This document shows positions 1-64,000 of a DNA stretch of 64,000 nucleotides, piece after piece (position 1 is the stretch's first letter; each line of letters starts with the position of its first letter). A program made the translations under genes and the position numbers. This DNA comes from Halorientalis litorea (lineage in GTDB: Archaea; Halobacteriota; Halobacteria; Halobacteriales; Haloarculaceae), in the NCBI RefSeq assembly GCF_023028225.1, contig NZ_CP095482.1, positions 1,550,001 to 1,614,000 of the forward strand. Direction: 5' to 3'. A model generated the notes under the pieces. It did no database searches. It was not told the DNA's origin and saw only the letters and a program-made list of their open reading frames with translations.

Positions 1-1444
1 GTGCCGCCCGGTAGTACCAGCCCCACTGTCCGTCTTCGAGCCGTTTCGACACCCGGGAGTCACGCGTGTTGGGATAGGGGGCCTTACAGAGCAGTTGCCA
101 CCGGGCGAGGTCACCCTCCAAGTCGAGTGCCTCCTCCATCTTGACCGAGAGGAACACGTCCGCGCCGTCGCCTCGCTTCCACGTCGCCAGCACGGCGTCG
201 CGGTTCTCCCGGTCGTGGGTCCGCACTCGCTCGGCGACACCCATCTCGGCGAGGTGGTCGTGCAGTCGCTCCTGAATGTCGTAGGAGTGGCAGTGGACCA
301 ACCCCTTCTCGTCGGGGTGGGCCTGCATGATGCGGACGAGCGTGTGGGCGATGTCCGGGAGCGTCCGGTCTCGCTCCTCGTAGGTCATCTTCCCCTCCGT
401 CACGTCGTACAGCGGTCGGTTCTCGACGGGGAACGTGTGGTCGACCTCCACGAGTGCCACGCGGTCGGGCGAGAGGCCCGCCCCGGCGCAGAACGCGTCC
501 TTGTTGAGGATGGTCGCCGACAGGAGCGCGAACTTCTGACCCCGGTCCCAGACGGTGTGTTCGAGGTACCGCTCGGGGTTCATCGGCTTGACCGTCACCG
601 CGCCGCCCTCCCCGTCCGGTTGGTCGACCACCCACGTCGTCGCGCCCTCGGGGTCCCGATAATCTTCGAGGAACCACTGTAACTCCGAGACGAGTTCGGT
701 CAACCGGTCGCGCTCGGCCACCTGCTCGGCCGTCAACTCGGCGTTGCCCCGTAGCTCCTCCTGTCGGCGCGAACAGACTGTCATCACCCGCTCGGCGTAG
801 CCCGCGGCCTCGTCCAGTCCGCCGATGTCGGGTGGCCGTACGTCCTCCCAGACCGGGAGCATCCGGGCCGAGAGGTCGATGGTCGCGTACATCTCGGCCC
901 ACTCCCCGAGGCCGTGGGCCTCGTCTATCACCACCACGTCCCGCGTCCCGAACACGTCAGAGCCGGCGGTCTGCATGAAGTACGCCAGCGTCATCGCCGC
1001 AATCGACCGGTTCGACGCGATGGCGCGGTCCGAGAAGTACGGACATCGGTGTTTGACCTGACAGTCGAAACCCCGTTCGCGGGCACAGGGGGCCTGATTC
1101 ACCGGCGTGTCCGTCTCCCCCGGGAGGAGACAGGAGTAGTTGTTCTTGCCGCGGATGACGTTCAAATCGTCCAACAGCGGGTCCGCGGCCACGTCGTCCA
1201 GTTGGGACACCTGCGGCGTCGTGTAGTACGCGCCGATGGGTTCGGTCGCCTCGGCCTCGCTCGCTCGCCGAGCACACCCGGCGATGGCGCGGGCGAGCAG
1301 TGACTTCCCGCTCCCGGTCGGCGCGCGGACCAGTACCACGTCGTTGCCCGCCGCGAAGGCCTCCCGGATGTCCTGGAGCGCGCGCTCTTGGTTCCCGCGG
1401 TAGGACGGGGCGGGGAACTCCTCGGTGATGCGCGCTGGATTCAC
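1..1444 (-). CDS. XPD/Rad3-type Fe-S DNA helicase (3' end outside window)
   Basis: ATP-dependent superfamily 2 helicase of the XPD/DinG group, which unwinds DNA 5' to 3' in repair. The reading frame is open from a GTG at 1444 to the window edge, so the C-terminus is missing. Walker A is APTGSGKS at residues 41-48 and the DEAH box is at 174-177. Four cysteines (C105, C120, C128, C134) lie between them, as in the 4Fe-4S domain of XPD. The visible C-terminal part approaches motif VI (residues RDSRVSKRLEDGQW then WYYR). The GTG start is chosen because a TTTA box at 1471-1474 lies about 28 nt upstream, giving a leaderless transcript, and no in-frame ATG fits as well. Family assignment is firm; the exact cellular role in haloarchaea is inferred. 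Confidence 0.93.
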   Translation of the reverse strand, partial: MNPARITEEFPAPSYRGNQERALQDIREAFAAGNDVVLVRAPTGSGKSLLARAIAGCARRASEAEATEPIGAYYTTPQVSQLDDVAADPLLDDLNVIRGKNNYSCLLPGETDTPVNQAPCARERGFDCQVKHRCPYFSDRAIASNRSIAAMTLAYFMQTAGSDVFGTRDVVVIDEAHGLGEWAEMYATIDLSARMLPVWEDVRPPDIGGLDEAAGYAERVMTVCSRRQEELRGNAELTAEQVAERDRLTELVSELQWFLEDYRDPEGATTWVVDQPDGEGGAVTVKPMNPERYLEHTVWDRGQKFALLSATILNKDAFCAGAGLSPDRVALVEVDHTFPVENRPLYDVTEGKMTYEERDRTLPDIAHTLVRIMQAHPDEKGLVHCHSYDIQERLHDHLAEMGVAERVRTHDRENRDAVLATWKRGDGADVFLSVKMEEALDLEGDLARWQLLCKAPYPNTRDSRVSKRLEDGQWGWYYRAA

Positions 1445-1502
1445 GTCCCGAGCAACCGCGCCGCATCGCCTAAAGCCATCGGGTTCCGGCGGTCACGTCG
1501 CC

Positions 1503-1715
1503 TCACCGCGGCGGCAACGCCTCCACGTCGGCGGCCGTCACCTCCCGGTCGTCGGGCAAGTCGTCGACGCAGTCGTGACAGAGGAACCACTCCGAGCCGT
1601 CGGCCAACTCCAACTCCAAGCCCCCCGTACTGCCGGACGAGAACGACCAGAAGTCACCGATGCCGCCGGCGATGCGTACTGTCGTCCCACAGCCGTCACA
1701 CGGCTCGCTCGTCAT
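1503..1715 (-). CDS. Zinc-binding micro-protein, 70 aa
   Basis: Small acidic protein with two paired-cysteine knuckles: CDGC near residues 6-9 and CHDC near residues 46-49. This suggests one structural zinc site, as in the many haloarchaeal CPxCG-like micro-proteins. It ends in an acidic helix-like tail. The ATG at 1715 is preceded by a TTATG box around 1739-1746, about 27 nt upstream, so it is probably a leaderless single gene between the helicase and the ParA-like gene. Function is unknown. A protein-protein or nucleic-acid interaction role is only inferred from the zinc knuckles. Confidence 0.8.
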   Translation of the reverse strand: MTSEPCDGCGTTVRIAGGIGDFWSFSSGSTGGLELELADGSEWFLCHDCVDDLPDDREVTAADVEALPPR

Positions 1716-1749
1716 ACCCGCGGTACGGCGGCGAGAGACATAAGTACCG

Positions 1750-2493
1750 TCACCCGACGTACCCGTCGAGCAGTCCCGAGTCCGGGAACGAGAGCGCGAG
1801 GTCCGTGTCCAGACACGACTCGACCGCGTCCGCGACCGCCGGCGCGAACGCGGCGTCGGGGGCCGCACAGACGGGGAGTGCCGCGAGTTCCCGTGCCTCG
1901 CTCTCTGGGACTGTGGCGTCGGCACCGCCGACCGTTGCGTCGTCGTCGTCGGCCCAGTTCGCCACCACGCTATCGACGGGCGCGCCGATATCGTGCAGTC
2001 GGTCCCGCATCGTCGGCAGGCGGTCCAGCCCGCGCTCGCTCGCGGGGACGACCAGCGCGACGGTGTCGGCCGCCGAGACGGCGGCGACAGCCTGATTCGC
2101 GGCCACCGGCGGCGTGTCCACGAGTACGTGGTCGAACTGTCGCCTGGCCTGTCTCACGAGTGCCTCGAACTGCTCGGCCGCCTCGGGTGTCTTCGCCCGC
2201 GCCAGTCGTTCGAACGGCGCGCGGGCGGGGGCGACGGCCAACTGCCCGGGGAGGTCGACCGGGTACTGGCGCAAACCGGCGTCGAGGGGGGCGTCGCCGG
2301 TTAGCAGGTCGGTGAGGTCGGCGTCGACGCGGCCGGGGACGTGCCGGGCCAGCCCCTGCGTGGCGAAGGCGGCGTCGACCAGTGCCACGTCCCGGCCCGC
2401 CCGGGCGAGCGTCGCCCCGAACTCGACGGTCAACCGCGTGGTCCCCGCGCCGCCGACCGTTCCGACGAGCGCGAGCGTCGCATTTCCTGTCAC
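1750..2493 (-). CDS. ParA/MinD-like P-loop protein with degenerate Walker A
   Basis: Fold and length (247 aa) match ParA/MinD ATPases: an N-terminal P-loop strand, a Walker B-like strand VLVDTPP near residue 125, and a switch-like VAANQAV after it. The deviant Walker A, normally KGGxGKT, reads VGGAGTTR, so both the signature lysine and the phosphate-binding lysine are gone. It probably binds nucleotide poorly or not at all. It may act as a regulator, or the family may have changed chemistry. Start is GTG 2493, with a TTTTTGTAC box at 2514-2522 giving leaderless spacing. No chromosome-partition partner gene lies next to it. Confidence 0.8.
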   Translation of the reverse strand: MTGNATLALVGTVGGAGTTRLTVEFGATLARAGRDVALVDAAFATQGLARHVPGRVDADLTDLLTGDAPLDAGLRQYPVDLPGQLAVAPARAPFERLARAKTPEAAEQFEALVRQARRQFDHVLVDTPPVAANQAVAAVSAADTVALVVPASERGLDRLPTMRDRLHDIGAPVDSVVANWADDDDATVGGADATVPESEARELAALPVCAAPDAAFAPAVADAVESCLDTDLALSFPDSGLLDGYVG

Positions 2494-2563
2494 GCGAGGT
2501 GATTGTCTCGGTCCGGTACAAAAACGTACGGAATCCTCGCGTGGGTGCGAGAGGGCGGCGGGG

Positions 2564-2989
2564 TCACAGACGGTCCGTGATGTCGCTGGCGATGGTGCCG
2601 CGCTCGTCGTCGCTCAGGTCCGGTGCCTCGCCGCCGACGGCGTGAATCGGGTGGCCGCCGTCGCCCTCGAACCGGGGGATGACGTGGCCGTGGACGTGCG
2701 GTACCTCCTGTCCGCTCGCCGCGCCGTTGTTGAAGCCGACGTTGCTGGCGGGGGCGTCCACGCTCCCCTCGACGGCGGGAATCAACGCGTGGAGCGCGTC
2801 GTACAGTGCCCGCGCGGTGTCGTCGGGGAGGTCGTTCAGTCGCTCGTGGTGGGCCTTCGGGATGACGAGTGTGTGTCCCGGCGCGAGGGGGTTCGCGTCG
2901 AGGAAGGCGAACACGTCCTCGTCCTCGTAGACGGTGTCGCTCGGTATCTCGCCTGCCACTATCTGGCAGAAGATGCAGTCCTCGGACAT
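2564..2989 (-). CDS. HIT family nucleotide-binding protein
   Basis: Histidine-triad hydrolase or transferase acting on nucleoside phosphoramidates or dinucleoside polyphosphates, 141 aa. The N-terminus carries CIFCQIVAGEIPS, the zinc-type Cys pair and early HIT motif. The catalytic triad HVHGHVI lies near residue 100. ATG 2989 is used because the CTTTTTAGG box at 3012-3020 lies 23-31 nt upstream. An extended frame would start inside this promoter. It is transcribed divergently from the thiolase gene. The physiological substrate cannot be told from sequence. Confidence 0.93.
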   Translation of the reverse strand: MSEDCIFCQIVAGEIPSDTVYEDEDVFAFLDANPLAPGHTLVIPKAHHERLNDLPDDTARALYDALHALIPAVEGSVDAPASNVGFNNGAASGQEVPHVHGHVIPRFEGDGGHPIHAVGGEAPDLSDDERGTIASDITDRL

Positions 2990-3072
2990 CGCCGGGGGTT
3001 CGACCGCACTCCTAAAAAGCGTGTGTGTGGCGAGGAGAAACACTAAAACACGAGTGTGCGATATGCCGTGTC
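2990..3072. promoter_or_regulatory. Divergent promoter region between HIT and thiolase genes
   Basis: Two A/T boxes face away from each other. CTTTTTAGG (read on the minus strand, 3012-3020) serves the HIT gene and CTAAAAC (plus strand, about 3043-3049) serves the thiolase. Each lies 25-30 nt from its ATG, so both transcripts should be leaderless. Confidence 0.6.
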
Positions 3073-4230
3073 ATGGCAGGCAAGGAAGCGGTCATCGTAG
3101 ACGCGGTGCGGACACCGTTCGGGAAGCGCGACGGCTCTTTCCGTGACACACACCCGCAGGATTTGGCGGCGGAACCACTGAAATCACTCGAAGAGCGCAA
3201 CGACCTCGACGCGCCGAACACTGTCGAAGACGTCATCTACGGCTGCGTGACGCCGGTCGACGAGCAGGCACTCAACATCGCACGGCTGGCACCGATGGTC
3301 GCCGGGTGGGGCGACGACGTGCCCGGCGTCCAGTTGAACCGGATGTGCGGGTCGGGCCAGCAGGCTCTCAACTTCGCCGCCGCGAACGTCATGGCCGGAC
3401 AGCACGACGTCCTCGTCGCCGGCGGCGTCGAACACATGACGCGTGTCCCGATGGGCTCCGACGGCCAGTCGGTGTCGCCGACGTACTTCGAGCACTTCGA
3501 CGAGTTGACCACGCAGGGCGAGGGGGCCGAACGCATCGCCGAGGAGTACGGGTTCTCCCGGCAGGAACTCGACGAAATCGCCGTCGACTCCCAGACGCGC
3601 TGGAAGGAGGCGTGGGACGACGGCCGCTACGACGACCAGATTGCGCCCGTCGAGACCGAGGTCGACGGTGACGCCGTCACCGTCGAACAGGACGAACACC
3701 CCCGGCCGGGGACGGACGTGGAGACGCTGGGGTCGCTCCCGCTCTCGTTCCGCGCGGAGGGCAACGGCGTCCACCACGCCGGGAACTCCTCGGGCATCGT
3801 CGACGGCTCGTCGGCCCTGCTGGTCACGAGCCGTGAGGCCGCCGAGGAACACGGTTGGGACCCGATGGCGCGCATCGTCCAGACGGAAGCCGTCGGCGTC
3901 GACCCCGTGACGATGCTCACCGGCCCGATTCCGGCCACCGAGCAGGTGCTCGAACAGGCCGACATGGACATCGAGGACATCGACCTGTTCGAGGTCAACG
4001 AGGCGTTCGCCGCCGTCGTCGCCGCGTGGCTCGAAGAGACCGGTGCCTCGTGGGAAGACACGAACGTCAACGGCGGGGCCATCGCCCACGGGCACCCGCT
4101 CGGCGCGACGGGCGCGGCACTCACGACGAAACTCGCCCACGAACTCCAACAGACCGGCGACGACTACGCCCTCTCGACGATGTGTATCGGCTTCGGGCAG
4201 GGTATCGCGACGATTCTCGAACGCGTCTGA
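3073..4230 (+). CDS. Acetyl-CoA C-acyltransferase (thiolase)
   Basis: Full-length thiolase (385 aa) that condenses or cleaves acyl-CoA and acetyl-CoA units, either in beta-oxidation or in acetoacetyl-CoA synthesis for polyesters. The acylated nucleophile is C92 in RMCGSGQQA. H341 in GHPLGATGA and C371 in MCIGFGQG complete the active site. The NEAFA motif is present near residue 318. ATG 3073 follows a CTAAAAC box at leaderless distance; the upstream in-frame codons overlap the promoter and are rejected. No acyl-CoA dehydrogenase or hydratase genes are neighbours, so direction of use is unclear. Confidence 0.95.
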   Translation: MAGKEAVIVDAVRTPFGKRDGSFRDTHPQDLAAEPLKSLEERNDLDAPNTVEDVIYGCVTPVDEQALNIARLAPMVAGWGDDVPGVQLNRMCGSGQQALNFAAANVMAGQHDVLVAGGVEHMTRVPMGSDGQSVSPTYFEHFDELTTQGEGAERIAEEYGFSRQELDEIAVDSQTRWKEAWDDGRYDDQIAPVETEVDGDAVTVEQDEHPRPGTDVETLGSLPLSFRAEGNGVHHAGNSSGIVDGSSALLVTSREAAEEHGWDPMARIVQTEAVGVDPVTMLTGPIPATEQVLEQADMDIEDIDLFEVNEAFAAVVAAWLEETGASWEDTNVNGGAIAHGHPLGATGAALTTKLAHELQQTGDDYALSTMCIGFGQGIATILERV

Positions 4231-4248
4231 ACGCCGCCGGCGGGCCGG

Positions 4249-5166
4249 TCACTCCGCCGTCGCGATGTTCGTCTCGATGGTCGAGTCCTCACTCAGCGAG
4301 TCCAGCGTCACGCGTTCGGTCCCGGCACGCGAGTCGACTGTCGCGCGGACGGTCACGTTCAACTCCGACCGCTCGTCGTCCCGGACGTGCGTGACCCACC
4401 ACTCGTCCATCTTCGTGCTGTCGAGGTCCATCCGCAAGTCGAGCGTCTCCCGAGACTCGGGGGCGACGGTGTAGGTGTCGGCACTCGTCCGGTTCGCCAG
4501 CGTCACGTCGTTCAGCGTGACGATGTAGCGCACGTCTCTGATGTCCAGCGGCGTGGGGGCCTCGTTCTGCACCACGGTGGCCGTCTGGATGGGCGTCGTC
4601 TCGGCCGTCGCCTCGCCCCACGCCGCGCTCGCACGCTCGACGACCAGCACGGTCCGGCCCTCGGCCGTGACTTCCTCGTTTCGCTCACCGTTCATCCCGG
4701 CGAGGGCGTCCGTCTCGATAGTCTGTCCTTCGGTCGGGACGCCCCGCTCGAAACCGGGTCCGGCGACCGTCGCGTCGATGGACAGCGACGACGTTTCCCC
4801 GTTGTTGACGTGGGTCACCCACCAGTCCACGATGGCACTGTTGTCCATCGTCGCGTTCACCGTGATGCCACTCGTGCCCGGCGCGAACCCGACGCCAGTC
4901 TTCTCCCCGGCGGCGACGGCCACGTCGTTGAGCCGTGCCGTGTACGCCACGTCGACGACGCCGGGAATCCCGAGCGGATTGGGGTTGTCGACGGTGACGA
5001 CTGTCTGAATCTCGGTCCCCGTCTCGTTCACCGTCCCCCAGCGGTACTCCGTCGATTCGACTGTGGGTTGCTCGAACGTACTGACAGCCACCGCGCCGCC
5101 GACTACCGCAAGCAGGAGAACTGCACCGACGACACCGCCTGCCAGCGCGACCCGTCGTGAAACCAT
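4249..5166 (-). CDS. Membrane-anchored LEA2/WHy-like protein with two repeats
   Basis: 305 aa. One N-terminal transmembrane segment (about residues 5-30) is followed by two tandem beta-sandwich repeats. Each has the LEA2/WHy pattern: a strand with DNPNPLGIPG or NEAPTPLDIRD, then a run ending in VDWWVTHV (repeat 1) or MDEWWVTHV (repeat 2). The matching WWVTHV blocks show internal duplication. LEA2 proteins are linked to desiccation and osmotic stress, which would suit a halophile, but no activity can be read from the sequence. ATG 5166 begins just before MVSRR, a typical positive-inside N-terminus. The gene is convergent with the thiolase. Confidence 0.85.
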   Translation of the reverse strand: MVSRRVALAGGVVGAVLLLAVVGGAVAVSTFEQPTVESTEYRWGTVNETGTEIQTVVTVDNPNPLGIPGVVDVAYTARLNDVAVAAGEKTGVGFAPGTSGITVNATMDNSAIVDWWVTHVNNGETSSLSIDATVAGPGFERGVPTEGQTIETDALAGMNGERNEEVTAEGRTVLVVERASAAWGEATAETTPIQTATVVQNEAPTPLDIRDVRYIVTLNDVTLANRTSADTYTVAPESRETLDLRMDLDSTKMDEWWVTHVRDDERSELNVTVRATVDSRAGTERVTLDSLSEDSTIETNIATAE

Positions 5167-5244
5167 TGTCGGCTCTTGTTCGTTGTCGCTCAAATACCTT
5201 CGCTCACACACAGGTTTTGTGACGCCGGTGACGGCAGACGGATA

Positions 5245-6096
5245 CTAACCGAGGCTCACGTCGAGGTACAGCATGACGATGGTCCCGGCCATCACGCCCA
5301 GCGTGGCGACGCGTTCGTGGCCACCGGTGTGTGTCTCCGGGATTATCTCGTCGGAGATGACGAACAGCATCGCACCCGCGGCAAAGCCCATCGCGTACGG
5401 GAGCAGTGGGCGGACCAGTTGGACCGCGAGGGCACCAGCCACCGCGAGCGGTATCTCGACGGCACCGGCCCGCGCCCCGGCGACGGCGGCGTAGAACCGG
5501 CGGTCGAGTCCGGCGTTGACCGCCGCCACCGACACGGCGAGTCCCTCGGGGATGTTCTGGATACCGATGGCGAGCATCAGGGCGATGGCGTCGCCGAGTG
5601 CCGATGGGTCGCCGCCGGCCGCGCCGAACCCGACGCCCACCGCCAGTCCCTCGGGCATGTTGTGGAGCGTGATAGCGAGGATGAACAGGACGACCGGCGC
5701 GAGTTTCTCGTTGTCGATGCCGGGCACCTCCTCGCCCGGGTTCGCCGCGTCGGTCCGTCGCTGGCCGGTCAGCAGATAGTGGGCGTGGGGGACGATGCCG
5801 TCGGCCCGGTCGAGGAAGAGCGCGCCGAGTGCCACCCCGACGAGCGTCGGGACTGGGTTCCCGCCCGAGTACTGCTCGATGCCGGGGATGATGAGGCTGG
5901 TGAACGCCGCCGCGAGCATCACGCCCGCCGCAAAGCCCAAGGCTCCGTCGAGTGCCCGCTCGCTGGGGTTTCGCCAGACGAGGACGAGACTCGCCCCGAG
6001 TAGGTTCAACAGCGCGATGAACACGCCCGCGACGAGCGCGCCCACCACGGGGTCGGTCCCGACGAGACCCCGGAAGAGGTCCACGACTGCGACCAT
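5245..6096 (-). CDS. ZIP family metal transporter
   Basis: Polytopic membrane protein of 283 aa with about eight hydrophobic segments. The ZIP signatures are present as HNMPEGLAVGVGFG and QNIPEGLAVS, where His and Glu of consecutive helices bind the metal. A loop rich in acidic and His residues (about 95-125) lies between TM3 and TM4. It resembles the ZupT/GufA branch that imports Zn2+, Fe2+ or Mn2+, and the metal cannot be decided. The late motif ISDEIIPETHTGGHE is also typical. A small gap separates it from the uracil-DNA glycosylase gene, which reads in the same direction. Confidence 0.93.
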   Translation of the reverse strand: MVAVVDLFRGLVGTDPVVGALVAGVFIALLNLLGASLVLVWRNPSERALDGALGFAAGVMLAAAFTSLIIPGIEQYSGGNPVPTLVGVALGALFLDRADGIVPHAHYLLTGQRRTDAANPGEEVPGIDNEKLAPVVLFILAITLHNMPEGLAVGVGFGAAGGDPSALGDAIALMLAIGIQNIPEGLAVSVAAVNAGLDRRFYAAVAGARAGAVEIPLAVAGALAVQLVRPLLPYAMGFAAGAMLFVISDEIIPETHTGGHERVATLGVMAGTIVMLYLDVSLG

Positions 6097-6150
6097 TGCC
6101 CCTGTTTCAGCGTCACGTGATATATATGCCCGCCCGTCACAGCCCGCCCG

Positions 6151-6786
6151 CTACCCACAGTCCGCCAGCCTCTCCCCGAGAGCCGCGACGTACTCCCCGC
6201 GGTCGTACCCCAACCGCGACAGCCACACCTCTTGATACGAGGGGTGCAACAGCGGCACCGCCGTCGTCCCGAGCGTCGGACAGTCCATCGGCTCCAAGAC
6301 CGCATCGAGGAAGCTGTCGGTGTCGATACCTTCGAGAGAAAGAACCGACTGCGTCGCGTATTTTCCGGTCGGAACGACCGCCCGCGGCGCGACAGTCGCT
6401 ATCTCCTCGCGGAGGTACGGGCGGCAGTTCGCCCGCTCCTCGGCGGTCGGTTCGCGGTTCGTGGTCGGGTCCTCGGGGTCGGCCGGGAAGCACTTGACCG
6501 CGTTCGTGAAGTAGCAGGCTCCGTCGCCGTAGCCGGCCTCGGCGAGCAACTCCCGAATCCGCCGCCCGGAGTGGCGCGAGGTGTAGGCCATCCCGGTCCA
6601 GTTCCCGCCCTGCCACCGCTCGGCGTCGGGGTGGCCGTGGCCCGGTGCCTCGCCGACGACGACGAGAGTGGCGTCGAGGGGCCCGTTGCCCCACGAGATG
6701 CACTCCCGGCTCTCGACTAGTGCGGGACACCGCCGGCAGTCCGGCGCGAGTCGGTTCCGCTCGTCCGGGTCGGGATGGGACGGCAT
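6151..6786 (-). CDS. Family-4 type Fe-S uracil-DNA glycosylase
   Basis: Removes uracil produced by cytosine deamination. The 211-aa protein has the family-4 pattern: motif GEAPGH near residues 45-50 and an LLHPSYQ motif near residue 186. Cysteines placed for a 4Fe-4S cluster are C17 and C20, then a KCFPAD cysteine and an NCRPYL cysteine in the middle. It lies 9 nt downstream of the DUF4177-like gene on the same strand, so the two are probably co-transcribed. The length is close to the archaeal UDG norm (about 195-220 aa). Confidence 0.9.
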   Translation of the reverse strand: MPSHPDPDERNRLAPDCRRCPALVESRECISWGNGPLDATLVVVGEAPGHGHPDAERWQGGNWTGMAYTSRHSGRRIRELLAEAGYGDGACYFTNAVKCFPADPEDPTTNREPTAEERANCRPYLREEIATVAPRAVVPTGKYATQSVLSLEGIDTDSFLDAVLEPMDCPTLGTTAVPLLHPSYQEVWLSRLGYDRGEYVAALGERLADCG

Positions 6787-6795
6787 CGGCGTGGT

Positions 6796-7137
6796 CTACT
6801 GGGTGCTGTCTTGGTGCCGCTGTTCGTACGTCGCCGGGCGTTTGAACAGGAGTTCGGCCGTCCCCTCCGTGGACCCGCCACCGTCCAACCGGAGGCCCTC
6901 GACAGTCTCGACCAACTCCCACCCCTCTTTGCCGAACTCGTTCAGTACCTCGTCGACGGACCCGTACCGGCCGTCGGTCTTGACCGCACCCCGCACCGCG
7001 TTCGTCTCGACGACCCGGTACTCCCACTGCTGGCCGTCGCTGTCGGGCGACACCGTCCACGTCTCGCCGAACGTCGGTCCGTCGTCGGTCCCCGTCGTGT
7101 CCGTGTTGCCGTCGTCCCCGCGGTCGAAGAATCCCAT
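6796..7137 (-). CDS. DUF4177-like small protein
   Basis: 113 aa. The central pattern WEYRVVE, then LNEFGKEGWELVE, then a closing LLFKRP is the signature of the DUF4177 family, small beta-alpha proteins of unknown function. The N-terminus is a low-complexity Gly/Asp/Thr stretch, common in haloarchaeal cytosolic proteins. It is the first gene of a likely two-gene unit with the uracil-DNA glycosylase. Confidence 0.8.
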   Translation of the reverse strand: MGFFDRGDDGNTDTTGTDDGPTFGETWTVSPDSDGQQWEYRVVETNAVRGAVKTDGRYGSVDEVLNEFGKEGWELVETVEGLRLDGGGSTEGTAELLFKRPATYEQRHQDSTQ

Positions 7138-7276
7138 GGCTCAATCCCGGTGAGACTGGGCAATAACCCTAGCGGTCGTCTGCGGCCGGGACGCGCGCTG
7201 TCGACGCCGCCTGCGCGTCGGTGGCTCGCGCCCTGCGACCGATTCTCATTTAGTCCCGGCCCCGAATTGGGGACAC

Positions 7277-10200
7277 ATGAGCAGGTTCGAACCGGTCGAC
7301 GACCAGTACGACCCTCACGACGTGGAGGACGGGGTGTTCGACTACTGGGACGCTGTCGATGCCTACGAGCAGACGGTCGATCACCGGGCGGACGGGGAGA
7401 CGTACTTCTTCGTGGACGGCCCGCCGTACACCTCCGGGGCGGCCCACATGGGGACGACGTGGAACAAGACGGTCAAGGACGCCTACATCCGCTATCTCCG
7501 CATGCAGGGCTACGACGTGACCGACCGCCCGGGCTACGACATGCACGGGTTGCCCATCGAGACGAAGGTGGAGGAACGACTGGGCTTCGAGAACAAGAAG
7601 GACATCGAGGAGTTCGGCGAACAGCAGTTCATCGAAGAGTGCAAGGACTTCGCCGAGGAGCAACTAGCGGGCCTGCAGGAGGACTTCAAGTCCTTCGGCG
7701 TCTGGATGGACTGGGACGACCCCTACAAGACGGTCGAACCCGAGTACATGGAGGCCGCGTGGTGGGGCTTCGCGCAGGCCGACGACCGCGGACTGGTCGA
7801 GCAGGGCAAACGCTCCATCAACCAGTGCCCCCGGTGTGAGACGGCCATCGCCAACAACGAAGTCGAGTATCATCAGGTCGGCAAGCCCTCTATCTACGTG
7901 AAGTTCCCGCTCGCAGAGCGGGAGGGGAGTCTGGTCATCTGGACGACGACGCCGTGGACCATCGTCGCCAACACGTTCGTCGCCGTCGACGCCGAGTTGG
8001 AGTACGTCGCCGTCGACGCCGAGAAACGCGCGGACTCGTCCGCGAACCGGAGCGGCGAATCCGTCGAGGACGGCGAGACGGAGCGATTGTACGTCGCCGC
8101 CGACTGCATCGAGGACGTGTTGAAGGCCGGCCGCTACGAGGACTACGAGGAAGTCGAGCGACTTGACGGCGAGGAGATGGTCGGCTGGGAGTACGACCAC
8201 CCGCTCGCCGAACAGGTCCCCGACCACGCACAGGCCGACGACAGTCTGCAAGTCTACACCGCAGACTACGTGGAGGCGGACCGCACCGGACTGGTCCACT
8301 CCGCGCCGGGCCACGGTGAGGAGGACTTCGCACGCGGGCAGGAACTCGGACTGGAGGTGTTCTGTCCGGTCGGGAACGATGGCGTCTACACCGAGGCGGC
8401 CGGCGACTACGCCGGCACGTTCGTCCGGGACGCGAACGACGAGGTCATCGCCGACCTCGATTCGGCGGGTCACCTGCTCGCCAGCGAGGAGGGCCACTCG
8501 GTCCGTGAGGGGCAGTGTTGGCGGTGTGACACCGACATCGTGCGCCTCGTGACCGACCAGTGGTTCATCACGGTCACCGACATCAAGGACGAACTGCTCG
8601 ACAACATCGAGGACAGCGAGTGGTACCCACAGGAGGCACGCGACAACCGCTTCCGGGACTTCGTCGAGGATTCACCGGACTGGAACGTCTCGCGCCAGCG
8701 GTACTGGGGGATTCCAATCCCGATTTGGACGCCCGAGGACTGGAGCGGGGACATGGACGAGGCCATCGTCGTCGGCACGCGCGAGGAACTGGCGGAACTG
8801 GCCGACCAGGACATCGACCCCGAGACGGTGGACCTGCACAAGGGGACGGTAGACGAGGTGACCGTCACCCGGGACGGCACCACCTACACGCGCGTGCCCG
8901 ACGTGTTCGACGTGTGGCTCGACTCCTCGGTGGCGACGTGGGGCACCCTCGACTACCCCGAGACCGAGGACGCCTTCGAGGAACTGTGGCCCGCCGACCT
9001 CATCATCGAGGCCCACGACCAGACACGCGGGTGGTTCTGGTCGCAACTCGGCATGGGCACCGCCGCGCTGGGCGAGGTGCCCTACGAGCAAGTCGTGATG
9101 CACGGCCACGCGCTGGACGAGGACGGCCGGAAGATGTCGAAGTCGCTGGGTAACATCGTCGAACCCGGCGAGGCAATCGACCGGCACGGCCGGGACCCGA
9201 TGCGGCTGTTCCTGCTCTCGTTCACCGCACAGGCGGACGACATGAAGTTCTCGTGGGACGAGATGGCCGAGATGCAACGCCGGCTGAACATCCTCTGGAA
9301 CGTGTTCCGGTTCCCCCTGCCGTACATGCGGATGGACGGCTTCGACCCCGAGGCCGTCGACCTGCAGGACGCCGAGACCGAACTGGTCGACGAGTGGGTG
9401 CTCTCCCGGCTCCAAGACGTGGAAAAGCGGATGACCGAGCACATGGAGAACTTCGAGCAGGACAAGGCACTGGACGAACTGCTCGGGTTCGTCGTGGAGG
9501 ACGTGTCCCGCTTCTACGTGCAGGTGGTCCGCGAGCGCGTGTGGGAGGAGGGCGACACCGACTCGAAGACCGCCGCCTACGCCACGCTCTACCGCATCCT
9601 CGAAGAGACGGTTACGCTTCTGGCACCCTTCGCACCCTTCGCCGCCGAGGAAATCTACGGGACGCTCACCGGCGACGCGGGGTACGAGACGGTCCACATG
9701 TGTGACTGGCCCGAGGCCGACGACTTTTGGCACGACCCGCAACTGGAGGCGGCGGTCGAAGTCGCCCGTGCCGTCGAGGAAGCGGGCTCGAACGCCCGCC
9801 AGCAGGCCGAACGGAGCCTCCGCTGGCCGGTCCAGCGCGTCGTGGTCGCCGTCGACGACGAGGACACCGCCGCCGCCGTCCGGAGCCAGCGTGACCTGCT
9901 CGAAGACCGGCTGAACGCTCGCGACATCGAACTCGTCGGTCCCGGCGACCGCTGGGGTGAACTCCGGTACTCGGCCGAGGCCGACATGAGCGTCCTCGGC
10001 CCCGAGTTCGGCGACGACGCCGGGCGCGTGATGAACGCGCTGAACGAGGCGAGCGTCGCCGACCCGACCCTCGACGCCCTCGAAGCCGCCGTCGCCGAAC
10101 GGCTGGGCGAGGACGTGGCCCTGACCGAGGAGATGGTCGAGTTCGTCACCGAGACGCCCGACGGCGTGACCGGCGTTTCGTTCGACCTCGACGGCGAGAC

Positions 10201-10519
10201 GGGCGGCGTCGTCTACGTCGACGCCTCGCTCACCGAGGACATCGAGAGCGAGGGGTACGCCCGCGAGGTCATCCGCCGCGTCCAGGAGATGCGCAAGGAC
10301 CTCGACTTGGACCTCGACGCCACCATCCGCGTCGAGTACACCGTGGACGACGACCGGGTGGCTGACCTCGTGGCCGACCACGAGGCTCTCATCGCCGAGG
10401 AGGTTCGGGCCGAGGAGTTCGGTGCCGTCGAGGACGGACACCGCCGCGAGTGGGAGGTCGACGACCTGACGATGGACATCGCCATCGAACCGTCGAGCGC
10501 GCCCGAAGCGTCTGACTGA
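7277..10519 (+). CDS. ileS: Isoleucyl-tRNA synthetase
   Basis: Class Ia synthetase of 1080 aa charging tRNA-Ile. The HIGH motif is HMGT at residues 57-60 after GPPYTSGAA, and KMSKS is at 619-623. A long editing (CP1) domain lies between them. The C-terminal part contains the anticodon-binding helical domain and an acidic tail. ATG 7277 has a CATTTAG box around 7247-7253, about 27 nt upstream, consistent with a leaderless mRNA. The last 35 bp of the gene, including the stop, are duplicated 169 bp downstream, so the 3' end has been rearranged recently. Confidence 0.97.
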   Translation: MSRFEPVDDQYDPHDVEDGVFDYWDAVDAYEQTVDHRADGETYFFVDGPPYTSGAAHMGTTWNKTVKDAYIRYLRMQGYDVTDRPGYDMHGLPIETKVEERLGFENKKDIEEFGEQQFIEECKDFAEEQLAGLQEDFKSFGVWMDWDDPYKTVEPEYMEAAWWGFAQADDRGLVEQGKRSINQCPRCETAIANNEVEYHQVGKPSIYVKFPLAEREGSLVIWTTTPWTIVANTFVAVDAELEYVAVDAEKRADSSANRSGESVEDGETERLYVAADCIEDVLKAGRYEDYEEVERLDGEEMVGWEYDHPLAEQVPDHAQADDSLQVYTADYVEADRTGLVHSAPGHGEEDFARGQELGLEVFCPVGNDGVYTEAAGDYAGTFVRDANDEVIADLDSAGHLLASEEGHSVREGQCWRCDTDIVRLVTDQWFITVTDIKDELLDNIEDSEWYPQEARDNRFRDFVEDSPDWNVSRQRYWGIPIPIWTPEDWSGDMDEAIVVGTREELAELADQDIDPETVDLHKGTVDEVTVTRDGTTYTRVPDVFDVWLDSSVATWGTLDYPETEDAFEELWPADLIIEAHDQTRGWFWSQLGMGTAALGEVPYEQVVMHGHALDEDGRKMSKSLGNIVEPGEAIDRHGRDPMRLFLLSFTAQADDMKFSWDEMAEMQRRLNILWNVFRFPLPYMRMDGFDPEAVDLQDAETELVDEWVLSRLQDVEKRMTEHMENFEQDKALDELLGFVVEDVSRFYVQVVRERVWEEGDTDSKTAAYATLYRILEETVTLLAPFAPFAAEEIYGTLTGDAGYETVHMCDWPEADDFWHDPQLEAAVEVARAVEEAGSNARQQAERSLRWPVQRVVVAVDDEDTAAAVRSQRDLLEDRLNARDIELVGPGDRWGELRYSAEADMSVLGPEFGDDAGRVMNALNEASVADPTLDALEAAVAERLGEDVALTEEMVEFVTETPDGVTGVSFDLDGETGGVVYVDASLTEDIESEGYAREVIRRVQEMRKDLDLDLDATIRVEYTVDDDRVADLVADHEALIAEEVRAEEFGAVEDGHRREWEVDDLTMDIAIEPSSAPEASD
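10485..10519 (+). repeat. 35-bp direct repeat, copy 1 (ileS 3' end)
   Basis: The final 35 bp of ileS, including its TGA, recur without mismatch at 10654-10688. The spacer between the copies is 134 bp and consists mostly of dispersed repeat copy A. Confidence 0.95.
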
Positions 10520-10541
10520 GACGGCGCGCGCCGTGGTCGCG

Positions 10542-10647
10542 GCACAAGCACGGCACCCGGACGCGAGCCAGCGGCTCGCGTCCGGCCTTTTTCGCCCACG
10601 TTTTTGCGCGAGTGGTGCGCGGAGCGCGGCCGAGCGGAAAAAGGTGG
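10542..10647 (+). repeat. Dispersed hairpin repeat, copy A
   Basis: About 106 bp, similar to copies at 27784-27888 (same strand) and 34245-34350 (opposite strand). It contains a strong stem (CGGACGCGAGC facing GCTCGCGTCCG), a block with TTTTTC and GTTTTTG runs, a second short palindrome around GTGCGC/GCGCGG, and the end GGAAAAAGGTGG. T-runs occur on both strands, so it could stop transcription from either side. It lies between two copies of the ileS 3' end. Confidence 0.85.
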
Positions 10648-10653
10648 TTGCCG

Positions 10654-10688
10654 TCGAACCGTCGAGCGCGCCCGAAGCGTCTGACTGA
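10654..10688 (+). repeat. 35-bp direct repeat, copy 2 (duplicated ileS 3' end)
   Basis: Exact copy of 10485-10519, out of context here: no open frame leads into it. It sits 5 bp before the stop codon of the convergent membrane gene. Two neighbouring copies of one sequence flanking copy A look like an insertion or replication-slippage scar. Confidence 0.95.
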
Positions 10689-10693
10689 CTCCC

Positions 10694-11110
10694 TCAGTCG
10701 CTTCCGAACCCGAGGTCCGGTAGCGAGAGCGGCGCGCGCCGGTAGACGACGTAGTAGGCCACCGGGTAGCCGAGGACCACGGCTGCCGGGCGCAGTGCCG
10801 CCTGCGTCACGCCCCCCGAGTCGAGGAGGGAGAGGAAGAGACCGAACACTAGCGCGACCACGATTTGCGTCGCCGCGACGACGAGGACGAAATCCACGAG
10901 GCGGTCCGCCGAGTACCCTCGCGTCCGGAAGCCACGCGTCGCCGTCGCCGCGAGCGCGAGGGTGCCGCCGCCGATGACGGCGAAGACGAGCGGCGTGGGC
11001 GACGCCACCGCGAGCGCGAACACGACCGCTGGTTGCCCGACCAGCAGACAGAACAGAACGAACGTGACGGGCGCGTCGCCGCTGTCAGCGCGCTCGGGTT
11101 CGGCGGCCAT
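10694..11110 (-). CDS. Four-helix membrane protein, unknown
   Basis: 138 aa with four predicted membrane segments (about residues 13-33, 39-57, 72-95 and 103-123). The cytosolic head is short and acidic and the tail reads RRAPLSLPDLGFGSD. There are no catalytic motifs. ATG 11110 is the first start in the frame. It is convergent with ileS across the duplicated repeat region. A haloarchaeal conserved protein is likely, but I do not recognise the family. Confidence 0.7.
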   Translation of the reverse strand: MAAEPERADSGDAPVTFVLFCLLVGQPAVVFALAVASPTPLVFAVIGGGTLALAATATRGFRTRGYSADRLVDFVLVVAATQIVVALVFGLFLSLLDSGGVTQAALRPAAVVLGYPVAYYVVYRRAPLSLPDLGFGSD

Positions 11111-11168
11111 GCCGTGTCACTCGGTGCCAAACGAACTTATACCCCGGGCCGACACCCGTAGGGGCCGG

Positions 11169-12017
11169 TCAGAGTGCCTCGGCGAGGGCGGCCGCGACGC
11201 TCACGGCACTCGTCGGTCGCTCGATGGTGTCGGTGCCGTAGATGGCTTCGACACCGGCCCGGGCCAGTTTCGTGTGGGCGTTGGCCGCGAGCAGGGGGTG
11301 GACGCAGGTGACGTACGTCCGGGCGGCCCCCTGCTCGGCGAGGACGCCGACGGCCTCGGACATCGTCGACCCCGTGGCCACGATGTCGTCGGCGACGACC
11401 ACGTCCCGGCCGTCCACGTCGACCTCGCGGGGTTCGAGTTCGACCTCCGACCCGGAGAGCCGGGTCTTCTCGAAGTAATCGGTCTCGCCGCGGCCGTAGG
11501 CGTCCCGGATGCGGTCCGCGATGCCGATTGCCCCCTCGTCGGGGGAGACGAAGACGGGTTCGGTCAGGTCTTCGGGGAGCGGCTCGGCCAACTGCCCCGC
11601 GGCTGGGACTGCCTCGGCCGGAACGTCGAAGAAGTCACAGACGGCCGCCTCGTGTGGTTCGACGGTCAACACGCGGTCGGTCCCGGTGCTGATTGCGCGG
11701 GCCATCGCCCGCGCGGAGACGGGTTCGCCCGCCCCGAACGCCTCGTCCTGCCGGGCGTAGCCCATGTACGGGAGGACAGTTACCACCTCGTCGACGCCGG
11801 ACTCGCGCACGGCGTCCTGCAGCTGGAGCAGTTCGACGTGTGCGTCGCTGGAGACGGTCGAGGCGACGACGACGGCGCGGTCGGTGTCGAGGTCCGGGAC
11901 CCGGACCATCTGCTCGCCGTCGGGAAACCGCTCGAACTCGACGGGGGCCAGTGCTCGCCCTGTCTCGTCGGCGAGGGTCGCCGCGAGCGACTGCGACGCC
12001 GACCCGCTGACTATCAT
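11169..12017 (-). CDS. prs: Ribose-phosphate diphosphokinase (PRPP synthetase)
   Basis: Makes 5-phosphoribosyl 1-pyrophosphate from ribose 5-phosphate and ATP for nucleotide, His and Trp synthesis. The 282-aa protein has the catalytic flexible-loop region around RQDEAFGAGEPVSAR and the PRPP-binding loop DDIVATGSTM. The N-terminal pattern FPDGEQ is typical. Length fits the short archaeal class. ATG 12017 lies 26 nt below a CTTTAACC box at 12038-12047, so the transcript is leaderless. The longer upstream in-frame stretch belongs to antisense of the next gene and is rejected. The beta-propeller gene upstream reads the same way. Confidence 0.95.
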   Translation of the reverse strand: MIVSGSASQSLAATLADETGRALAPVEFERFPDGEQMVRVPDLDTDRAVVVASTVSSDAHVELLQLQDAVRESGVDEVVTVLPYMGYARQDEAFGAGEPVSARAMARAISTGTDRVLTVEPHEAAVCDFFDVPAEAVPAAGQLAEPLPEDLTEPVFVSPDEGAIGIADRIRDAYGRGETDYFEKTRLSGSEVELEPREVDVDGRDVVVADDIVATGSTMSEAVGVLAEQGAARTYVTCVHPLLAANAHTKLARAGVEAIYGTDTIERPTSAVSVAAALAEAL

Positions 12018-12049
12018 ACCTGAGCCGTCACCGTCGTGGTTAAAGCCCT

Positions 12050-12853
12050 TTACGAACCGCCCGCTCGGGGCGCGATTTCGACGGCCCGCACGTCCCGCAG
12101 GCCGAGTGCCCGGTCCCGGAACCCGTCGCCGGCGTCGACCAAGACGACGCCCTCGGCGGTCACGGCGTAGGTCCCCGCGCCGTGTGTCACGTCGGTGACG
12201 CGCCCGTCGACCGGAAGCGACCGCTCGACCCACGTCTCGCCGTCCCGTTCGTAGAGCGCGTCGGCCGTCGCGGCGTGGGCCGGGTCCCCCTCGGCCGACC
12301 CGCTGGCGACCACGCTGAAGGCTCCATCGAGTGCCGCGGCCCACCCGGGGCCGAGGTAGTAGAGACCGTCACCGGTCGCCGCCAGCGGTTGGCTCGCGCC
12401 AGTCACGTCCCGTACGTCCGAGAGGCCGACGTGCGTGAGGTCGTCGTCCGCGCGGTAGACGCCGCCCTTGCCCGCCACGAGGCGGCCGTCGATAGCCCGC
12501 ACGTCCGTGACGGTCCCGAGGTCGGTCCACGCCTCGCCCGTGCGGGCGGCGACGCGGCCGTCCGGTCCCGCCGCGAGCAGGCGGTCCCCGTCGAAGCCCA
12601 CGGCCACCGCCGGGCCGAAGGCCGTCCCGGTGTACCCGCCCTCGGCACTCACCAGTACGTCCTCGTCCGTGGCGACGGCGAGGCGGTCCGGTCCGGCCGC
12701 CACGTCGCGGGCGGTACAGCGGTGGTCGAGCGTGAACTCGCCCACGATGTCGTCGGAGACGCTCACGACGGCCACGCCCATCTCCGCGGCGACGTACAGT
12801 TCCGTCCGGCCCGCCTTCTCGCCGTAGACGCGCTTCTCGTCGAGGGTGCTCAT
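12050..12853 (-). CDS. Beta-propeller protein (HVO_0234-like)
   Basis: 267 aa, soluble and strongly acidic. Repeating blades of 35-45 residues with patterns such as DRLAVATDEDVLVS, GRLVAGKGGVYRADD and GTYAVTAEGVVLVD indicate a small beta-propeller. From memory, similar proteins are found next to prs in other haloarchaea and carry the name HVO_0234 family. No active-site motif is visible, so a scaffold role is possible. ATG 12853 has a GGTTTTCTACC box about 28 nt upstream. Confidence 0.78.
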   Translation of the reverse strand: MSTLDEKRVYGEKAGRTELYVAAEMGVAVVSVSDDIVGEFTLDHRCTARDVAAGPDRLAVATDEDVLVSAEGGYTGTAFGPAVAVGFDGDRLLAAGPDGRVAARTGEAWTDLGTVTDVRAIDGRLVAGKGGVYRADDDLTHVGLSDVRDVTGASQPLAATGDGLYYLGPGWAAALDGAFSVVASGSAEGDPAHAATADALYERDGETWVERSLPVDGRVTDVTHGAGTYAVTAEGVVLVDAGDGFRDRALGLRDVRAVEIAPRAGGS

Positions 12854-12953
12854 ACCGGCAGTTGTCCGGCCGGGTAGAAAACCTCCCCGTCGTCACTCAG
12901 TCGCTGTTTGACCCTTCGGGGGATTGATGTGTGTCAGCCGTCCACACGTCGGC

Positions 12954-13907
12954 ATGGCAACCGACCACCCGTGGCGTCGTGTCGCTCTCGCCCTCGTACT
13001 CGTCGCGCTCGTGGCACTCGCCGGGTGCAACGCACAACTCGGCAGTTCACAGGGCGGCGGCGGAGACTCCGGCGGGGCCCCCGACGTCGGTGCCGGCGGC
13101 GGTGGCGGCGTCGGCAGTTACTACGGCGACGACGGCGAGCGAATCGTCGTCCGCGAGGCGGACATGTCGCTCCGCGTCGAGAACTTCTCGCGGTCGTTCC
13201 GGTCGCTCCGTGCCGTCGCCGACCGGTACGGCGGCTACCTCGGTGACCGCCGCCAGCGAAGCGAGGGCGAGTGGGACACCGGGATGGTGACCGTCCGGGT
13301 GCCCGCGGAGAACTTCTCGGCGGCGCGGGACGCCGTCGCCGACCTCGGCCGGGTCGAGGACGAGAGCGTCCGCGCGCTCGATTTCACTGGCCAGTACCGC
13401 GACAGACAGGAGCGGATTCGACAGCTAGAGCGCGACCAGCGGGAACTGGAGCGCGTCCTCAACCGCACCGAGAACGCCTCGGCGGCCGCGGACCTCCGCG
13501 ACGAACTGCAGGAGGTCCGGAACGAGTTGCGCGAGTTGCGGAGCCAGCAGTCCCAACTCCGCCAGCGGCAGGCTCTCAGCACCATCCGGGTCGACATGCA
13601 CGAACCCGAGAGCCGGAGGCCGCCCCAGACCTTCGAGACGGCCTTCGGCTTCGCCGACGCCTTCGCCAGCGCGTTCAACGGCGGGCTGACGGCCGTGAAG
13701 TACGTCATCGTCTTCTTCGGCTACGCCATCCCCGTCGGGTTCGCCGCGCTCCTGTTCGGCACCTTCGGCTTCGGCCTCTGGAGCATCTGGCTCCGTCTCC
13801 GTGACCGGTTGCAGACACTGTTCGGACCGAGTGACCGCCCGCCCGCGCCGACTTCCGACGCGACGGGCGAGGACGACGGTGGGGGTGACGGCGACGACGA
13901 GGACTAG
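12954..13907 (+). CDS. DUF4349 lipoprotein
   Basis: 317 aa. A signal peptide with lipobox LVALAGC (Cys about residue 24) implies lipid anchoring on the outer face of the membrane. A Gly/Ser linker and the DUF4349 domain follow: [17 protein letters not shown], then a conserved [10 protein letters not shown] strand, then a long coiled coil (about residues 150-215) rich in Arg, Glu and Gln. A transmembrane segment near residues 245-275 and a charged acidic tail end the protein. Function is unknown in all domains of life. ATG 12954 is chosen because it gives a normal signal peptide. The stop overlaps the stop of hemL in a shared CTAG. Confidence 0.88.
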
Positions 13908-15244
13908 AGCGCGTTCTTGTACGCTTCCAGCGTCTCGTCCACGTCGTCTTCGGTGTGGGCATAGGTGACGAACTGGGACTCGTACTGGTTCTGCGAGAGG
14001 AACACGCCCTGCTCGCGCATCTTCGGCCAGAAGACGCGCCGCCAGCGGTCCGTCTCGCCGCGTGCCACGTCCGCGGCCGTCTTCGGACACGTATCGAACC
14101 GCGAGCAGGACTCGCGCTGGGCACACCCGCCCGCACAGTGGGCGTCGTAACTCTCGGGACCGTGGCGGCTGAAGACGAGTTTGAACATCCCGTCGGTGCC
14201 GGTGACGGTGTACTCCGGGGCGTGGTCGGCCACGATGTCCTGCAGGCCCGTCCGCAACCGCTCGCCGAGGCCGTGGATGTGGTCGTACACGTCGTTCTCG
14301 GCGGCGTAGCGGAGCGATTCGAGGCCTGCGGCCATCGTGACCGGGTGGCCCGAGAACGTCCCGGCTTGGAACACCTCGCCCGAGGGCGTGAACTCCTCGA
14401 TGATTTCGGCGGAGCCACCGATGGCACCGACGGGGAAGCCGCCGCCGATGAGTTTGCCGAAGGTGGTCAGGTCGGGGTCGATGCCGAACTTCCCTTGGGC
14501 ACACTGGAGGCCGCCGACGCGGAAGCCAGTGATGACCTCGTCGAAAATCAGGAGCGCGCCGTGGTCCTCGGTCAGGTCCCGAAGCGTCTCGTGGTAGCCG
14601 TCGACGGGCCGGACGATGCCGTAGTTCGCGAGGATGGGTTCGACCATGACGGCCGCGATGTCCTCGCCGTGGTCCTCGAAGACACGGTGGGCGGCCTCCC
14701 GGTCGTTGAACGGCACCGCGAGCGTGTGCTCGGCGAAGGAGTCGGGGATGCCCGGACTGGAGGGGCTGGTGTCGTCGTACTCGCCCTCCACGAGCGTCGA
14801 CTCTTGGGCACCGTGGTAGCCCCCCTGCATCACGACAATCTTGTCACGGCCCGTGTGCGCGCGGGCGAGACGGCAGGCCGACACCGTCGCCTCCGTCCCG
14901 CTGTTGACGAATCGGAGCATCTCGACGCTGGGGACGTGGCGGGCGACGAACTCGGCGTGTTCGACTTCGATTTCGGTCGGCATCCCGTACATCGGGCCTT
15001 CGCTGGCGTGGGACTGGACGGCCGCCTGCACGGGGTCGGGTTGGTCGTGGCCGTACAGGAGCGGCCCCAAGCCCATCACCCAGTCGATGTAGCGGTCGCC
15101 GTCGGCGTCTATCACGTGGCCGCCGTCGCCACGCTCGATGAACGGCGGGTACGGTTCGATGGCGGCCCGCACCGCCGAGTTGACGCCGCCGGGGAGCACG
15201 GACAGTGCCCGGTCGTACAAATCCCGCGACTGCTCGTCGGTCAT
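13904..15244 (-). CDS. hemL: Glutamate-1-semialdehyde 2,1-aminomutase
   Basis: PLP enzyme that forms 5-aminolevulinate in the C5 route to heme, siroheme and cobamides. The 446-aa protein has the PLP lysine K264 in [13 protein letters not shown] and the DEVITGFR motif. A Cys-containing insertion, [18 protein letters not shown] (about residues 360-385), is placed where bacterial enzymes have a plain loop. ATG 15244 has an ATTTTAG box at 15267-15273, 26 nt upstream. It is convergent with the DUF4349 gene, sharing four bases at the stops, and divergent from the nitrate operon. Confidence 0.95.
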
Positions 15245-15495
15245 GCGCCAGTCTTCGGACGCGCCGCTAAAATGGTTGACCCACTCCGCTCACGGCTGCC
15301 GGGCCGCTGGCGTCGCTCAGAACTGCCCGGACGTGCAACTCTTCGCGGAACAAATCGACGCTTTACGTCCTTAAGGCGATTGCATCCCATTGTAAACTGC
15401 CCGTCCGTCAACGCTCCCGCCAGCTTAGTTTGGGTATTAAAAGATTATTGTTGTATCTACATAGTGTGTATAATTAGTCGATGAATAGATTGGTG
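15245..15495. promoter_or_regulatory. Divergent control region between hemL and the nitrate operon
   Basis: The hemL side has an ATTTTAG box at leaderless distance. The right half (15425-15490) is strikingly AT-rich for this genome and includes GTATTAAAAG and TATAATTA (15469-15476). The latter is the best candidate promoter for the nas operon, although it lies 78 nt above nasA. No coding pattern is seen on either strand in 15260-15480. A nitrogen-responsive operator could lie here, but I find no clear palindrome. Confidence 0.5.
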
Positions 15496-15561
15496 ATGCG
15501 ACACCGATACGGCGCAGAACTATCCGACCGTCACATGCCGTCCGTCTCCGAACATGAGTGA
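15496..15561 (+). CDS. Possible 21-codon leader ORF overlapping nasA start
   Basis: ATG 15496 lies about 26 nt below the TATAATTA box, exactly where transcription should begin. The frame runs 21 codons (Arg/His-rich: RHRYGAELSDRH is a part) and ends in TGA at 15559-15561, eight bases inside nasA. An in-frame ATG at 15481 would extend it by five codons. No Shine-Dalgarno precedes nasA. The architecture resembles the mini-ORFs before amt, pdhA and pdhB, but codon usage is not coding-like, so this could be an untranslated leader. Confidence 0.3.
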   Translation: MRHRYGAELSDRHMPSVSEHE

Positions 15562-17668
15562 CTGGATACCGACGACGTGTGCGCGCTGTGCGGTCGGGTG
15601 TGGTCACATGCAGATGGGCGTCGACGAGGGATACGGCATCGACACCGTCCGCGGTGACGGGTCCCATCCCGTCAACCACGGGTTGGCGTGTCAGCGCGGC
15701 GTCACCGAGACGGCAGACCCCGACGGAGAGTGGTTGCGCCGGCCACTCGTCAGGGAGAACGGCAAACTCGTCGAGACGACGTGGGACGACGCACTCGACC
15801 TCGTCGCGGACCGAATGGGGGCGTCGATAGCGCGGGATCCGCACAGCGTCGCGGTGTTGGGGAGCGGGCAACAGACCAACGAGGCCGCCTACGCCCTCGG
15901 CAAGTTCGCCCGCGGTGGCATCGGGACCAGACACTACGACGCCAACACCACGCTCTGTATGGCGAGCGCGGTGGCGGCGTACTACCAGTCGTTCGGCAGC
16001 GACGCCCCGCCGTGTACGTACGACGATATCCCGGAGGCCCAGAGCCACATCATCTGGGGGGCGAACCCGGCGGCCGCGCACCCCGTCATGTTCCAGTGGA
16101 TTCAGCGGAGCGCGATGGACGACGACAGTCGCCTCATCGTCGTCGACCCGGTTCGCACCGAGACGGCGAAGGCCGCACACCGCCACGTGCAGGTCGCCCC
16201 CGGCGGTGACCTCGCGCTGGCCCGCGCGGTGTTGGCCCGCGTCATCGGCACCGACGCGTTCGACCGCGGGTTCGTCCACCGGGCGACCGAGGGGTTCGAC
16301 GACCTCGTGGCCGACCTGCCCCCGACGGACGAGGCGGCCGAACAGGCCGGTGTCTCGCCGACGACCGTCGAGTACCTCGCGGACGCGATGAGTTTCCAGA
16401 CGCTGATTTACTGGGGGATGGGTATCAACCAGAGCGTCCGCGGGACGGCGACGTCCCGAGCACTCATCGACTGCTGTCTCGCCACCGGGAACCTGCGACC
16501 GGGCAGCGGACCGTTCTCGCTGACCGGACAGGCGAACTCGATGGGGACACGCGTCTGTTCCTCGAAAGGGACGTGGCCCGGACACCGACCGTTCGACGAC
16601 CCGGACGCCCGTGCCACCGTCGCCGAGGCGTGGGGTGTACCCCGCGACCGCCTCCCGGACGACCCCGGCCCGGGACCCGTCGGCATCGTCGACAGCATCG
16701 GCCAGGAGGTGGAGACGGTCTACACGGTGGCGACGAACCCCGCCGTCGGCCTGCCCGACGCGTCGGCCGCCGCCGAGAACCTGGCCGACGCGTTCCTCGT
16801 CACGCAGGACGTGTTCCACACCGAGACGACCGACCTCGCCGACGTGGTGCTCCCGGCCATCACGTGGGGCGAGACGGACGGGACGCTGATGAACATGGAG
16901 CGGACCGTCTCGCGGGTCCACGCGGCGACGGACACGCCCGACGGGGTGCGGAGCGACCTCGACATAATCGCCGGCCTCGCGTCGCGGTTGTACCCCGACC
17001 TGCTCCCGGACCCGCCGGTCGACCCGGCCGAGGTATTCGCGGAGTTCGCGTCGCTGACCGCCGGGACGCCCGCCGACTGCTCGGGCATCTCCTACGACAG
17101 ACTCGACGCGGAACAGGCCGTCCGCTGGCCCGCACCCGACGCCGAGAGCTCGACCGCGTACCGCTACCACGACCACGACGGGGACGACGAGTCGTGGTCG
17201 TTCGAGACGCCCTCGGGCAGCGCGCAGTTCTCGACGGTCGACACCGACGCGACGGACCTGCCGGAACTGACCGACGACGACTACCCGCTGACGCTGACGA
17301 CGGCCCGCGAGGCCGACGAGTACAACACCGGCATCCGAACCCGGTCGGTGGACGACCCCGGCGACGTAACCGCACGCGTCGACCCCGCGACAGTCGAGGC
17401 TCACCTCGACGGTACCACCGACACAGTGCGCATCGAATCACGGCGCGGCGTCGTTCCGGCCCGCGTCGAACCCGACCCGACCATCCCCGAGGGGATGGTC
17501 TGGCTCCCGATTCACCATCCGATGACCAACGACCTCACCGTTCCCGCGACCGACCCACAATCGGACGAACCGAACTACAAACAGTGCGCCGTCCGCCTGC
17601 AGACGGACACGACGGGTGTCACCCACGACGAGGAATCCGCCGACGCCCGTGAGGAGGTGGACGCATGA
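15554..17668 (+). CDS. nasA: Assimilatory nitrate reductase catalytic subunit
   Basis: Mo-bis-MGD oxidoreductase of 704 aa that reduces nitrate to nitrite in the cytoplasm. The N-terminal cluster C9-x2-C12-x3-C16-x29-C46 binds a 4Fe-4S centre. The body carries the usual molybdopterin domains ([20 protein letters not shown]) and a C-terminal dinucleotide-binding barrel ending near [10 protein letters not shown]. It has no Tat signal and no extra electron-transfer domains, as expected for the ferredoxin-dependent haloarchaeal assimilatory type. Its stop overlaps the next gene as ATGA, so the two are translated together. Known gene order in Haloferax mediterranei is nasA-nasB-nasC then nasD, the same as here. 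Confidence 0.94.
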
Positions 17669-18975
17669 AGATGACCAAGTACCGGACGCTGGTGCTCGCC
17701 ACTATCGGATTCAACTTCTCGTTTCTCATCTGGTTCTCGTTCGCCCCGTTCACGGGACCGATGGCCGAGGAGTTCGGCCTCTCGCTGGCCGAAATCGGCG
17801 TCCTCGCCAGTGCGGCTATCTGGCTCGCGCCGTTCGGTCGCATCCTGACCGGGTGGCTCTCGGACCGCTGGGGCGCGCCGACGGTGTTCGCCATCGTGCT
17901 GGCCTACGTCGGCGTGTTCTCGATGGCGTCGGCGTTCGCCCAGTCCTACACCGTGTTCTTCGTCGAACGCCTCATCGTCGCCACGGCGGGCATCACCTTC
18001 GTCATCGGTATCCAACACGTCTCCGAGTGGTTCGAGGAGGACGAACTCGGGCTGGCGGAGGGCATCTACGCCGGCATCGGGAACGCCGGGGCCGCCGGGG
18101 GCGCGCTCATCCTCCCCCGCGTGTTCGGAACCGGGTGGAGCGGGCCGCTGTTCTCGACGAACTGGCGGGCCGCCTTCTTCTACACCGGCATCGTCTCCAT
18201 CCTGCTCGCCGTCGTCTACTACACGGTCGGCGAGGCCGCAAAGAGCGACAAAAAGCGGCAGGCGACCAAGCAGACGGCGACGCTCAAAGACTGGATTCAC
18301 ACCGCGACGCGGTACGGGACGGTCGTGCTGGCACTCGCGTACGTGATGAGCTTCGGCCTCGAACTGTCGATGAACGGCTGGCTGGCGACCTACTACCGCG
18401 AGGGGTTCAACACCCAGAACCTCGTGCTTGCGAGTACGTTCGCGGCCACGTTCTCCGTCGCCGCGGGCCTGCTCCGCCCCATCGGTGGGTACGTCAGCGA
18501 CCTGCTCGCACGCAAAGAAAAGAACATTCTGCCCATCTTCACCGGCCGCTACCGCGAGCAGTGGACGTTCGTCTCGCTGTCGTTCATCGCCGTCGCCATG
18601 GTCGGGATGACGCTGGCTGGACTGTCCGGACAAGTCTTGCTCGCCGTCGGTGCCGGGTTCGTCGTCGGCATGGGCTGTGCGTTCGCGGAGGGTGCCATCT
18701 TCGCGCAGGTACCGGCGATGTTCCCGGACAGTTCCGGGGCCGTCGCGGGCGTCGTCGGCGGCGTCGGTACGGTCGGTGGCATCGTCTACCCCTTGGTGTA
18801 TTCCGCACCGTTCCTGCCGAACCTCCACACCGGCTACTCCGTCGTGGCGGTGTCGATGGTGCCCATCATCCTGCTGACCGCGTGGGTGTTCCAGCCCCGC
18901 ATCGCGGAGAAAGCGACCAGTCACGGCTTCCTCGGTGCCGACACCGAACCGGGTGCCGTCTCCGCCGACGACTGA
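17665..18975 (+). CDS. nasB: Nitrate/nitrite transporter (MFS, NarK/NasB type)
   Basis: Major facilitator transporter of 436 aa with 12 hydrophobic segments. The loop-2 motif [13 protein letters not shown] is present, and the nitrate-porter signature [17 protein letters not shown] near residue 132 identifies the nitrate/nitrite porter family. A cytosolic Lys-rich loop (about 190-205) divides the halves. The start codon overlaps the nasA stop (ATGA), which argues for coupled expression with the reductase. The likely substrate is nitrate import; nitrite export cannot be excluded. Confidence 0.93.
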
Positions 18976-18976
18976 T

Positions 18977-19633
18977 ATGCACGGCCCACGACACTCCGCG
19001 CTCGTCCTCGCGGGCGGACGGTCCCGTCGCTTCGGGGACCGGGACAAGGCGTTCGTGCCGGTCGAGGGGACGCCGATGGTCCGCCGCGTCGCCGACCGAC
19101 TCGCCCCCGCTACCGACGAACTCGTGGTGAACTGTCGGGACGACCAGGCGGCCGACGTTCGGGCGGCCCTCGCGGACGCACCACGGAACCCACGGTTGGC
19201 CGTCGACCCCGTGTCCGACCGCGGGCCGCTCTACGGGCTTCGGACCGGCCTCCGCGTCGCCGCCGGTCGCTACGCCGTGGTCGTCGCCTGCGACATGCCG
19301 TTCGTCGCCCCGGCCCTCCTGGCACACCTGTGTGAACGGGTACAGGACGCGGGCGTAACGGCCGCCGTTCCCGAGTTCGACGGGCGACGGCAACCGCTCT
19401 GTGCCGTCTACCGCGTCGACCCGGCACGCGAGGCCTGCGAGACGGCGATAGAGCGCGGCGACCGCCGGTTGACGAAGCTCCTCGACATCCTCGACGCGGC
19501 CGTCGTCGGCGAACCGACGGTCCGGGACTACGCCGACGCACGCGCGCTTGCGAACGTCAATACGCCCGGCACTCTCGACAGACTGACGCCGGACGACGGC
19601 GTTCCGGAGGACGCACCCGACGCCACGCCGTAG
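18977..19633 (+). CDS. mobA: Molybdenum cofactor guanylyltransferase
   Basis: Transfers GMP to molybdopterin to make the guanine dinucleotide cofactor that NasA needs. The 218-aa protein has the nucleotidyltransferase signature LVLAGGRSRRFGDRDKAF at the N-terminus, DRGPLYGL, and the metal-binding ACDMPFV. It begins one base after the nasB stop and is surely the third cistron of the nitrate operon (nasC in Haloferax mediterranei). An earlier in-frame Met lies inside nasB and is rejected. The C-terminal NTPGTLDRL motif (about residue 195) is also conserved in the family. Confidence 0.92.
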   Translation: MHGPRHSALVLAGGRSRRFGDRDKAFVPVEGTPMVRRVADRLAPATDELVVNCRDDQAADVRAALADAPRNPRLAVDPVSDRGPLYGLRTGLRVAAGRYAVVVACDMPFVAPALLAHLCERVQDAGVTAAVPEFDGRRQPLCAVYRVDPAREACETAIERGDRRLTKLLDILDAAVVGEPTVRDYADARALANVNTPGTLDRLTPDDGVPEDAPDATP

Positions 19634-19635
19634 TC

Positions 19636-19932
19636 TCAGGACCGCGCCGCGCGGATGTGTTCCCGCGCTTCCGCCCGCGTCATTCCCCGGACGCCACAGA
19701 CACACGACAGCAGTTCCGGGTCCTGTAACTCGTCGACTTGCTCCCTGCTGGCCCGTTCGAGGGCCTCGGCCGTCTCGTCGTACTCGAAGGACACCCGGTA
19801 GTTGACCTGCGTGACGCCTTCGATGCGGTGGGTCGCGTCCGGGTCGGGGTCGGCTATCGCCGCCTCGTGTTCGGCTTCCATCTCCGCCTTCCAGTCTTCG
19901 AGGGTCTTCTCGGGGTCGCGCTGGTCGCCCAT
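19636..19932 (-). CDS. Conserved small acidic protein, unknown
   Basis: 98 aa, soluble. The N-terminal half reads DPEKTLEDWKAEMEAEHEAA, a charged helix. The second half has a beta-type stretch THRIEGVTQVNYRVSFEYDE and ends with a CVCGVRGMTRAEAREHI motif whose two cysteines could bind metal. ATG 19932 is preferred to longer frames because those run through the promoter region of nasD. It lies antiparallel between mobA and nasD, so a role in nitrate metabolism is possible but not shown. Confidence 0.7.
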   Translation of the reverse strand: MGDQRDPEKTLEDWKAEMEAEHEAAIADPDPDATHRIEGVTQVNYRVSFEYDETAEALERASREQVDELQDPELLSCVCGVRGMTRAEAREHIRAARS

Positions 19933-20224
19933 GTCGGCGGGTCGAACGCCGGACGCAAAAACTACCCCGACGCGAACGCACCGTCTCGCACCTGCCGCCC
20001 CCGGCAACGCCGCACCGACCCGGAGAGACGGCAGGTCTCGGCCACCCGAACCGACGCCCTCCACCCGCGTCCCGTGAAAGTAGACGAACAGTCGGAATCT
20101 CACCCGAAATTCGACATTCATCAACGGCTACTATTACACGGCAGAGGTGCGTTCATTTAGACGCGAAACACTGCCCGAACGTTGCGGTATCTCGGCAGAA
20201 AGAATACGACTCTACGTGATACGG
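19933..20224. promoter_or_regulatory. Intergenic control region upstream of nitrite reductase
   Basis: 292 bp between the divergent acidic-protein gene and nasD, with no convincing coding frame. The stretch 20095-20165 is AT-richer than its surroundings and includes CTACTATTACAC near 20129-20140, a candidate promoter that would give a leader of about 65 nt. AAAGAATA at 20199-20206 is an alternative at leaderless distance. The nitrite reductase evidently has its own promoter apart from nasABC. Confidence 0.4.
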
Positions 20225-21988
20225 ATGCCACACAAGAAAGAAGGAATCAAAGACGACCTGTACGGCGACGAGGTGCGCGAGAAGATACTGGAGTTCGCGG
20301 AACGCGGCTGGGAGTCCATCCCCGAGGACGAGCGCGAGGAGTGGTTCACTCGATTCAAGTTCTGGGGTGTGTTCCACCAGCGGTCGGGGCAGGAGAGTTA
20401 CTTCATGTTGCGTCTGACCAACTGCGGCGGCGTCCTCGAACCGGGCCAACTGCGTGCTATCGGCGAAGTGGCCCGCGACTACGCCACCGGCCCCGTCGAG
20501 AACCCGGAGTTCGGGAACGGGTACGTCGACTTCACGACCCGCCAATCGGTACAACTGCACTGGCTCAAACTGGAGGACATCCCTGCCGTGTGGGAGAAAC
20601 TGGAGTCGGTGGGCGTCTCTTCCCGGTCGGCGGGTGGCGACACGATGCGCAACATCTCCGGCTGTCCGGTCGCCGGCAAGGCCGAGGAGTACGTCGAGAC
20701 CCGCGAGTTGCTGGACGAGATTCAGGCCGACATTCGGGGGGACGACGACCTCTCGAACATGCCCCGGAAGTTCAACATCTCCGTCACCGGCTGTCGGCAG
20801 GGGTGTGCCCAGGACGCCATCAACGACATCGGCCTCGAACCGGCCCACAAACTCATCGCGGGGGAGGATGTGCGGGGGTTCAACGTCCGGGTCGGCGGCG
20901 GCCTCGGCGGCCGCGAACCGCGCCGTGCCCGGTCGCTCGACCTGTTCGTCCGGCCGGAACACGCCAAGGCGACCGTTCGCGCCTTCGTCGAACTCTACCA
21001 CGAGGAGGGGAACCGCCAGAATCGGTCGAAGAACCGCGCCCGCTTCTTCGTCGACGAGTGGGGCACCGACGAGATACGCGACGCGCTCGAACAGCGGCTG
21101 GACTTCGAACTCGAACCGGCTGGAACGAACTTCCGCGGGGAGTACACGTACAACGCCGGGAAGCCGACCGAGCGCGGTGCCCACGACCACGTCGGCGTCT
21201 ACGACCAGCGGGACGGCGACAACTACGTCGGGCTGTCGGTCGCAGTCGGCCGGATGGCCGCCGCGGACGCCATCGAACTCGCCGACGTAGCCGCGGAGTA
21301 CGGTAGCGGCGAAATCCGACTCACCCGCCGGCAGAACCCGCTCGTGATGGACGTGCCGGACGAGAACCTCGACGACCTGCTCGCGGAGCCGCTGCTGGCG
21401 AAACACACGCCCGAACCCAACCCATTCGTGCAGGGGGCGATGGCCTGTACCGGGACGGAGTTCTGCTCGCTCGCGCTGACGGAGACGAAAGCCCGGATGG
21501 CCGTCATGCTCCGCTGGCTCCGGGACAACGTCGACGTTCCCGACGACGTGGACCGCATCAAGATGCACTTCTCGGGCTGTACGGCCGACTGCGGGCAGGC
21601 GATGACCGCCGACATCGGGCTACAGGGGATGCGCGCCCGCAAGGACGGCGAGATGGTCGAGGCCGTCGACATCGGCGTCGGCGGCGGTATCGGCGAGGAG
21701 CCGAGTTTCGTCGAGTGGGTCCGCCAACGCGTGCCCGCCGACGAAGCTCCCGGCGCGATACGGAACATACTTGAGGCGTTCGCCGCACTCCGGGAGGAGG
21801 GGCAGACGTTCCGCGAGTGGGTCGACGCGACGGGACAGGCCAACCTGATGACGCTGGCCGAACCCGAGGAGACCGACTACGAGGACCCCTGCCTGTACGA
21901 CGCCAAGCAGTCGTGGTACCCCTTCGCCGACGGCGAGAGTCCCGCGCCGACGGACGCCGACGGCACGCCCATCTCGGCCGATGACTGA
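20225..21988 (+). CDS. nasD: Ferredoxin-nitrite reductase
   Basis: Siroheme/4Fe-4S enzyme of 587 aa that reduces nitrite to ammonium with six electrons from ferredoxin. It shows the duplicated ferredoxin-like half-domains of the family. The ligands of the cluster and siroheme are C408 and C414 (CTGTEFC) plus C452 and C456 (GCTADC). The first half has the matching degenerate block SGCPVAGKAEEY and GCRQGCAQD. ATG 20225 starts at MPHKKEGIKDD; an in-frame GTG at 20147 would add 26 unlikely residues. Known as nasD in Haloferax mediterranei. It overlaps a small downstream ORF. Confidence 0.94.
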   Translation: MPHKKEGIKDDLYGDEVREKILEFAERGWESIPEDEREEWFTRFKFWGVFHQRSGQESYFMLRLTNCGGVLEPGQLRAIGEVARDYATGPVENPEFGNGYVDFTTRQSVQLHWLKLEDIPAVWEKLESVGVSSRSAGGDTMRNISGCPVAGKAEEYVETRELLDEIQADIRGDDDLSNMPRKFNISVTGCRQGCAQDAINDIGLEPAHKLIAGEDVRGFNVRVGGGLGGREPRRARSLDLFVRPEHAKATVRAFVELYHEEGNRQNRSKNRARFFVDEWGTDEIRDALEQRLDFELEPAGTNFRGEYTYNAGKPTERGAHDHVGVYDQRDGDNYVGLSVAVGRMAAADAIELADVAAEYGSGEIRLTRRQNPLVMDVPDENLDDLLAEPLLAKHTPEPNPFVQGAMACTGTEFCSLALTETKARMAVMLRWLRDNVDVPDDVDRIKMHFSGCTADCGQAMTADIGLQGMRARKDGEMVEAVDIGVGGGIGEEPSFVEWVRQRVPADEAPGAIRNILEAFAALREEGQTFREWVDATGQANLMTLAEPEETDYEDPCLYDAKQSWYPFADGESPAPTDADGTPISADD

Positions 21989-22082
21989 TGCCGACCCCAC
22001 CGCCGACGAGGGGGCGACGACGCCGCCGTTCGACGCCGCGCCGGAACTGTTCGACGGCACCGCCGAGGACGGCACCACGTAA
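21981..22082 (+). CDS. Small acidic ORF overlapping nasD stop, 33 aa
   Basis: ATG 21981 lies within the last codons of nasD and the frame runs to TAA at 22080-22082. The peptide starts MTDADPTADEGATTP and contains FDAAPELFDGTAEDG. It is highly acidic, with haloarchaeal-like amino-acid and codon use (mostly G/C third positions). Overlap of eight bases with nasD suggests translational coupling. Function is unknown; it might be a small partner of nitrite reductase. It is short enough that chance remains possible. Confidence 0.45.
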   Translation: MTDADPTADEGATTPPFDAAPELFDGTAEDGTT

Positions 22083-22141
22083 CCGGCAACGCTCGTCCGC
22101 TGTCCCGGGCGTTTATTCCCTCCGCGCTCGGACCGGGACAC

Positions 22142-22756
22142 ATGACCGACACGAGACCATCCGACGACCGGTTGGCGGACAAGAACCTCTTCATCACCGT
22201 CTCCGGCCCGCCGGGGAGCGGCATCTCGACGCTCTCGAAGGGTCTCGCGGACGCCCTCGACTGTGGCTACGTCTCCGGCGGCGAAGTGTTCCGCGAGATG
22301 GCCGAGGACCGCGACATGACCCTCACGCAACTCGTCGCCGAGGCGGGCCAGTCGGACGACATCGACCGGGCACTGGACCGACGGCTCCAGACCATCGCCG
22401 AGAAGTGGGGAACGGCCAACAAGGCGTTCGTCCTCGAATCCCGGCTCGCGGGGTGGATAGCCGGGAACCGCGCGGACCTCCGGCTCTGGCTCGATGCCCC
22501 CGAGAACGTCCGCGCCGACCGCACGGCCGAACGCGAGGAGATGACCGCCGAGATGCAGGTCCGGGAGGTCATCGAGGAGGACCGCTACGAGTCCTACTAC
22601 GACATCGACCTCGCCGACCTCTCGATTTACGACCTCGCGGTCAACACCGCCCGCTGGCCGCCGGAGGCCGTCCTCGAAATCGTCCTCACCGCTATCCGTG
22701 AGTACGACGCGACCGTAGACGAAGGCGCGTTCACAGTACCGGATTTGGAGATTTAA
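22142..22756 (+). CDS. Cytidylate-kinase-like protein lacking the P-loop lysine
   Basis: 204 aa with the CMP-kinase layout: N-terminal P-loop, GGEVFREMAEDRDM, the LESRLAGW motif and the lid-like ENVRADRTAERE. The expected GxxGSGKS P-loop instead reads GPPGSGISTLS, so the lysine that holds the beta-phosphate is isoleucine. Many archaeal CMP kinases have threonine there, so activity may survive, or this may be a paralogue with a new role. A GTTTATT box at about 22110-22116 lies 28 nt above ATG 22142. It is convergent with the lrp gene and not part of the nas operon. Confidence 0.82.
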   Translation: MTDTRPSDDRLADKNLFITVSGPPGSGISTLSKGLADALDCGYVSGGEVFREMAEDRDMTLTQLVAEAGQSDDIDRALDRRLQTIAEKWGTANKAFVLESRLAGWIAGNRADLRLWLDAPENVRADRTAEREEMTAEMQVREVIEEDRYESYYDIDLADLSIYDLAVNTARWPPEAVLEIVLTAIREYDATVDEGAFTVPDLEI

Positions 22757-22787
22757 CCTCGGCCGGCCCATTCGACCCGGGGCCGAG

Positions 22788-22806
22788 CGGCGTCGGACTG
22801 ACGCCG
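22788..22806. terminator. Hairpin between convergent genes
   Basis: Perfect 7-bp stem (CGGCGTC facing GACGCCG) with a 5-base loop, placed between the convergent cmk-like gene and lrp gene. No T-run follows on either strand, so a terminator role is a guess from position only. Confidence 0.3.
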
Positions 22807-22864
22807 ACAGCGACTCCACTCCGTGTGGGTGGTGACAGTCCGCCAGTCAAAAGAGACGCCGCGG

Positions 22865-23332
22865 CTAGTTCTCTTCGTCCTCGGTGTCGACGGCGAACGT
22901 CTCGAACTCGCGGACGGTGTTCAAGACGACGCTCGTGTTCGCCGCCTTCACGTGCTCGTCCGTGAGCAGTGTCTTGATTTCGGCGTTCATCTCGTCGGTG
23001 TCGGTGAACTTCCCGACGGCGACGATGTCGTGGCTCCCGGTCACTTCGTAGACGCCGACCATCCGGTCGTGGCCGCGGAGTCGCTCGACGACCGACGCGA
23101 GGCCGTCGCCGTCGACGCCGAGGTGGAAGATTGCGGTGATGTCGTACCCCAGTTCCTCGTAGTCGACTGTCGCGGTGTAGCCCGCGACGACGCCGCTCGC
23201 TTCGAGTTCGTCGAGCCGTTTCGATACCGTCGTCGCGGCGACGCCGGTTTCGGCGGCGATGTCGCGGGCACTGGCTCGTCCGTCGTCCAGTAGCGCGTTT
23301 ACAATACGTCTGTCTGTGTCGTCTATGTCCAT
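22865..23332 (-). CDS. Lrp/AsnC family regulator next to glnK
   Basis: 155 aa. The N-terminal winged helix-turn-helix (DDTDRRIVNALLDDGR, then GVAATTVSKRLDELE) is followed by an RAM/ligand-binding domain with HLGVDGDG and the EVTGSHDIVAVGKF strand. It begins 26 nt after the glnK stop on the same strand, so amt-glnK-lrp form one transcription unit. It is a natural candidate to sense an amino acid or glutamine state and regulate nitrogen genes. The effector is not known. ATG 23332 is used because the frame upstream is antisense of the intergenic gap. Confidence 0.92.
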   Translation of the reverse strand: MDIDDTDRRIVNALLDDGRASARDIAAETGVAATTVSKRLDELEASGVVAGYTATVDYEELGYDITAIFHLGVDGDGLASVVERLRGHDRMVGVYEVTGSHDIVAVGKFTDTDEMNAEIKTLLTDEHVKAANTSVVLNTVREFETFAVDTEDEEN

Positions 23333-23358
23333 TGTACTGAAAACCGGGCGTCGGGCCG

Positions 23359-23721
23359 TCAGACCGCCTCGGTGCCGCTTTTGCCGGTGCGAATCTGGAC
23401 CGCGTCCTCGACGTCCACGACGAATATCTTGCCGTCGCCGGGCTCGCCCGTGTGGGCGGCGTCTTTGATTGCCTCGACCACGTCGTCGGCGGGCACGTCG
23501 GCGACGACCGTCTCCAGTTTGACCTTCTCGTGGAGGTCGACGACGTACTCCTCGCCGCGCCACTGGCCCTTCTTGACGGGCTGGCTCCCACGGCCACGGA
23601 CGTTCGTGACCGTCAGGGAGGGCGCGCCGACTTCGGCGAGCCCTTTCTTGACTGCGGTGAGTTTGCCGGGGCGGATGAACGCCACGATCATCTTTATTTC
23701 GCCGTCGTTAGCGTTGCTCAT
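23359..23721 (-). CDS. glnK: Nitrogen regulatory PII protein
   Basis: 120-aa trimeric signal protein that binds ATP, ADP and 2-oxoglutarate and blocks Amt when nitrogen is plentiful. The T-loop contains Y59 in [11 protein letters not shown]. The B-loop [12 protein letters not shown] and the C-loop VQIRTGK are intact, and the N-terminal [11 protein letters not shown] is typical. The start ATG overlaps the amt stop as ATGA, and GGAGGTGAG inside the end of amt is its ribosome-binding site. The glnK-amt pairing is the classic arrangement. Confidence 0.95.
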
Positions 23722-25043
23722 TCGTTCTCACCTCCTTCGGTCGAGCCACCGTCGGTGCGGAACTCGCCACCGTCGGTCACGGCCGGTTCGTCACCCAGCG
23801 AGAACTCGGGGTACGTCTCGACGCCGTGTTCCGAGATGTCGAGCCCCTCGCGTTCGTGGGCTGGATCGACGCGTGCCTGTCCGATGGCCTTCAGCACGCC
23901 GAACACCACCGCCGTGGCCACGATGGTCCACGCGGCGATGGCGACGACGCCGATGACCTGTGCGATGAGCGCGTTCACGGAGAACCCGCCGACTGCGACG
24001 AAGGGGTACAGCAGCGTCCCGAGGACGCCTGCACTCCCGTGGACGGGGAAGACTGCACACACGTCGTCGATCTTGAGCGTCTTCTCCACGAAGCCGAACA
24101 CGTAGGGGAGCTGGACGCCGGCCAGCCCGCCGACGACGATCGCACCCCACCACGTCGCGACGTCGGGGATGGCGGTGATGCCGACCAGTCCGGCCAGCAG
24201 GCCGTTGGCGACGTACAGCGTGTCGACCTTGCCGGTCTTGAGCTTCGCAGCCCCACCGGCACCGATGGCACCCATCGCCATCGCCAGCGTCGTCGTCAGT
24301 GCAACGCGGCCGAGGACGGCCCCGTTGAACAGCATCCCGCTCTCACCGGAGGTGAAGATGGCTGCGGTCCCGACGTTGAAGCCGTACCAGCCGAACGCGA
24401 GGATGAGCGTCCCCAGCACGGCGAAGGTCAGCGAGTGACCCGGAATGACGTTGACGCTCCCGTCGTCGTTGTACCGGTCGAGGCGGGGACCGAGGACCCA
24501 CGCCGCGGTGAGGCCCGCGATGCCGCCCATGCCGTGGACGATCATCCCGCCCGCGAAGTCCTGGAAGCCGGTTCCGAGGAAGCTACTGATGTAGGTACCG
24601 GACCACGTGATGCCGGTGACCACGGGGTAGATAATCGCGGCGAGCAGGAACGTGTAGGTCACGTACGCGCGGAGTTTCGCGCGTCCCGCCACGGCCCCGG
24701 AGACGATGGTCGCCGCCGTCATCGCGAAGACGGCACCGTACAACCAGCCGCTGGCCCACGATGCCGGGTCGGCCAGACCGGTGAACGAGAAGCCCCCACC
24801 GCCGACGAGGCTACTCACTCCCGCGCCGACGAGGAAGAAGGCCATCACACCGACCGACCACGTGAGCAGGTTCTTAGTCAACTGGTTGGCGACGTTCTTC
24901 GAGCGCACCTGCCCCGCCTCCAGCATGGCGAAGCCAGCGTGCATGAAGAAGATGAGGAACGACACCACCAGTATCCACGTGAAGTTCACCGCGTTCGCGA
25001 TACTGGCGACGTCGACCTGCAAGGGAACGAGGAGCTCGCTCAT
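23718..25043 (-). CDS. amt: Ammonium transporter
   Basis: 441-aa Amt channel with eleven membrane segments. The twin-His pore is represented by the HGMGG block (about residue 165) and a later [17 protein letters not shown] is also characteristic. The cytosolic tail is acidic and follows an ERE-rich stretch. ATG 25043 is chosen because it forms ATGA with the stop of a 30-codon upstream ORF and has GGAGGTG 7 nt upstream; a GTG two codons earlier is also possible. It is the first main gene of amt-glnK-lrp. Confidence 0.95.
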
Positions 25044-25132
25044 TCCCACACCTCCTGTTCACCGAATGCGGACGTTACTCCGTATTCGTCTAACTTTCCA
25101 CCCATTACCGCTGCGTTTGTATTGTCGCTCAC
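25040..25132 (-). CDS. 30-codon leader ORF translationally coupled to amt
   Basis: GTG 25132 begins an uninterrupted 30-codon frame, with MSDNTNAAVMGG at the start and FGEQEVWE at the end. Its TGA shares bases with the amt ATG (ATGA). A CTTATGTA box is centred 27 nt above the GTG, so the GTG should be the first or nearly first codon of the mRNA. The amt Shine-Dalgarno GGAGGTG lies inside this ORF. Third positions are not GC-biased like other genes here, so the peptide itself may matter less than the act of translating it. Confidence 0.55.
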   Translation of the reverse strand: MSDNTNAAVMGGKLDEYGVTSAFGEQEVWE

Positions 25133-25155
25133 GAGAGAACGTGATGGAATAGCAC

Positions 25156-25163
25156 TACATAAG
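25156..25163 (-). promoter_or_regulatory. TATA-like box of the amt transcription unit
   Basis: CTTATGTA on the minus strand, centred about 27 nt upstream of GTG 25132, the spacing seen for other leaderless starts in this window. Confidence 0.5.
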
Positions 25164-25266
25164 CGTTGGCTTGAAGAACGGGAACTTTCCAAGTATGCTG
25201 TAGACGACCGTCCAGATTACAGTAGACTATTATCTGTTTAAGGTTGTATTCCGTCCAGTATCGGGG

Positions 25267-25295
25267 CAATTGTCCGGTGTGGAACCGGACGATTG
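25267..25295. repeat. Inverted repeat upstream of amt
   Basis: 29 bp. The arms are CAATTGTCCGGT and ACCGGACGATTG, which pair at 11 of 12 positions around a 5-base centre GTGGA. The core GTCCGGT/ACCGGAC is perfect. It lies about 105 bp above the amt TATA-like box. Confidence 0.7.
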
Positions 25296-25384
25296 TCAAC
25301 CGCCGAACGGCCGATTCGGCCCCGAAATCGGCGCGCGCGCTCCGAACTGTGCGTTCGTCTTTTCGGTGGCGACGTACCCTCGAT

Positions 25385-25414
25385 TTCGTCCACCTATTCG
25401 ACACAGTGGACGAA
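25385..25414. repeat. Perfect 9-bp inverted repeat after hemB
   Basis: Arms TTCGTCCAC and GTGGACGAA with a 12-base loop, about 73 bp past the hemB stop on the minus strand. No T-run is adjacent. Confidence 0.7.
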
Positions 25415-25486
25415 TACCGACCACCTATCTTCTGAATACATAGACGTTCAGTAATAGCGGGTCGTCGGTTTGAACGACTCACACAC

Positions 25487-26518
25487 TCAGAGTCGGCGGG
25501 CCACGTCCTCGGCGAAGTAGGTCACGATGAGGTCCGCACCGGCGCGTTTGATGGACAGCAGCGACTCGTGGGCGACCGCTTCGAGGTCCAGCCACTCCTT
25601 CTCGGCGGCGGCGTGGAGCATCGCGTACTCGCCGGAGACGTTGTACGCCGCCACGGGGTGGTCGAACTCCTCGCGGACGCTCCGGACGATGTCGAGATAC
25701 GAGAGCGCGGGCTTGACCATCAGCACGTCCGCGCCCTGTTCGGCGTCGAGGCGGGCCTCACGGAGGGCCTCGCGGGCGTTGGCAGGGTCCATCTGGTAGT
25801 GTCGCCGGTCCCCGAAGGCGGGCGCGCCGTCGGCGGCATCCCTGAAGGGACCGTAGAACGCACTCTCGTACTTGACGGCGTAACTCATGATGCCCACGTC
25901 CGTGTGGTCCGCCTCGTCCAGTCCCGCGCGTATCGCGCCGACCATCCCGTCGGTCATCGAGGACGGTGCGACCATGTCTGCGCCCGCTTCGGCGTGTGAG
26001 ACCGCGGTCTTTCGGAGCAGTTCGAGCGTCTCGTCGTTGCGCACCGTGAGCGTGGAGTCGTCCGTCGCGCTCGCCTCGACCGCACTGGAAGAGCGCGCCG
26101 CTTCCAAGCGCTCACTCGCTTCGCTCGTGAGCACCCCGCAGTGGCCGTGGTCGGTGTACTCACAGAGACACACGTCCGTGATGACGTACGCGTCGGTGTC
26201 GGCCGTCACCCGGCGAACGGCCTCCTGTACCACGCCGTCGTCCGCCCACGCACGTGACCCGCGAGCATCCTTTGACTGGGGAATCCCGAACAGGATGACC
26301 GCCTCGACGCCCGTCTCGCGCACCTCCCGGACGCGAGCGACGATGTCGTCGAGGGGGACGCGCTCGTGGCCGGGCATCGACGGAATCGGCGCGCGCTCTT
26401 CGGCCGTCGCGTCGACGAATACGGGGGCGACGAGGTCGCTGGCCGAGAGCGACACCTCGCTCACCAGCGAGCGGACGCCGTCGCGCCGGAGTCGCCGCGG
26501 GCGGCGTGTCGGGTTCAT
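25487..26518 (-). CDS. hemB: Delta-aminolevulinic acid dehydratase (porphobilinogen synthase)
   Basis: Condenses two 5-aminolevulinate molecules to porphobilinogen. The 343-aa enzyme has Schiff-base lysines K216 (YAVKYESAF) and K269 (MVKPALSYLD) and the zinc-type cysteine cluster DVCLCEYTDHGHCG. Residues 131-160 are an extra segment, TSEASERLEAARSSSAVEAS and onward. The Escherichia coli enzyme has only about six residues between CGVL and NDATLE, so about 24 residues have been inserted in frame in a surface loop. A GGTTTTTGCG box at about 26543-26551 lies 27 nt above ATG 26518. Upstream in-frame codons overlap the promoter. Confidence 0.95.
   Translation of the reverse strand: MNPTRRPRRLRRDGVRSLVSEVSLSASDLVAPVFVDATAEERAPIPSMPGHERVPLDDIVARVREVRETGVEAVILFGIPQSKDARGSRAWADDGVVQEAVRRVTADTDAYVITDVCLCEYTDHGHCGVLTSEASERLEAARSSSAVEASATDDSTLTVRNDETLELLRKTAVSHAEAGADMVAPSSMTDGMVGAIRAGLDEADHTDVGIMSYAVKYESAFYGPFRDAADGAPAFGDRRHYQMDPANAREALREARLDAEQGADVLMVKPALSYLDIVRSVREEFDHPVAAYNVSGEYAMLHAAAEKEWLDLEAVAHESLLSIKRAGADLIVTYFAEDVARRL
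26039..26132 (-). repeat. In-frame insertion in hemB carrying a hairpin
   Basis: Thirty codons (26039-26128) have no counterpart in ordinary HemB apart from a few loop residues. At the junction, 26110-26132 forms a hairpin: arms GCTCAC and GTGAGC around the core GAGCGAAGCGA on the minus strand. The same core with different matching arms occurs at 34189-34209, after tRNA-Ser. Confidence 0.7.
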
Positions 26519-26603
26519 ACCGGCCGCTAGCCCGGGTGCGCGCAAAAACCCCTTGTTCTCGTCCCGGAACGCATAAATCCGTCATCGTCCACACGTAGGC
26601 GTA

Positions 26604-27236
26604 ATGGCGTCGGAACCAACCCGTGGTCGGCTTGGCCGGGCGTTCCTCGCGGACTACGGCCCGTTTCTGCTCGCCGGCCTCGCGCTCTCGCTCGCCGCCG
26701 TCGGTATCACCCTCGCCGTCGTCGGTGACCCCGAACGGCTCCGGGCGTGGCTCGACACATACGGCTTCCTCGCGCTCTTTCTCGTCCTGATTCTGGAGGG
26801 CGCGATGTTGCTGTACTTCGCCCCGAGCGAGAGCCTCGTCCCCGTGGCGGTGACGCTCCTCGCCGACTCGACGTTCGGCTACGCCGTCGTCATCCTGACC
26901 GCCGTCGCGGGCGCGACAGTCGGCCAGTACGCCCTGTTCCTGCTGGCAAAGCGCGGCGGCCGCGAGTACCTCCTCCAGAAGCCGTGGTTCCGCGTGAGCG
27001 AGTCCGCACTCGACCGCTTCGACTCGTGGTTCGACCGCTGGGGCCGTGCCGTCGTGCCCGCGAGCAACGCCCTGCTGTTCACCCGCGGCATGGTTACCGT
27101 CCCGGCAGGCCTCGCGGAGATGCGTGACGCCGAGTTCGTCGCTCTCTCGGCGCTAGGCTCGCTGATTTTCCAGACGTGGCTGGCACTGGTCGCGCTGTAC
27201 GGCCTCCAGTACCTGCCCGACTGGGTGCCGGTTTAG
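26604..27236 (+). CDS. DedA family membrane protein
   Basis: 210 aa with about five hydrophobic segments. The DedA/SNARE-associated pattern is present: LEGAMLLYFAPSESLVPVAV after the first helices, then GATVGQYALFLLAKRGG, then the Arg-containing NALLFTRGMVTVPAGLAEM near residue 155. DedA proteins are lipid scramblases or flippases in other organisms. ATG 26604 has a GCATAAATCC box 28 nt upstream. Its TAG stop overlaps the stop of the convergent membrane protein gene. Confidence 0.9.
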   Translation: MASEPTRGRLGRAFLADYGPFLLAGLALSLAAVGITLAVVGDPERLRAWLDTYGFLALFLVLILEGAMLLYFAPSESLVPVAVTLLADSTFGYAVVILTAVAGATVGQYALFLLAKRGGREYLLQKPWFRVSESALDRFDSWFDRWGRAVVPASNALLFTRGMVTVPAGLAEMRDAEFVALSALGSLIFQTWLALVALYGLQYLPDWVPV

Positions 27237-27706
27237 ACGAGTTCCGCACCGGCGGCCACCAGCGGCACCAGCACCACAACGTACGCCGCGGCGTCGATTG
27301 CCCAGTCCCGACGGATAGTCCCCACCCGCCCGTCCTCGACCCGCGACCGCGGGAGGACCACGACGGCGAAGAAGCCGACCATCAGGACGTAGAGGACGAC
27401 GGCGGCCACGACGGTCACGAGTACCTCCGTGGACCCGAGAACGCCCTGCGTCGCCAGTAGGAGCCACACGAACAGCGGCCCGGTGAGCCACCCGGCGATA
27501 TAGTGGACGACGGACGCCAAGCGACTCGGCGCGTCGTCGGGGTGACGTTCGGTCAGGACGCCCGCGGCCACGAACGGTGGCGTCCCCCCTTCCGGCAAGC
27601 GGGGCATCACCTGGTCCATCACGAGCGTCGCCACCACCGCGGCGACGACGCCGACGACGAACAACAGCGGCACGGTGAGCGACTGCGCTGGCGGTCCCGG
27701 TGGCAT
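27233..27706 (-). CDS. Four-helix membrane protein, unknown
   Basis: 157 aa with hydrophobic segments at about residues 10-30, 62-84, 88-115 and 134-155. A loop with RHPDDAPSRLASVVHY links the first two. There are no catalytic motifs. The start may be ATG 27706 (chosen) or GTG 27712. Its stop overlaps that of the DedA gene by three bases. The family was not recognised. Confidence 0.7.
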   Translation of the reverse strand: MPPGPPAQSLTVPLLFVVGVVAAVVATLVMDQVMPRLPEGGTPPFVAAGVLTERHPDDAPSRLASVVHYIAGWLTGPLFVWLLLATQGVLGSTEVLVTVVAAVVLYVLMVGFFAVVVLPRSRVEDGRVGTIRRDWAIDAAAYVVVLVPLVAAGAELV

Positions 27707-27783
27707 ATCCACCTGTTCGGACGGATTCGTATTCTGTCTGGTGGCTTCGGTTACAGCCGATTGCGTCGTGGAAGCGGTAGAAC

Positions 27784-27888
27784 GAGCACAGCATCCGCTC
27801 GCTCACGGTGTGAGCGAGCGGCAGTTTTTCGCCCACGTTCTTGCGCGAGTGGTTCGCGCGGAGCGCGAACCCGAGCGGAAAAAGGTGG
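27784..27888 (+). repeat. Dispersed hairpin repeat, copy B
   Basis: Matches copies A and C in its TTTTTCGCCCACGTTCTTG block and its GGAAAAAGGTGG end. Its outer stem uses a different sequence: CCGCTCGCTCA facing TGAGCGAGCGG. The GGTGG end touches the stop codon of the large Fe-S oxidoreductase gene with no gap. Confidence 0.85.
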
Positions 27889-30090
27889 CTAGTCGTCAGC
27901 AGGCGTCGCCGTGTCGCCGGTTTCCGTCGCGCCGGCACTCACGCCGCCCTCCTCGATGGCCTCGACGAGCAGTTCGGCCACGTCGACGATTTCGATGTCG
28001 TCCTCGTAGCCGCCCGTCTTGCGCCCGTCCTCGTACATCGTCATGCACATCGGGCAGGCGACGACGAACTTCTCGACGCCCGCGCCCGCGTCGGTGTCTT
28101 CGAGTGCCTCGCGGATGCGCTCCTCGCTTGCCTTCTCGTCTTCCTCGTGTTCGAGCCAGAGGCCGCCACCGCCACCGCCACAGCAGTAGGAGTTGTCGCG
28201 GTTGCGGGGCATCTCGTCGAGCGTACACCCGGTGGCACGGATGAGTTCGCGCGGGGCCTCGTACTCGTCGTTGAACCGGCCGAGGTGACACGGGTCGTGG
28301 TAGGTGACGGTGTAGTCGAGTTCGTCACCGCGGAGGCCGAGCGCGCCCCGGTCGACCATGTCCTCGACGGCCTGGGTCCAGTGGTAGACCTCCGTGTCGC
28401 CGTGGGCGTTCCAGAAGCCCTCGATGTCGAAGTCCATCATCGGGTCGTCGGCGAACTCCTCGAAGTCGACCTCCGGGTACTCGTTCTTGAACGTGTTGTA
28501 CGAGTGAGGGTCGGTACAGACGATTTTGTCGGCGTCGACGTCTTGGAAGTTCTCGACCATCGTGGCGGCCTGTTCGACGAACAGGAACTCCTCGCCGACC
28601 CGCCGGATGTCGTTGCCGTCGTACACCTCGTCCTCGTAGAGGATGCCGAACTCCACGTCGGCTTCCTCGAACAGGCGGGCCAGCGACCGGGCCACCTTCT
28701 TGTTCCGGTCGTCGTAGGACGGGTAGTCGCCGACGTACCAGAGGTACTCGACGTCCTCCTCGCGGGCGTCGGCCACGTCGAACTCCAGTTCGTCGGCCCA
28801 GTCGCCGCGGTTGCGCTGGGAGTCGCCGAAGGTGTTGCCCTTCTGCATGACGTTCTGGAAGACGTCCTGCAGGCTGGGCTGAATCTCGCCCTCGTCGGTC
28901 AACTGGCGGTTCAGCCGGGTGAACGTCTTGAGGTGCTCGATTTCGACGGGGCAGGCGTCCATGCAGGCCATGCAGGCCATGCAGGACTCCATCGTCTCGG
29001 CCTGAATCACGGCGTCGTCCGAATCGGCGATAATCTCTTTCTCGTCGCCGCCGTTGTCGACGTGTTCGCGGTAGTTCTTCAGGTCGAGAATCACGTCCCG
29101 CGGGCTGAGGTTGCGCCCGGAGGCGTTGGCCGGACAGACCGAGGTACACCGGCCACACTTCGTACAGGCGTCCTGGTCGAGCATCTCCTTCCACGAGAAC
29201 GACTCGATGGACTCGGCACCGGTGTCGGCGTCCAAGTCGGCCGGGATGCCCGGGAGCCGTTTGCCCGCCTTCTCGTCGCGGGTGACGACGTTGGCGAAGG
29301 AGGATATCATGTGGAACGGCTTGGCGTAGGGAATCGCCGCGATGAACACGAACGCGAGCAGGGCGTGGGACCACCACGAGATGGGATAGAGGAACAGGGC
29401 CGCCTGCTGGTCGACGCCGACGGTGGTGAGCGTGTCGGCGACGAACCAGCCGACGAAACTCACCGTCTCGAAACTCGGGAAGTCCTGTGCGACGATGCGG
29501 ATGCCCTCTTGGACGAACCCGCCGACACCGAGCAGGAACAACGACCAGATGAACAGGTCGTCCTCGGGGCTGGCGTTGGGACCGAACAGTCGTTCCTTGC
29601 GGACGACGTACCGTCGGTACATCGCGATACCGATGCCGACGACGAACAGCAGGCCCATGAAGTCCATCACGAGCGAGTACGAGAGATAGAAGTCACCGAC
29701 GAAGAAGGACATCCGCTCGCCGAGGAAGAACTGCGTCAGATTGCGGAAGAAGTCCATGTCGATGGCGAGGATAGTCGTCCCGATGAGGAGGGTGAGAAAG
29801 CCCCACATGATAAAGGAGTGCATCAGGCCACCGACGAGGTCGCGGTTGTACTGTTTCTCGTTCGAGCCGACTATCTTGGTCGCGCTGACGATGCGCGAAC
29901 CGAGGTCGTCGACTCTGTCGAACCAATCTTCGCTCCCGTCCGTGTAACGGTTGAACCGCTGGTAGACCCCCCAGACGAACACGGCGATGGTCACGGCCGC
30001 GAGGTAGTAGAACACGACCTCGCCGACGTGCCCGATGCGCCACATGGTGGGTCGGGTGATGGGTTCCCCCGCCTGCAACGGCAATGCCAT
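27889..30090 (-). CDS. Membrane cytochrome-b-like / HdrD-type Fe-S oxidoreductase fusion
   Basis: 733 aa. The N-terminal third (to about residue 290) has six membrane helices like NarI/HdrE. Two 4Fe-4S motifs follow (CTKCGRCTSVCP near 310 and CMACMACMDACP near 370), then a CCG-type domain (DPCHLGR, SYCCGGGGGG, ACPMC) near 590-690. An earlier domain (about 440-540) has the outline of a first CCG domain but only one cysteine. This layout matches proteins thought to pass electrons between electron-transferring flavoprotein and menaquinone. Substrate is inferred. A CTTAAGCG box at 30112-30119 fits leaderless ATG 30090. Confidence 0.88.
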   Translation of the reverse strand: MALPLQAGEPITRPTMWRIGHVGEVVFYYLAAVTIAVFVWGVYQRFNRYTDGSEDWFDRVDDLGSRIVSATKIVGSNEKQYNRDLVGGLMHSFIMWGFLTLLIGTTILAIDMDFFRNLTQFFLGERMSFFVGDFYLSYSLVMDFMGLLFVVGIGIAMYRRYVVRKERLFGPNASPEDDLFIWSLFLLGVGGFVQEGIRIVAQDFPSFETVSFVGWFVADTLTTVGVDQQAALFLYPISWWSHALLAFVFIAAIPYAKPFHMISSFANVVTRDEKAGKRLPGIPADLDADTGAESIESFSWKEMLDQDACTKCGRCTSVCPANASGRNLSPRDVILDLKNYREHVDNGGDEKEIIADSDDAVIQAETMESCMACMACMDACPVEIEHLKTFTRLNRQLTDEGEIQPSLQDVFQNVMQKGNTFGDSQRNRGDWADELEFDVADAREEDVEYLWYVGDYPSYDDRNKKVARSLARLFEEADVEFGILYEDEVYDGNDIRRVGEEFLFVEQAATMVENFQDVDADKIVCTDPHSYNTFKNEYPEVDFEEFADDPMMDFDIEGFWNAHGDTEVYHWTQAVEDMVDRGALGLRGDELDYTVTYHDPCHLGRFNDEYEAPRELIRATGCTLDEMPRNRDNSYCCGGGGGGLWLEHEEDEKASEERIREALEDTDAGAGVEKFVVACPMCMTMYEDGRKTGGYEDDIEIVDVAELLVEAIEEGGVSAGATETGDTATPADD

Positions 30091-30196
30091 ATTGTCTCAC
30101 GCGGGAACCTACGCGCTTAAGTCTTGCCAACCGCCCGGAAACCGACGGTAGGAAACGGTTTTCGAGTTGTTCCTCCCTCGCTACGGCGGCAACAAA

Positions 30197-30203
30197 TTTA
30201 TAT
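30197..30203 (+). promoter_or_regulatory. TATA box for the 30229 gene
   Basis: TTTATAT, preceded by an A-rich stretch, 26-32 nt upstream of ATG 30229. One of the clearest archaeal TATA boxes in the window, implying a leaderless mRNA. Confidence 0.75.
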
Positions 30204-30228
30204 CCCCACACGGCCGCGTTCAGCACCC

Positions 30229-30834
30229 ATGGACGAGAAGACGGAGGAACTGCGGGACATCTTCATGGACGTGGCCGAGGACGGCACCGTCACCGAGTCA
30301 CAGGCCGCCGAGCGCGGGTCGCTCGCGGACACCGACGAGGCCGACGTGGCCGACCGCGTCGCCGCCGTGGTCGAGCGGATGCGCGACCGCTACGACTTCG
30401 CCACCGACCTCCCGACGGCGGACCTCGTGACCGTCGTCCGCGGGTTCTACGACGGCGACGACGACGCGGCCATCGCCGACGCCATCGACGGAGACCCCGC
30501 GACGGTGTTCGCCGCCCGGATGGACCTCCACCTTCTCGCCGACGCCGACACCGAGTTCGGCTTCGACCTCGACGCCTTCCGGGACCGTCTCGACGCCGAG
30601 GGACCGGACTCGGAGACCCTCGGCACGGAGTTCGACACCGACCCCGAGACGGCCGCCCGCGCCCGCCGCGTGTTGGCCACGAAGGTCGCAGTTCGGCGGG
30701 TCAGTCACCGCTTCCAGAGCGAGTTCGAGGACGCCATCCCCGACGCCGCCCTCGCCGTACACCTCACCGCCGCCGCCCGGGAGGATGGCCTCGAAGAGGC
30801 CGCCGAGGACATCGAGACCGACACCAAACTGTGA
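30229..30834 (+). CDS. Conserved haloarchaeal protein (Cmi4-like)
   Basis: 201 aa, soluble, all-alpha in appearance and very acidic. The N-terminus MDEKTEELRDIFMDVAEDG followed by ESQ...RGSL resembles, from memory, the protein annotated in haloarchaea as conditioned-medium-induced protein 4. The central part has two repeat-like helical segments. No enzyme motif is present. ATG 30229 is fixed by the TTTATAT box. The gene is followed 48 nt later by the Cas4-like gene on the same strand. I am unsure of the name and give no function. Confidence 0.78.
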   Translation: MDEKTEELRDIFMDVAEDGTVTESQAAERGSLADTDEADVADRVAAVVERMRDRYDFATDLPTADLVTVVRGFYDGDDDAAIADAIDGDPATVFAARMDLHLLADADTEFGFDLDAFRDRLDAEGPDSETLGTEFDTDPETAARARRVLATKVAVRRVSHRFQSEFEDAIPDAALAVHLTAAAREDGLEEAAEDIETDTKL

Positions 30835-30882
30835 CGGTCGCCGCCCGAACGTTCAAGTACCGGAGCGGAACCACGCCGACGT

Positions 30883-31530
30883 ATGCACACCTTCCGGGAC
30901 GTGGAGACGGCGGCGTACTGCCCGCGCAAACTCTACTACCGTCGCCGGGCTGGCCCGCCCGACGTGCCCGACGACGTGGCGGCCTGCCGGAGCCTCGCCT
31001 TCGAGTACGACCGTCTCCTCGCCGCCGACGCGGACTTGCTGGCCGCGCCCATCGAGGTGTCCCCGACCACCTATCGCTCCCGCCTCGGGTCGGTCAAGAG
31101 TCGCCTCGACTACTGGGACCGTCTCGTCGACCCCGAGACACGCGAAGCGATGCTGGAGGGCCGGGAGTGTCGCGGCGTCGCGCACAAAGTCCTCGATGAC
31201 CCGCTGGTTCCGTCACTGGTGTTCGCCGGAACGCCGCCCGAAGAGGGCGTCTGGGAACCGCAGACGGTGCGACTGGTCGCCGCGGCGAAAGCCCTCGCGT
31301 GGGAACGGGAGACGCCCGTCGAGTTCGCTGTCGCCGAGTACCCCGCCCACGGCGTCGTCCGCGAGGTACCGATGACGACCCGGCGGAAGGCCGCCTACCG
31401 ACGGGCGGTCCGAACCGCCGACAGCACCGACGGGCCACCGGGACGCGTCGAGAACGACGCCAAGTGCCGACCGTGTGAGTTCCGCACCGAGTGTGGCGTT
31501 CGCACTCGGTCGGCGCGCTCGCTGCTCTGA
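30883..31530 (+). CDS. Cas4/Dna2-like RecB-family nuclease
   Basis: 215 aa. The pattern DVETAAYCPRKLYYRRR with C13 at the N-terminus and CRPCEFRTEC near the C-terminus gives four cysteines for a 4Fe-4S cluster, as in Cas4 and Dna2-type nucleases. Central PD-(D/E)XK elements are weaker: one candidate is PVEFAVAEYPAHGVVREV (about residues 145-162). There is no CRISPR array or other cas gene in the window, so a housekeeping DNA-processing role is more likely. A GTTCAAGTACC box lies about 30 nt upstream of ATG 30883. Confidence 0.82.
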   Translation: MHTFRDVETAAYCPRKLYYRRRAGPPDVPDDVAACRSLAFEYDRLLAADADLLAAPIEVSPTTYRSRLGSVKSRLDYWDRLVDPETREAMLEGRECRGVAHKVLDDPLVPSLVFAGTPPEEGVWEPQTVRLVAAAKALAWERETPVEFAVAEYPAHGVVREVPMTTRRKAAYRRAVRTADSTDGPPGRVENDAKCRPCEFRTECGVRTRSARSLL

Positions 31531-31571
31531 CCACCGCTACGCTGATGCGGCAGTCGCGTGTACGCGCGAGC

Positions 31572-31964
31572 ATGCACGTGTTCGTCTACGGGACGCTTAC
31601 CGACCCGGACCGCGCTGGAACCGTCCTCGACGAGTTCGAGTACCGCGGGCCGGCGGAGCTAACGGGCCTCCGCCGGATTGACGGGTGCTATCCGACGCTG
31701 GTCCCCGGTGGGCGGACGAGCGGGCGACTCCTCTGGACGCCCGAGTGCGCGACACTCGACCGCTACGAGGGCGTCGAGTCGGGACTGTACGTTCGGGTGT
31801 CCGTCCCGTACACGGGAGGCGCGGACGCGCCGTCTACGGTGTCCGTCTACGTCGGTGACCCCGAGCGACTGGACGCATCCGAAGCGTGGCCGAGCACTGA
31901 CCCGTTCCCTGAAACCGTCAGACGGTACTGCTCGATGTCCGATGTGTCAGTACACCGGGTATAG
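31572..31964 (+). CDS. Gamma-glutamylcyclotransferase-like protein
   Basis: 130 aa of the GGCT/AIG2 fold. The signature VYGTLTDPDR near the N-terminus binds the gamma-glutamyl substrate. The expected catalytic Glu is E82-like in LDRYEGVESGLYVRV. Haloarchaea use gamma-glutamylcysteine as a thiol, so this could recycle it. That link is an inference. ATG 31572 begins the YGTL domain directly; longer frames overlap the nuclease gene. No partner genes are adjacent. Confidence 0.85.
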   Translation: MHVFVYGTLTDPDRAGTVLDEFEYRGPAELTGLRRIDGCYPTLVPGGRTSGRLLWTPECATLDRYEGVESGLYVRVSVPYTGGADAPSTVSVYVGDPERLDASEAWPSTDPFPETVRRYCSMSDVSVHRV

Positions 31965-31974
31965 CACTCGGTGA

Positions 31975-31982
31975 TTTATATA
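31975..31982 (+). promoter_or_regulatory. Orphan TATA box with no gene behind it
   Basis: A perfect TTTATATA lies 10 bp after the cyclotransferase stop, while the next gene (ilvA) has its own box (GTTAAC) at leaderless distance. A transcript from here would start near 32006 and cross a short hairpin-like region and a T-run at about 32041-32046. It may drive a small RNA or a long ilvA leader. Confidence 0.4.
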
Positions 31983-32153
31983 GGAAAATCAGCGTCAGTC
32001 CACCGTCTGACAGGGGTCATATCTCGACGCCTTCTTGCGGTTTTTTGCTTCTTCCGTCTCCGCGGGGTTTAAGTATCTCTGGGCTCCCAGTACGAGTGCA
32101 GTCACACGCTCCTTTCCGCAAGACGTTAACTCCCCGTAGTGGCAAGCACGGCT

Positions 32154-33365
32154 ATGATAGAACTCGCCGACGTGTTGGATGCCCGTGACCGGGTGGCCGA
32201 GACGGCACGACACACGCCACTCGAGTACTCACATACCTTCTCGGAGATGACCGGTGCCGACGTCCACCTGAAACTGGAGACGTTCCAGCGGACGGGGTCG
32301 TTCAAGATACGCGGAGCGACGAATCGCATCGCAACGCTCACCCCTGCCGAACAGGAGGCCGGTGTCGTCACGGCGAGTGCCGGCAACCACGCCCAAGGCG
32401 TCGCGCTGGCGGCGACCCGGATGGGCGTCGACTCGACTGTCGTGATGCCCGAAACCGCGCCCGTCTCGAAGGTACAGGCGACCCGCAACTACGGTGCGGA
32501 GGTCGTCCTCCACGGCGACGACTACAGCGAGGCGGCCGACCACGCCCACGAACTCGAACGCGAGGGCGGGCGCACGTACGTCCACGCCTTCGACGACCCG
32601 GCGGTGATGGCCGGGCAGGGGACGCTCGGCCTCGAAATCTACGAGGACTTGCCGGAGGTCGAGACGGTCGTCTGTGCCATCGGCGGCGGCGGCATCGTCT
32701 CCGGTGTCGCCACCGCGCTGAAGGGCAAACGCGACGACATCCGCGTCGTCGGCGTTCAAGCCGAGGGGGCCGCCAGTGCCGCCGAATCGCTGGCGAAAGG
32801 CGAAATCGTCGAACGCGAGGGCGTGAACACCATCGCGGACGGCATCGCCACCAGACGGGTCGGTGACCGCCCCTTCGAGGTCATCGAGAAACGCGTCGAC
32901 GAGGTGGTGACCGTCTCGGACTCCGAGATCGCGGTGGCGGTGACGAAACTCCTCGAACGCTCCAAGACACTCGTCGAGGGGGCTGGCGCGGTACCGTTGG
33001 CGGCCATTCTCGAATCGAAGTTCGACTACGCGAATGACGAAGTCATCGTCCCCGGCCTCTGTGGCGGCAACATCGACCTCAACGTCCTCACGACGGTCAT
33101 CATGCGCGGCCTCGTCGAGACGGGGCGATATCTCCGCGTCCGCACCGTCCTCACCGACCGCCCCGGCGCGCTCGAAGAGTTGACGAACATCCTCTCACGA
33201 CACCAGGCGAATATCTACGCCATCCGCCACGACCGCACCTCCCGGGACGTGGCGATGAACGACGCCGAAGTCGAGTTGGACCTCGAAACGCGCGGCCACG
33301 ACCACGTCGCGGCCCTCCTCGATGCCCTCGAAGACCACGGCTACGAGACCGAAGTGCTGGTCTGA
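32154..33365 (+). CDS. ilvA: Threonine ammonia-lyase
   Basis: PLP enzyme (403 aa) that turns threonine into 2-oxobutanoate and ammonia, feeding isoleucine synthesis or catabolism. The PLP lysine is K51 in GSFKIRGA, and the phosphate loop is the GGGGIVSG motif near residue 180. A single C-terminal ACT domain (from about residue 325, RTVLTDRPGALEELTNIL) makes it the short, TdcB/IlvA-intermediate class. ATG 32154 has GTTAAC about 27 nt upstream. It precedes ridA by 39 nt, a common functional pairing. Confidence 0.95.
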   Translation: MIELADVLDARDRVAETARHTPLEYSHTFSEMTGADVHLKLETFQRTGSFKIRGATNRIATLTPAEQEAGVVTASAGNHAQGVALAATRMGVDSTVVMPETAPVSKVQATRNYGAEVVLHGDDYSEAADHAHELEREGGRTYVHAFDDPAVMAGQGTLGLEIYEDLPEVETVVCAIGGGGIVSGVATALKGKRDDIRVVGVQAEGAASAAESLAKGEIVEREGVNTIADGIATRRVGDRPFEVIEKRVDEVVTVSDSEIAVAVTKLLERSKTLVEGAGAVPLAAILESKFDYANDEVIVPGLCGGNIDLNVLTTVIMRGLVETGRYLRVRTVLTDRPGALEELTNILSRHQANIYAIRHDRTSRDVAMNDAEVELDLETRGHDHVAALLDALEDHGYETEVLV

Positions 33366-33404
33366 CCCCTCGCGCTTAAGTCCGTGCGGGGACCCGACTC
33401 CCGT

Positions 33405-33803
33405 ATGAAACGGACTATCAGCACGGACGACGCGCCCGCGGCCGTCGGCGCGTACAGTCAGGCGACGGCGACCGACGACGTGGTGTTCACGGCCGGACAG
33501 ATACCGCTGACACCCGACGGCGAACTGCTGGCCGACGCACCCATCGCCGAACAGACCGAACAGGCACTCGACAACGTCGCCGCCGTCCTCGCCGCCGCCG
33601 ACGCGAGCATGGCCGACGTGCTGAAAGTCACCGTCTACCTCGACGACATCGACGACTTCGACGCGATGAACGAGACGTACGCGACGTACTTCGAGACGGA
33701 GCCACCGGCCAGAAGTGCCGTCGAGGCCGCCGCGCTCCCGAAAGGTGTCGGCGTCGAGATAGAGGCGGTCGCCACGACGGATGGAGCGACGGACCAAGCG
33801 TAG
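33405..33803 (+). CDS. ridA: Rid family imine/enamine deaminase
   Basis: Hydrolyses reactive 2-aminoacrylate or 2-aminocrotonate released by PLP enzymes such as IlvA. The 132-aa protein has GAYSQAT (residues 15-21), FTAGQIPL, and the substrate-binding R103 in PARSAVEAAALPKG. It follows ilvA, which makes the toxic enamine, so the context supports the role. A CTTAAG box about 28 nt above ATG 33405 implies its own leaderless transcript. Its end overlaps a small membrane protein gene. Confidence 0.94.
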   Translation: MKRTISTDDAPAAVGAYSQATATDDVVFTAGQIPLTPDGELLADAPIAEQTEQALDNVAAVLAAADASMADVLKVTVYLDDIDDFDAMNETYATYFETEPPARSAVEAAALPKGVGVEIEAVATTDGATDQA

Positions 33804-33987
33804 CCTCCTGTGGGGCGTCGTCGGCGCGCTCTCCTTTCTCGTCCTCCTACAGGGGTACGAGTTGGTGACGGGCGAGTTCGTCGATGTCCCAGTGAAGTTC
33901 GGGACGGCACTGGCGGTGCTGGTCGGAGCGACGGCCCTCACGTACCGCGTCGAGGGCTGCCCGCCCGACCCGAACGAAAGGACTTAA
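33781..33987 (+). CDS. Small two-helix membrane protein
   Basis: 68 aa. A basic N-terminus MERRTKR is followed by hydrophobic segments at about residues 8-28 and 38-57, ending in an acidic/Pro tail. It starts within the last codons of ridA (23-base overlap), so it may be translated with it. Function is unknown. Confidence 0.6.
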   Translation: MERRTKRSLLWGVVGALSFLVLLQGYELVTGEFVDVPVKFGTALAVLVGATALTYRVEGCPPDPNERT

Positions 33988-34014
33988 ACACGACAGCGGG
34001 GTAGTGTGGTCTGA

Positions 34015-34096
34015 GCCAGGATGGCCGAACGGTAAGGCGCACGCCTGGAAAGCGTGTTCCCTTCCGGGATTCTGGGTTCAAATCCCAGTCCTGGCG
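34015..34096 (+). tRNA. tRNA-Ser (anticodon GGA)
   Basis: 82 nt without encoded CCA. The acceptor arm GCCAGGA pairs with TCCTGGC and is followed by discriminator G. The anticodon stem CACGC/GCGTG encloses the loop CTGGAAA, giving GGA. A long variable arm (CCC-TTCC-GGG) marks a class II serine tRNA, and the T arm is CTGGG-TTCAAAT-CCCAG. A TTAAAC box at about 33984-33989 lies upstream at promoter distance. Confidence 0.93.
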
Positions 34097-34244
34097 TCTT
34101 CTGCCGCGAACCACCCGGCGAGCACCTCGTGTGCTCGCTCCCGTGAGCGGCGAAGCGACGTACTGGATTTGAAGCACGCGAGTCGCAGCACCCGAGCGAA
34201 GCGAGGGTGACCGTCTCGCAATCGGGTTCAAATCCCAGTCCGTA
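34097..34244. repeat. tRNA-derived scar with duplicated T-arm and hairpins
   Basis: The 18-base T-arm core of tRNA-Ser (34074-34091) recurs exactly at 34224-34241. A 12-base version with one base missing occurs inverted at 34162-34173. The two inner copies form imperfect inverted termini (GTACTGG... and ...CCGTAC) of an 86-bp cassette, 34160-34245. Hairpins GAGCAC/GTGCTC (34120-34136) and CACCC-GAGCGAAGCGA-GGGTG (34189-34209) are inside. The second T-arm has a broken stem, so it is not a functional tRNA. Confidence 0.75.
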
Positions 34245-34350
34245 CCATCTTTTTCCCGCTCGGGTGCGCTGCGCGCACCACTCGCGGCAAAAACATGGGT
34301 GAAAAAGGCCGGACGCGAGCCGCTGGCTCGCGTCCGAGTGCTGTGCTCGT
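34245..34350 (-). repeat. Dispersed hairpin repeat, copy C
   Basis: On the opposite strand to copies A and B. It shares with copy A the stem CGGACGCGAGC/GCTCGCGTCCG and the TTTTTC...GTTTTT block (here with two base changes), and ends in GGGAAAAAGATGG. That end abuts the tRNA-derived scar. The stretch from here to 34486 holds no gene: 34351-34450 is low-complexity sequence without coding bias. Confidence 0.85.
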
Positions 34351-34486
34351 CCGCTACCGCGCCGCACAGCACCGCGGACTGATTTGTTTCCTCGCTCGAC
34401 TCTCGTCCCTCATCGAGTAGCGCGTCAGTTTCTGCGGCAGAAGTCATGCACGAAGATTGAAATGATATGCCGACCCACTCCCGTCT

Positions 34487-35308
34487 ATGGGTATCTTCGC
34501 CCGCCTCAAGATGGGATGGTCCCTGTCGATGGATAGCCTCCGCGTCCTCCGCAAACAGCCGGAACTGGCCCTCTTCCCGCTCCTGAGTGGCGTGGCCGGG
34601 TTACTGTTCGTCGGCCTGCTGTTCGGGGGGTCGCTGGTCCTCAACCTCTTCGAGGGCGTGGCCGGGTACGTCGTCCTCTTCCTGTTCTACTTCGGGACGG
34701 CGTTCATCGCGTCGTTTTTCAACGCCGCGCTGGTCTACAGTGCCCGCGAGTCATTCGAGGAGCGCGAACCCTCGGTCAAGTCGGGGCTCGCGGCCGCGTG
34801 GCGACACCGGACGCCGCTGTTCGCGTGGGCCGCCATTTCGGCGACAGTCGGCCTGCTACTACGGGCCATCGAGAGTCAGGACAACATCGTCGCCTCCGTC
34901 GTGGCCATCTTCGTCAGCGTCGCGTGGTCGATTATCACCTACTTCATCGTCCCCGTCATCGTCTTTGAGGACGTAGGGGTCCGCGAGATGTTCACGCGGA
35001 GCGGCGAGACGTTCAAGAACACGTGGGGTGAGACGGCCGGCGCGAGTTTCGGCGTCGGACTGGTGACCGTCCTGTTCACGCTCGTCGGCGTCGCCATCGC
35101 CGCCGTGTTGTTCTTCACTCTCGGGAGCGCGCTGGGCGGTCCGGGCGTTCTGGTCGCCGTCGCCGTCGCCGCTGTCGTCGTCGTGTCGATGTTCCTGCTG
35201 TCCTCGGCACTGGGTGCTATCGCCAAAACCGCACTGTACGTCTACGCGACGGAGGGGAAACGCCCCCCGGAGTTCGAGAACGTCGACTTCGAGCGGACGG
35301 GCACGTGA
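34487..35308 (+). CDS. DUF6159-like membrane protein
   Basis: 273 aa with six hydrophobic segments. The N-terminus MGIFARLKMGWSLSMDSLRV, followed by a first helix LFPLLSGVAGLLFVGLLFG, matches the DUF6159 type as I recall it. A soluble YSARESFEEREPSVKSGL loop and a helix pair around FEDVGVREMFTRSGETFKNTWGE follow. Function is unknown. ATG 34487 is the first start in the frame; the promoter box is weak (GATTGAAAT near 34457-34465). Confidence 0.8.
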   Translation: MGIFARLKMGWSLSMDSLRVLRKQPELALFPLLSGVAGLLFVGLLFGGSLVLNLFEGVAGYVVLFLFYFGTAFIASFFNAALVYSARESFEEREPSVKSGLAAAWRHRTPLFAWAAISATVGLLLRAIESQDNIVASVVAIFVSVAWSIITYFIVPVIVFEDVGVREMFTRSGETFKNTWGETAGASFGVGLVTVLFTLVGVAIAAVLFFTLGSALGGPGVLVAVAVAAVVVVSMFLLSSALGAIAKTALYVYATEGKRPPEFENVDFERTGT

Positions 35309-35377
35309 CCCGACGGGTACATAAGTCGCCTGCATAGTCGGGGAAAGCCGGAAAAACGACCCGTCCGTGGAGGTGGT

Positions 35378-36250
35378 ATGTCACACACCATAGAGGAGAC
35401 GACGATAGAGACGTCGGGACTGGAATTTGCAGCACTGACGTGCGGCGACGGTGACGACGCCGCCCTCCTCCTACACGGGTTCCCCGACTCACCGCATACC
35501 TTCGAACCGTTGTTGGAGCGACTGGCCGACGCCGGCTACACCGCCGTCGCACCCTACATGCGGGGGTACGGCGACACCGAACGGCCGGCAGTCGAACCGG
35601 GGAACTACACGCCGCTCATGCTCGGGTCGGACGTGTTCTCGCTGCTCGGAACGTTCGACGACGACGACCCGTTGGTCGTCGGCCACGACTGGGGAGCCAT
35701 CGCCGCGACGACGGCCGCGGCGTCGAACGGGAGCCAATTCGGCACCTGCGTGACGATGGCTGTGCCGCCGAACTTCATGCCACAACTCGACGACTACGCC
35801 GGGCAGGCACTCCGGAGTTGGTACATGACGGAGTTCCAAATCCCGGGCCACGGCGAGGACATCCTCCGGCGCGACGACTTCGCGCTGATAGACCGACTCT
35901 GGCGGCTCTGGAGCCCCGACTGGACCAAAGACGAGGCCCACCTCGAACGAATCAAGGAGACGTTCCGCACGGGCGAGACGGTGGAGGCCGCACTCATGTA
36001 CTACCGCGACTTCTTCGACATGTTCCTCTCCCGGCCACGGGACCAGTTAGAAATCGGCGGCATCGACGTGCCGACGCTCCTCCTCGCGGGTGCGCACGAC
36101 GGCTGTATCAGCGCGGACCTGTTCGAGACGGCACCCGAGTGTTACGACGCCCGAGTCGAGCTAGAGGTGCTGAACAACGCCGGCCACTTCCACCACGCCG
36201 AACGACCCGACGCCGTGGCCGACCGGATACTCTCGTTCGTCGACTCTTAA
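35378..36250 (+). CDS. Alpha/beta hydrolase, epoxide-hydrolase/dehalogenase type
   Basis: 290 aa. The oxyanion-hole motif LLHGFPDSP is near residue 30. The nucleophile elbow GHDWGA places aspartate, not serine, as the nucleophile, the mark of epoxide hydrolases and haloalkane dehalogenases. The late GHFHHAERP gives the catalytic His, and AGAHDGCI supplies the acid. GGAGGTGGT just before ATG 35378 is an unusual Shine-Dalgarno for this window. The promoter box ACATAAG (35319-35325) implies a leader of about 30 nt. The substrate is unknown. Confidence 0.9.
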   Translation: MSHTIEETTIETSGLEFAALTCGDGDDAALLLHGFPDSPHTFEPLLERLADAGYTAVAPYMRGYGDTERPAVEPGNYTPLMLGSDVFSLLGTFDDDDPLVVGHDWGAIAATTAAASNGSQFGTCVTMAVPPNFMPQLDDYAGQALRSWYMTEFQIPGHGEDILRRDDFALIDRLWRLWSPDWTKDEAHLERIKETFRTGETVEAALMYYRDFFDMFLSRPRDQLEIGGIDVPTLLLAGAHDGCISADLFETAPECYDARVELEVLNNAGHFHHAERPDAVADRILSFVDS

Positions 36251-36395
36251 ACGGGGGACGAGACCCGCCCCGACGCAGACACGAAGCTTTGGCAATCGGG
36301 CACACGGATTTCGGCCGACGCATCTGCTGTCTGTCGATTCTGTCCGTTCGTCCCGCTGCCCGTGGACCGCACCGGGCCGCCAGCAGTACGATGGG

Positions 36396-36403
36396 TTTAT
36401 ATA
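36396..36403 (+). promoter_or_regulatory. TATA box of the thermosome gene
   Basis: TTTATATA, 21-34 nt above the two candidate ATGs (36424, 36430). A strong canonical box, as expected for a highly expressed chaperonin. Confidence 0.8.
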
Positions 36404-36429
36404 GAAGCACTTTCAATCATTCGATGATT

Positions 36430-38106
<1,677 letters not shown>

Positions 38107-38168
38107 GGCCACCCCGCCGCGTGACCCCTGTCGTATAGCTCGCTCACCGTTCGGACACGCTTTTCGTA

Positions 38169-38870
38169 TCAGATTGCGGACTCGTCGCTACGCTGCTCGG
38201 CGACGGGTGTCATCTCACTGCTGGCTCGCTCGAACCCGTCGGCCCAGAGGCTGGCGGCGACTATCAGCGCGTAGAACCCGACGAACGCGCTGATGATGGC
38301 TCCGGGGAACGGAATCGAGTTGAGCACGCCCGCGATGGCTCCCGCGAGGATGAGGACGGCGACGGAAACGAGCCACGCGACGGCGTAGTCACGGTCGAGT
38401 ATCACCGCTCGGATGACCTCGAAGTCGAACGCCGCACCGAACTCCTCGGTGCGGGCGAAGTTGACGATAGCGGCCACCGCGACGTACCCGAACAGCAGCG
38501 ACAGCGCGGTCGTGGCCAGCAAGCCGATACCGAGGCCCGCCAGTCCCGTCGCCACCCCGGCATTGGTCCCGGTCGCCATGGCGGCGATGGACCCACCGAT
38601 CGTGACCGCACCCACGACGAGCGGGACGAGCAGGTACACGATACTGACGACCCACACCTGCAGCCCGTCGACGAGCAGAGCCCCCCAGTTCTCGAACACC
38701 GGGGGCTCGGGGGTGTCGGCCGTACGCTCCTGAACGACGCGGACGGCGTACCCGTACACGAGAAACAGCGGGAACAACAGGAACCCGAACAGCGTGAGGA
38801 CGCCACCGATGGCGACTGTCTGCAGCCACTCGTCACTCTCTGTCGGGTACCGCAGTGCGCGTTCTATCAT
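38169..38870 (-). CDS. DUF4013 membrane protein
   Basis: 233 aa with about five to six hydrophobic segments. The N-terminus MIERALRYPTESDEWLQTVAIGG and the block YGYAVRVVQERT...PPVFENWGALLVDGL are the DUF4013 pattern. The C-terminus is short, soluble and acidic. Function is unknown; it may form part of a membrane organising or transport assembly. It is convergent with the thermosome gene and divergent from the alanine dehydrogenase gene. Confidence 0.88.
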   Translation of the reverse strand: MIERALRYPTESDEWLQTVAIGGVLTLFGFLLFPLFLVYGYAVRVVQERTADTPEPPVFENWGALLVDGLQVWVVSIVYLLVPLVVGAVTIGGSIAAMATGTNAGVATGLAGLGIGLLATTALSLLFGYVAVAAIVNFARTEEFGAAFDFEVIRAVILDRDYAVAWLVSVAVLILAGAIAGVLNSIPFPGAIISAFVGFYALIVAASLWADGFERASSEMTPVAEQRSDESAI

Positions 38871-39056
38871 ACCACCGGTGTCTCACCCCGGGCCGATAGG
38901 TATACACACGTTACCATACGACGTGGCGTTCGTTGGGTGGGTAACCGTATCTTTCCCGACCGGTCTCCCCGGCGGCCACGCCGTCACACCGCCCGACGGT
39001 CCGCCGTGTCTCGGCTGGAGGGGAAAACTAAGTGCCGTGCAACACCACGTCGGCGT

Positions 39057-40046
39057 ATGGAGACGCTCTTGTTGGGACCCGACGCCGTCGAGGACGCGAC
39101 GCAGTGGCCGGCGGTCGTCGAGGCCGTCGGTGACGCCTTCGCGGCCTACGCTTGCGGGGACGCACAGATGCCCGCCAAATCGTACATCGACCTGCCACAG
39201 TACGACGGGGATTTCCGGTCGATGCCGGCCTACCTCGACGCCGAGGGATGGGACGGCGCGGGCGTCAAGTGGGTCAACTCCCACCCCGAGAACCCCGAGC
39301 AGTTCGACCTGCCCACCGTCATGGGGACGATGATATACTCCGACCCCGAAACCGCAGTGCCGCTGGCGATTCTCGACGGGACGACGCTCACCCGCAAACG
39401 GACGGGCGCGGCCGCCGCCGTCGCCACCGACCACCTCGCCGTCGCCGACGCCACCTCGCTGGGACTGGTCGGCGCGGGCGTCCAAGCCGGGGCGCAACTC
39501 GAAGCGATTGCGACCGTCCGGGACATCGAGACGGTGGTCGTGGCCGACAAGGACGCCGACGCGGTGGCGGCGTTCGCCGACGCCTACGGCGACCGCTTCT
39601 CGGTCCGCGAGGGGAGTATCGCGGAGGCCGCCGCCTGTGACGTGGTGTCGACGACGACGCCCGTCACCGACCCCATCGTGGCCCGCGACGCCGTCGGCGA
39701 CCACACCCACGTCAACGCCATGGGGGCCGACGCCGAGGGGAAACACGAACTCGCAGACGTCCTGTTGCTCGACGCGAAAGTCGTCATCGACGACCACGCC
39801 CAGTGTACCCACTCGGGCGAAATCAACGTCCCCTACGCTGCCGGGACGCTCACCGACGCCGACATCCACGCGGAACTGGGCGACGTGGTCGTTGGTGCCG
39901 CGACGGGCCGTACCGACGGCGACGGCGTCACCGTCTTCGACTCGACCGGGTTGGCGATTCAGGACGTGGCGGCCGCACACGTCGTCTACGAGTACGCCCG
40001 CAAGAACGACGTGGGGACGGCCATGGAACTCGTCGCGACGGAGTGA
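39057..40046 (+). CDS. Alanine dehydrogenase / ornithine cyclodeaminase family
   Basis: 329 aa. The N-terminal catalytic part (KSYIDLPQYDGDFRSMPAYL, then GVKWVNSHPENP) and the Rossmann motif GLVGAGVQAGAQ near residue 140 place it in the mu-crystallin/OCD group. Archaeal members such as that of Archaeoglobus are alanine dehydrogenases, so oxidation of alanine to pyruvate is the best guess; ornithine is possible. A GAAAACTAAG box lies about 30 nt above ATG 39057. It is convergent with leuS. Confidence 0.88.
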   Translation: METLLLGPDAVEDATQWPAVVEAVGDAFAAYACGDAQMPAKSYIDLPQYDGDFRSMPAYLDAEGWDGAGVKWVNSHPENPEQFDLPTVMGTMIYSDPETAVPLAILDGTTLTRKRTGAAAAVATDHLAVADATSLGLVGAGVQAGAQLEAIATVRDIETVVVADKDADAVAAFADAYGDRFSVREGSIAEAAACDVVSTTTPVTDPIVARDAVGDHTHVNAMGADAEGKHELADVLLLDAKVVIDDHAQCTHSGEINVPYAAGTLTDADIHAELGDVVVGAATGRTDGDGVTVFDSTGLAIQDVAAAHVVYEYARKNDVGTAMELVATE

Positions 40047-40058
40047 GGGGACCCTCGC

Positions 40059-42920
40059 TCAGGCGAGATGGATAGCAGGCCGGAACGGGACGGCGTCGCT
40101 GGCCTTCCCGTCCGGGTCGGTCACGTCCGGGTCGTCCTCGGCGGACACCTCGATGTCGGCGTCGAACTCGTCGGCGAGGAAGCGCGCCGCCGACTCGTAG
40201 ACCGACACCTCGTCGATGTCGCCGAGGGCGGCCAGTTCGTCGTCCTCGCGTTCCCTCACGATGTCCACGAGGTCCTGCACCAACTCGTTGACCGCGTCGC
40301 CCCTCTCGCGCAGGTCCGGGTCCTGCATGACCTCGCCCATCACCGTGCCCACGTCGGGACCGGTCTCACGAACGGTGTCGAACACGTCGTGCTTCCAGTC
40401 GGCGGCCGCGTAGACCCGCACGGTGTCGGGGTCCGTCCCGGTCACGTCCACGATGTCGTGGATGTCGTCGGTCACCTGCTCTATCAGGCTCTCTTCGAGT
40501 TCCGTCCGCTCGCTCTCGAACTCGGGGTCGGGTTCGGGCCAGTCGGCGTCCTCGGCGGGCGTCCCGGTCAGTTGCTCGTGGAGTTCGTTCGCCATGAACG
40601 GGACGAACGGCGCGAGCAGTCTGAGACGCGTCCGGAGAACCTCACGGAGCGTCCACTTCGCGCCCGGTCGGTCCAAGTCCGCCCGCCGCCGGTACCACTT
40701 GAGGTGTTCCTCGAAGTTGTAGAATATCGTCTGGGAGGCCGTCCGGGTCTCGAAGCCCTCCATCGCCGCGGTGGCCTCGCGGACGGTCCCCTGCAGTTTC
40801 GAGAGCAACCACCGGTCGACGTGGTCCAACTCTTCGGCCGCCCCGTCGGGCACGTCCGTCTCGATGACCTCCCGTGCCCGCGACCAGAACCGCTCTAACT
40901 GGTCCCGAGTCGAGGCGACGGCGTCGGCCCGCCAGTCGTAGTCCTGCCACGGCTCCGCGGAGTTGAGCAGGAAGAAGCGAACGGTGTCGGCCCCGTACTC
41001 CTCGATTGCCTTCGACGGCAGGACGACGTGCCCCTTCGAGGAGGACATCTTCTCGCCTTCCAGCAGGCCCATCCCCATGATGGTGATGCCCTCGGGCCAC
41101 TCCTCGGGGTCGAACAGTTCGGCGTGGTGGAACAGGAAGAAGGTGAGGTGGTTCTGGATGAGGTCGTTGGCCGAACACCGGTAGTCGACCGGGTACCAGT
41201 GGTCCCACTCCTCGCGGAGTTCCAGTGCCGTCTCGTCGGGGTCCTCCACCGCGTCTTCGCCGTAGAACAGCGTGTCGAAAAAGTCGCGGTCCAACTCCTC
41301 GACGGGCACGTCCTGAATCCGGTGGGCGATGGTGTAGTAGGACATGTACACCGTCGAGTCCGAGAGCGGTTCGATGACGAACTCGTCGTCCCACGGGAGG
41401 TGCGTCCCGAGGCCGTAGTTGCGGATGCAGGGCCACTCTTCGAGCCAATCGATGGTGTGGTCGTACTGCTCGCGGGTGTTCTCCGGGATGGCCGTGAGGT
41501 TCTCGACGGCGCGGTGGGCCGCCGCCTTCCAGTCTTCGTCGTTGTACGTGAGGAACCACGTGTCCTGTTTCGCCACCGCGACCTCGCCGCCGCACCGACA
41601 GACCACGTCCTCGGTGAACTCGTACATCTCGTCGAACGCGCCCGTCTCCTGGTGGTGGGAACGGAACGCCTCGCGGACGTTCTCGACGGTTTCGCCGGCG
41701 AACTCGCCGTACGCCTCTATCATCGTCCCGCTGTGGAACTCGTCCTGATAGAGGTCGGCGGTCACGTCCTCCAGTTCGGGGTCGTCGCTTCCCTCGATGC
41801 CCGCCGCCTCGACGGCGTCGCGGGCCGGTATCTCGCCGTACCCTTCGATGGTCAGAATCGGAATCGGCTCGATTGCCTGCACGTCGGCGGGGTCGATGCC
41901 GTACTCGGCCATTCGGTCCTCGTCGGCTTTGGCCTCCTGCAGGGCCACGTAGTCGTCCGGCGAGTGGGCCGGGACGGACATCACGACGCCGGTGGCGTTG
42001 TCGGTGTCCACGAACGTCGCGGGCAGAATCACCACCTCGTCGCCGGTGATGGGGTTGGTGACCGTCTCGCCGACCAGCTCCGCGCCGTCCAGTTCCGTCA
42101 GTACCTCCACGTCCCGTTCCTGCAGGCGGAGTTTCTCGACGGCGTCGGCCGAGACGACCCACGTCTCACTGTCCACGGTGGCGCGGACGTACTCGCCCTC
42201 GGGGTGGACGTAGGCGTTCGTGACGCCCCGAACCGTCTCCGGGCGGAGCGTCGCCATCGGCGCGATGGTGTCCGCCCCGCCGATGTCGGACTCGAACTTG
42301 ACGAGCGTGTACTCCTGAAACTCGGCGTCCTCGCCTTCCAACAGGTCGTGGGTGGTGACCGGGTTGTGTTCGTTCGTACAGAACTTCACCGGGTGGAGCC
42401 CCTTCTCCAGTCGGCCCCGGTCACGGAGCGTCTCGTACTGCCACGTGATGAACTTCGAGTAGCGGTCGTCGTTGGTGGTGAACTCCCGCCGCCAGTCGAT
42501 AGAGAGTCCGAGTTGCTTCATCCCCCGCTTGTAGTGGTTCTCGATGAAGTAGCGGGCGTAGCCCATCGGCGTTTCGAGGTCCGACAGGGTATCCTCGGGA
42601 ACGTCGTACGTGTCACTGAGGACCGACAGTTGGTCCTCCTCACCTTTCTTCAGCCGCTCGACGGCCCCGACGATGGGGGTACCGGTGACGTGCCACGCGA
42701 TGGGAAAGAGGACGTTGTCGCCCTGCAGTCTCCGATAGCGAGCGTACACGTCCGGTACCGTGTAGGTCCGGCAGTGCCCGATGTGCATGCCGCCGCTGGG
42801 GTAGGGGTAGGGGACGGTGATGAACGTCGGGTCGTCCGCACCCGGGTCGGCTTCGTACCGGCCCGCCTCCGCCCAGCGGTCACGCCACGCTGCTTCGAGT
42901 TCCTGGGGCTCGTAATTCAT
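40059..42920 (-). CDS. leuS: Leucyl-tRNA synthetase
   Basis: 953 aa, class Ia, archaeal type. HIGH is at residues 46-49 (PSGGMHIGH) and the KMSKS-type KMSSS at 624-628. The editing domain lies between, with the EGYGEIPA block. The C-terminal domain is reduced compared with bacterial enzymes. ATG 42920 is chosen by the TTTTAGG box at about 42943-42949, giving leaderless spacing; the in-frame extension would start inside that box. Confidence 0.96.
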   Translation of the reverse strand: MNYEPQELEAAWRDRWAEAGRYEADPGADDPTFITVPYPYPSGGMHIGHCRTYTVPDVYARYRRLQGDNVLFPIAWHVTGTPIVGAVERLKKGEEDQLSVLSDTYDVPEDTLSDLETPMGYARYFIENHYKRGMKQLGLSIDWRREFTTNDDRYSKFITWQYETLRDRGRLEKGLHPVKFCTNEHNPVTTHDLLEGEDAEFQEYTLVKFESDIGGADTIAPMATLRPETVRGVTNAYVHPEGEYVRATVDSETWVVSADAVEKLRLQERDVEVLTELDGAELVGETVTNPITGDEVVILPATFVDTDNATGVVMSVPAHSPDDYVALQEAKADEDRMAEYGIDPADVQAIEPIPILTIEGYGEIPARDAVEAAGIEGSDDPELEDVTADLYQDEFHSGTMIEAYGEFAGETVENVREAFRSHHQETGAFDEMYEFTEDVVCRCGGEVAVAKQDTWFLTYNDEDWKAAAHRAVENLTAIPENTREQYDHTIDWLEEWPCIRNYGLGTHLPWDDEFVIEPLSDSTVYMSYYTIAHRIQDVPVEELDRDFFDTLFYGEDAVEDPDETALELREEWDHWYPVDYRCSANDLIQNHLTFFLFHHAELFDPEEWPEGITIMGMGLLEGEKMSSSKGHVVLPSKAIEEYGADTVRFFLLNSAEPWQDYDWRADAVASTRDQLERFWSRAREVIETDVPDGAAEELDHVDRWLLSKLQGTVREATAAMEGFETRTASQTIFYNFEEHLKWYRRRADLDRPGAKWTLREVLRTRLRLLAPFVPFMANELHEQLTGTPAEDADWPEPDPEFESERTELEESLIEQVTDDIHDIVDVTGTDPDTVRVYAAADWKHDVFDTVRETGPDVGTVMGEVMQDPDLRERGDAVNELVQDLVDIVREREDDELAALGDIDEVSVYESAARFLADEFDADIEVSAEDDPDVTDPDGKASDAVPFRPAIHLA

Positions 42921-42996
42921 ACTACGTGGTTCAGGACGGCCGCCTAAAATAACTACCATCCGCGCCGCGTCCAGCGGCCATCTCGCGTCCGCTCGC

Positions 42997-43326
42997 TCAG
43001 TGCTCGCCGTCGCACTCCGGGGGAACCCACGGGAGTTCCGCGGGGAGCGACTCGCCGCGGTCGGTGGTCGTGACGCCCCCGTCGTCCCACTCGACGAGTC
43101 CCGCGTCCACGAGTTTCGGGACGTGGACGTGGTGGAGTGCCGTCACCACGTCCGCCTCGTCGCTCGTCGCCACACCGTCGGCGTCCGCGAGTCGCCCGGC
43201 CAGTTCCGGTATCGACGCCGCCCCGTCGACGGCCCGGAGATGTGCGAGTGTCAGCCGTCGCCGCTCGTCCGCGAGTGCCCCGAACACCTCGTCGCTCGTC
43301 CCGCCCACTCCCGTTTGCTCGGACAT
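42997..43326 (-). CDS. DUF7344-like winged-helix protein
   Basis: 109 aa, one compact domain. The segment DEVFGALADERRRLTLAHLR followed by SIPELAGRLAD and TALHHVHVPKLVDAGLVEWD is the haloarchaeal winged-helix pattern in which a core domain of this kind makes up nearly the whole protein. Likely a DNA-binding regulator of unknown targets. ATG 43326 lies about 29 nt below the TTTTTTAC box (43352-43359); ATG 43335 is possible but too near the box. Confidence 0.8.
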   Translation of the reverse strand: MSEQTGVGGTSDEVFGALADERRRLTLAHLRAVDGAASIPELAGRLADADGVATSDEADVVTALHHVHVPKLVDAGLVEWDDGGVTTTDRGESLPAELPWVPPECDGEH

Positions 43327-43405
43327 CGAAGTCATATTACCCGTCCTGTAGTAAAAAAGTGTCAATCTGACATACTCTCGTCATCTACATCGTTCGACGT
43401 GTGGC

Positions 43406-43861
43406 TCACGCCAGCGTGACGAGGCCGTCGTCGAGCAAGTCGAGTAGTACGTCCCGGGCGTGTCCGTCCGGACTGACGCCGGTGTAGACGCGGTGGATTT
43501 CCCTGTCGGCCAGCACGAACGTCGTTCGTGGCGTCGTCTCGCCCGGTGCCGTGCGCTCGACACCGAAGGCCGCGGCCACCTCGCCGTCCGGGTCGGCCAG
43601 TAGGTCGAACGCGACGCCGGTGTCGGCGGCGAACTCGCGGTGTGAGTCGACGCCGTCCGTCGAGACGCCGTACACCTCGACGCCGGCGTCGTCGTACGTC
43701 TCCCGTTCACGGGTGAACTGCTCCGCTTCGGTCGTACAGCCCGGGGTCCCGTCGGCGGGGTAGAAGTACAGGACCGTCGGGTCGTCGAACGTTGGCGACA
43801 CCGGGTCGCCGTGCTGATTCGGAGCCGTCAGGTCGGGTGCTGGGTCGCCCACGTCGAGCAT
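43406..43861 (-). CDS. Peroxiredoxin (BCP/PrxQ type, single cysteine)
   Basis: 151 aa thiol peroxidase that reduces H2O2 or organic peroxides. The peroxidatic C42 is in YPADGTPGCTTEA, and a late Arg is in TTPRTTFV. It is the only cysteine: the resolving cysteine normally five residues later in BCP/PrxQ is absent (Gln 48 region), so it should use the 1-Cys mechanism with an outside thiol. Start ATG 43861. Confidence 0.9.
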   Translation of the reverse strand: MLDVGDPAPDLTAPNQHGDPVSPTFDDPTVLYFYPADGTPGCTTEAEQFTRERETYDDAGVEVYGVSTDGVDSHREFAADTGVAFDLLADPDGEVAAAFGVERTAPGETTPRTTFVLADREIHRVYTGVSPDGHARDVLLDLLDDGLVTLA

Positions 43862-43904
43862 ACCGTCCCTTTCGAGGCCGGAGCCTGAAGGCGTTTTCCG
43901 TCGG

Positions 43905-44324
43905 TCACTCGACGGGAATCTCCGTCTCGTCCTCGGCCGTCGCCTTCGGGAGCCTGACGGTCAGGACGCCGTTCTCGTGGGTCGCGCTCGCCTCGCTCTC
44001 GGTCACGTCCTCGGGGAGCGAGACGGTCCGGTTCAGCGACCGCTCGCTCCGCTCCCGTCTGATGTATCGGTAGTCGTCCTCGCTTGCTTCCCGTTCGCTC
44101 TCGGTTTCGGCGGTGGCCGTGATACGGACCGTCCGCGGGTCCGGGAGCGTCACCTCGATGTCGTCGCTCCCGTACCCCGGCACGTCGGCGGTCATCTCGA
44201 ACGCGTCGCCGTGGTCCGCGAGGTCGACGGCGAACCCGCCGCCCGTCGGTTCGAGTCCATCGAGCCCGCCGCTGAACTGGTCGAAAAACCGCTCTATCTC
44301 CTCGAAGGGGCTGTCTCGTGCCAT
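43905..44324 (-). CDS. Hsp20 family small heat-shock protein
   Basis: 139 aa. The alpha-crystallin domain runs from about residue 40 to 130 (VDLADHGDAFEMTADVPGYG, IRRERSERSLNRTVSLPEDV, ENGVLTVRLPK). The N-terminus SPFEEIERFFDQF is the usual amphipathic oligomerisation segment. The C-terminal I-x-I/V motif appears as EIPVE. A holdase that binds unfolded proteins. The start is ATG 44324; a GTG three codons earlier (44333) is possible. Confidence 0.92.
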   Translation of the reverse strand: MARDSPFEEIERFFDQFSGGLDGLEPTGGGFAVDLADHGDAFEMTADVPGYGSDDIEVTLPDPRTVRITATAETESEREASEDDYRYIRRERSERSLNRTVSLPEDVTESEASATHENGVLTVRLPKATAEDETEIPVE

Positions 44325-44398
44325 AGTGCTCACGGGGGACTGTCCCGTCCGGGACTACCACCCGCGGTACATTGACTTTTGCCCCGCACGGCCCGCGG

Positions 44399-45205
44399 TC
44401 AGTCGAGGACGTGTTCGGTGTCGTAGGAGCCGAGGCGGCGGACCCAGCCGTTCTCGGCGATGGCCTCGATGTCTTCGAGTGCCGCTTGTGCGCGCTCCTC
44501 GTAGAGGCCCGCCGAGATGTCGATGTGGAACACGTAGTCGCCCAACCGTTCGCCGCTGGGCCGTGACTCGACCCGCGTCATGTTGATGTCGCGTTCGGCG
44601 AACGGTTCGAGCATCTCCAACAGCAAGCCGGGGTAGTCGACGTTCGGGTATACGATGAGCGACGTCTTGCCGCCGGCGTCGGACCGCTGGCTGGCGGGCG
44701 CGACGACGACGAACCGCGTGGCGTTGGAACTGCGGTCCTGAATGTCCTCGGCGAGAATCTGCAGGTCCTCGCCCGCGGTGTCGGGATGGCCGATGGCGGC
44801 CACGTCCGGGTCCGCACGGGCGCGCTCGACGCCGCGCGCCGTGCTGGCGACGGCCTCCGTGTCTACGTCCGGGTACTCCGATTCGAGGTAACTCCGACAC
44901 TGCGCGAGTGCTTGGGGGTGGCTGGCGACCACCTCGAAGTCGTCGCCCTGTGCCAGCAGCGCGTGTCGAATCGGCGTGATGAGTTCCCGGACGACGGCCA
45001 CGTCGTACTCGGTGAAGGCGTCGAGCGACTCCGTGACGCTCCCCTCGATGCTGTTCTCGACGGGGACCACGCCGCGGTCGTACTCCCCGTCGGCCACCGC
45101 CTCGACGATGGCCGTCACCGACTCGGTGAACGACACCTCGTCGGCGACGGCCGTCGCCGCCCGGTGAGAGTACGTCCCCGACGGGCCGAGCGTGAGTGCT
45201 TCCAT
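44399..45205 (-). CDS. pheA: Prephenate dehydratase
   Basis: Converts prephenate to phenylpyruvate in phenylalanine synthesis. The 268-aa protein has the PDT domain (LGPSGTYSHRAA, VVPVENSIEGSV) with the catalytic TRF triad in SSNATRFVV. A C-terminal regulatory ACT domain follows, with the ESRP motif and GDYVFHIDI. There is no chorismate mutase fusion. A GTTTTTC box at about 45229-45235 lies at leaderless distance from ATG 45205. Confidence 0.95.
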   Translation of the reverse strand: MEALTLGPSGTYSHRAATAVADEVSFTESVTAIVEAVADGEYDRGVVPVENSIEGSVTESLDAFTEYDVAVVRELITPIRHALLAQGDDFEVVASHPQALAQCRSYLESEYPDVDTEAVASTARGVERARADPDVAAIGHPDTAGEDLQILAEDIQDRSSNATRFVVVAPASQRSDAGGKTSLIVYPNVDYPGLLLEMLEPFAERDINMTRVESRPSGERLGDYVFHIDISAGLYEERAQAALEDIEAIAENGWVRRLGSYDTEHVLD

Positions 45206-45272
45206 GTCCCCCGATTCTCCCTTCGGGGAGAAAAACGCCGCGGTAGCCGTCCCGGTGTCGCCACGCGCGCCG

Positions 45273-45914
45273 TCACGCCTCGTCGAGTCGGACGAACCGA
45301 AGTTGCAGGTACAACCGGAGCATCGTGAGGACGATACACCCGGTGAATGCGAACACGGCTAGCTCGGCGACTGACAGCCCCACGCCCGAGGCGGCGAAGG
45401 GATTGATACCGTCCATCGAGGCCACGTAACTCTCGATAGCCCGTCCGCCCGCGAGGCCGAGCAGGAAGTAAATCACGGTCAAACCGATGGCCGCGCCGCC
45501 CGCCCCGAATCCGAGATACGACGCGAAGTCCTCCACGTTGAGGACCGTCGTCGCCTGTCGCTCTGTCAGCGGATACCGGCGGATTCGGTACAGTGCCGCC
45601 CCGACGAGCAACAGTGCGGTGAACAGTTCGATGCCGGCCCCGACCAGTCCCAACAGCAGTACCCTCGGTGACGCGAGTGCCGGGTCCACCGACGGCACGT
45701 ACTCCGCGACCGTCGCCGGAAACAGCGCGTACAGCGGCAACAACAGTGTAACCCCGCCGAGAAGGGCGATTTGCCACGTCAACTTCGTCGGGAGCGGCTG
45801 TGAGAAGTACGTCTCGCGCTGGAGGCGTAACCGCTCGTACGTCGACCCCGACAGGAACACCCGCGTTATCGAATCGTCCTCGTTCTCTGTGTCTGGCTCC
45901 ATGCTCTCTCCCAT
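45273..45914 (-). CDS. Four-helix membrane protein, unknown
   Basis: 213 aa from ATG 45914. A charged acidic N-terminus (ESMEPDTENEDDSITR) precedes hydrophobic segments near residues 45-65, 80-100, 130-150 and 170-195. The segment RIRRYPLTERQATTVLNVEDF links the second and third. Starts at TTG 45977 or ATG 45899 are also possible; upstream codons lack haloarchaeal bias, so I prefer 45914. No homologue is recognised. Confidence 0.65.
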   Translation of the reverse strand: MGESMEPDTENEDDSITRVFLSGSTYERLRLQRETYFSQPLPTKLTWQIALLGGVTLLLPLYALFPATVAEYVPSVDPALASPRVLLLGLVGAGIELFTALLLVGAALYRIRRYPLTERQATTVLNVEDFASYLGFGAGGAAIGLTVIYFLLGLAGGRAIESYVASMDGINPFAASGVGLSVAELAVFAFTGCIVLTMLRLYLQLRFVRLDEA

Positions 45915-46042
45915 CGTCTCCACTACGTACCCGTCTCTATCGAAATGGTAGCTATATCTCTTTTGATGATCAAACAATCGACATGCCGGGCGGTACGTAA
46001 CCGGGATATGAAATTATACGACGGCCGATAACACGTTCGCCC

Positions 46043-47467
46043 TCAGCGATTCAGCGTGTGGATGGCTTCCCCTCGCGCGTTCGCGGCGGCCTCTTTCACG
46101 GCTTCCGAGAGCGTCGGATGCGTGTGAACCGTCGCGGCCACGTCCTCCAGCGTCGCGCCCATCTCGACGGCGAGCGTGGCTTCCGCGAGCAGTTCCGAGG
46201 CCTCCGGGGCGACTATCTGGGCACCGAGGACGAACTCGCCGTCGGCGTCGGCGACGACCCGGACGAACCCCTCGCTCTCGGCGAGCGTGAGTGCCCGCCC
46301 GTTGCCTCGCAGTCGCATCTCGCCGACCACGGGGTCGAAGCCGACCTCGGCGGCCTCGGCTTCGGTCAGGCCGACGGTACCGATTTCGGGGTCGGTGAAC
46401 ACCGCCGCGGGCATCGCCTGCTGGTCGAGGGCGGCGGGTTCGCCCGCGATGACCTCCGCGGCCACTTCCCCCTCGACCATCCCCTTGTGTGCGAGCATCG
46501 GTTCGCCCGCCACGTCGCCGACGGCGAAGACGTGGTCGCGGTTCGTCCGCGCCGTCTCGTCCGTCGGCACGAAGCCGTTCTCGCCCGTCTCCACACCGAC
46601 CGCGTCGAGTGCTGCCGTGTCCGTCACCGGTTCCCGACCCACCGCCACGAGTACCCGGTCGGCCGCGTACTCGGCGACGGTGCCGTCCTCGCTCTCGGTC
46701 CTGACCGTGAGGCCGTCGCCGTCGTCGGTCCAGTCCTCGGCGGCCTCCCCGAAGTTGAACTCGACGCCCAACGACTCGGCGCGCCGCCTGACGACCCGGG
46801 TCACGTCCTCCTCGTAGCCCGGCAGTGCCGAGTCCAGTGCCTCCACGACGGTCACCGCACTCCCGGCCTTGGCGAACACCGTCGCCAACTCCATGCCGAT
46901 GTAGCCCGCGCCGACGACGAGCAGTCGGTCCGGCACGTCGTCGAGTGCCAGCGCGTGTCGCGAGGAGAGGACGTTCTCACCGTCGAAGGCGAACCCCGGG
47001 AGTTCGACCGGACGGCTCCCCGTGGCGAGGACGGCGTGTTCGAACTCGATGGACTCGGACCCCTGCCCCTCGCCGCCGTGGGCGACACGGGCGGTGTACT
47101 CGCCCGTGAACTCCGCCGTCCCCTCGATTAGATTGACGCCGTTGCCCTTGCAGAGTTTCTCGACGCCCGAGGTGAGGTGGTCGACCACCTCCGCCTTCCA
47201 GTCGACCATCTCGGCCATGTCGACGGTCGGGTCCGCGTGGACGCCCATCTCCGCACCCTCGCGGGCGCGGTGTGCGAGGTCCGTCGCGGAGATGAGTGCC
47301 TTCGAGGGAATGCACCCGTGGTTGAGGCAGGTCCCGCCGTAGGCGTCTCTCTCGACGAGCGTCACGTCGAGGTCTAGCTGTGCCGCGCGGATGGCCGCGA
47401 CGTACCCGCCGGGTCCGGCCCCGATGACGAGTACGTCCGTGCCAGTCGTAACGTCGCCGACGACCAT
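46043..47467 (-). CDS. lpdA: Dihydrolipoyl dehydrogenase (E3)
   Basis: 474-aa FAD enzyme that reoxidises the lipoyl arm of the 2-oxoacid dehydrogenase complex with NAD+. The redox pair is C47/C52 in GGTCLNHGCIPSK. The FAD motif GAGPGGY and NAD motif GAGYIGMELA are present, and the His-Glu pair is in HTHPTLSE. It lies 2.4 kb from pdhC, separated by a DUF1508 gene, a glycosyltransferase-like gene and a membrane protein, unlike the usual adjacent order. Confidence 0.95.
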   Translation of the reverse strand: MVVGDVTTGTDVLVIGAGPGGYVAAIRAAQLDLDVTLVERDAYGGTCLNHGCIPSKALISATDLAHRAREGAEMGVHADPTVDMAEMVDWKAEVVDHLTSGVEKLCKGNGVNLIEGTAEFTGEYTARVAHGGEGQGSESIEFEHAVLATGSRPVELPGFAFDGENVLSSRHALALDDVPDRLLVVGAGYIGMELATVFAKAGSAVTVVEALDSALPGYEEDVTRVVRRRAESLGVEFNFGEAAEDWTDDGDGLTVRTESEDGTVAEYAADRVLVAVGREPVTDTAALDAVGVETGENGFVPTDETARTNRDHVFAVGDVAGEPMLAHKGMVEGEVAAEVIAGEPAALDQQAMPAAVFTDPEIGTVGLTEAEAAEVGFDPVVGEMRLRGNGRALTLAESEGFVRVVADADGEFVLGAQIVAPEASELLAEATLAVEMGATLEDVAATVHTHPTLSEAVKEAAANARGEAIHTLNR

Positions 47468-47547
47468 ACGCGCCCGAACGTGGCCCCGGGTGTTGAGTCC
47501 ACGGGTCGGCCCCCCGATTTATCCAACCGTCCGTTCATTGTCTGTCC

Positions 47548-47739
47548 ATGTCTGACTCACAGGCTACCTTCGAGGTGTACCGCGACGAGGCCGACGAGTG
47601 GCGCTGGCGACTCGTCCACGACAACGGTAACATCATCGCCGACAGCGGCGAGGGCTACAGCACCCGGCAGAACGCCGAGAAGGGACTCCGAAGCGTCAAA
47701 GAGAACGCGCCCGGCGCGGACGTTCACGTCGTGGAGTAA
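47548..47739 (+). CDS. DUF1508 (YegP-like) small protein
   Basis: 63 aa. The pattern FEVYRDEADEWRWRLVHDNG, then IIADSGEGYSTRQNAEKGL, is the DUF1508 fold seen in the Haloferax protein HVO_2922. It is a compact beta-alpha domain, often a dimer of repeats; here a single unit. Function is unknown. It stands alone on the plus strand between lpdA and the glycosyltransferase-like gene, and ends in TAATG. Confidence 0.85.
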   Translation: MSDSQATFEVYRDEADEWRWRLVHDNGNIIADSGEGYSTRQNAEKGLRSVKENAPGADVHVVE

Positions 47740-47973
47740 TGACCGACAAGAGTGATGGCCTGTTGATGAATGGGGGCGCGGTGGCGGTCGATAGGGTGCG
47801 TCTGAGGCTCTCCAACTGACTGCCGTCGACGACTCCCTTGCAAACGCAAAGCCACGGCCAAAACCAGCCCGGCATCCAGACTTCGTGGGGCGCGATTACG
47901 TTCGTGACAAAGAACCACCGAGGCACGACGACTGACAGCAATTTAATATACGTCTCGGAATATATCTGCCACA
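47740..47973. other. Intergenic region before the glycosyltransferase-like gene
   Basis: Mostly non-coding in appearance. A 26-codon frame (47739-47819) begins at the TAATG junction with the DUF1508 stop but has mixed third positions. A long minus-strand frame lacks bias. The right end holds the promoter at 47942-47950. Confidence 0.4.
47942..47950 (+). promoter_or_regulatory. TATA box for the glycosyltransferase-like gene
   Basis: TTTAATATA, 24-32 nt above GTG 47974. It fixes the GTG as a leaderless start. Confidence 0.65.
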
Positions 47974-49263
47974 GTGCCAACTCTCCGCGATACCCTCCGC
48001 GTGGGGGAGCGACAGCGACCGAGCGGACTGGCGGTGACGCTCGTGATTTCCCTGCTTCTGGTACTTGAGCGGGTCTGGCCGCGCCTGTACGGCCACGCAC
48101 TTACGACTGACCCGGCAGTCTACATGGCTGGCGGAATGCAATTCGCTCATGGCCAACTCCCGTACGTCCATCTCTGGGATATCAAGCCGCCTGCCATCCA
48201 CGAGACGGTTGGACTGGCGGCACTCGTGACTGGACGCAACCCGGAACTCACCTACATCGTCGTCCTCGCACTGACGGTCACGACGGTCATCGCGATGGTG
48301 GGTACTACCTTCCGTCTGGTCGAGGACCTGACCGGCGACGCGGCCGCCGCCAGCGTGGGCGCGCTCTCACTGCTGGTCTACCCGGAGACAATCCAAATGC
48401 TGACCGGCGGGCCGCGAGTCAAGTACTTCGCTGCGGCGTTCACACTGGCGGCGGTCTACTGCTACCGCCTCGACCGACCAGTCGCGACGGGCGTGACGGC
48501 GGGCCTCGCGGCGGCGTACTGGCAACCTGCCGTACTCGTCGTTGTCGGCGTCGCCGTCGGTGTGGTCGTCGAGGACCGCGAGTCACCGCGACTGTCGCGT
48601 CGCCGGGTTGGTATCCTCGGCGGCCTGCTCGCGACGGCGGCAGTCGTCGTCGCGCCGTGGGTCCTGACTGGTAAGTTGACGCCATTAGTTGGACAGACAG
48701 TCCTCGCACCGGTGCTGTTCTCCTCGGGTGCGGGTCCGGCGACGGCGGCCCCGAACATCGCGGCCCGGTTGGGCTGGTTCGGTGTCGGTGCCGTTGGCTT
48801 CGGTGTGGTCGGGATAGCGGTCACACTCCGACGCGTCGGCCGTCGCGACGAACGGGGCGTGTGGCTGATTGCGTTCGTCGGAGCATCAGCCCTCGGACTC
48901 ACGACGGTGCAACACGGCGGCTCGGACCTCATCTGGACCGTCGCGATGCTCGCCCCGTGCGTCGGCTTGGCCGTCGCCCAATTCCCTCGTCGTCTCCCGA
49001 TTGGTCCGACAGTTATTCCAGTCACGCTCCTGCTCGTCGGACTCGTAATCGTCGGCGCGCTCGTTGGGGGTGTGGTCGGTGGCGACCGCTATACCGACGC
49101 GTCGCTTGCAGACACGTACTGGGACGGTAAGTCGACGGCCGCGGACTGTCACTGGCGGATGTCCGGTCACGAACGGGCGTACATCGAGCGAACAGGCGTC
49201 ACGGACCGTGACACCTGTTGGGGGACGCGGGTTGACGAAGGACTCGACGCGATACTTGGATGA
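47974..49263 (+). CDS. GT-C membrane glycosyltransferase-like protein
   Basis: 429 aa with about ten hydrophobic segments. The first extracytoplasmic loop TTDPAVYMAGGMQFAHGQLPYVHLWDIKPPA has the Asp and the WDxKPP motif of PMT/ArnT-like GT-C enzymes, which use lipid-linked sugars. Haloarchaeal relatives are annotated as dolichyl-phosphate-mannose mannosyltransferases that finish the S-layer N-glycan. The C-terminus is a soluble extracytoplasmic tail with two cysteines (TAADCHWRMSG, RDTCWG). GTG 47974 is set by the TATA box. No other glycosylation gene is next to it. Confidence 0.8.
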   Translation: MPTLRDTLRVGERQRPSGLAVTLVISLLLVLERVWPRLYGHALTTDPAVYMAGGMQFAHGQLPYVHLWDIKPPAIHETVGLAALVTGRNPELTYIVVLALTVTTVIAMVGTTFRLVEDLTGDAAAASVGALSLLVYPETIQMLTGGPRVKYFAAAFTLAAVYCYRLDRPVATGVTAGLAAAYWQPAVLVVVGVAVGVVVEDRESPRLSRRRVGILGGLLATAAVVVAPWVLTGKLTPLVGQTVLAPVLFSSGAGPATAAPNIAARLGWFGVGAVGFGVVGIAVTLRRVGRRDERGVWLIAFVGASALGLTTVQHGGSDLIWTVAMLAPCVGLAVAQFPRRLPIGPTVIPVTLLLVGLVIVGALVGGVVGGDRYTDASLADTYWDGKSTAADCHWRMSGHERAYIERTGVTDRDTCWGTRVDEGLDAILG

Positions 49264-49331
49264 CCACAGCGGCTTGACTCCGGCTGGTCGCCGTCGATGA
49301 GTCTTTCCAAAACGCAAAGCGGCAGTTGTAA

Positions 49332-49802
49332 CTAGCCGTCGGCCGCCGCGTCACGCGTCTCCGGGTCGGGACCGTCCCGGCCCGAGGTCCCTCGGACCCG
49401 CCCGAGACCGGTCGGGAGCGCGTACAGGAGGACGACGGCGACGGCCGCCCCCGACAGCGGGAACAGGAGCAGGGCACGGACGAGTCGGCCGATACCGCGG
49501 CCGAACGGCGAGAGGACACCGACGACCAGCGCGGCCAGAAACCACGCGCCGGCCGCCACGAGGACGGCCACGTTCTCGCGGAGATGTCCTTCGATGTCGA
49601 CCGGCGTGTGCGGTGGGTCACGCACCAACGCTTCCGTCCGACTCCCGACGTAGAGCAGTGCCATCACGACACCAGCCAGTCGGAAGCCGAACGCGACGGT
49701 TTCGGCGTTCGCCACCACGGCGAGCGCGTTCCAGAACAGGAGGACGGCGGCCACGGGGACGCTCTCGCGGAACAGTCGCTCGGGTTCGATAGCGGGGAAC
49801 AT
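49332..49802 (-). CDS. Membrane protein, unknown
   Basis: 156 aa with four hydrophobic segments (about 15-35, 40-58, 83-103 and 115-135) and an acidic tail. The start ATG 49802 (MFPAIEPERLF) is chosen rather than ATG 49820, because the AAAAACT box at 49831-49837 lies 31 nt from the first and only 13 from the second. Convergent with the glycosyltransferase-like gene. Unrecognised. Confidence 0.65.
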   Translation of the reverse strand: MFPAIEPERLFRESVPVAAVLLFWNALAVVANAETVAFGFRLAGVVMALLYVGSRTEALVRDPPHTPVDIEGHLRENVAVLVAAGAWFLAALVVGVLSPFGRGIGRLVRALLLFPLSGAAVAVVLLYALPTGLGRVRGTSGRDGPDPETRDAAADG

Positions 49803-49844
49803 ACGGTGGGCCAGACTCATCGGCCCGTGGAAAAACTACTGCCA

Positions 49845-51353
49845 TCACTCCAACAGGAGCAGTTCCGGGTCCCGAAGGTAGTCCATCACGGTGTTCGTGA
49901 ACCGTGCGGCCTCCGCGCCGTCGACGACGCGGTGGTCGATAGACAGCGAGAGTGGCAGGACGTGGCGCGGGGCGACGGACGATTCGCCGTCATCCTCGAT
50001 TACCCACGGCCGCTCCCGCACCGCACCGAGGCCCAGAATCGCCGTCTCCGGGTAGTTGATGACCGGCGTGGCGTACTCCCCGCCGATGGCCCCGAAGTTC
50101 GTGACGGTGAACGTCCCGCCCTGCATCTCCTCGCGGGCGATGGAGCGGTCGCGGGCTTTCTCGACCAACGTCCGCGTCTCCGCCGCGATGTCGAGAATCG
50201 ACTTCTCGTCGACGTGTTCCACCACGGGGACCATCAGCCCCGCGTCCGTCGCGGTGGCGATGCCGACGTTGTAGTCGCCGTGGACGACGATTTCCCCGGC
50301 GTCCTCGTCCAGTCGCGAGTTGAGAATCGGGTACTCACGCAGGCCGGCGACGACGGCCTTCAGGACGAACGGGAGGTACGTCAGGTCCACGCCCCGGTCG
50401 GCCGCCCGCGACTGCGAGCGGTCGCGCATCTCGACCAATTCCGTCACGTCCTCCCTGTCGTGGTGAGTGACGTGGGGTGCGGTGAACTTCGACTGCTCCA
50501 TCTGCTCGCCGATGGTCCGGCGGACGCCACGGTAGGGGACGCGCTCGGCGACGCCCGGTGTGGTCGCCTCCTCGTCGGTGTCACCGGCCGAGACGCGCTC
50601 GGCGTCCGCCGGGTCCGCGTCTGCCGCGCCCGCCGCCGACGCCGCGGCGGCGTCGGCGGCCTGTGCCGCCTGCTGTGTCTCGGCGTACTCCCGGACGGCC
50701 TCGGCGGTGACGAACGCCTCGCCGTCGCGCCGTTCGGTCGCCGGGACCGAACCGAGGTCAACGTCGAGTTCGCGGGCCACGCCGCGGGTCGACGGCACCG
50801 CGAGCGTCCGCTCACGGGTCGACGCCGTCCCGTCGTCTACCGCCGCCGACGCGTCGGGGTCGGCTGTCTCGCCCGTACCCTCTCCCGTGTCGGCCGCCTC
50901 GCCGTCGGCGGCGGCACGCACGTCTCCTTCGGTCACGCGGCCGCTCGGTCCCGACCCCTCGACCGCACTGATGTCGACGCCGAGCTCGCGGGCTAGTCGG
51001 CGCGCGCTCGGCGCGGCGAACACGCGCCCGTCCGCCGGGGTGTCGCCGTTTCCGGTGGCACCGCTCGCTCCCGCCGGTTCCGTGTCGCCCGTGGTCGCCG
51101 CTTCGTCCGTCTCCTCGCCCGCCTCGTCGAACACGATGATGACCTCGCCGACCGGAACCACCTCGCCGGCCGCCGCCCGCAGTTCCGCGACGGTGCCGTC
51201 GACGGGGGACGGGACTTCGACGACGGCCTTGTCCGTCTCGACTTCCACGACCGGTTGGTCCTCGGTCACGCTGTCGCCGGGGGCGACCAGCCACTGGATG
51301 ATTTCGCCCTCGGCGACGCCCTCGCCCACATCGGGGAGTTCGAACGCGAGCAT
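49845..51353 (-). CDS. pdhC: 2-oxoacid dehydrogenase E2 (dihydrolipoamide acyltransferase)
   Basis: 502 aa. The N-terminal lipoyl domain has K42 in VETDKAVVEV as the lipoylation site. Ala/Pro-poor acidic linkers join two segments that both look like peripheral-subunit-binding domains: APSARRLARELGVDISAVEG (about 130-165) and VPSTRGVARELDVDLGSV (about 195-235). The catalytic domain follows, with LSLSIDHRVVDGAEAARF (His and Asp of HxxxDG). It starts one base after the pdhB stop, so they are coupled. The acyl substrate may be pyruvate or a branched-chain 2-oxoacid; haloarchaeal complexes have been hard to assign. Confidence 0.93.
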   Translation of the reverse strand: MLAFELPDVGEGVAEGEIIQWLVAPGDSVTEDQPVVEVETDKAVVEVPSPVDGTVAELRAAAGEVVPVGEVIIVFDEAGEETDEAATTGDTEPAGASGATGNGDTPADGRVFAAPSARRLARELGVDISAVEGSGPSGRVTEGDVRAAADGEAADTGEGTGETADPDASAAVDDGTASTRERTLAVPSTRGVARELDVDLGSVPATERRDGEAFVTAEAVREYAETQQAAQAADAAAASAAGAADADPADAERVSAGDTDEEATTPGVAERVPYRGVRRTIGEQMEQSKFTAPHVTHHDREDVTELVEMRDRSQSRAADRGVDLTYLPFVLKAVVAGLREYPILNSRLDEDAGEIVVHGDYNVGIATATDAGLMVPVVEHVDEKSILDIAAETRTLVEKARDRSIAREEMQGGTFTVTNFGAIGGEYATPVINYPETAILGLGAVRERPWVIEDDGESSVAPRHVLPLSLSIDHRVVDGAEAARFTNTVMDYLRDPELLLLE

Positions 51354-51354
51354 A

Positions 51355-52353
51355 TCAGAACTCGACCGTCTCGCGGATGCCGTCGGCCACGCGCTCGGCT
51401 TCGGGCAGGTAGTAGTCTTCGAGGGCGTACAGCGGGTACGGCGTGTCGAACCCGGTTACCCGGCCGATGGGGGCCTCCTGATACAGCAGGGCCTCCTCCT
51501 GAATCGTGGCGGTAATCTCGCCCGCCAAGCCGCCGGTCTTGGGGGCCTCGTGGACCACGACAGCCCGCCCCGTCTTCCGGAAGGAGTCGAGGATGGCGTC
51601 CTCGTCCAGCGGCGAGAGGGTCCGCAGGTCCACGACTTCACAGTCGATGCCCTCTTCGGCGAGAGTCTCGGCGGCCTCCATCGTCGGGCGGGTCATCGCG
51701 CCCCAGGTGAACACCGACACGTCCGTCCCCTCGCGGCGGACGGCCGCCTCGCCCAGCGGGACAGTGTAGTTCTCGTCCGGAACCGGTTCCCGGAACGCTC
51801 TGTAGATGAGTTTCGGTTCGAGGAAGACGACCGGGTCGGGGTCGCGGATGGCCGACGCGAGCAACCCCTTCGTGTCGTGTGGCGTCGAGGGGATGACGAC
51901 TTTCAGTCCCGGCTCGTGGACGAAAAATGCCTCCTTGGACTCGGAGTGGTGTTCCGGTGCGCGGATGCCGCCGCCGTAGGGTGCCCGCACGACGAGCGGG
52001 CAGGTGAACCGCCCCCTGCTTCGGGTGCGCAGGCGGGCGGCGTGGCTGATTATCTGGTCGAACGCCGGGTAGATGAACCCCATGAACTGTATCTCGGGGA
52101 CGGGACGCAGGCCGTAGGCGGCCATGCCGATGGCAGTCCCGACGATGCCCGACTCCGCGAGCGGGGTGTCGACGACCCGCTTCTCGCCGAACTCCTCGAC
52201 GAGGCCCTGCGTGGCGCGGAACACGCCGCCGTTCGCGCCCACGTCCTCGCCCATCACGAGTACGTCTTCGTCCCGTTGCATCTCGCCGTACAGGCCGTCC
52301 CGGACCGCCTGCACGAGCGTCAACTCCTGTGTGTCCGCCGCCGTTTCGCTCAT
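51355..52353 (-). CDS. pdhB: 2-oxoacid dehydrogenase E1 beta subunit
   Basis: 332 aa. The E1-beta signature is present: VMGEDVGANGGVFRATQGL, the TPLAESGIVGTAIGMAAYG block and the C-terminal Rossmann-like domain with ALRT...SPLDEDAI. It binds thiamine diphosphate together with E1 alpha. GGAGGTGA sits 3-10 nt before ATG 52353, and a 17-codon ORF overlaps the start as ATGA. The alpha gene lies 1.7 kb upstream rather than next to it. Confidence 0.95.
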   Translation of the reverse strand: MSETAADTQELTLVQAVRDGLYGEMQRDEDVLVMGEDVGANGGVFRATQGLVEEFGEKRVVDTPLAESGIVGTAIGMAAYGLRPVPEIQFMGFIYPAFDQIISHAARLRTRSRGRFTCPLVVRAPYGGGIRAPEHHSESKEAFFVHEPGLKVVIPSTPHDTKGLLASAIRDPDPVVFLEPKLIYRAFREPVPDENYTVPLGEAAVRREGTDVSVFTWGAMTRPTMEAAETLAEEGIDCEVVDLRTLSPLDEDAILDSFRKTGRAVVVHEAPKTGGLAGEITATIQEEALLYQEAPIGRVTGFDTPYPLYALEDYYLPEAERVADGIRETVEF

Positions 52354-52403
52354 GCCTCACCTCCGTGCTGTCCCGTACTGCCGGTGGCCAACCCGCTGTC
52401 CAT
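52350..52403 (-). CDS. 17-codon leader ORF coupled to pdhB
   Basis: ATG 52403 begins MDSGLATGSTGQHGGEA, and its TGA overlaps the pdhB ATG (ATGA). A CCTTTTTGCC box centred near 52431 is about 27 nt upstream, the same TTTTT-type box used by hemB, lipA and pheA. The pdhB Shine-Dalgarno GGAGGTGA is inside the ORF. Alternatively it is a remnant of a pdhA tail left when another gene was inserted, although the visible pdhA has a normal end. Confidence 0.5.
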   Translation of the reverse strand: MDSGLATGSTGQHGGEA

Positions 52404-52453
52404 GCTAGCTAGTCTGTGGCACTAGGGCAAAAAGGGGTGGGGCGGCGGGGCCG

Positions 52454-53926
52454 TCACCCGCCGGTCACGCTGATGTTGTTGCGCGTGACGTGGAGGTAGG
52501 TCAGGTCGGGGTCGGACCCGATGCCGACGTTCGGGTCGATACTGGGGTCGTACTGGACGTTGGTGACGCTCGGGTTGCCGCCACCGTTGACGTTCGCCGT
52601 CCGTGCGACGACCGCGCCGACGAAGTTGCTCGCCGACCCACCACCGTCGATGTCGAACTCGGACCCCGGCGCGTAGATGAGTCCGTGAAACTCTGGGTTC
52701 CCGCTTCCCGACGCGAAGTCAGCACTCGAGTGAACGAACACGAGAAGTCGGTCGGGGTTCGTCGAGTCGGTGTTCACGTTCGGGCCGCCGTCGAGTTCGA
52801 CGGTCCCGTTCACGTAGAACTCGGTCCGGTTCGGCCCTTGGATGTCGAAGTGCTGTGTCCCGGGTGGACCGCCGCCGCCCTGCCAGTCGACGTCGCCGTC
52901 GACGACGATGGTCGTGTTCCCGTCCGACGTGTCGACTGTCGTCCCGTCGGGGATCGTAACGTCGCTGTCCGCGTAGTACGTCCCCTCGTCGAGGTTCGGG
53001 AGGTTCGCGGCGAGGTCCAGACAGCCGCTGGGTTCACAGTCGTCTATCTCCCGTTCCACTGCCGAGTCGGCGGACGGATAGTTCACGCCGCGCTGGACGG
53101 GACAGGAGTAGACGTTGCTCGACGGGCCACAGTAGTAGGGACTGCCGCTGACCGTGATAGCACCCGAGCCACCCGCCGTGGTTGCGACGGAATAGTCGAA
53201 GATGCCGTCGGCAGGTGCGGTGAGGTTGACCGCCGCGAGGTCCTCGGACCGGTCGTGTTCGACTGCTCCGGTGGTCCGCGTTTGGAAGTACCGTGCCCAC
53301 CCTTCGTGGTATCTGCTCCGGACCTCGACGCGGATGGTCGCCCCCGAAACCGGGTTCGAGAGCGTCTCGTTGGGGAACAACTGTTCGGTGCCGTTGTTCT
53401 CGATGGTGAGCGACGACCCGCTCCCGGCGTACTGGTTCTCCACGGTGACGACGGGGAACGTGAGTGTCTGTGCTTGGTAGTGGAACTCTGGCGGCGAGAC
53501 CATCGTCGTGTTGCCGTCTGCGTGTCGCCAGACGCCACCCCCTTGGTACACGATGTCGGTGTCGCCCACCTCGCTTCGAACCTCGCCGAGCGTCGTGTTC
53601 GCTATCACCGTCCGGTTCGTGCCGTCGACGCTGACTATCGTGAGTCGTCCGGTCGTCGGTTCGACGTAGCGCGTGCCGCTTCCGCTCCCGAAGTTCACCT
53701 GTCGGACCGACGACGACCCCAAGGCGACGAGACTGGCGTCGCTGTCGAAACTCGCCATCGTGTTCACCGTTTGCTTGGTTTCGTACTGCTCCCCGATGTC
53801 ACCCAACTGACTCCCACCGAGGATTGCCATTATCGCCATCCCGCTGATGATGACGCCCGTGACGAGGACGAAACCGATGACGGTCGATACCCCACGCTCG
53901 TTCCACGATTTGGTACGCTTTCCCAT
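52454..53926 (-). CDS. Pilin-like secreted protein (DUF7289-type) inside the pdh cluster
   Basis: 490 aa. The N-terminal NERGVSTVIGFVLVTGVIIS has the charge-then-hydrophobic H-domain of archaeal type IV pilin-like proteins. It is followed by a large, Ser/Thr/Gly/Asn-rich extracytoplasmic region with many N-x-S/T sequons (for example NRTV, NTTL, NGTE) and a few Cys pairs. Function is probably a surface structure or adhesin; the DUF7289 name is from memory. The start is ATG 53926, with GTG 53929 also possible. It sits between pdhA and pdhB, where neighbouring haloarchaea normally have nothing. Confidence 0.82.
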   Translation of the reverse strand: MGKRTKSWNERGVSTVIGFVLVTGVIISGMAIMAILGGSQLGDIGEQYETKQTVNTMASFDSDASLVALGSSSVRQVNFGSGSGTRYVEPTTGRLTIVSVDGTNRTVIANTTLGEVRSEVGDTDIVYQGGGVWRHADGNTTMVSPPEFHYQAQTLTFPVVTVENQYAGSGSSLTIENNGTEQLFPNETLSNPVSGATIRVEVRSRYHEGWARYFQTRTTGAVEHDRSEDLAAVNLTAPADGIFDYSVATTAGGSGAITVSGSPYYCGPSSNVYSCPVQRGVNYPSADSAVEREIDDCEPSGCLDLAANLPNLDEGTYYADSDVTIPDGTTVDTSDGNTTIVVDGDVDWQGGGGPPGTQHFDIQGPNRTEFYVNGTVELDGGPNVNTDSTNPDRLLVFVHSSADFASGSGNPEFHGLIYAPGSEFDIDGGGSASNFVGAVVARTANVNGGGNPSVTNVQYDPSIDPNVGIGSDPDLTYLHVTRNNISVTGG

Positions 53927-54096
53927 CACAACCCCCCGGACCGGCCTTCGTTCGAGTACAGTATACGGCTATCGCGCGGCCATAAAATATTTACCGTCAA
54001 AATTGACCGGTGGAACATCTTGTGGCCAGTCCTGCCGGACAGTGGACACACAGTCCCGCTCGGGCCGGGACGGCCGCTGTCCCCGGCCGCGGTGAC

Positions 54097-55176
54097 TTAC
54101 TCTGCGTGCAGGGATTCGAGGTACCGTAACTGCCGCTCCAACCGTCTCGGCATCTCGGCGTAGACGCTCTCGAACAGGTCCCCCGGGGACGGCCGCTCGG
54201 TGGCCTCGGCGGCGTCGATGGCCGCGGCCACCCGGTCGCTGTTCTCCTGTTCGATGGCCGCGATACGCTCGTCGTCCAACAGGCCTCGGTCACGGAGGAA
54301 CGTCTCCATGCGCGGGATGGGGTCCTTCTGTTTCCATCGCTTGACCTCCTCGTCGTCCCGGTAGACGGAGGGGTCGTCGGCGGTGGTGTGCGCGCCGAAC
54401 CGGTACTGCACGGCTTCGATGAGCGTCGGCCGCGGTTCCTCGGGGCCGGGGTCTTTGGCCTTCTCGATAGCCGCCTTCGTCACCTGATAGACGGCCAACG
54501 GGTCCATCCCGTCGACCTGGACGCCGTCGAAGCCGTACGCGTTGGCCTTCTGTGCCAGCGTCTCGCTCGCCGTCTGTCGCTCCCGGGGGACCGAGATGGC
54601 CCACTGGTTGTTGTTACAGAAGAAGACGGCGGGTACGTCGAACACGCCCGCGAAGTTCAGCCCCTCGTGGAAGTCGCCCTCGCTCGTCGCGCCGTCGCCG
54701 AGGTAACAGAGGACTGCCCGGTCCTCGCCGCGGTAGGTCATCGCCCACGCCGCACCCGTCGCGTGGGGGATTTGAGTGGCGATGGGGACGGCGACGGTGA
54801 ACACGTTCGCGTCCGCGGGCACGTCCCCGCCCGCGTGTCCCATCCAGTACAGCAACACCACGTCGAGCGGGACGCCCCGGACGGCCAGTGCCGCGTGTTC
54901 GCGGTAACTCGGGAACAGCCAGTCCCCGTCGGCCAGCGCGTGAGCACTCCCGACCTGTGCGGCCTCCTGTCCGGCCATCGGCGGGTACGTCCCCATCCGC
55001 CCCTGCCGCTGGAGGGAGACGGCCCGCTGGTCGAAGTGCCGCGCGAGCGTCAACTCCCGATACATCTCGACCAACGCCTCGTCCGAGAGGTCCGGCACTT
55101 CCGCGTCCGCCCGGACCTGCCCGTCCTCGTCCAGTACCTGCACCCGGTCGCCGGGGTCACGCTGTAAGGTACTCAT
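54097..55176 (-). CDS. pdhA: 2-oxoacid dehydrogenase E1 alpha subunit
   Basis: 359 aa. The thiamine-diphosphate motif [18 protein letters not shown] ending FFCNNNQW is complete, as are the [10 protein letters not shown] and phosphorylation-loop-like [18 protein letters not shown] 55176 overlaps the stop of a 7-codon ORF (ATGA), with CGGAGG at -12 to -8. The promoter box CATATTATC (55218-55226) lies 46 nt above this ATG but 26 nt above the tiny ORF. Confidence 0.95.
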
Positions 55177-55196
55177 CGAGGCCTCCGTACTGTCAT
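55173..55196 (-). CDS. 7-codon leader ORF coupled to pdhA
   Basis: ATG 55196 encodes MTVRRPR then TGA, which overlaps the pdhA ATG as ATGA. The promoter box is centred 26 nt above this ATG. The Shine-Dalgarno of pdhA (CGGAGG) forms its fourth and fifth codons. Too short to judge as a peptide; its meaning comes from the shared layout with amt and pdhB. Confidence 0.45.
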
Positions 55197-55217
55197 GTGG
55201 TAACTATTGCCACGTCC

Positions 55218-55226
55218 GATAATATG
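55218..55226 (-). promoter_or_regulatory. TATA box of pdhA
   Basis: CATATTATC on the minus strand, flanked by the inverted pair TGCCA (55208-55212) and TGGCA (55231-55235), which could be part of an operator overlapping the box. Confidence 0.5.
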
Positions 55227-55362
55227 TCTTTGGCACGTCGCCGTAACCCCCGGTGATTGTCGCGGCTGTCGCCCGCTCGCTCGCCTCGAATCCGGACAGA
55301 CACGCAGAAACGCGGCGTTTCAGCGGCGAAAACTGAACGCGCGTTACCGTCACGCCGACTCG

Positions 55363-56286
55363 TCAGTCGTCCGCCCGGACGCCCTCGCGTGCCTCCGCGG
55401 GGTCCGCACCGCGCTCGACGGCTTCGACGAACAGTTCGCCGGCCTTGTACGAGGACCGGACCATCGGCCCCGACGCACAGTAGGCGAAGCCCAGTTCCTC
55501 CTCGGCGACCCGTCGCCACGTCTCGAAGGCGTCGGGGTGGACGTACTCGCTGATTTCCAGATGCGAGCGCGAGGGTTGGAGGTACTGCCCGAGGGTCACG
55601 ATGTCGACGCCGACCGTTCGCAGGTCGCCGAGGGTCTGGTACACCTCGTGTGCGTACTCGCCGACGCCGAGCATCAGGCTCGTCTTGGCGTAGGTGTCGG
55701 CCGCCGCGGCCTGCCGCAGGACGGACAGGGACTGCTCGTAGCCGGCCCGCCGGTCACGGACGGGCCACTGGAGGCGTTCGACCGTCTCGACGTTGTGTGC
55801 CAACACGTCCGGTTCCGCATCGATGACCTCGCCGACGAGGTCGGGGTCGCCTTGGAAGTCAGGAATCAGGGCCTCGACGAGGGCATCGGGGTGTCGTTCG
55901 TGGATTGCCCGGATGGTCGCCGCGAAGTGCCCGGCCCCTTGGTCCGGCAAGTCGTCGCGGTCCACGCTGGTCAACACCACGTAGTCGAGGCCGATTTCGG
56001 CCACGGCGTCGGCGACGCTCTCGGGTTCCTCCGGGTCCGGCGGGTCCATCCCGCCCGTCTCCACGTCACAGAAGTTACACCCTCGGGAACAGCGGTCGCC
56101 GAGCAGCATGAACGTCGCCGTGCCCGGCCCGTCCCGGCCCGACCAGCACTCCCCGAGGTTCGGGCAGTTGGCCTCCTCACAGACCGTGTTGAGGTCGTGG
56201 TCCCGGAGCGTCTCCGTGATGTCGGTGAACCGCTCGCCCGACGGGGGCCGGCGCTTGAGCCAGTCGGGTTTGCGGGCGCGACTCAT
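55363..56286 (-). CDS. lipA: Lipoyl synthase
   Basis: Radical-SAM enzyme (307 aa) that inserts two sulfurs into octanoyl groups on E2 to make lipoate. The auxiliary cluster motif is CEEANCPNLGEC, the SAM-cluster motif is CSRGCNFC, and the conserved C-terminal RSSY is near residue 280. A CGTTTTTGAC box at about 56309-56318 lies 27 nt above ATG 56286. It lies upstream of pdhA on the same strand, so cofactor assembly is grouped with its user. Confidence 0.95.
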   Translation of the reverse strand: MSRARKPDWLKRRPPSGERFTDITETLRDHDLNTVCEEANCPNLGECWSGRDGPGTATFMLLGDRCSRGCNFCDVETGGMDPPDPEEPESVADAVAEIGLDYVVLTSVDRDDLPDQGAGHFAATIRAIHERHPDALVEALIPDFQGDPDLVGEVIDAEPDVLAHNVETVERLQWPVRDRRAGYEQSLSVLRQAAAADTYAKTSLMLGVGEYAHEVYQTLGDLRTVGVDIVTLGQYLQPSRSHLEISEYVHPDAFETWRRVAEEELGFAYCASGPMVRSSYKAGELFVEAVERGADPAEAREGVRADD

Positions 56287-56337
56287 TGGCCCGACGTTGG
56301 GGCGGCCCGGTCAAAAACGTGCGGTTCGTCGCCGCCG

Positions 56338-56709
56338 TCACTCCCCTCCGTCGTGTGCCCGTACGTCGAGGTCGTACCGCTCGGCCGCCCGGTCGGGGGC
56401 GATGCTGGTCGCCACCACTTCCGGGACCACCGCCTCCCGGTCGTGTCCGCCGAGGAAGAACGCTCCGAGGACGACGGCCGCCCCGGCGACGCCGACCAAC
56501 GGGCGGTCGAAACCCACACCCCCGCCGACGGCGAGTACCGTGACGACTGCCGTGGTGACCCGCCGAATCCGCTCTCGCTTCCGGTACTCGCTCTCGTGTG
56601 CTGCCACGACCTCCGCCCCGCGACCGGCCTCGATGCTCCGGTGACTCGGCCCGTCGGGTGACTCGTACCGGAGAACATCCACGCGCTCTGGCCCCTCCGT
56701 TTCCGACAT
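56338..56709 (-). CDS. Two-helix membrane protein, unknown
   Basis: 123 aa. A charged N-terminal part (residues 1-48, with SEYRKRERIRR) is followed by two adjacent hydrophobic segments (about 50-66 and 70-86), then a soluble tail with VATSIAPDRAAERYDL. There are no motifs. The ATG at 56709 is the only good start. Same strand as lipA, 51 nt upstream of it. Confidence 0.65.
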   Translation of the reverse strand: MSETEGPERVDVLRYESPDGPSHRSIEAGRGAEVVAAHESEYRKRERIRRVTTAVVTVLAVGGGVGFDRPLVGVAGAAVVLGAFFLGGHDREAVVPEVVATSIAPDRAAERYDLDVRAHDGGE

Positions 56710-56795
56710 ACGTGACCGGCGGACCTGTACCGTCGAAGGTGTTGTGGTCCCGAGACAACGGAAGGTACTTACCGCCGATTCCGCATCCCACGACT

Positions 56796-59093
56796 GTGTT
56801 CACACTCGTCGTGGTGTGGTACGCCGCCGCCCTCCTCGTCGGTCTGACCGCGCTCCCCCTCACCGCGTGGCTCTGCCCGGACTGGCCGGACCGCGGCGCG
56901 TCCCTCGCCCTCCCGACAGGGTTCGCCGTCCTGACGCTGACCGCCTTCTGGGTCGGCCAGGTGCGTTTCGGCCCGCACGCTGCCGTCCTCGGGGCCCTCG
57001 TCCTCGCCGTCGCCGGCCTCGCCGCACAGCGGTACGGTCCCGGTGCCGACATGCGGGCCGCCCGTGTGCCCGCCATCGTGTTCACCGCGGCGTTCCTCGT
57101 GATGTTGACCGTCCGGGCACTCGACCCGGCCATCAGCCCCTACGCCGGCGAACAGTTCCTCGACTTCGGGCTGATTCACGCCGTCCGCCGAACCGCGACG
57201 CTCCCGCCCGAGGACATCTGGTTCGCGGGCGAGCGACTGCGCTACTACTACGGCGGGCCGTTGCTCTCGGGCGTCTTGACGTGGCTGACCGACACGCCAC
57301 CCCGGTACGCGTACAACCTCGTCCTCCCCGTGATGTTCGGGGGGATGGCGGCCGCGGCCTACGGTCTCGCCGCCGCAATCGCGGCCGCCGGTGACCGCTC
57401 TCCGCGACTCGCCGGAACGCTCGCCGTCCTGCTGGTGTCGTTCTCGGGAACGCTCGCCACGCCCCTGCGCGCGCTGTCGAGTTACGTCCCCCGTGACGTG
57501 GCCGCCGAGTATCTCGTCGTCCTCTATCAGGGGTTCCGGCTGCCCTACCCCGAGGCCGTCGAGGCGGGGCGGTATCTCGCCGGTGGCGAGTTCTCCTACT
57601 GGGCCGGCCGGTACGTCATCCCGCACACGCCCAACGTGTTCCCCTTCTGGACCTACGTCAACGGCGACCTCCGTCCGCACATGTACGCCTACCAGTTCCT
57701 CCTCCTCGGGGCGGCCGTCTGTTTCGTCTACTACCGCACCGACGAGGCCCGCCTCACGCGCCGCCGCCTGCTCCTCGTCGGCGCGTTCCCAGTCGTCGGC
57801 GGCCTCCTCGGACTGGTCAACACGTGGGACCTCCCCGCGCTCGCGGGCGTCGCGTGGCTCTCGCTGACGTTCGCGCCCGCCGACCCCGCGACGCTCCTCC
57901 CCGGCCCGCTCCGTGCGCGCCTGCCCAACGCCCACGGACTCGCGGGCGAGGTCCGGCGGACGCTCGTGGCGGCGGGCGTCGCCGCCGCCGCCGCGCTCCT
58001 GTCGGTCCTCTGGGTCGCCCCGTTCCTCCTGTTCCACACTGCCGAGAACGAGGGGCTGGCGGTCCCGGGACCGGGGAGCGGTCTCGGCGGCCTCCTCCTC
58101 GTGTGGGGGGCGTTCCTCGTCGTGTTCGCCCTCGCCGCACTTCCGCTCCTCTCTGAGTGGGACCGACGCCGACAGGTCGCGCTCGCCGTCGCAGTCGGCG
58201 GCGCGCTCCTCGTCTCCGTCGCAGTCGGTCGCCCCGCACTCGCGCTGTTCGGGCCGCTGGTCGTCGGCGGGTGGTGGGTCGCGCGGCGCGGCCGGACGCG
58301 GAGTTTCGCCGTCGTGCTGGTCGTCGGCGGGGCCGGACTGCTCCTGTTCACTGAACTCGCGTACGCGCGCGTCTGGCCGTACGACCCCAACGCCCCTCGC
58401 TGGAATACGATATACAAGATTGCCCTGCAGGTGTGGGTGCTGTGGGGGGTGGCGGCCGCCGTCGCCGCCGCGTCCGTGGCCGAGCGCGTGCGCGGTTCGG
58501 TGTCCGTGTCTCCGCCCGCATTCGACGGACGGCGGACGCTCGCGGCCACCGCGCTCGCGCTGGTGCTCGTGTTCGCGCTCGTGTTCCCGGCCTTTGCCTT
58601 CGCGGGCCACCTCAATCAGTCCGTGCTGGCGGACCGTCCCGTCGAGCCGTCGCTGAACGCCACCGCCGACATCGGCCACGGACAGCCGGGCCGCTTGGCG
58701 GCCGCCCGGTGGCTCCGGACCGAGACGACGGGACAGCCGACGATGGTCTCACACCCGACGAACGCCTCCGTCTACTCGTGGCGGGCGGGGGCCAACGCCG
58801 TCTCGGTGCTGTCGGGCGTCCCGACGCTGGCCGGGTGGGAACACGCCGCGGGCTACCACGGCCGCGAAGCCTACTACGAGCGCGTCGCCCACGCCCAGTC
58901 GGTGTACTTCGGCAACTGGTCGGTCGCGAGCGCGACGCTCCGGGAGTTGGAGGTCGACTACGTCCTCCACGGCCCGACGGAGTTCGAGGCGTACGGCTAC
59001 TGGGACCACGCCGACCGGCCCGGGATTTCGGTCGCCTACGAGAACGACGCGGTGACCATCTACGCCGTGAACCGGTCCGCGCTCGCGGAATGA
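56796..59093 (+). CDS. DUF2298 polytopic membrane protein
   Basis: 765 aa from GTG 56796, with about 16 hydrophobic segments. The triple-tyrosine motif LRYYYGGPL (about residue 150) and AGEQFLDFGLIHAVRR are the marks of the DUF2298 (Chlor_Arch_YYY) family, which has a GT-C-like layout. Its C-terminal soluble part (about 620-765) is extracytoplasmic. GTG 56796 is chosen because hydrophobic TM1 begins there and a GTACTTAC box lies about 28 nt upstream; a longer frame starts inside the antisense gene. Confidence 0.85.
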   Translation: MFTLVVVWYAAALLVGLTALPLTAWLCPDWPDRGASLALPTGFAVLTLTAFWVGQVRFGPHAAVLGALVLAVAGLAAQRYGPGADMRAARVPAIVFTAAFLVMLTVRALDPAISPYAGEQFLDFGLIHAVRRTATLPPEDIWFAGERLRYYYGGPLLSGVLTWLTDTPPRYAYNLVLPVMFGGMAAAAYGLAAAIAAAGDRSPRLAGTLAVLLVSFSGTLATPLRALSSYVPRDVAAEYLVVLYQGFRLPYPEAVEAGRYLAGGEFSYWAGRYVIPHTPNVFPFWTYVNGDLRPHMYAYQFLLLGAAVCFVYYRTDEARLTRRRLLLVGAFPVVGGLLGLVNTWDLPALAGVAWLSLTFAPADPATLLPGPLRARLPNAHGLAGEVRRTLVAAGVAAAAALLSVLWVAPFLLFHTAENEGLAVPGPGSGLGGLLLVWGAFLVVFALAALPLLSEWDRRRQVALAVAVGGALLVSVAVGRPALALFGPLVVGGWWVARRGRTRSFAVVLVVGGAGLLLFTELAYARVWPYDPNAPRWNTIYKIALQVWVLWGVAAAVAAASVAERVRGSVSVSPPAFDGRRTLAATALALVLVFALVFPAFAFAGHLNQSVLADRPVEPSLNATADIGHGQPGRLAAARWLRTETTGQPTMVSHPTNASVYSWRAGANAVSVLSGVPTLAGWEHAAGYHGREAYYERVAHAQSVYFGNWSVASATLRELEVDYVLHGPTEFEAYGYWDHADRPGISVAYENDAVTIYAVNRSALAE

Positions 59094-59129
59094 GAAACCC
59101 CTTTGTGGTGCTCGCCCTTCCTCCGGTCG

Positions 59130-61508
59130 ATGGAGGTTGCCGAGGTTCTCGACGACTTCGCCGACGCCTTCCCGTTCGAGTCGTTCAACGGGATGCAACG
59201 CGAGGTACTGCCGACGCTCCTCGACACCGAGGAGAACGTCGTCGTCAGTGCCCCCACTGCGAGCGGCAAGACTGCCTTGGCGGAAGTCGCCATCTGTGAG
59301 GCACTCGCCGCGGGCGGGACGGCACTCTTTCTCGCACCCCTGCGCGCGCTGACGAACGAGAAGGAGAGCGAGTGGGAGCGGTTCGAGGAACTGGGCTACT
59401 CGGTGTACGTCGTGACCGGCGAGCGCGACCTGAACCCGCGCCGGGCGGAACGGGCCGACATCCTCGTGATGACGCCCGAGAAGGCCGACTCGGCCACCCG
59501 GAAACACGACTCGCCCCGCTACGAGTTCGTCACCGACGTAGACTGTTGCATCATCGACGAGGTTCACCTGCTGGACTCGGACAAGCGCGGGTCGGTGCTG
59601 GAGGTGACGATTTCGCGGCTCCGACGCCTCTGTGACCCCCGGGTCGTCGCGCTCTCGGCGACCATGCCCAACGTCGAGGACGTGGCCGAGTGGCTCGACG
59701 CCCCGCCCGAGAGTACCTTCGCCTTCGGCGACGACTACCGCCCTGTCCCGCTGGAGGCGAGCGTCGAGACGTACAGCCACGGCGAGAACGCCTTCGCCGA
59801 CAAGTACCGGCGACTCTACCGGTCGCTGGACCTCGTGGAGCCACACCTCCGCGAGGACGGACAGGCACTGGTGTTCGTCTCCTCGCGACAGGACACCGTG
59901 CGGGCGGCCGAGAAGACCCGCGACGAACTCACCGAACGCGACGTGCCGATGGGTGCCCGCGGCGACTACGACTTCCACCAGGAGGCCGAGCGACTGGAGA
60001 ACGACACGCTCCGCCAGTCCGTGCTGGACGGCGTGGGGTTCCACCACGCCGGCCTCTCGAAGTCGGACAAAGACCTCGTGGAGGCGTGGTTCCGCGAGGG
60101 TCGTCTCGGCATCCTGTTCTCCACCTCGACGCTGGCGTGGGGGGTCAACCTCCCCGCCCGCTGTGTCGTCATCCGCGACACCAAGCTTCACGACCCGCTC
60201 GAAGGCGAGGTGGACATGAGTCCCCTCGACGTGTTGCAGATGCTCGGACGGGCGGGACGACCGGGCTACGACGAGCGAGGATACGCGTGGGTCGTCTGTG
60301 ACCGGTCCGATGCCGGCCGCTACCGCCGCTTGCTCCGCGACGGGACCGAAATCGAGTCCCGACTGGCTGAGGACTTGGACGCTCACCTCAACGCCGAAAT
60401 CGTGCTGGGGACGGTCCGTGACTTGGACGACGTATTGGACTGGATAGAAACCACCTTCTACGCGGTCCGTGCCCGTGCCGCGCCCGACGCCTACGACTCG
60501 GAGGGGCAACTGCGCGAACGCGTCAGCGACACCGTCGAGAGCCTCGTCGACCGGGGGTTCGTCGAGATGGACGATGACCTGCGTCTCTCCCCGACGCGAC
60601 TGGGCCGGTTGGCCTCGAAGTTCTACCTCGGACTGGACACGGCCCGCCACTTCGCGGACCTCGCGGAGCGGGCAGAGGGGGGCGTGGCTCCCGGCGCGAG
60701 CGGGACCGACGCGGGCCTGACCGTCGACGACGTGCTGACGGCGGTGGCGACGGCCAGCGAGTTCGACAGCGCGAGCGCGCGCCGGGACGAACGCGACGCC
60801 GTCCGCGCCGTCCTCGGTGATGCGGGGAGTGACCTCGACCCCGGGCCGCGGAAAGTCCTCGCCATCCTCCGGGCGAGCATGGACCGCGCGACGCCCGCGG
60901 AACTCCGTAGCGACGCCTGGATAATCCGGCAGAACGCCCTGCGCCTGCTCGCGGCCCTGCGTGCCTTCCTCGACCAGTTCGCCGGGGCCCCGAGTGCGAA
61001 CCTCGCGTGCCGGGCCGCGGCCCGCGTCGAACACGGTGTCAGTGCCGACGCCGTCGGTCTGACGGCCCTCGACGGCGTCGGGTCCGGACGGGCGAGCAGA
61101 CTGGCGAGCGAGAGAATTCGCTCCCCGGCGGACGTGCGCGCGACCGGGCACGACGGACTGACCGAGGCGGGCCTCTCCGACGGCGTCGCCCGGCAGGTAC
61201 TCGACAGCGCGCGGTCGCTCCCGGCCGTCGCGTTCGACTGGGGCGAGTTCCCAGCGGCGATTCCCCGCGGCGACAACCAGATGTGCGAGGTGACGGTCCG
61301 CAACGACGGCGACGGTGCCCGTGCCGGTGTCCGCGTGACGGTCAACGGCCGCGAGATGACGGCCACCGAGTCCTATCTCGGCACGGAGACGCTTCCCGTC
61401 GGCGTCTTCGGTGGCGATACGGACGAACTGCGCTTCACCGTCACCGTCACCTTCCCGGAACTGCCCCTCGAACCGGTTTCGGCGTCCCGGACCGTCCGCG
61501 TGGAGTGA
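59130..61508 (+). CDS. Ski2-type DEAD/DEVH helicase
   Basis: 792 aa, Hel308/Ski2-like SF2 helicase. Walker A is APTASGKTALAE (near residue 40), the box is DEVH in CIIDEVHLLDS, motif III is SATMPN and motif VI is QMLGRAGRPGYDERG. A winged helix and helical ratchet follow. The C-terminal end (about 560-690) has helix-hairpin-helix repeats (LTALDGVGSGRASRL) and then a beta-sandwich (about 690-792) ending SASRTVRVE, reminiscent of Sec63/Brr2 tails. ATG 59130 is the start with a normal N-terminus. Likely roles are fork repair or RNA processing. Confidence 0.92.
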   Translation: MEVAEVLDDFADAFPFESFNGMQREVLPTLLDTEENVVVSAPTASGKTALAEVAICEALAAGGTALFLAPLRALTNEKESEWERFEELGYSVYVVTGERDLNPRRAERADILVMTPEKADSATRKHDSPRYEFVTDVDCCIIDEVHLLDSDKRGSVLEVTISRLRRLCDPRVVALSATMPNVEDVAEWLDAPPESTFAFGDDYRPVPLEASVETYSHGENAFADKYRRLYRSLDLVEPHLREDGQALVFVSSRQDTVRAAEKTRDELTERDVPMGARGDYDFHQEAERLENDTLRQSVLDGVGFHHAGLSKSDKDLVEAWFREGRLGILFSTSTLAWGVNLPARCVVIRDTKLHDPLEGEVDMSPLDVLQMLGRAGRPGYDERGYAWVVCDRSDAGRYRRLLRDGTEIESRLAEDLDAHLNAEIVLGTVRDLDDVLDWIETTFYAVRARAAPDAYDSEGQLRERVSDTVESLVDRGFVEMDDDLRLSPTRLGRLASKFYLGLDTARHFADLAERAEGGVAPGASGTDAGLTVDDVLTAVATASEFDSASARRDERDAVRAVLGDAGSDLDPGPRKVLAILRASMDRATPAELRSDAWIIRQNALRLLAALRAFLDQFAGAPSANLACRAAARVEHGVSADAVGLTALDGVGSGRASRLASERIRSPADVRATGHDGLTEAGLSDGVARQVLDSARSLPAVAFDWGEFPAAIPRGDNQMCEVTVRNDGDGARAGVRVTVNGREMTATESYLGTETLPVGVFGGDTDELRFTVTVTFPELPLEPVSASRTVRVE

Positions 61509-61682
61509 CGGCGGTGTTTCGACGACGGCGGGCGAGAGGCGATTGTAAAACTTCTAAGCGAACCTGAGGCAGTTATAAAATGTCGCGGGTGTCGGTGAAA
61601 GGTCCGCCGTGGCCAGTAAAACGTCGGCGAGTTACACGCGAGCTCGGCGAAACGGACTGAAATCGACGCAAGCTTCGACCCC

Positions 61683-61688
61683 TTATAT
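61683..61688 (+). promoter_or_regulatory. TATA box for the small gene at 61712
   Basis: TTATAT inside CCTTATATGG, centred 26 nt above ATG 61712. Confidence 0.6.
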
Positions 61689-61711
61689 GGGGTATCCAGT
61701 ACAAGCGTGGA

Positions 61712-61960
61712 ATGCAGAGGCCCACCATGTCCACGCAAACTCCCTCCGACGTTCGCAACTGGCGTCCCGGCTTCGAGAGCCCACGGAACATCGCACTCGC
61801 ACCTGCACGCTTCCTCGGGTTCTGGAGTGCCGTCGTGCTTCCGCTCGTGCTCGTCCCGATGCTGCTGACTGGGTACGCGAGTAGCTACCCGACTGTGTTC
61901 GCGGCACTTCTCGTTGCGAACGTCGTCGCGGCGGTTGCTGGCCGGAACTACGACGACTGA
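61712..61960 (+). CDS. Small two-helix membrane protein
   Basis: 82 aa. A soluble N-terminal part (RNWRPGFESPRNIALAP) is followed by two hydrophobic segments (about 35-52 and 60-76), ending in GRNYDD. ATG 61712 fits the TATA box; ATG 61727 is the alternative. Unrecognised. The upstream gap 61509-61711 holds no gene. Confidence 0.65.
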   Translation: MQRPTMSTQTPSDVRNWRPGFESPRNIALAPARFLGFWSAVVLPLVLVPMLLTGYASSYPTVFAALLVANVVAAVAGRNYDD

Positions 61961-62077
61961 CGGACCCGGTGGGCTCTGCGAGCCATCACCACTCCCCACC
62001 CCAAGCGACCCCACCCTGCCTCCCCGTTTCCACTCCCGTCCAGAGGTTTATGTACCGAACCGCGACCAGCCCCCTCC

Positions 62078-62797
62078 ATGCACGACGGAACTCGCGTGCT
62101 GGCCGGGCAGTGTATCACCTCGTTCGAGGGTGACCGCGAGCGAACCGAGCGCGGTAACGTCCTCGTCGTCTGCAAACCCGACAACACCGTCTTGGTCCAC
62201 GACGCCACGGGCTATCAGCCGATTGCGTGGCTCACGCGCGCGGAGTCGGTGACGCTCGCGGACGGGACGCTGACCGCCACCGACGGCGACCAACACCTTC
62301 GCGTCGAGGCCGACGGCGAGTACGAGACGACGCGGTACCCGACGACGGCGGCCGGTCCGCCGGTCGGGACCTGCCCCGCTTGCGACGGCCACCTCGTCCG
62401 CACCGACGGCACGGTTCGGTGCCTCGGCTGTGACGCCAGCCACGGAGTGCCACGCGACGCGACGATACGCGACGCCGAGTGTGACTGTGGCTATCCGCGC
62501 CTGTCGGTCACACGCGGACGGGAGTTCGAGGTCTGTATCGACCGCGACTGTGAGTCGCTGGACGAGGCGGTCCGGGCGGCGTTCGACCGCGAGTGGAACT
62601 GTCCCGACTGTGAGGGCGACCTCCGTATCCTCCGGCGTGGTGGCTTGCTCGCCGGCTGTGAACACTATCCCGACTGCGACACTGGATGGGGCCTCCCGGC
62701 GGGGACGGTGGTTGGGACGTGTGACTGCGGACTGCCCGTCTTCGAGACGAGTGCCGGGCGGCGGTGTCTCGACACTGCCTGTGACGGCCCGAAGTGA
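62078..62797 (+). CDS. NucS-N-like domain fused to zinc ribbons
   Basis: 239 aa. The first 70 residues (NVLVVCKPDNTVLVHDATGYQPIAWL) resemble the N-terminal beta domain of NucS/EndoMS mismatch nucleases. The rest has no RecB-like nuclease core. Instead there are paired-cysteine ribbons: CPACDGH, CLGCDA, CDCG, CPDCEGD with a CEHYPDC, then CDCG and CDTAC. These resemble the C4 zinc fingers of topoisomerase IA tails. A GTTTATGT box lies 27 nt above ATG 62078. A nucleic-acid-binding role is likely; the target is unknown. Confidence 0.8.
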   Translation: MHDGTRVLAGQCITSFEGDRERTERGNVLVVCKPDNTVLVHDATGYQPIAWLTRAESVTLADGTLTATDGDQHLRVEADGEYETTRYPTTAAGPPVGTCPACDGHLVRTDGTVRCLGCDASHGVPRDATIRDAECDCGYPRLSVTRGREFEVCIDRDCESLDEAVRAAFDREWNCPDCEGDLRILRRGGLLAGCEHYPDCDTGWGLPAGTVVGTCDCGLPVFETSAGRRCLDTACDGPK

Positions 62798-62849
62798 GCG
62801 GCCGGGCTGGGACCGTAGGGGATTTGTCCGCGCGCGGTCAGGGACGGGC

Positions 62850-63866
62850 ATGAACGCGACGCTCTCGGGCGACGTGGTGCGGGCGGGTCGACAGGCCCGC
62901 GAGCAGTTCTACGACGCGCGCGGGTACGGCCGCCCGGACGACGGGTCGCTCGTCCTCGCGCCCGTCGAGGCGGCCCACCTCCTGTTCCGCGGTGACCTCG
63001 GGTCGGTGGACGGGATGGGCTTCCGCGAGTTCCTCGCCTCGGCGGCCTGCCCCGCCCTCGATTTCCTCGTGTACAAGGACCTCAGGGACCGCGGGTTCTA
63101 CCTCTCGCCCGCCCGTGAGGGGTGGGTCGCGGACCCAGCGGGTGCGGACTTCGTAGTCTACCCCCGCGGCAAGGGGCCGTGGGACGACGAGATAGCCCAC
63201 CGCGTCCGCGTCGAGAGCGAACGCGCGACGGTGCCGGCCGCCGAACTCGGCGACGTGGTGCTGGCCGTCGTCGACGAGGAGAGCGAGATAACGTACCTCG
63301 ACACCGACCGGCCCGAGGTGACGGGCGCGACGGCGTACGACCCGCCCGAGGGGGTGCCGGGGTCGCTGTTGGACGACCGCGTGTTGGTCTGGGACCCTCC
63401 GGCGGCCCTCTACGAACACGGGTTCTACGGGCAACCGCTGGACAGGGACGGGGAGACCGTCGAGACGCTCCAAGTGTCGCTGGTCGAGGCCGCGTACCTC
63501 GTCCGCCGGGGCGCGCTGACCGTCGAGGGCGGGGCGGACGCCGTGCTGAACCGCGGGCGGGCGGTCGAGGGCGAGCGGTTCGACCGGCGGCTTCGAGTGT
63601 ACGAGACGCTCCGCAATCGCGGGGTCGTGCCCAAGACGGGGTACAAGTTCGGCGCGGACTTCCGGACCTACGCCGACGTCGAGTCCGTGTCGGAGTTGAG
63701 CCACTCGGAACTGCTGGTGCGAGTCCTGTCGGGGGACCACGTGTTCGCGCCGCGTGACCTCGCGCTGGACGTGCGTCTCGCGGGTGGGGTCCGAAAGCGG
63801 ATGGTGTTCGCGCTGACCGACGCCGACGACATCTCGTGGCTCTCGGCGGAGCGGCTGACGCCGTGA
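62850..63866 (+). CDS. endA: tRNA-splicing endonuclease
   Basis: 338 aa, the duplicated single-chain (alpha2) type that cleaves bulge-helix-bulge introns. The catalytic triad of the second repeat is Y274 (FGADFRTY), H285 (LSHSELL) and K316 (GGVRKRMVF). The first repeat (residues 1-160) has lost these residues, as expected for the structural half. A GATTTG box near 62821-62826 is leaderless-spaced from ATG 62850; the longer open frame upstream overlaps the zinc-ribbon gene and is rejected. Confidence 0.95.
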   Translation: MNATLSGDVVRAGRQAREQFYDARGYGRPDDGSLVLAPVEAAHLLFRGDLGSVDGMGFREFLASAACPALDFLVYKDLRDRGFYLSPAREGWVADPAGADFVVYPRGKGPWDDEIAHRVRVESERATVPAAELGDVVLAVVDEESEITYLDTDRPEVTGATAYDPPEGVPGSLLDDRVLVWDPPAALYEHGFYGQPLDRDGETVETLQVSLVEAAYLVRRGALTVEGGADAVLNRGRAVEGERFDRRLRVYETLRNRGVVPKTGYKFGADFRTYADVESVSELSHSELLVRVLSGDHVFAPRDLALDVRLAGGVRKRMVFALTDADDISWLSAERLTP

Positions 63867-63916
63867 GACCGGAGTGGAAACGGTTAAACCTCTGCTGGCG
63901 GTTACTCACTCCCAAG

Positions 63917-63997
63917 ATGGCCGCTTCCGACGGGTGGCGCTGGTGCTGGCCCTTTCCCCCGGAAGCGGACAGTCTCGCGGTCACGATTGTGCGGTAA
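63917..63997 (+). CDS. Possible Trp-rich 26-codon ORF at the window edge
   Basis: ATG 63917 lies 31 nt below a GGTTAAAC box and runs 26 codons to TAA. It contains DGWRWCWPFPP, three tryptophans within five residues. The next gene is outside the window. Its short length makes chance possible; it is listed because of its layout and composition. Confidence 0.25.
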   Translation: MAASDGWRWCWPFPPEADSLAVTIVR

Positions 63998-64000
63998 TCG

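Follow-up and report, generated by a model that had tools for sequence, protein, structure and literature searches.

Duplicated gene tails beside a short palindromic repeat of haloarchaea, with a probable case of target duplication at the ileS gene of Halorientalis litorea

The isoleucyl-tRNA synthetase gene (ileS) of Halorientalis litorea ends in a stretch of 35 bp that recurs on the far side of a short palindromic repeat, termed R here. This repetition is probably a duplication of the gene tail, i.e. of the target, that arose when R arrived at the ileS 3′ end, and one of a series of such events in haloarchaea. The same structure is found at many other copies of R, it is biased to the side on which R lies in sense orientation behind a gene, and the second tail copy joins R at its conserved GGTGG end.

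Results

In the window, i.e. the whole 64-kb stretch of DNA analysed, ileS is an open reading frame (ORF) of 1080 codons for amino acids on the forward strand (7277–10519; Pfam PF00133, PF08264 and PF19302). The tail copy within the gene, T (10481–10519, stop codon TGA included), and the second copy, T′ (10650–10688, same strand), form a duplication of 39 bp with one A/G mismatch, of which 35 bp are exact (10485–10519 and 10654–10688). The original prediction that the end of ileS recurs exactly over 35 bp together with its stop codon is hence borne out, and its coordinates, 10485–10688, are correct. The 35-mer is present twice in the 64-kb window, and no exact direct repeat spaced by up to 400 bp is longer; the only other exact direct repeat of at least 20 bp within 400 bp is a self-overlapping run of 27 bp (38065/38074).

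Both tail copies are separated by R (10520–10647, forward strand), the left limit of which was set to the first base after the stop codon and the right limit to the conserved GGTGG, with TT as the only bases between this motif and T′. R has a left part that is variable, then a hairpin (10557–10585) with a 13-bp stem free of mismatches, and a conserved core (10588–10647, TTTTTCGCCCACG...AAAAAGGTGG), delimited by an nhmmer profile and an alignment of 30 copies, that forms a long imperfect hairpin. No empty site was seen for this copy of R at ileS. The profile finds two more cores in the window, neither with a duplication of its flanks: one (27825–27888, forward strand, locus L004) adjoins with its GGTGG end the stop codon of an opposite-strand ORF, and the other (34249–34306, reverse strand, locus L002) is located 3′ of a tRNA-Ser gene. 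Between this tRNA-Ser gene and R, at about 34.1–34.25 kb of the window (about 1354–1505 of L002), a further small palindrome seems to be flanked by copies of the tRNA gene’s 3′ end, and L064 appears alike.

R is dispersed in the 3.21-Mb home genome of the window (G000), where a 221-bp query around R gave 19 match rows, its own copy and partial pieces included, and the same query gave further matches in the relatives. Searching with the core profile yielded 171 matches in 196 sequences, from which same-sequence repeats, copies close to a locus end and those caught by a reverse-strand filter were removed. The resulting 143 distinct copies are a non-random sample, taken from 80 ileS loci (the best 80 of 218), loci found with the 221-bp query and 80 hand-picked stretches among the matches listed. 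Conservation of the core is strong, with 30 columns invariant in an alignment of 30 copies, and in the left hairpin and the inner loop of the core the sequence varies while the folding is kept. A consensus fold of 30 copies contains 10 pairs without any two-sided covariation, since the variable stems fail to align, and the hairpins were thus tested copy by copy: the 34 nt preceding the core reach a mean of −18.5 kcal/mol versus −10.3 for shuffled sequences (118 copies, 97 distinct stems), and the inner loop a mean of −12.7 versus −5.4 (83 copies where the loop could be excised). Copies of R have ragged left ends, and some long ones carry GCATCC on that side. At the gathering score of Rfam 15, five R loci gave no match, and the copy in the window gave merely sub-threshold, chance-like matches to that database. 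The idea that the core is coding sequence was dropped on inspection, the loop lengths being unequal between copies.

The original prediction had proposed to look for duplicated gene 3′ ends at other copies of R, and such duplications were found: 50 of the 143 copies have a direct duplication shared by both flanks (score of at least 18). The duplicated flank is nearly always the upstream gene’s own tail, 22–286 bp in length, and the 50 cases are spread over 40 loci. Sorted by eye, these loci represent about 19 host genes, including ileS and putative hisH, etfA, argF and nuoI (all names other than ileS are readings of translations). At a score of at least 24, a duplication is found at 49 of 143 R copies as compared to 3 of 623 R-free gene ends (those with R close by were masked out) and to 23 of 3000 random sites; for R copies, which are partly non-independent, against R-free gene ends, Fisher’s test gives P ~1e-35. 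The order along the DNA is gene-T-R-T′-downstream, with T′ at the GGTGG side of R in 49 of the 50 cases. Related species also carry gene-tail duplications beside R, each with the host gene’s own ending. For ileS itself, 80 usable loci (window included) comprise 15 in which R lies in sense orientation no more than 300 nt from the stop codon, and in 10 of these 15 the tail copy scores at least 32, a count that overlooked the 245-bp tail copy of L050; in L036 only a short tail remnant is seen by eye. The sole case of a duplication on the other side is L122 (1280–1520; home genome, about 37.6 kb of contig C1), where R lies antisense behind a tRNA-Arg(CCT) gene, the 3′ 22 bp of which recur past the left end of R with one mismatch.

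An insert between direct repeats of gene 3′ ends, once even of a tRNA-Arg gene, is also what an integrase-type element would leave if it had entered gene 3′ ends and been lost afterwards. A single integrase would, however, need a single attachment sequence, and the range of hosts contradicts this: one short hairpin element is present at about 19 genes that, like their tails, are unrelated to one another. We thus consider such an attachment-site remnant very improbable.

Besides the 50 copies with a duplication, there are 45 of 143 whose GGTGG end, measured from the end of the profile, lies within 10 nt of the stop codon of an opposite-strand gene, gene ends being called throughout by a rule of length and acidity rather than from curated annotation. 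The two groups do not overlap, and 48 of 143 copies belong to neither; at least four of these (L003, L024, L128 and L162) border on an opposite-strand tRNA gene at its 3′ end. In sense orientation the order is stop codon, hairpin and TTTTT, and in antisense the stop codon is followed by CCACCTTTTT, so that a hairpin and a T-run come soon after the stop in either direction. With this arrangement, R resembles a bidirectional terminator element. Among the R copies of loci L001–L195, the stop codon is TAA in 28 of 45 opposite-strand genes adjoining GGTGG and TAG in 21 of 39 genes with a tail duplication; the background of stops in the ileS loci is TGA 301, TAA 176 and TAG 168. The stop codon may thus be provided by R’s own ends.

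Which of the two tail copies is the older one can be read from comparison with relatives. In G006, 3 bp separate the T′ stop of ileS from the prs stop, the same gap as between ileS and prs in the R-free G001. The DHH-type gene of the home genome is cut short beside R, ending in ...AADEE*, and its last T′ continues for 14 codons further before a stop; a longer acidic end, e.g. ...EGVETE, is present in six of seven relatives, with G004 as the exception. The diphthine-ligase-like gene of G005 ends in DAWLAQASGE* beside R versus DAWLE* in T′. Its relatives G002 and G003 end in DAWLE*, and in G001, G004 and G006 the stop is in the same position and the last residue or two differ, while G007 is longer; hence, five of the six other relatives end where T′ of G005 ends, without the extension. 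Furthermore, of 39 pairs compared, 37 have a T′ stop that is in register with T; the triplets differ in nine, seven of which are stop-for-stop exchanges. In other genes, the left edge of R has even altered the last codons or the stop. The gap to prs, the C-termini of relatives and the in-register stops show that in three gene families T′ was formerly the working end of the gene and that T plus R was inserted ahead of it as the newcomer. At ileS of the window, the stop of T′ lies just 5 bp from that of a convergent ORF (10694–11110, reverse strand, 138 aa, from the ORF list, no Pfam match); from this and from the relatives we infer that T′ is the old end there as well. The stop codon of nuoI was dropped as a marker of the old end, since R-free relatives disagree in it (TAA in G004 and G007, TAG in G003 and G000).

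The original prediction had left open whether the event was a target duplication or strand slippage. The first part agrees with T′ being the old end, whereas slippage as the primary event is not supported. According to the latter scheme, a polymerase stalls at the hairpin of R, which indeed adjoins the junction, slips back and copies T plus R twice, and the second R is then lost; (T R)n tandems whose units are identical, e.g. in L059 and L089, would agree with this. However, slippage would place R after T′ too, and neither R nor a remnant of it is present there at most loci. T′ instead runs on into the old downstream DNA (G006 ileS compared to R-free G001) and preserves old C-termini, and the arrays are equally explained by recombination between T and T′. 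For loci with a single R we thus reject slippage as the primary event; it could still apply to L064, L194 and L213, where T′ enters a partial R, and as an overall explanation it appears improbable.

Arrays of the form (T R)n T′ are common among R loci. The junction between GGTGG and T′ is alike across species for etfA (G001, G003 and G007), argF (G003, G004 and G006), hisH (G003 and G005) and ileS (Natrialbaceae loci, and L045, L050 and L089), while T′ itself mostly tracks the tail of its own species, as seen for nuoI (G001, G005 and G006) and hisH (G004 and G005) when the tails of four genes were compared among relatives on both strands, some distances coming out too large where the stretch compared is longer than T′. 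There are exceptions in G003: T′ of argF has its closest matches not in its own T but in the G004 and G006 tail copies, and T and T′ of etfA agree in their coding parts and differ after the stop; both look like exchange. The arrays, together with junctions shared by species whose tails are species-specific, point to recombination between T and T′ after insertion, and would be explained if such homologous exchange also took place among strains. The shared junctions may reflect plain inheritance accompanied by gene conversion instead of transfer, and gene conversion is described as efficient in polyploid Haloferax volcanii (PMC8223754). The identity of the two copies had been ascribed to a recent event or to upkeep by recombination. 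Recombination fits the other loci, since R/T′ junctions are common to species while T′ follows the species’ own tail; the copy in the window fits recency and conversion alike.

A duplication without the repeat in close relatives, named by the original prediction as evidence against it, was not seen in eight genomes of the genus. In L107, from a distant Haloferacaceae MAG, 29 bp of the ileS tail are repeated without R, in a different unit, and a shorter tail copy lies inside the gap between the repeats. The hisH tail array of G003 appears to be split by an insertion, with identical R cores on two contigs (L032 and L158); this pair was considered as proof of movement and dropped, as both look like halves of the split array. 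A by-eye enrichment of in-frame fusions of T′ to the GTG at the right end of R vanished after orthologous junctions had been grouped.

Discussion

How does R arrive? Our tentative model, to which we give rather less than an even chance, is that R is a mobile haloarchaeal 3′-end element with a reactive GGTGG end, which would join the tail of its host gene on another copy of the chromosome, and that the resulting cassette would then spread by homologous recombination within the tail. Haloarchaea are polyploid. In the reading preferred here, R would come to lie downstream of a gene, oriented in sense, and would be linked through GGTGG to a point about 20–290 bp before the end of a plain-tailed copy of that gene. 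T′ would stay joined to the old downstream sequence, and T plus R would be the new part. Recombination between T and T′ could subsequently generate (T R)n T′ arrays and keep the two copies alike, and it could also bring the tail-R-tail cassette to other strains. A candidate trigger would be a break at the base of the core hairpin, the broken end then being joined to a copy of the gene that lacks R.

The main rival of breakage and joining is transposition, in which a transposase or reverse transcription deposits R close to stop codons, cutting the target with a stagger of varying width that is filled in as target duplication. This, too, gives the order T-R-T′ with an ancestral junction between T′ and the downstream DNA, and it would agree with nearly identical R cores at different genes within one genome (L031 and L137 also share the same left hairpin), as well as with the opposite orientation of R at the L122 duplication. 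Target-primed reverse transcription yields target duplications of variable length and would suit an exact GGTGG end combined with a ragged left one. However, the duplications are found at one and the same side of R in 49 of 50 cases, and for the 45 opposite-strand gene tails at GGTGG no copy is found past the left end of R (searched up to 1.2 kb; best score 15.5). Lengths of 22–286 bp match no DNA transposase known to us. Since 49 of the 50 duplications have T′ on the side of GGTGG, a single reactive end is indicated rather than a symmetric transposase, and breakage with joining to an R-free gene copy is thus favoured, while transposition is to be regarded as rather unlikely. The breakage model does not account for everything: the preference of R for sites at stop codons goes beyond what breakage alone explains, and the duplication on the other side at the tRNA-Arg 3′ end of L122 does not fit a one-ended model.

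Short palindromic repeats are frequent in prokaryotes, and to our knowledge their spread is mostly unexplained. Bacterial REP elements are intergenic palindromic repeats close to gene ends and often clustered; R is similar in being intergenic, palindromic and near gene ends, and we know of no gene-tail duplication at REP elements. R departs from familiar target duplications by the variable length of the duplicated stretch and its location on one side in 49 of 50 cases. Among the kinds described in the literature searched, the SMRs and PATEs come closest. SMRs of Haloquadratum walsbyi are short (SMR-A about 110 bp), non-coding, dispersed and endowed with inverted repeats, and their mode of movement is termed enigmatic there (PMC3119063). 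R shares these four properties, yet it differs from the SMRs described, which are reported to lack target duplications and to have palindromes of PATEs and IS605-type elements as targets (PMC3119063), by the gene-tail duplications at 50 of 143 copies and by its neighbours, which, as far as the partial annotation tells, are protein or tRNA genes instead of such palindromes. PATEs are palindrome-associated transposable elements related to IS605-type transposons, again described without target duplications (PMC3119063); R resembles them in being haloarchaeal, free of a transposase and palindromic near its ends, and it is unlike them in its flank duplications at 50 of 143 copies and in its layout. 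Haloarchaeal MITEs are likewise short and transposase-free, with frequent target duplications according to the same paper (PMC3119063), the length of which is set by the transposase, in contrast to the gene tails of 22–286 bp at R. A gene-tail duplication of R’s kind was not found described in the literature searched, which covered few subscription journals.

If true, the proposed mechanism would be a route of spread not known before in prokaryotes, by which a gene retains its tail and gains a putative terminator and by which the tail-R-tail cassette passes among strains and species. Every arrival of R would leave a record, since the old gene end remains beside the new one, and the site of insertions, their order and later conversion could be read from the sequence. 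R would also be a route to rewriting C-termini and stop codons. For annotation, short tail copies behind R-type repeats are best regarded as remnants and not as genes.

Other arrangements were seen at ileS 3′ ends as well. L046 has two tail copies inside an R-like T-rich unit instead of after it. In L049, L052, L055 and L058, a different short palindromic insert lies seemingly within the tail; it seems to provide a new C-terminus and stop codon, with the older tail remaining behind it.
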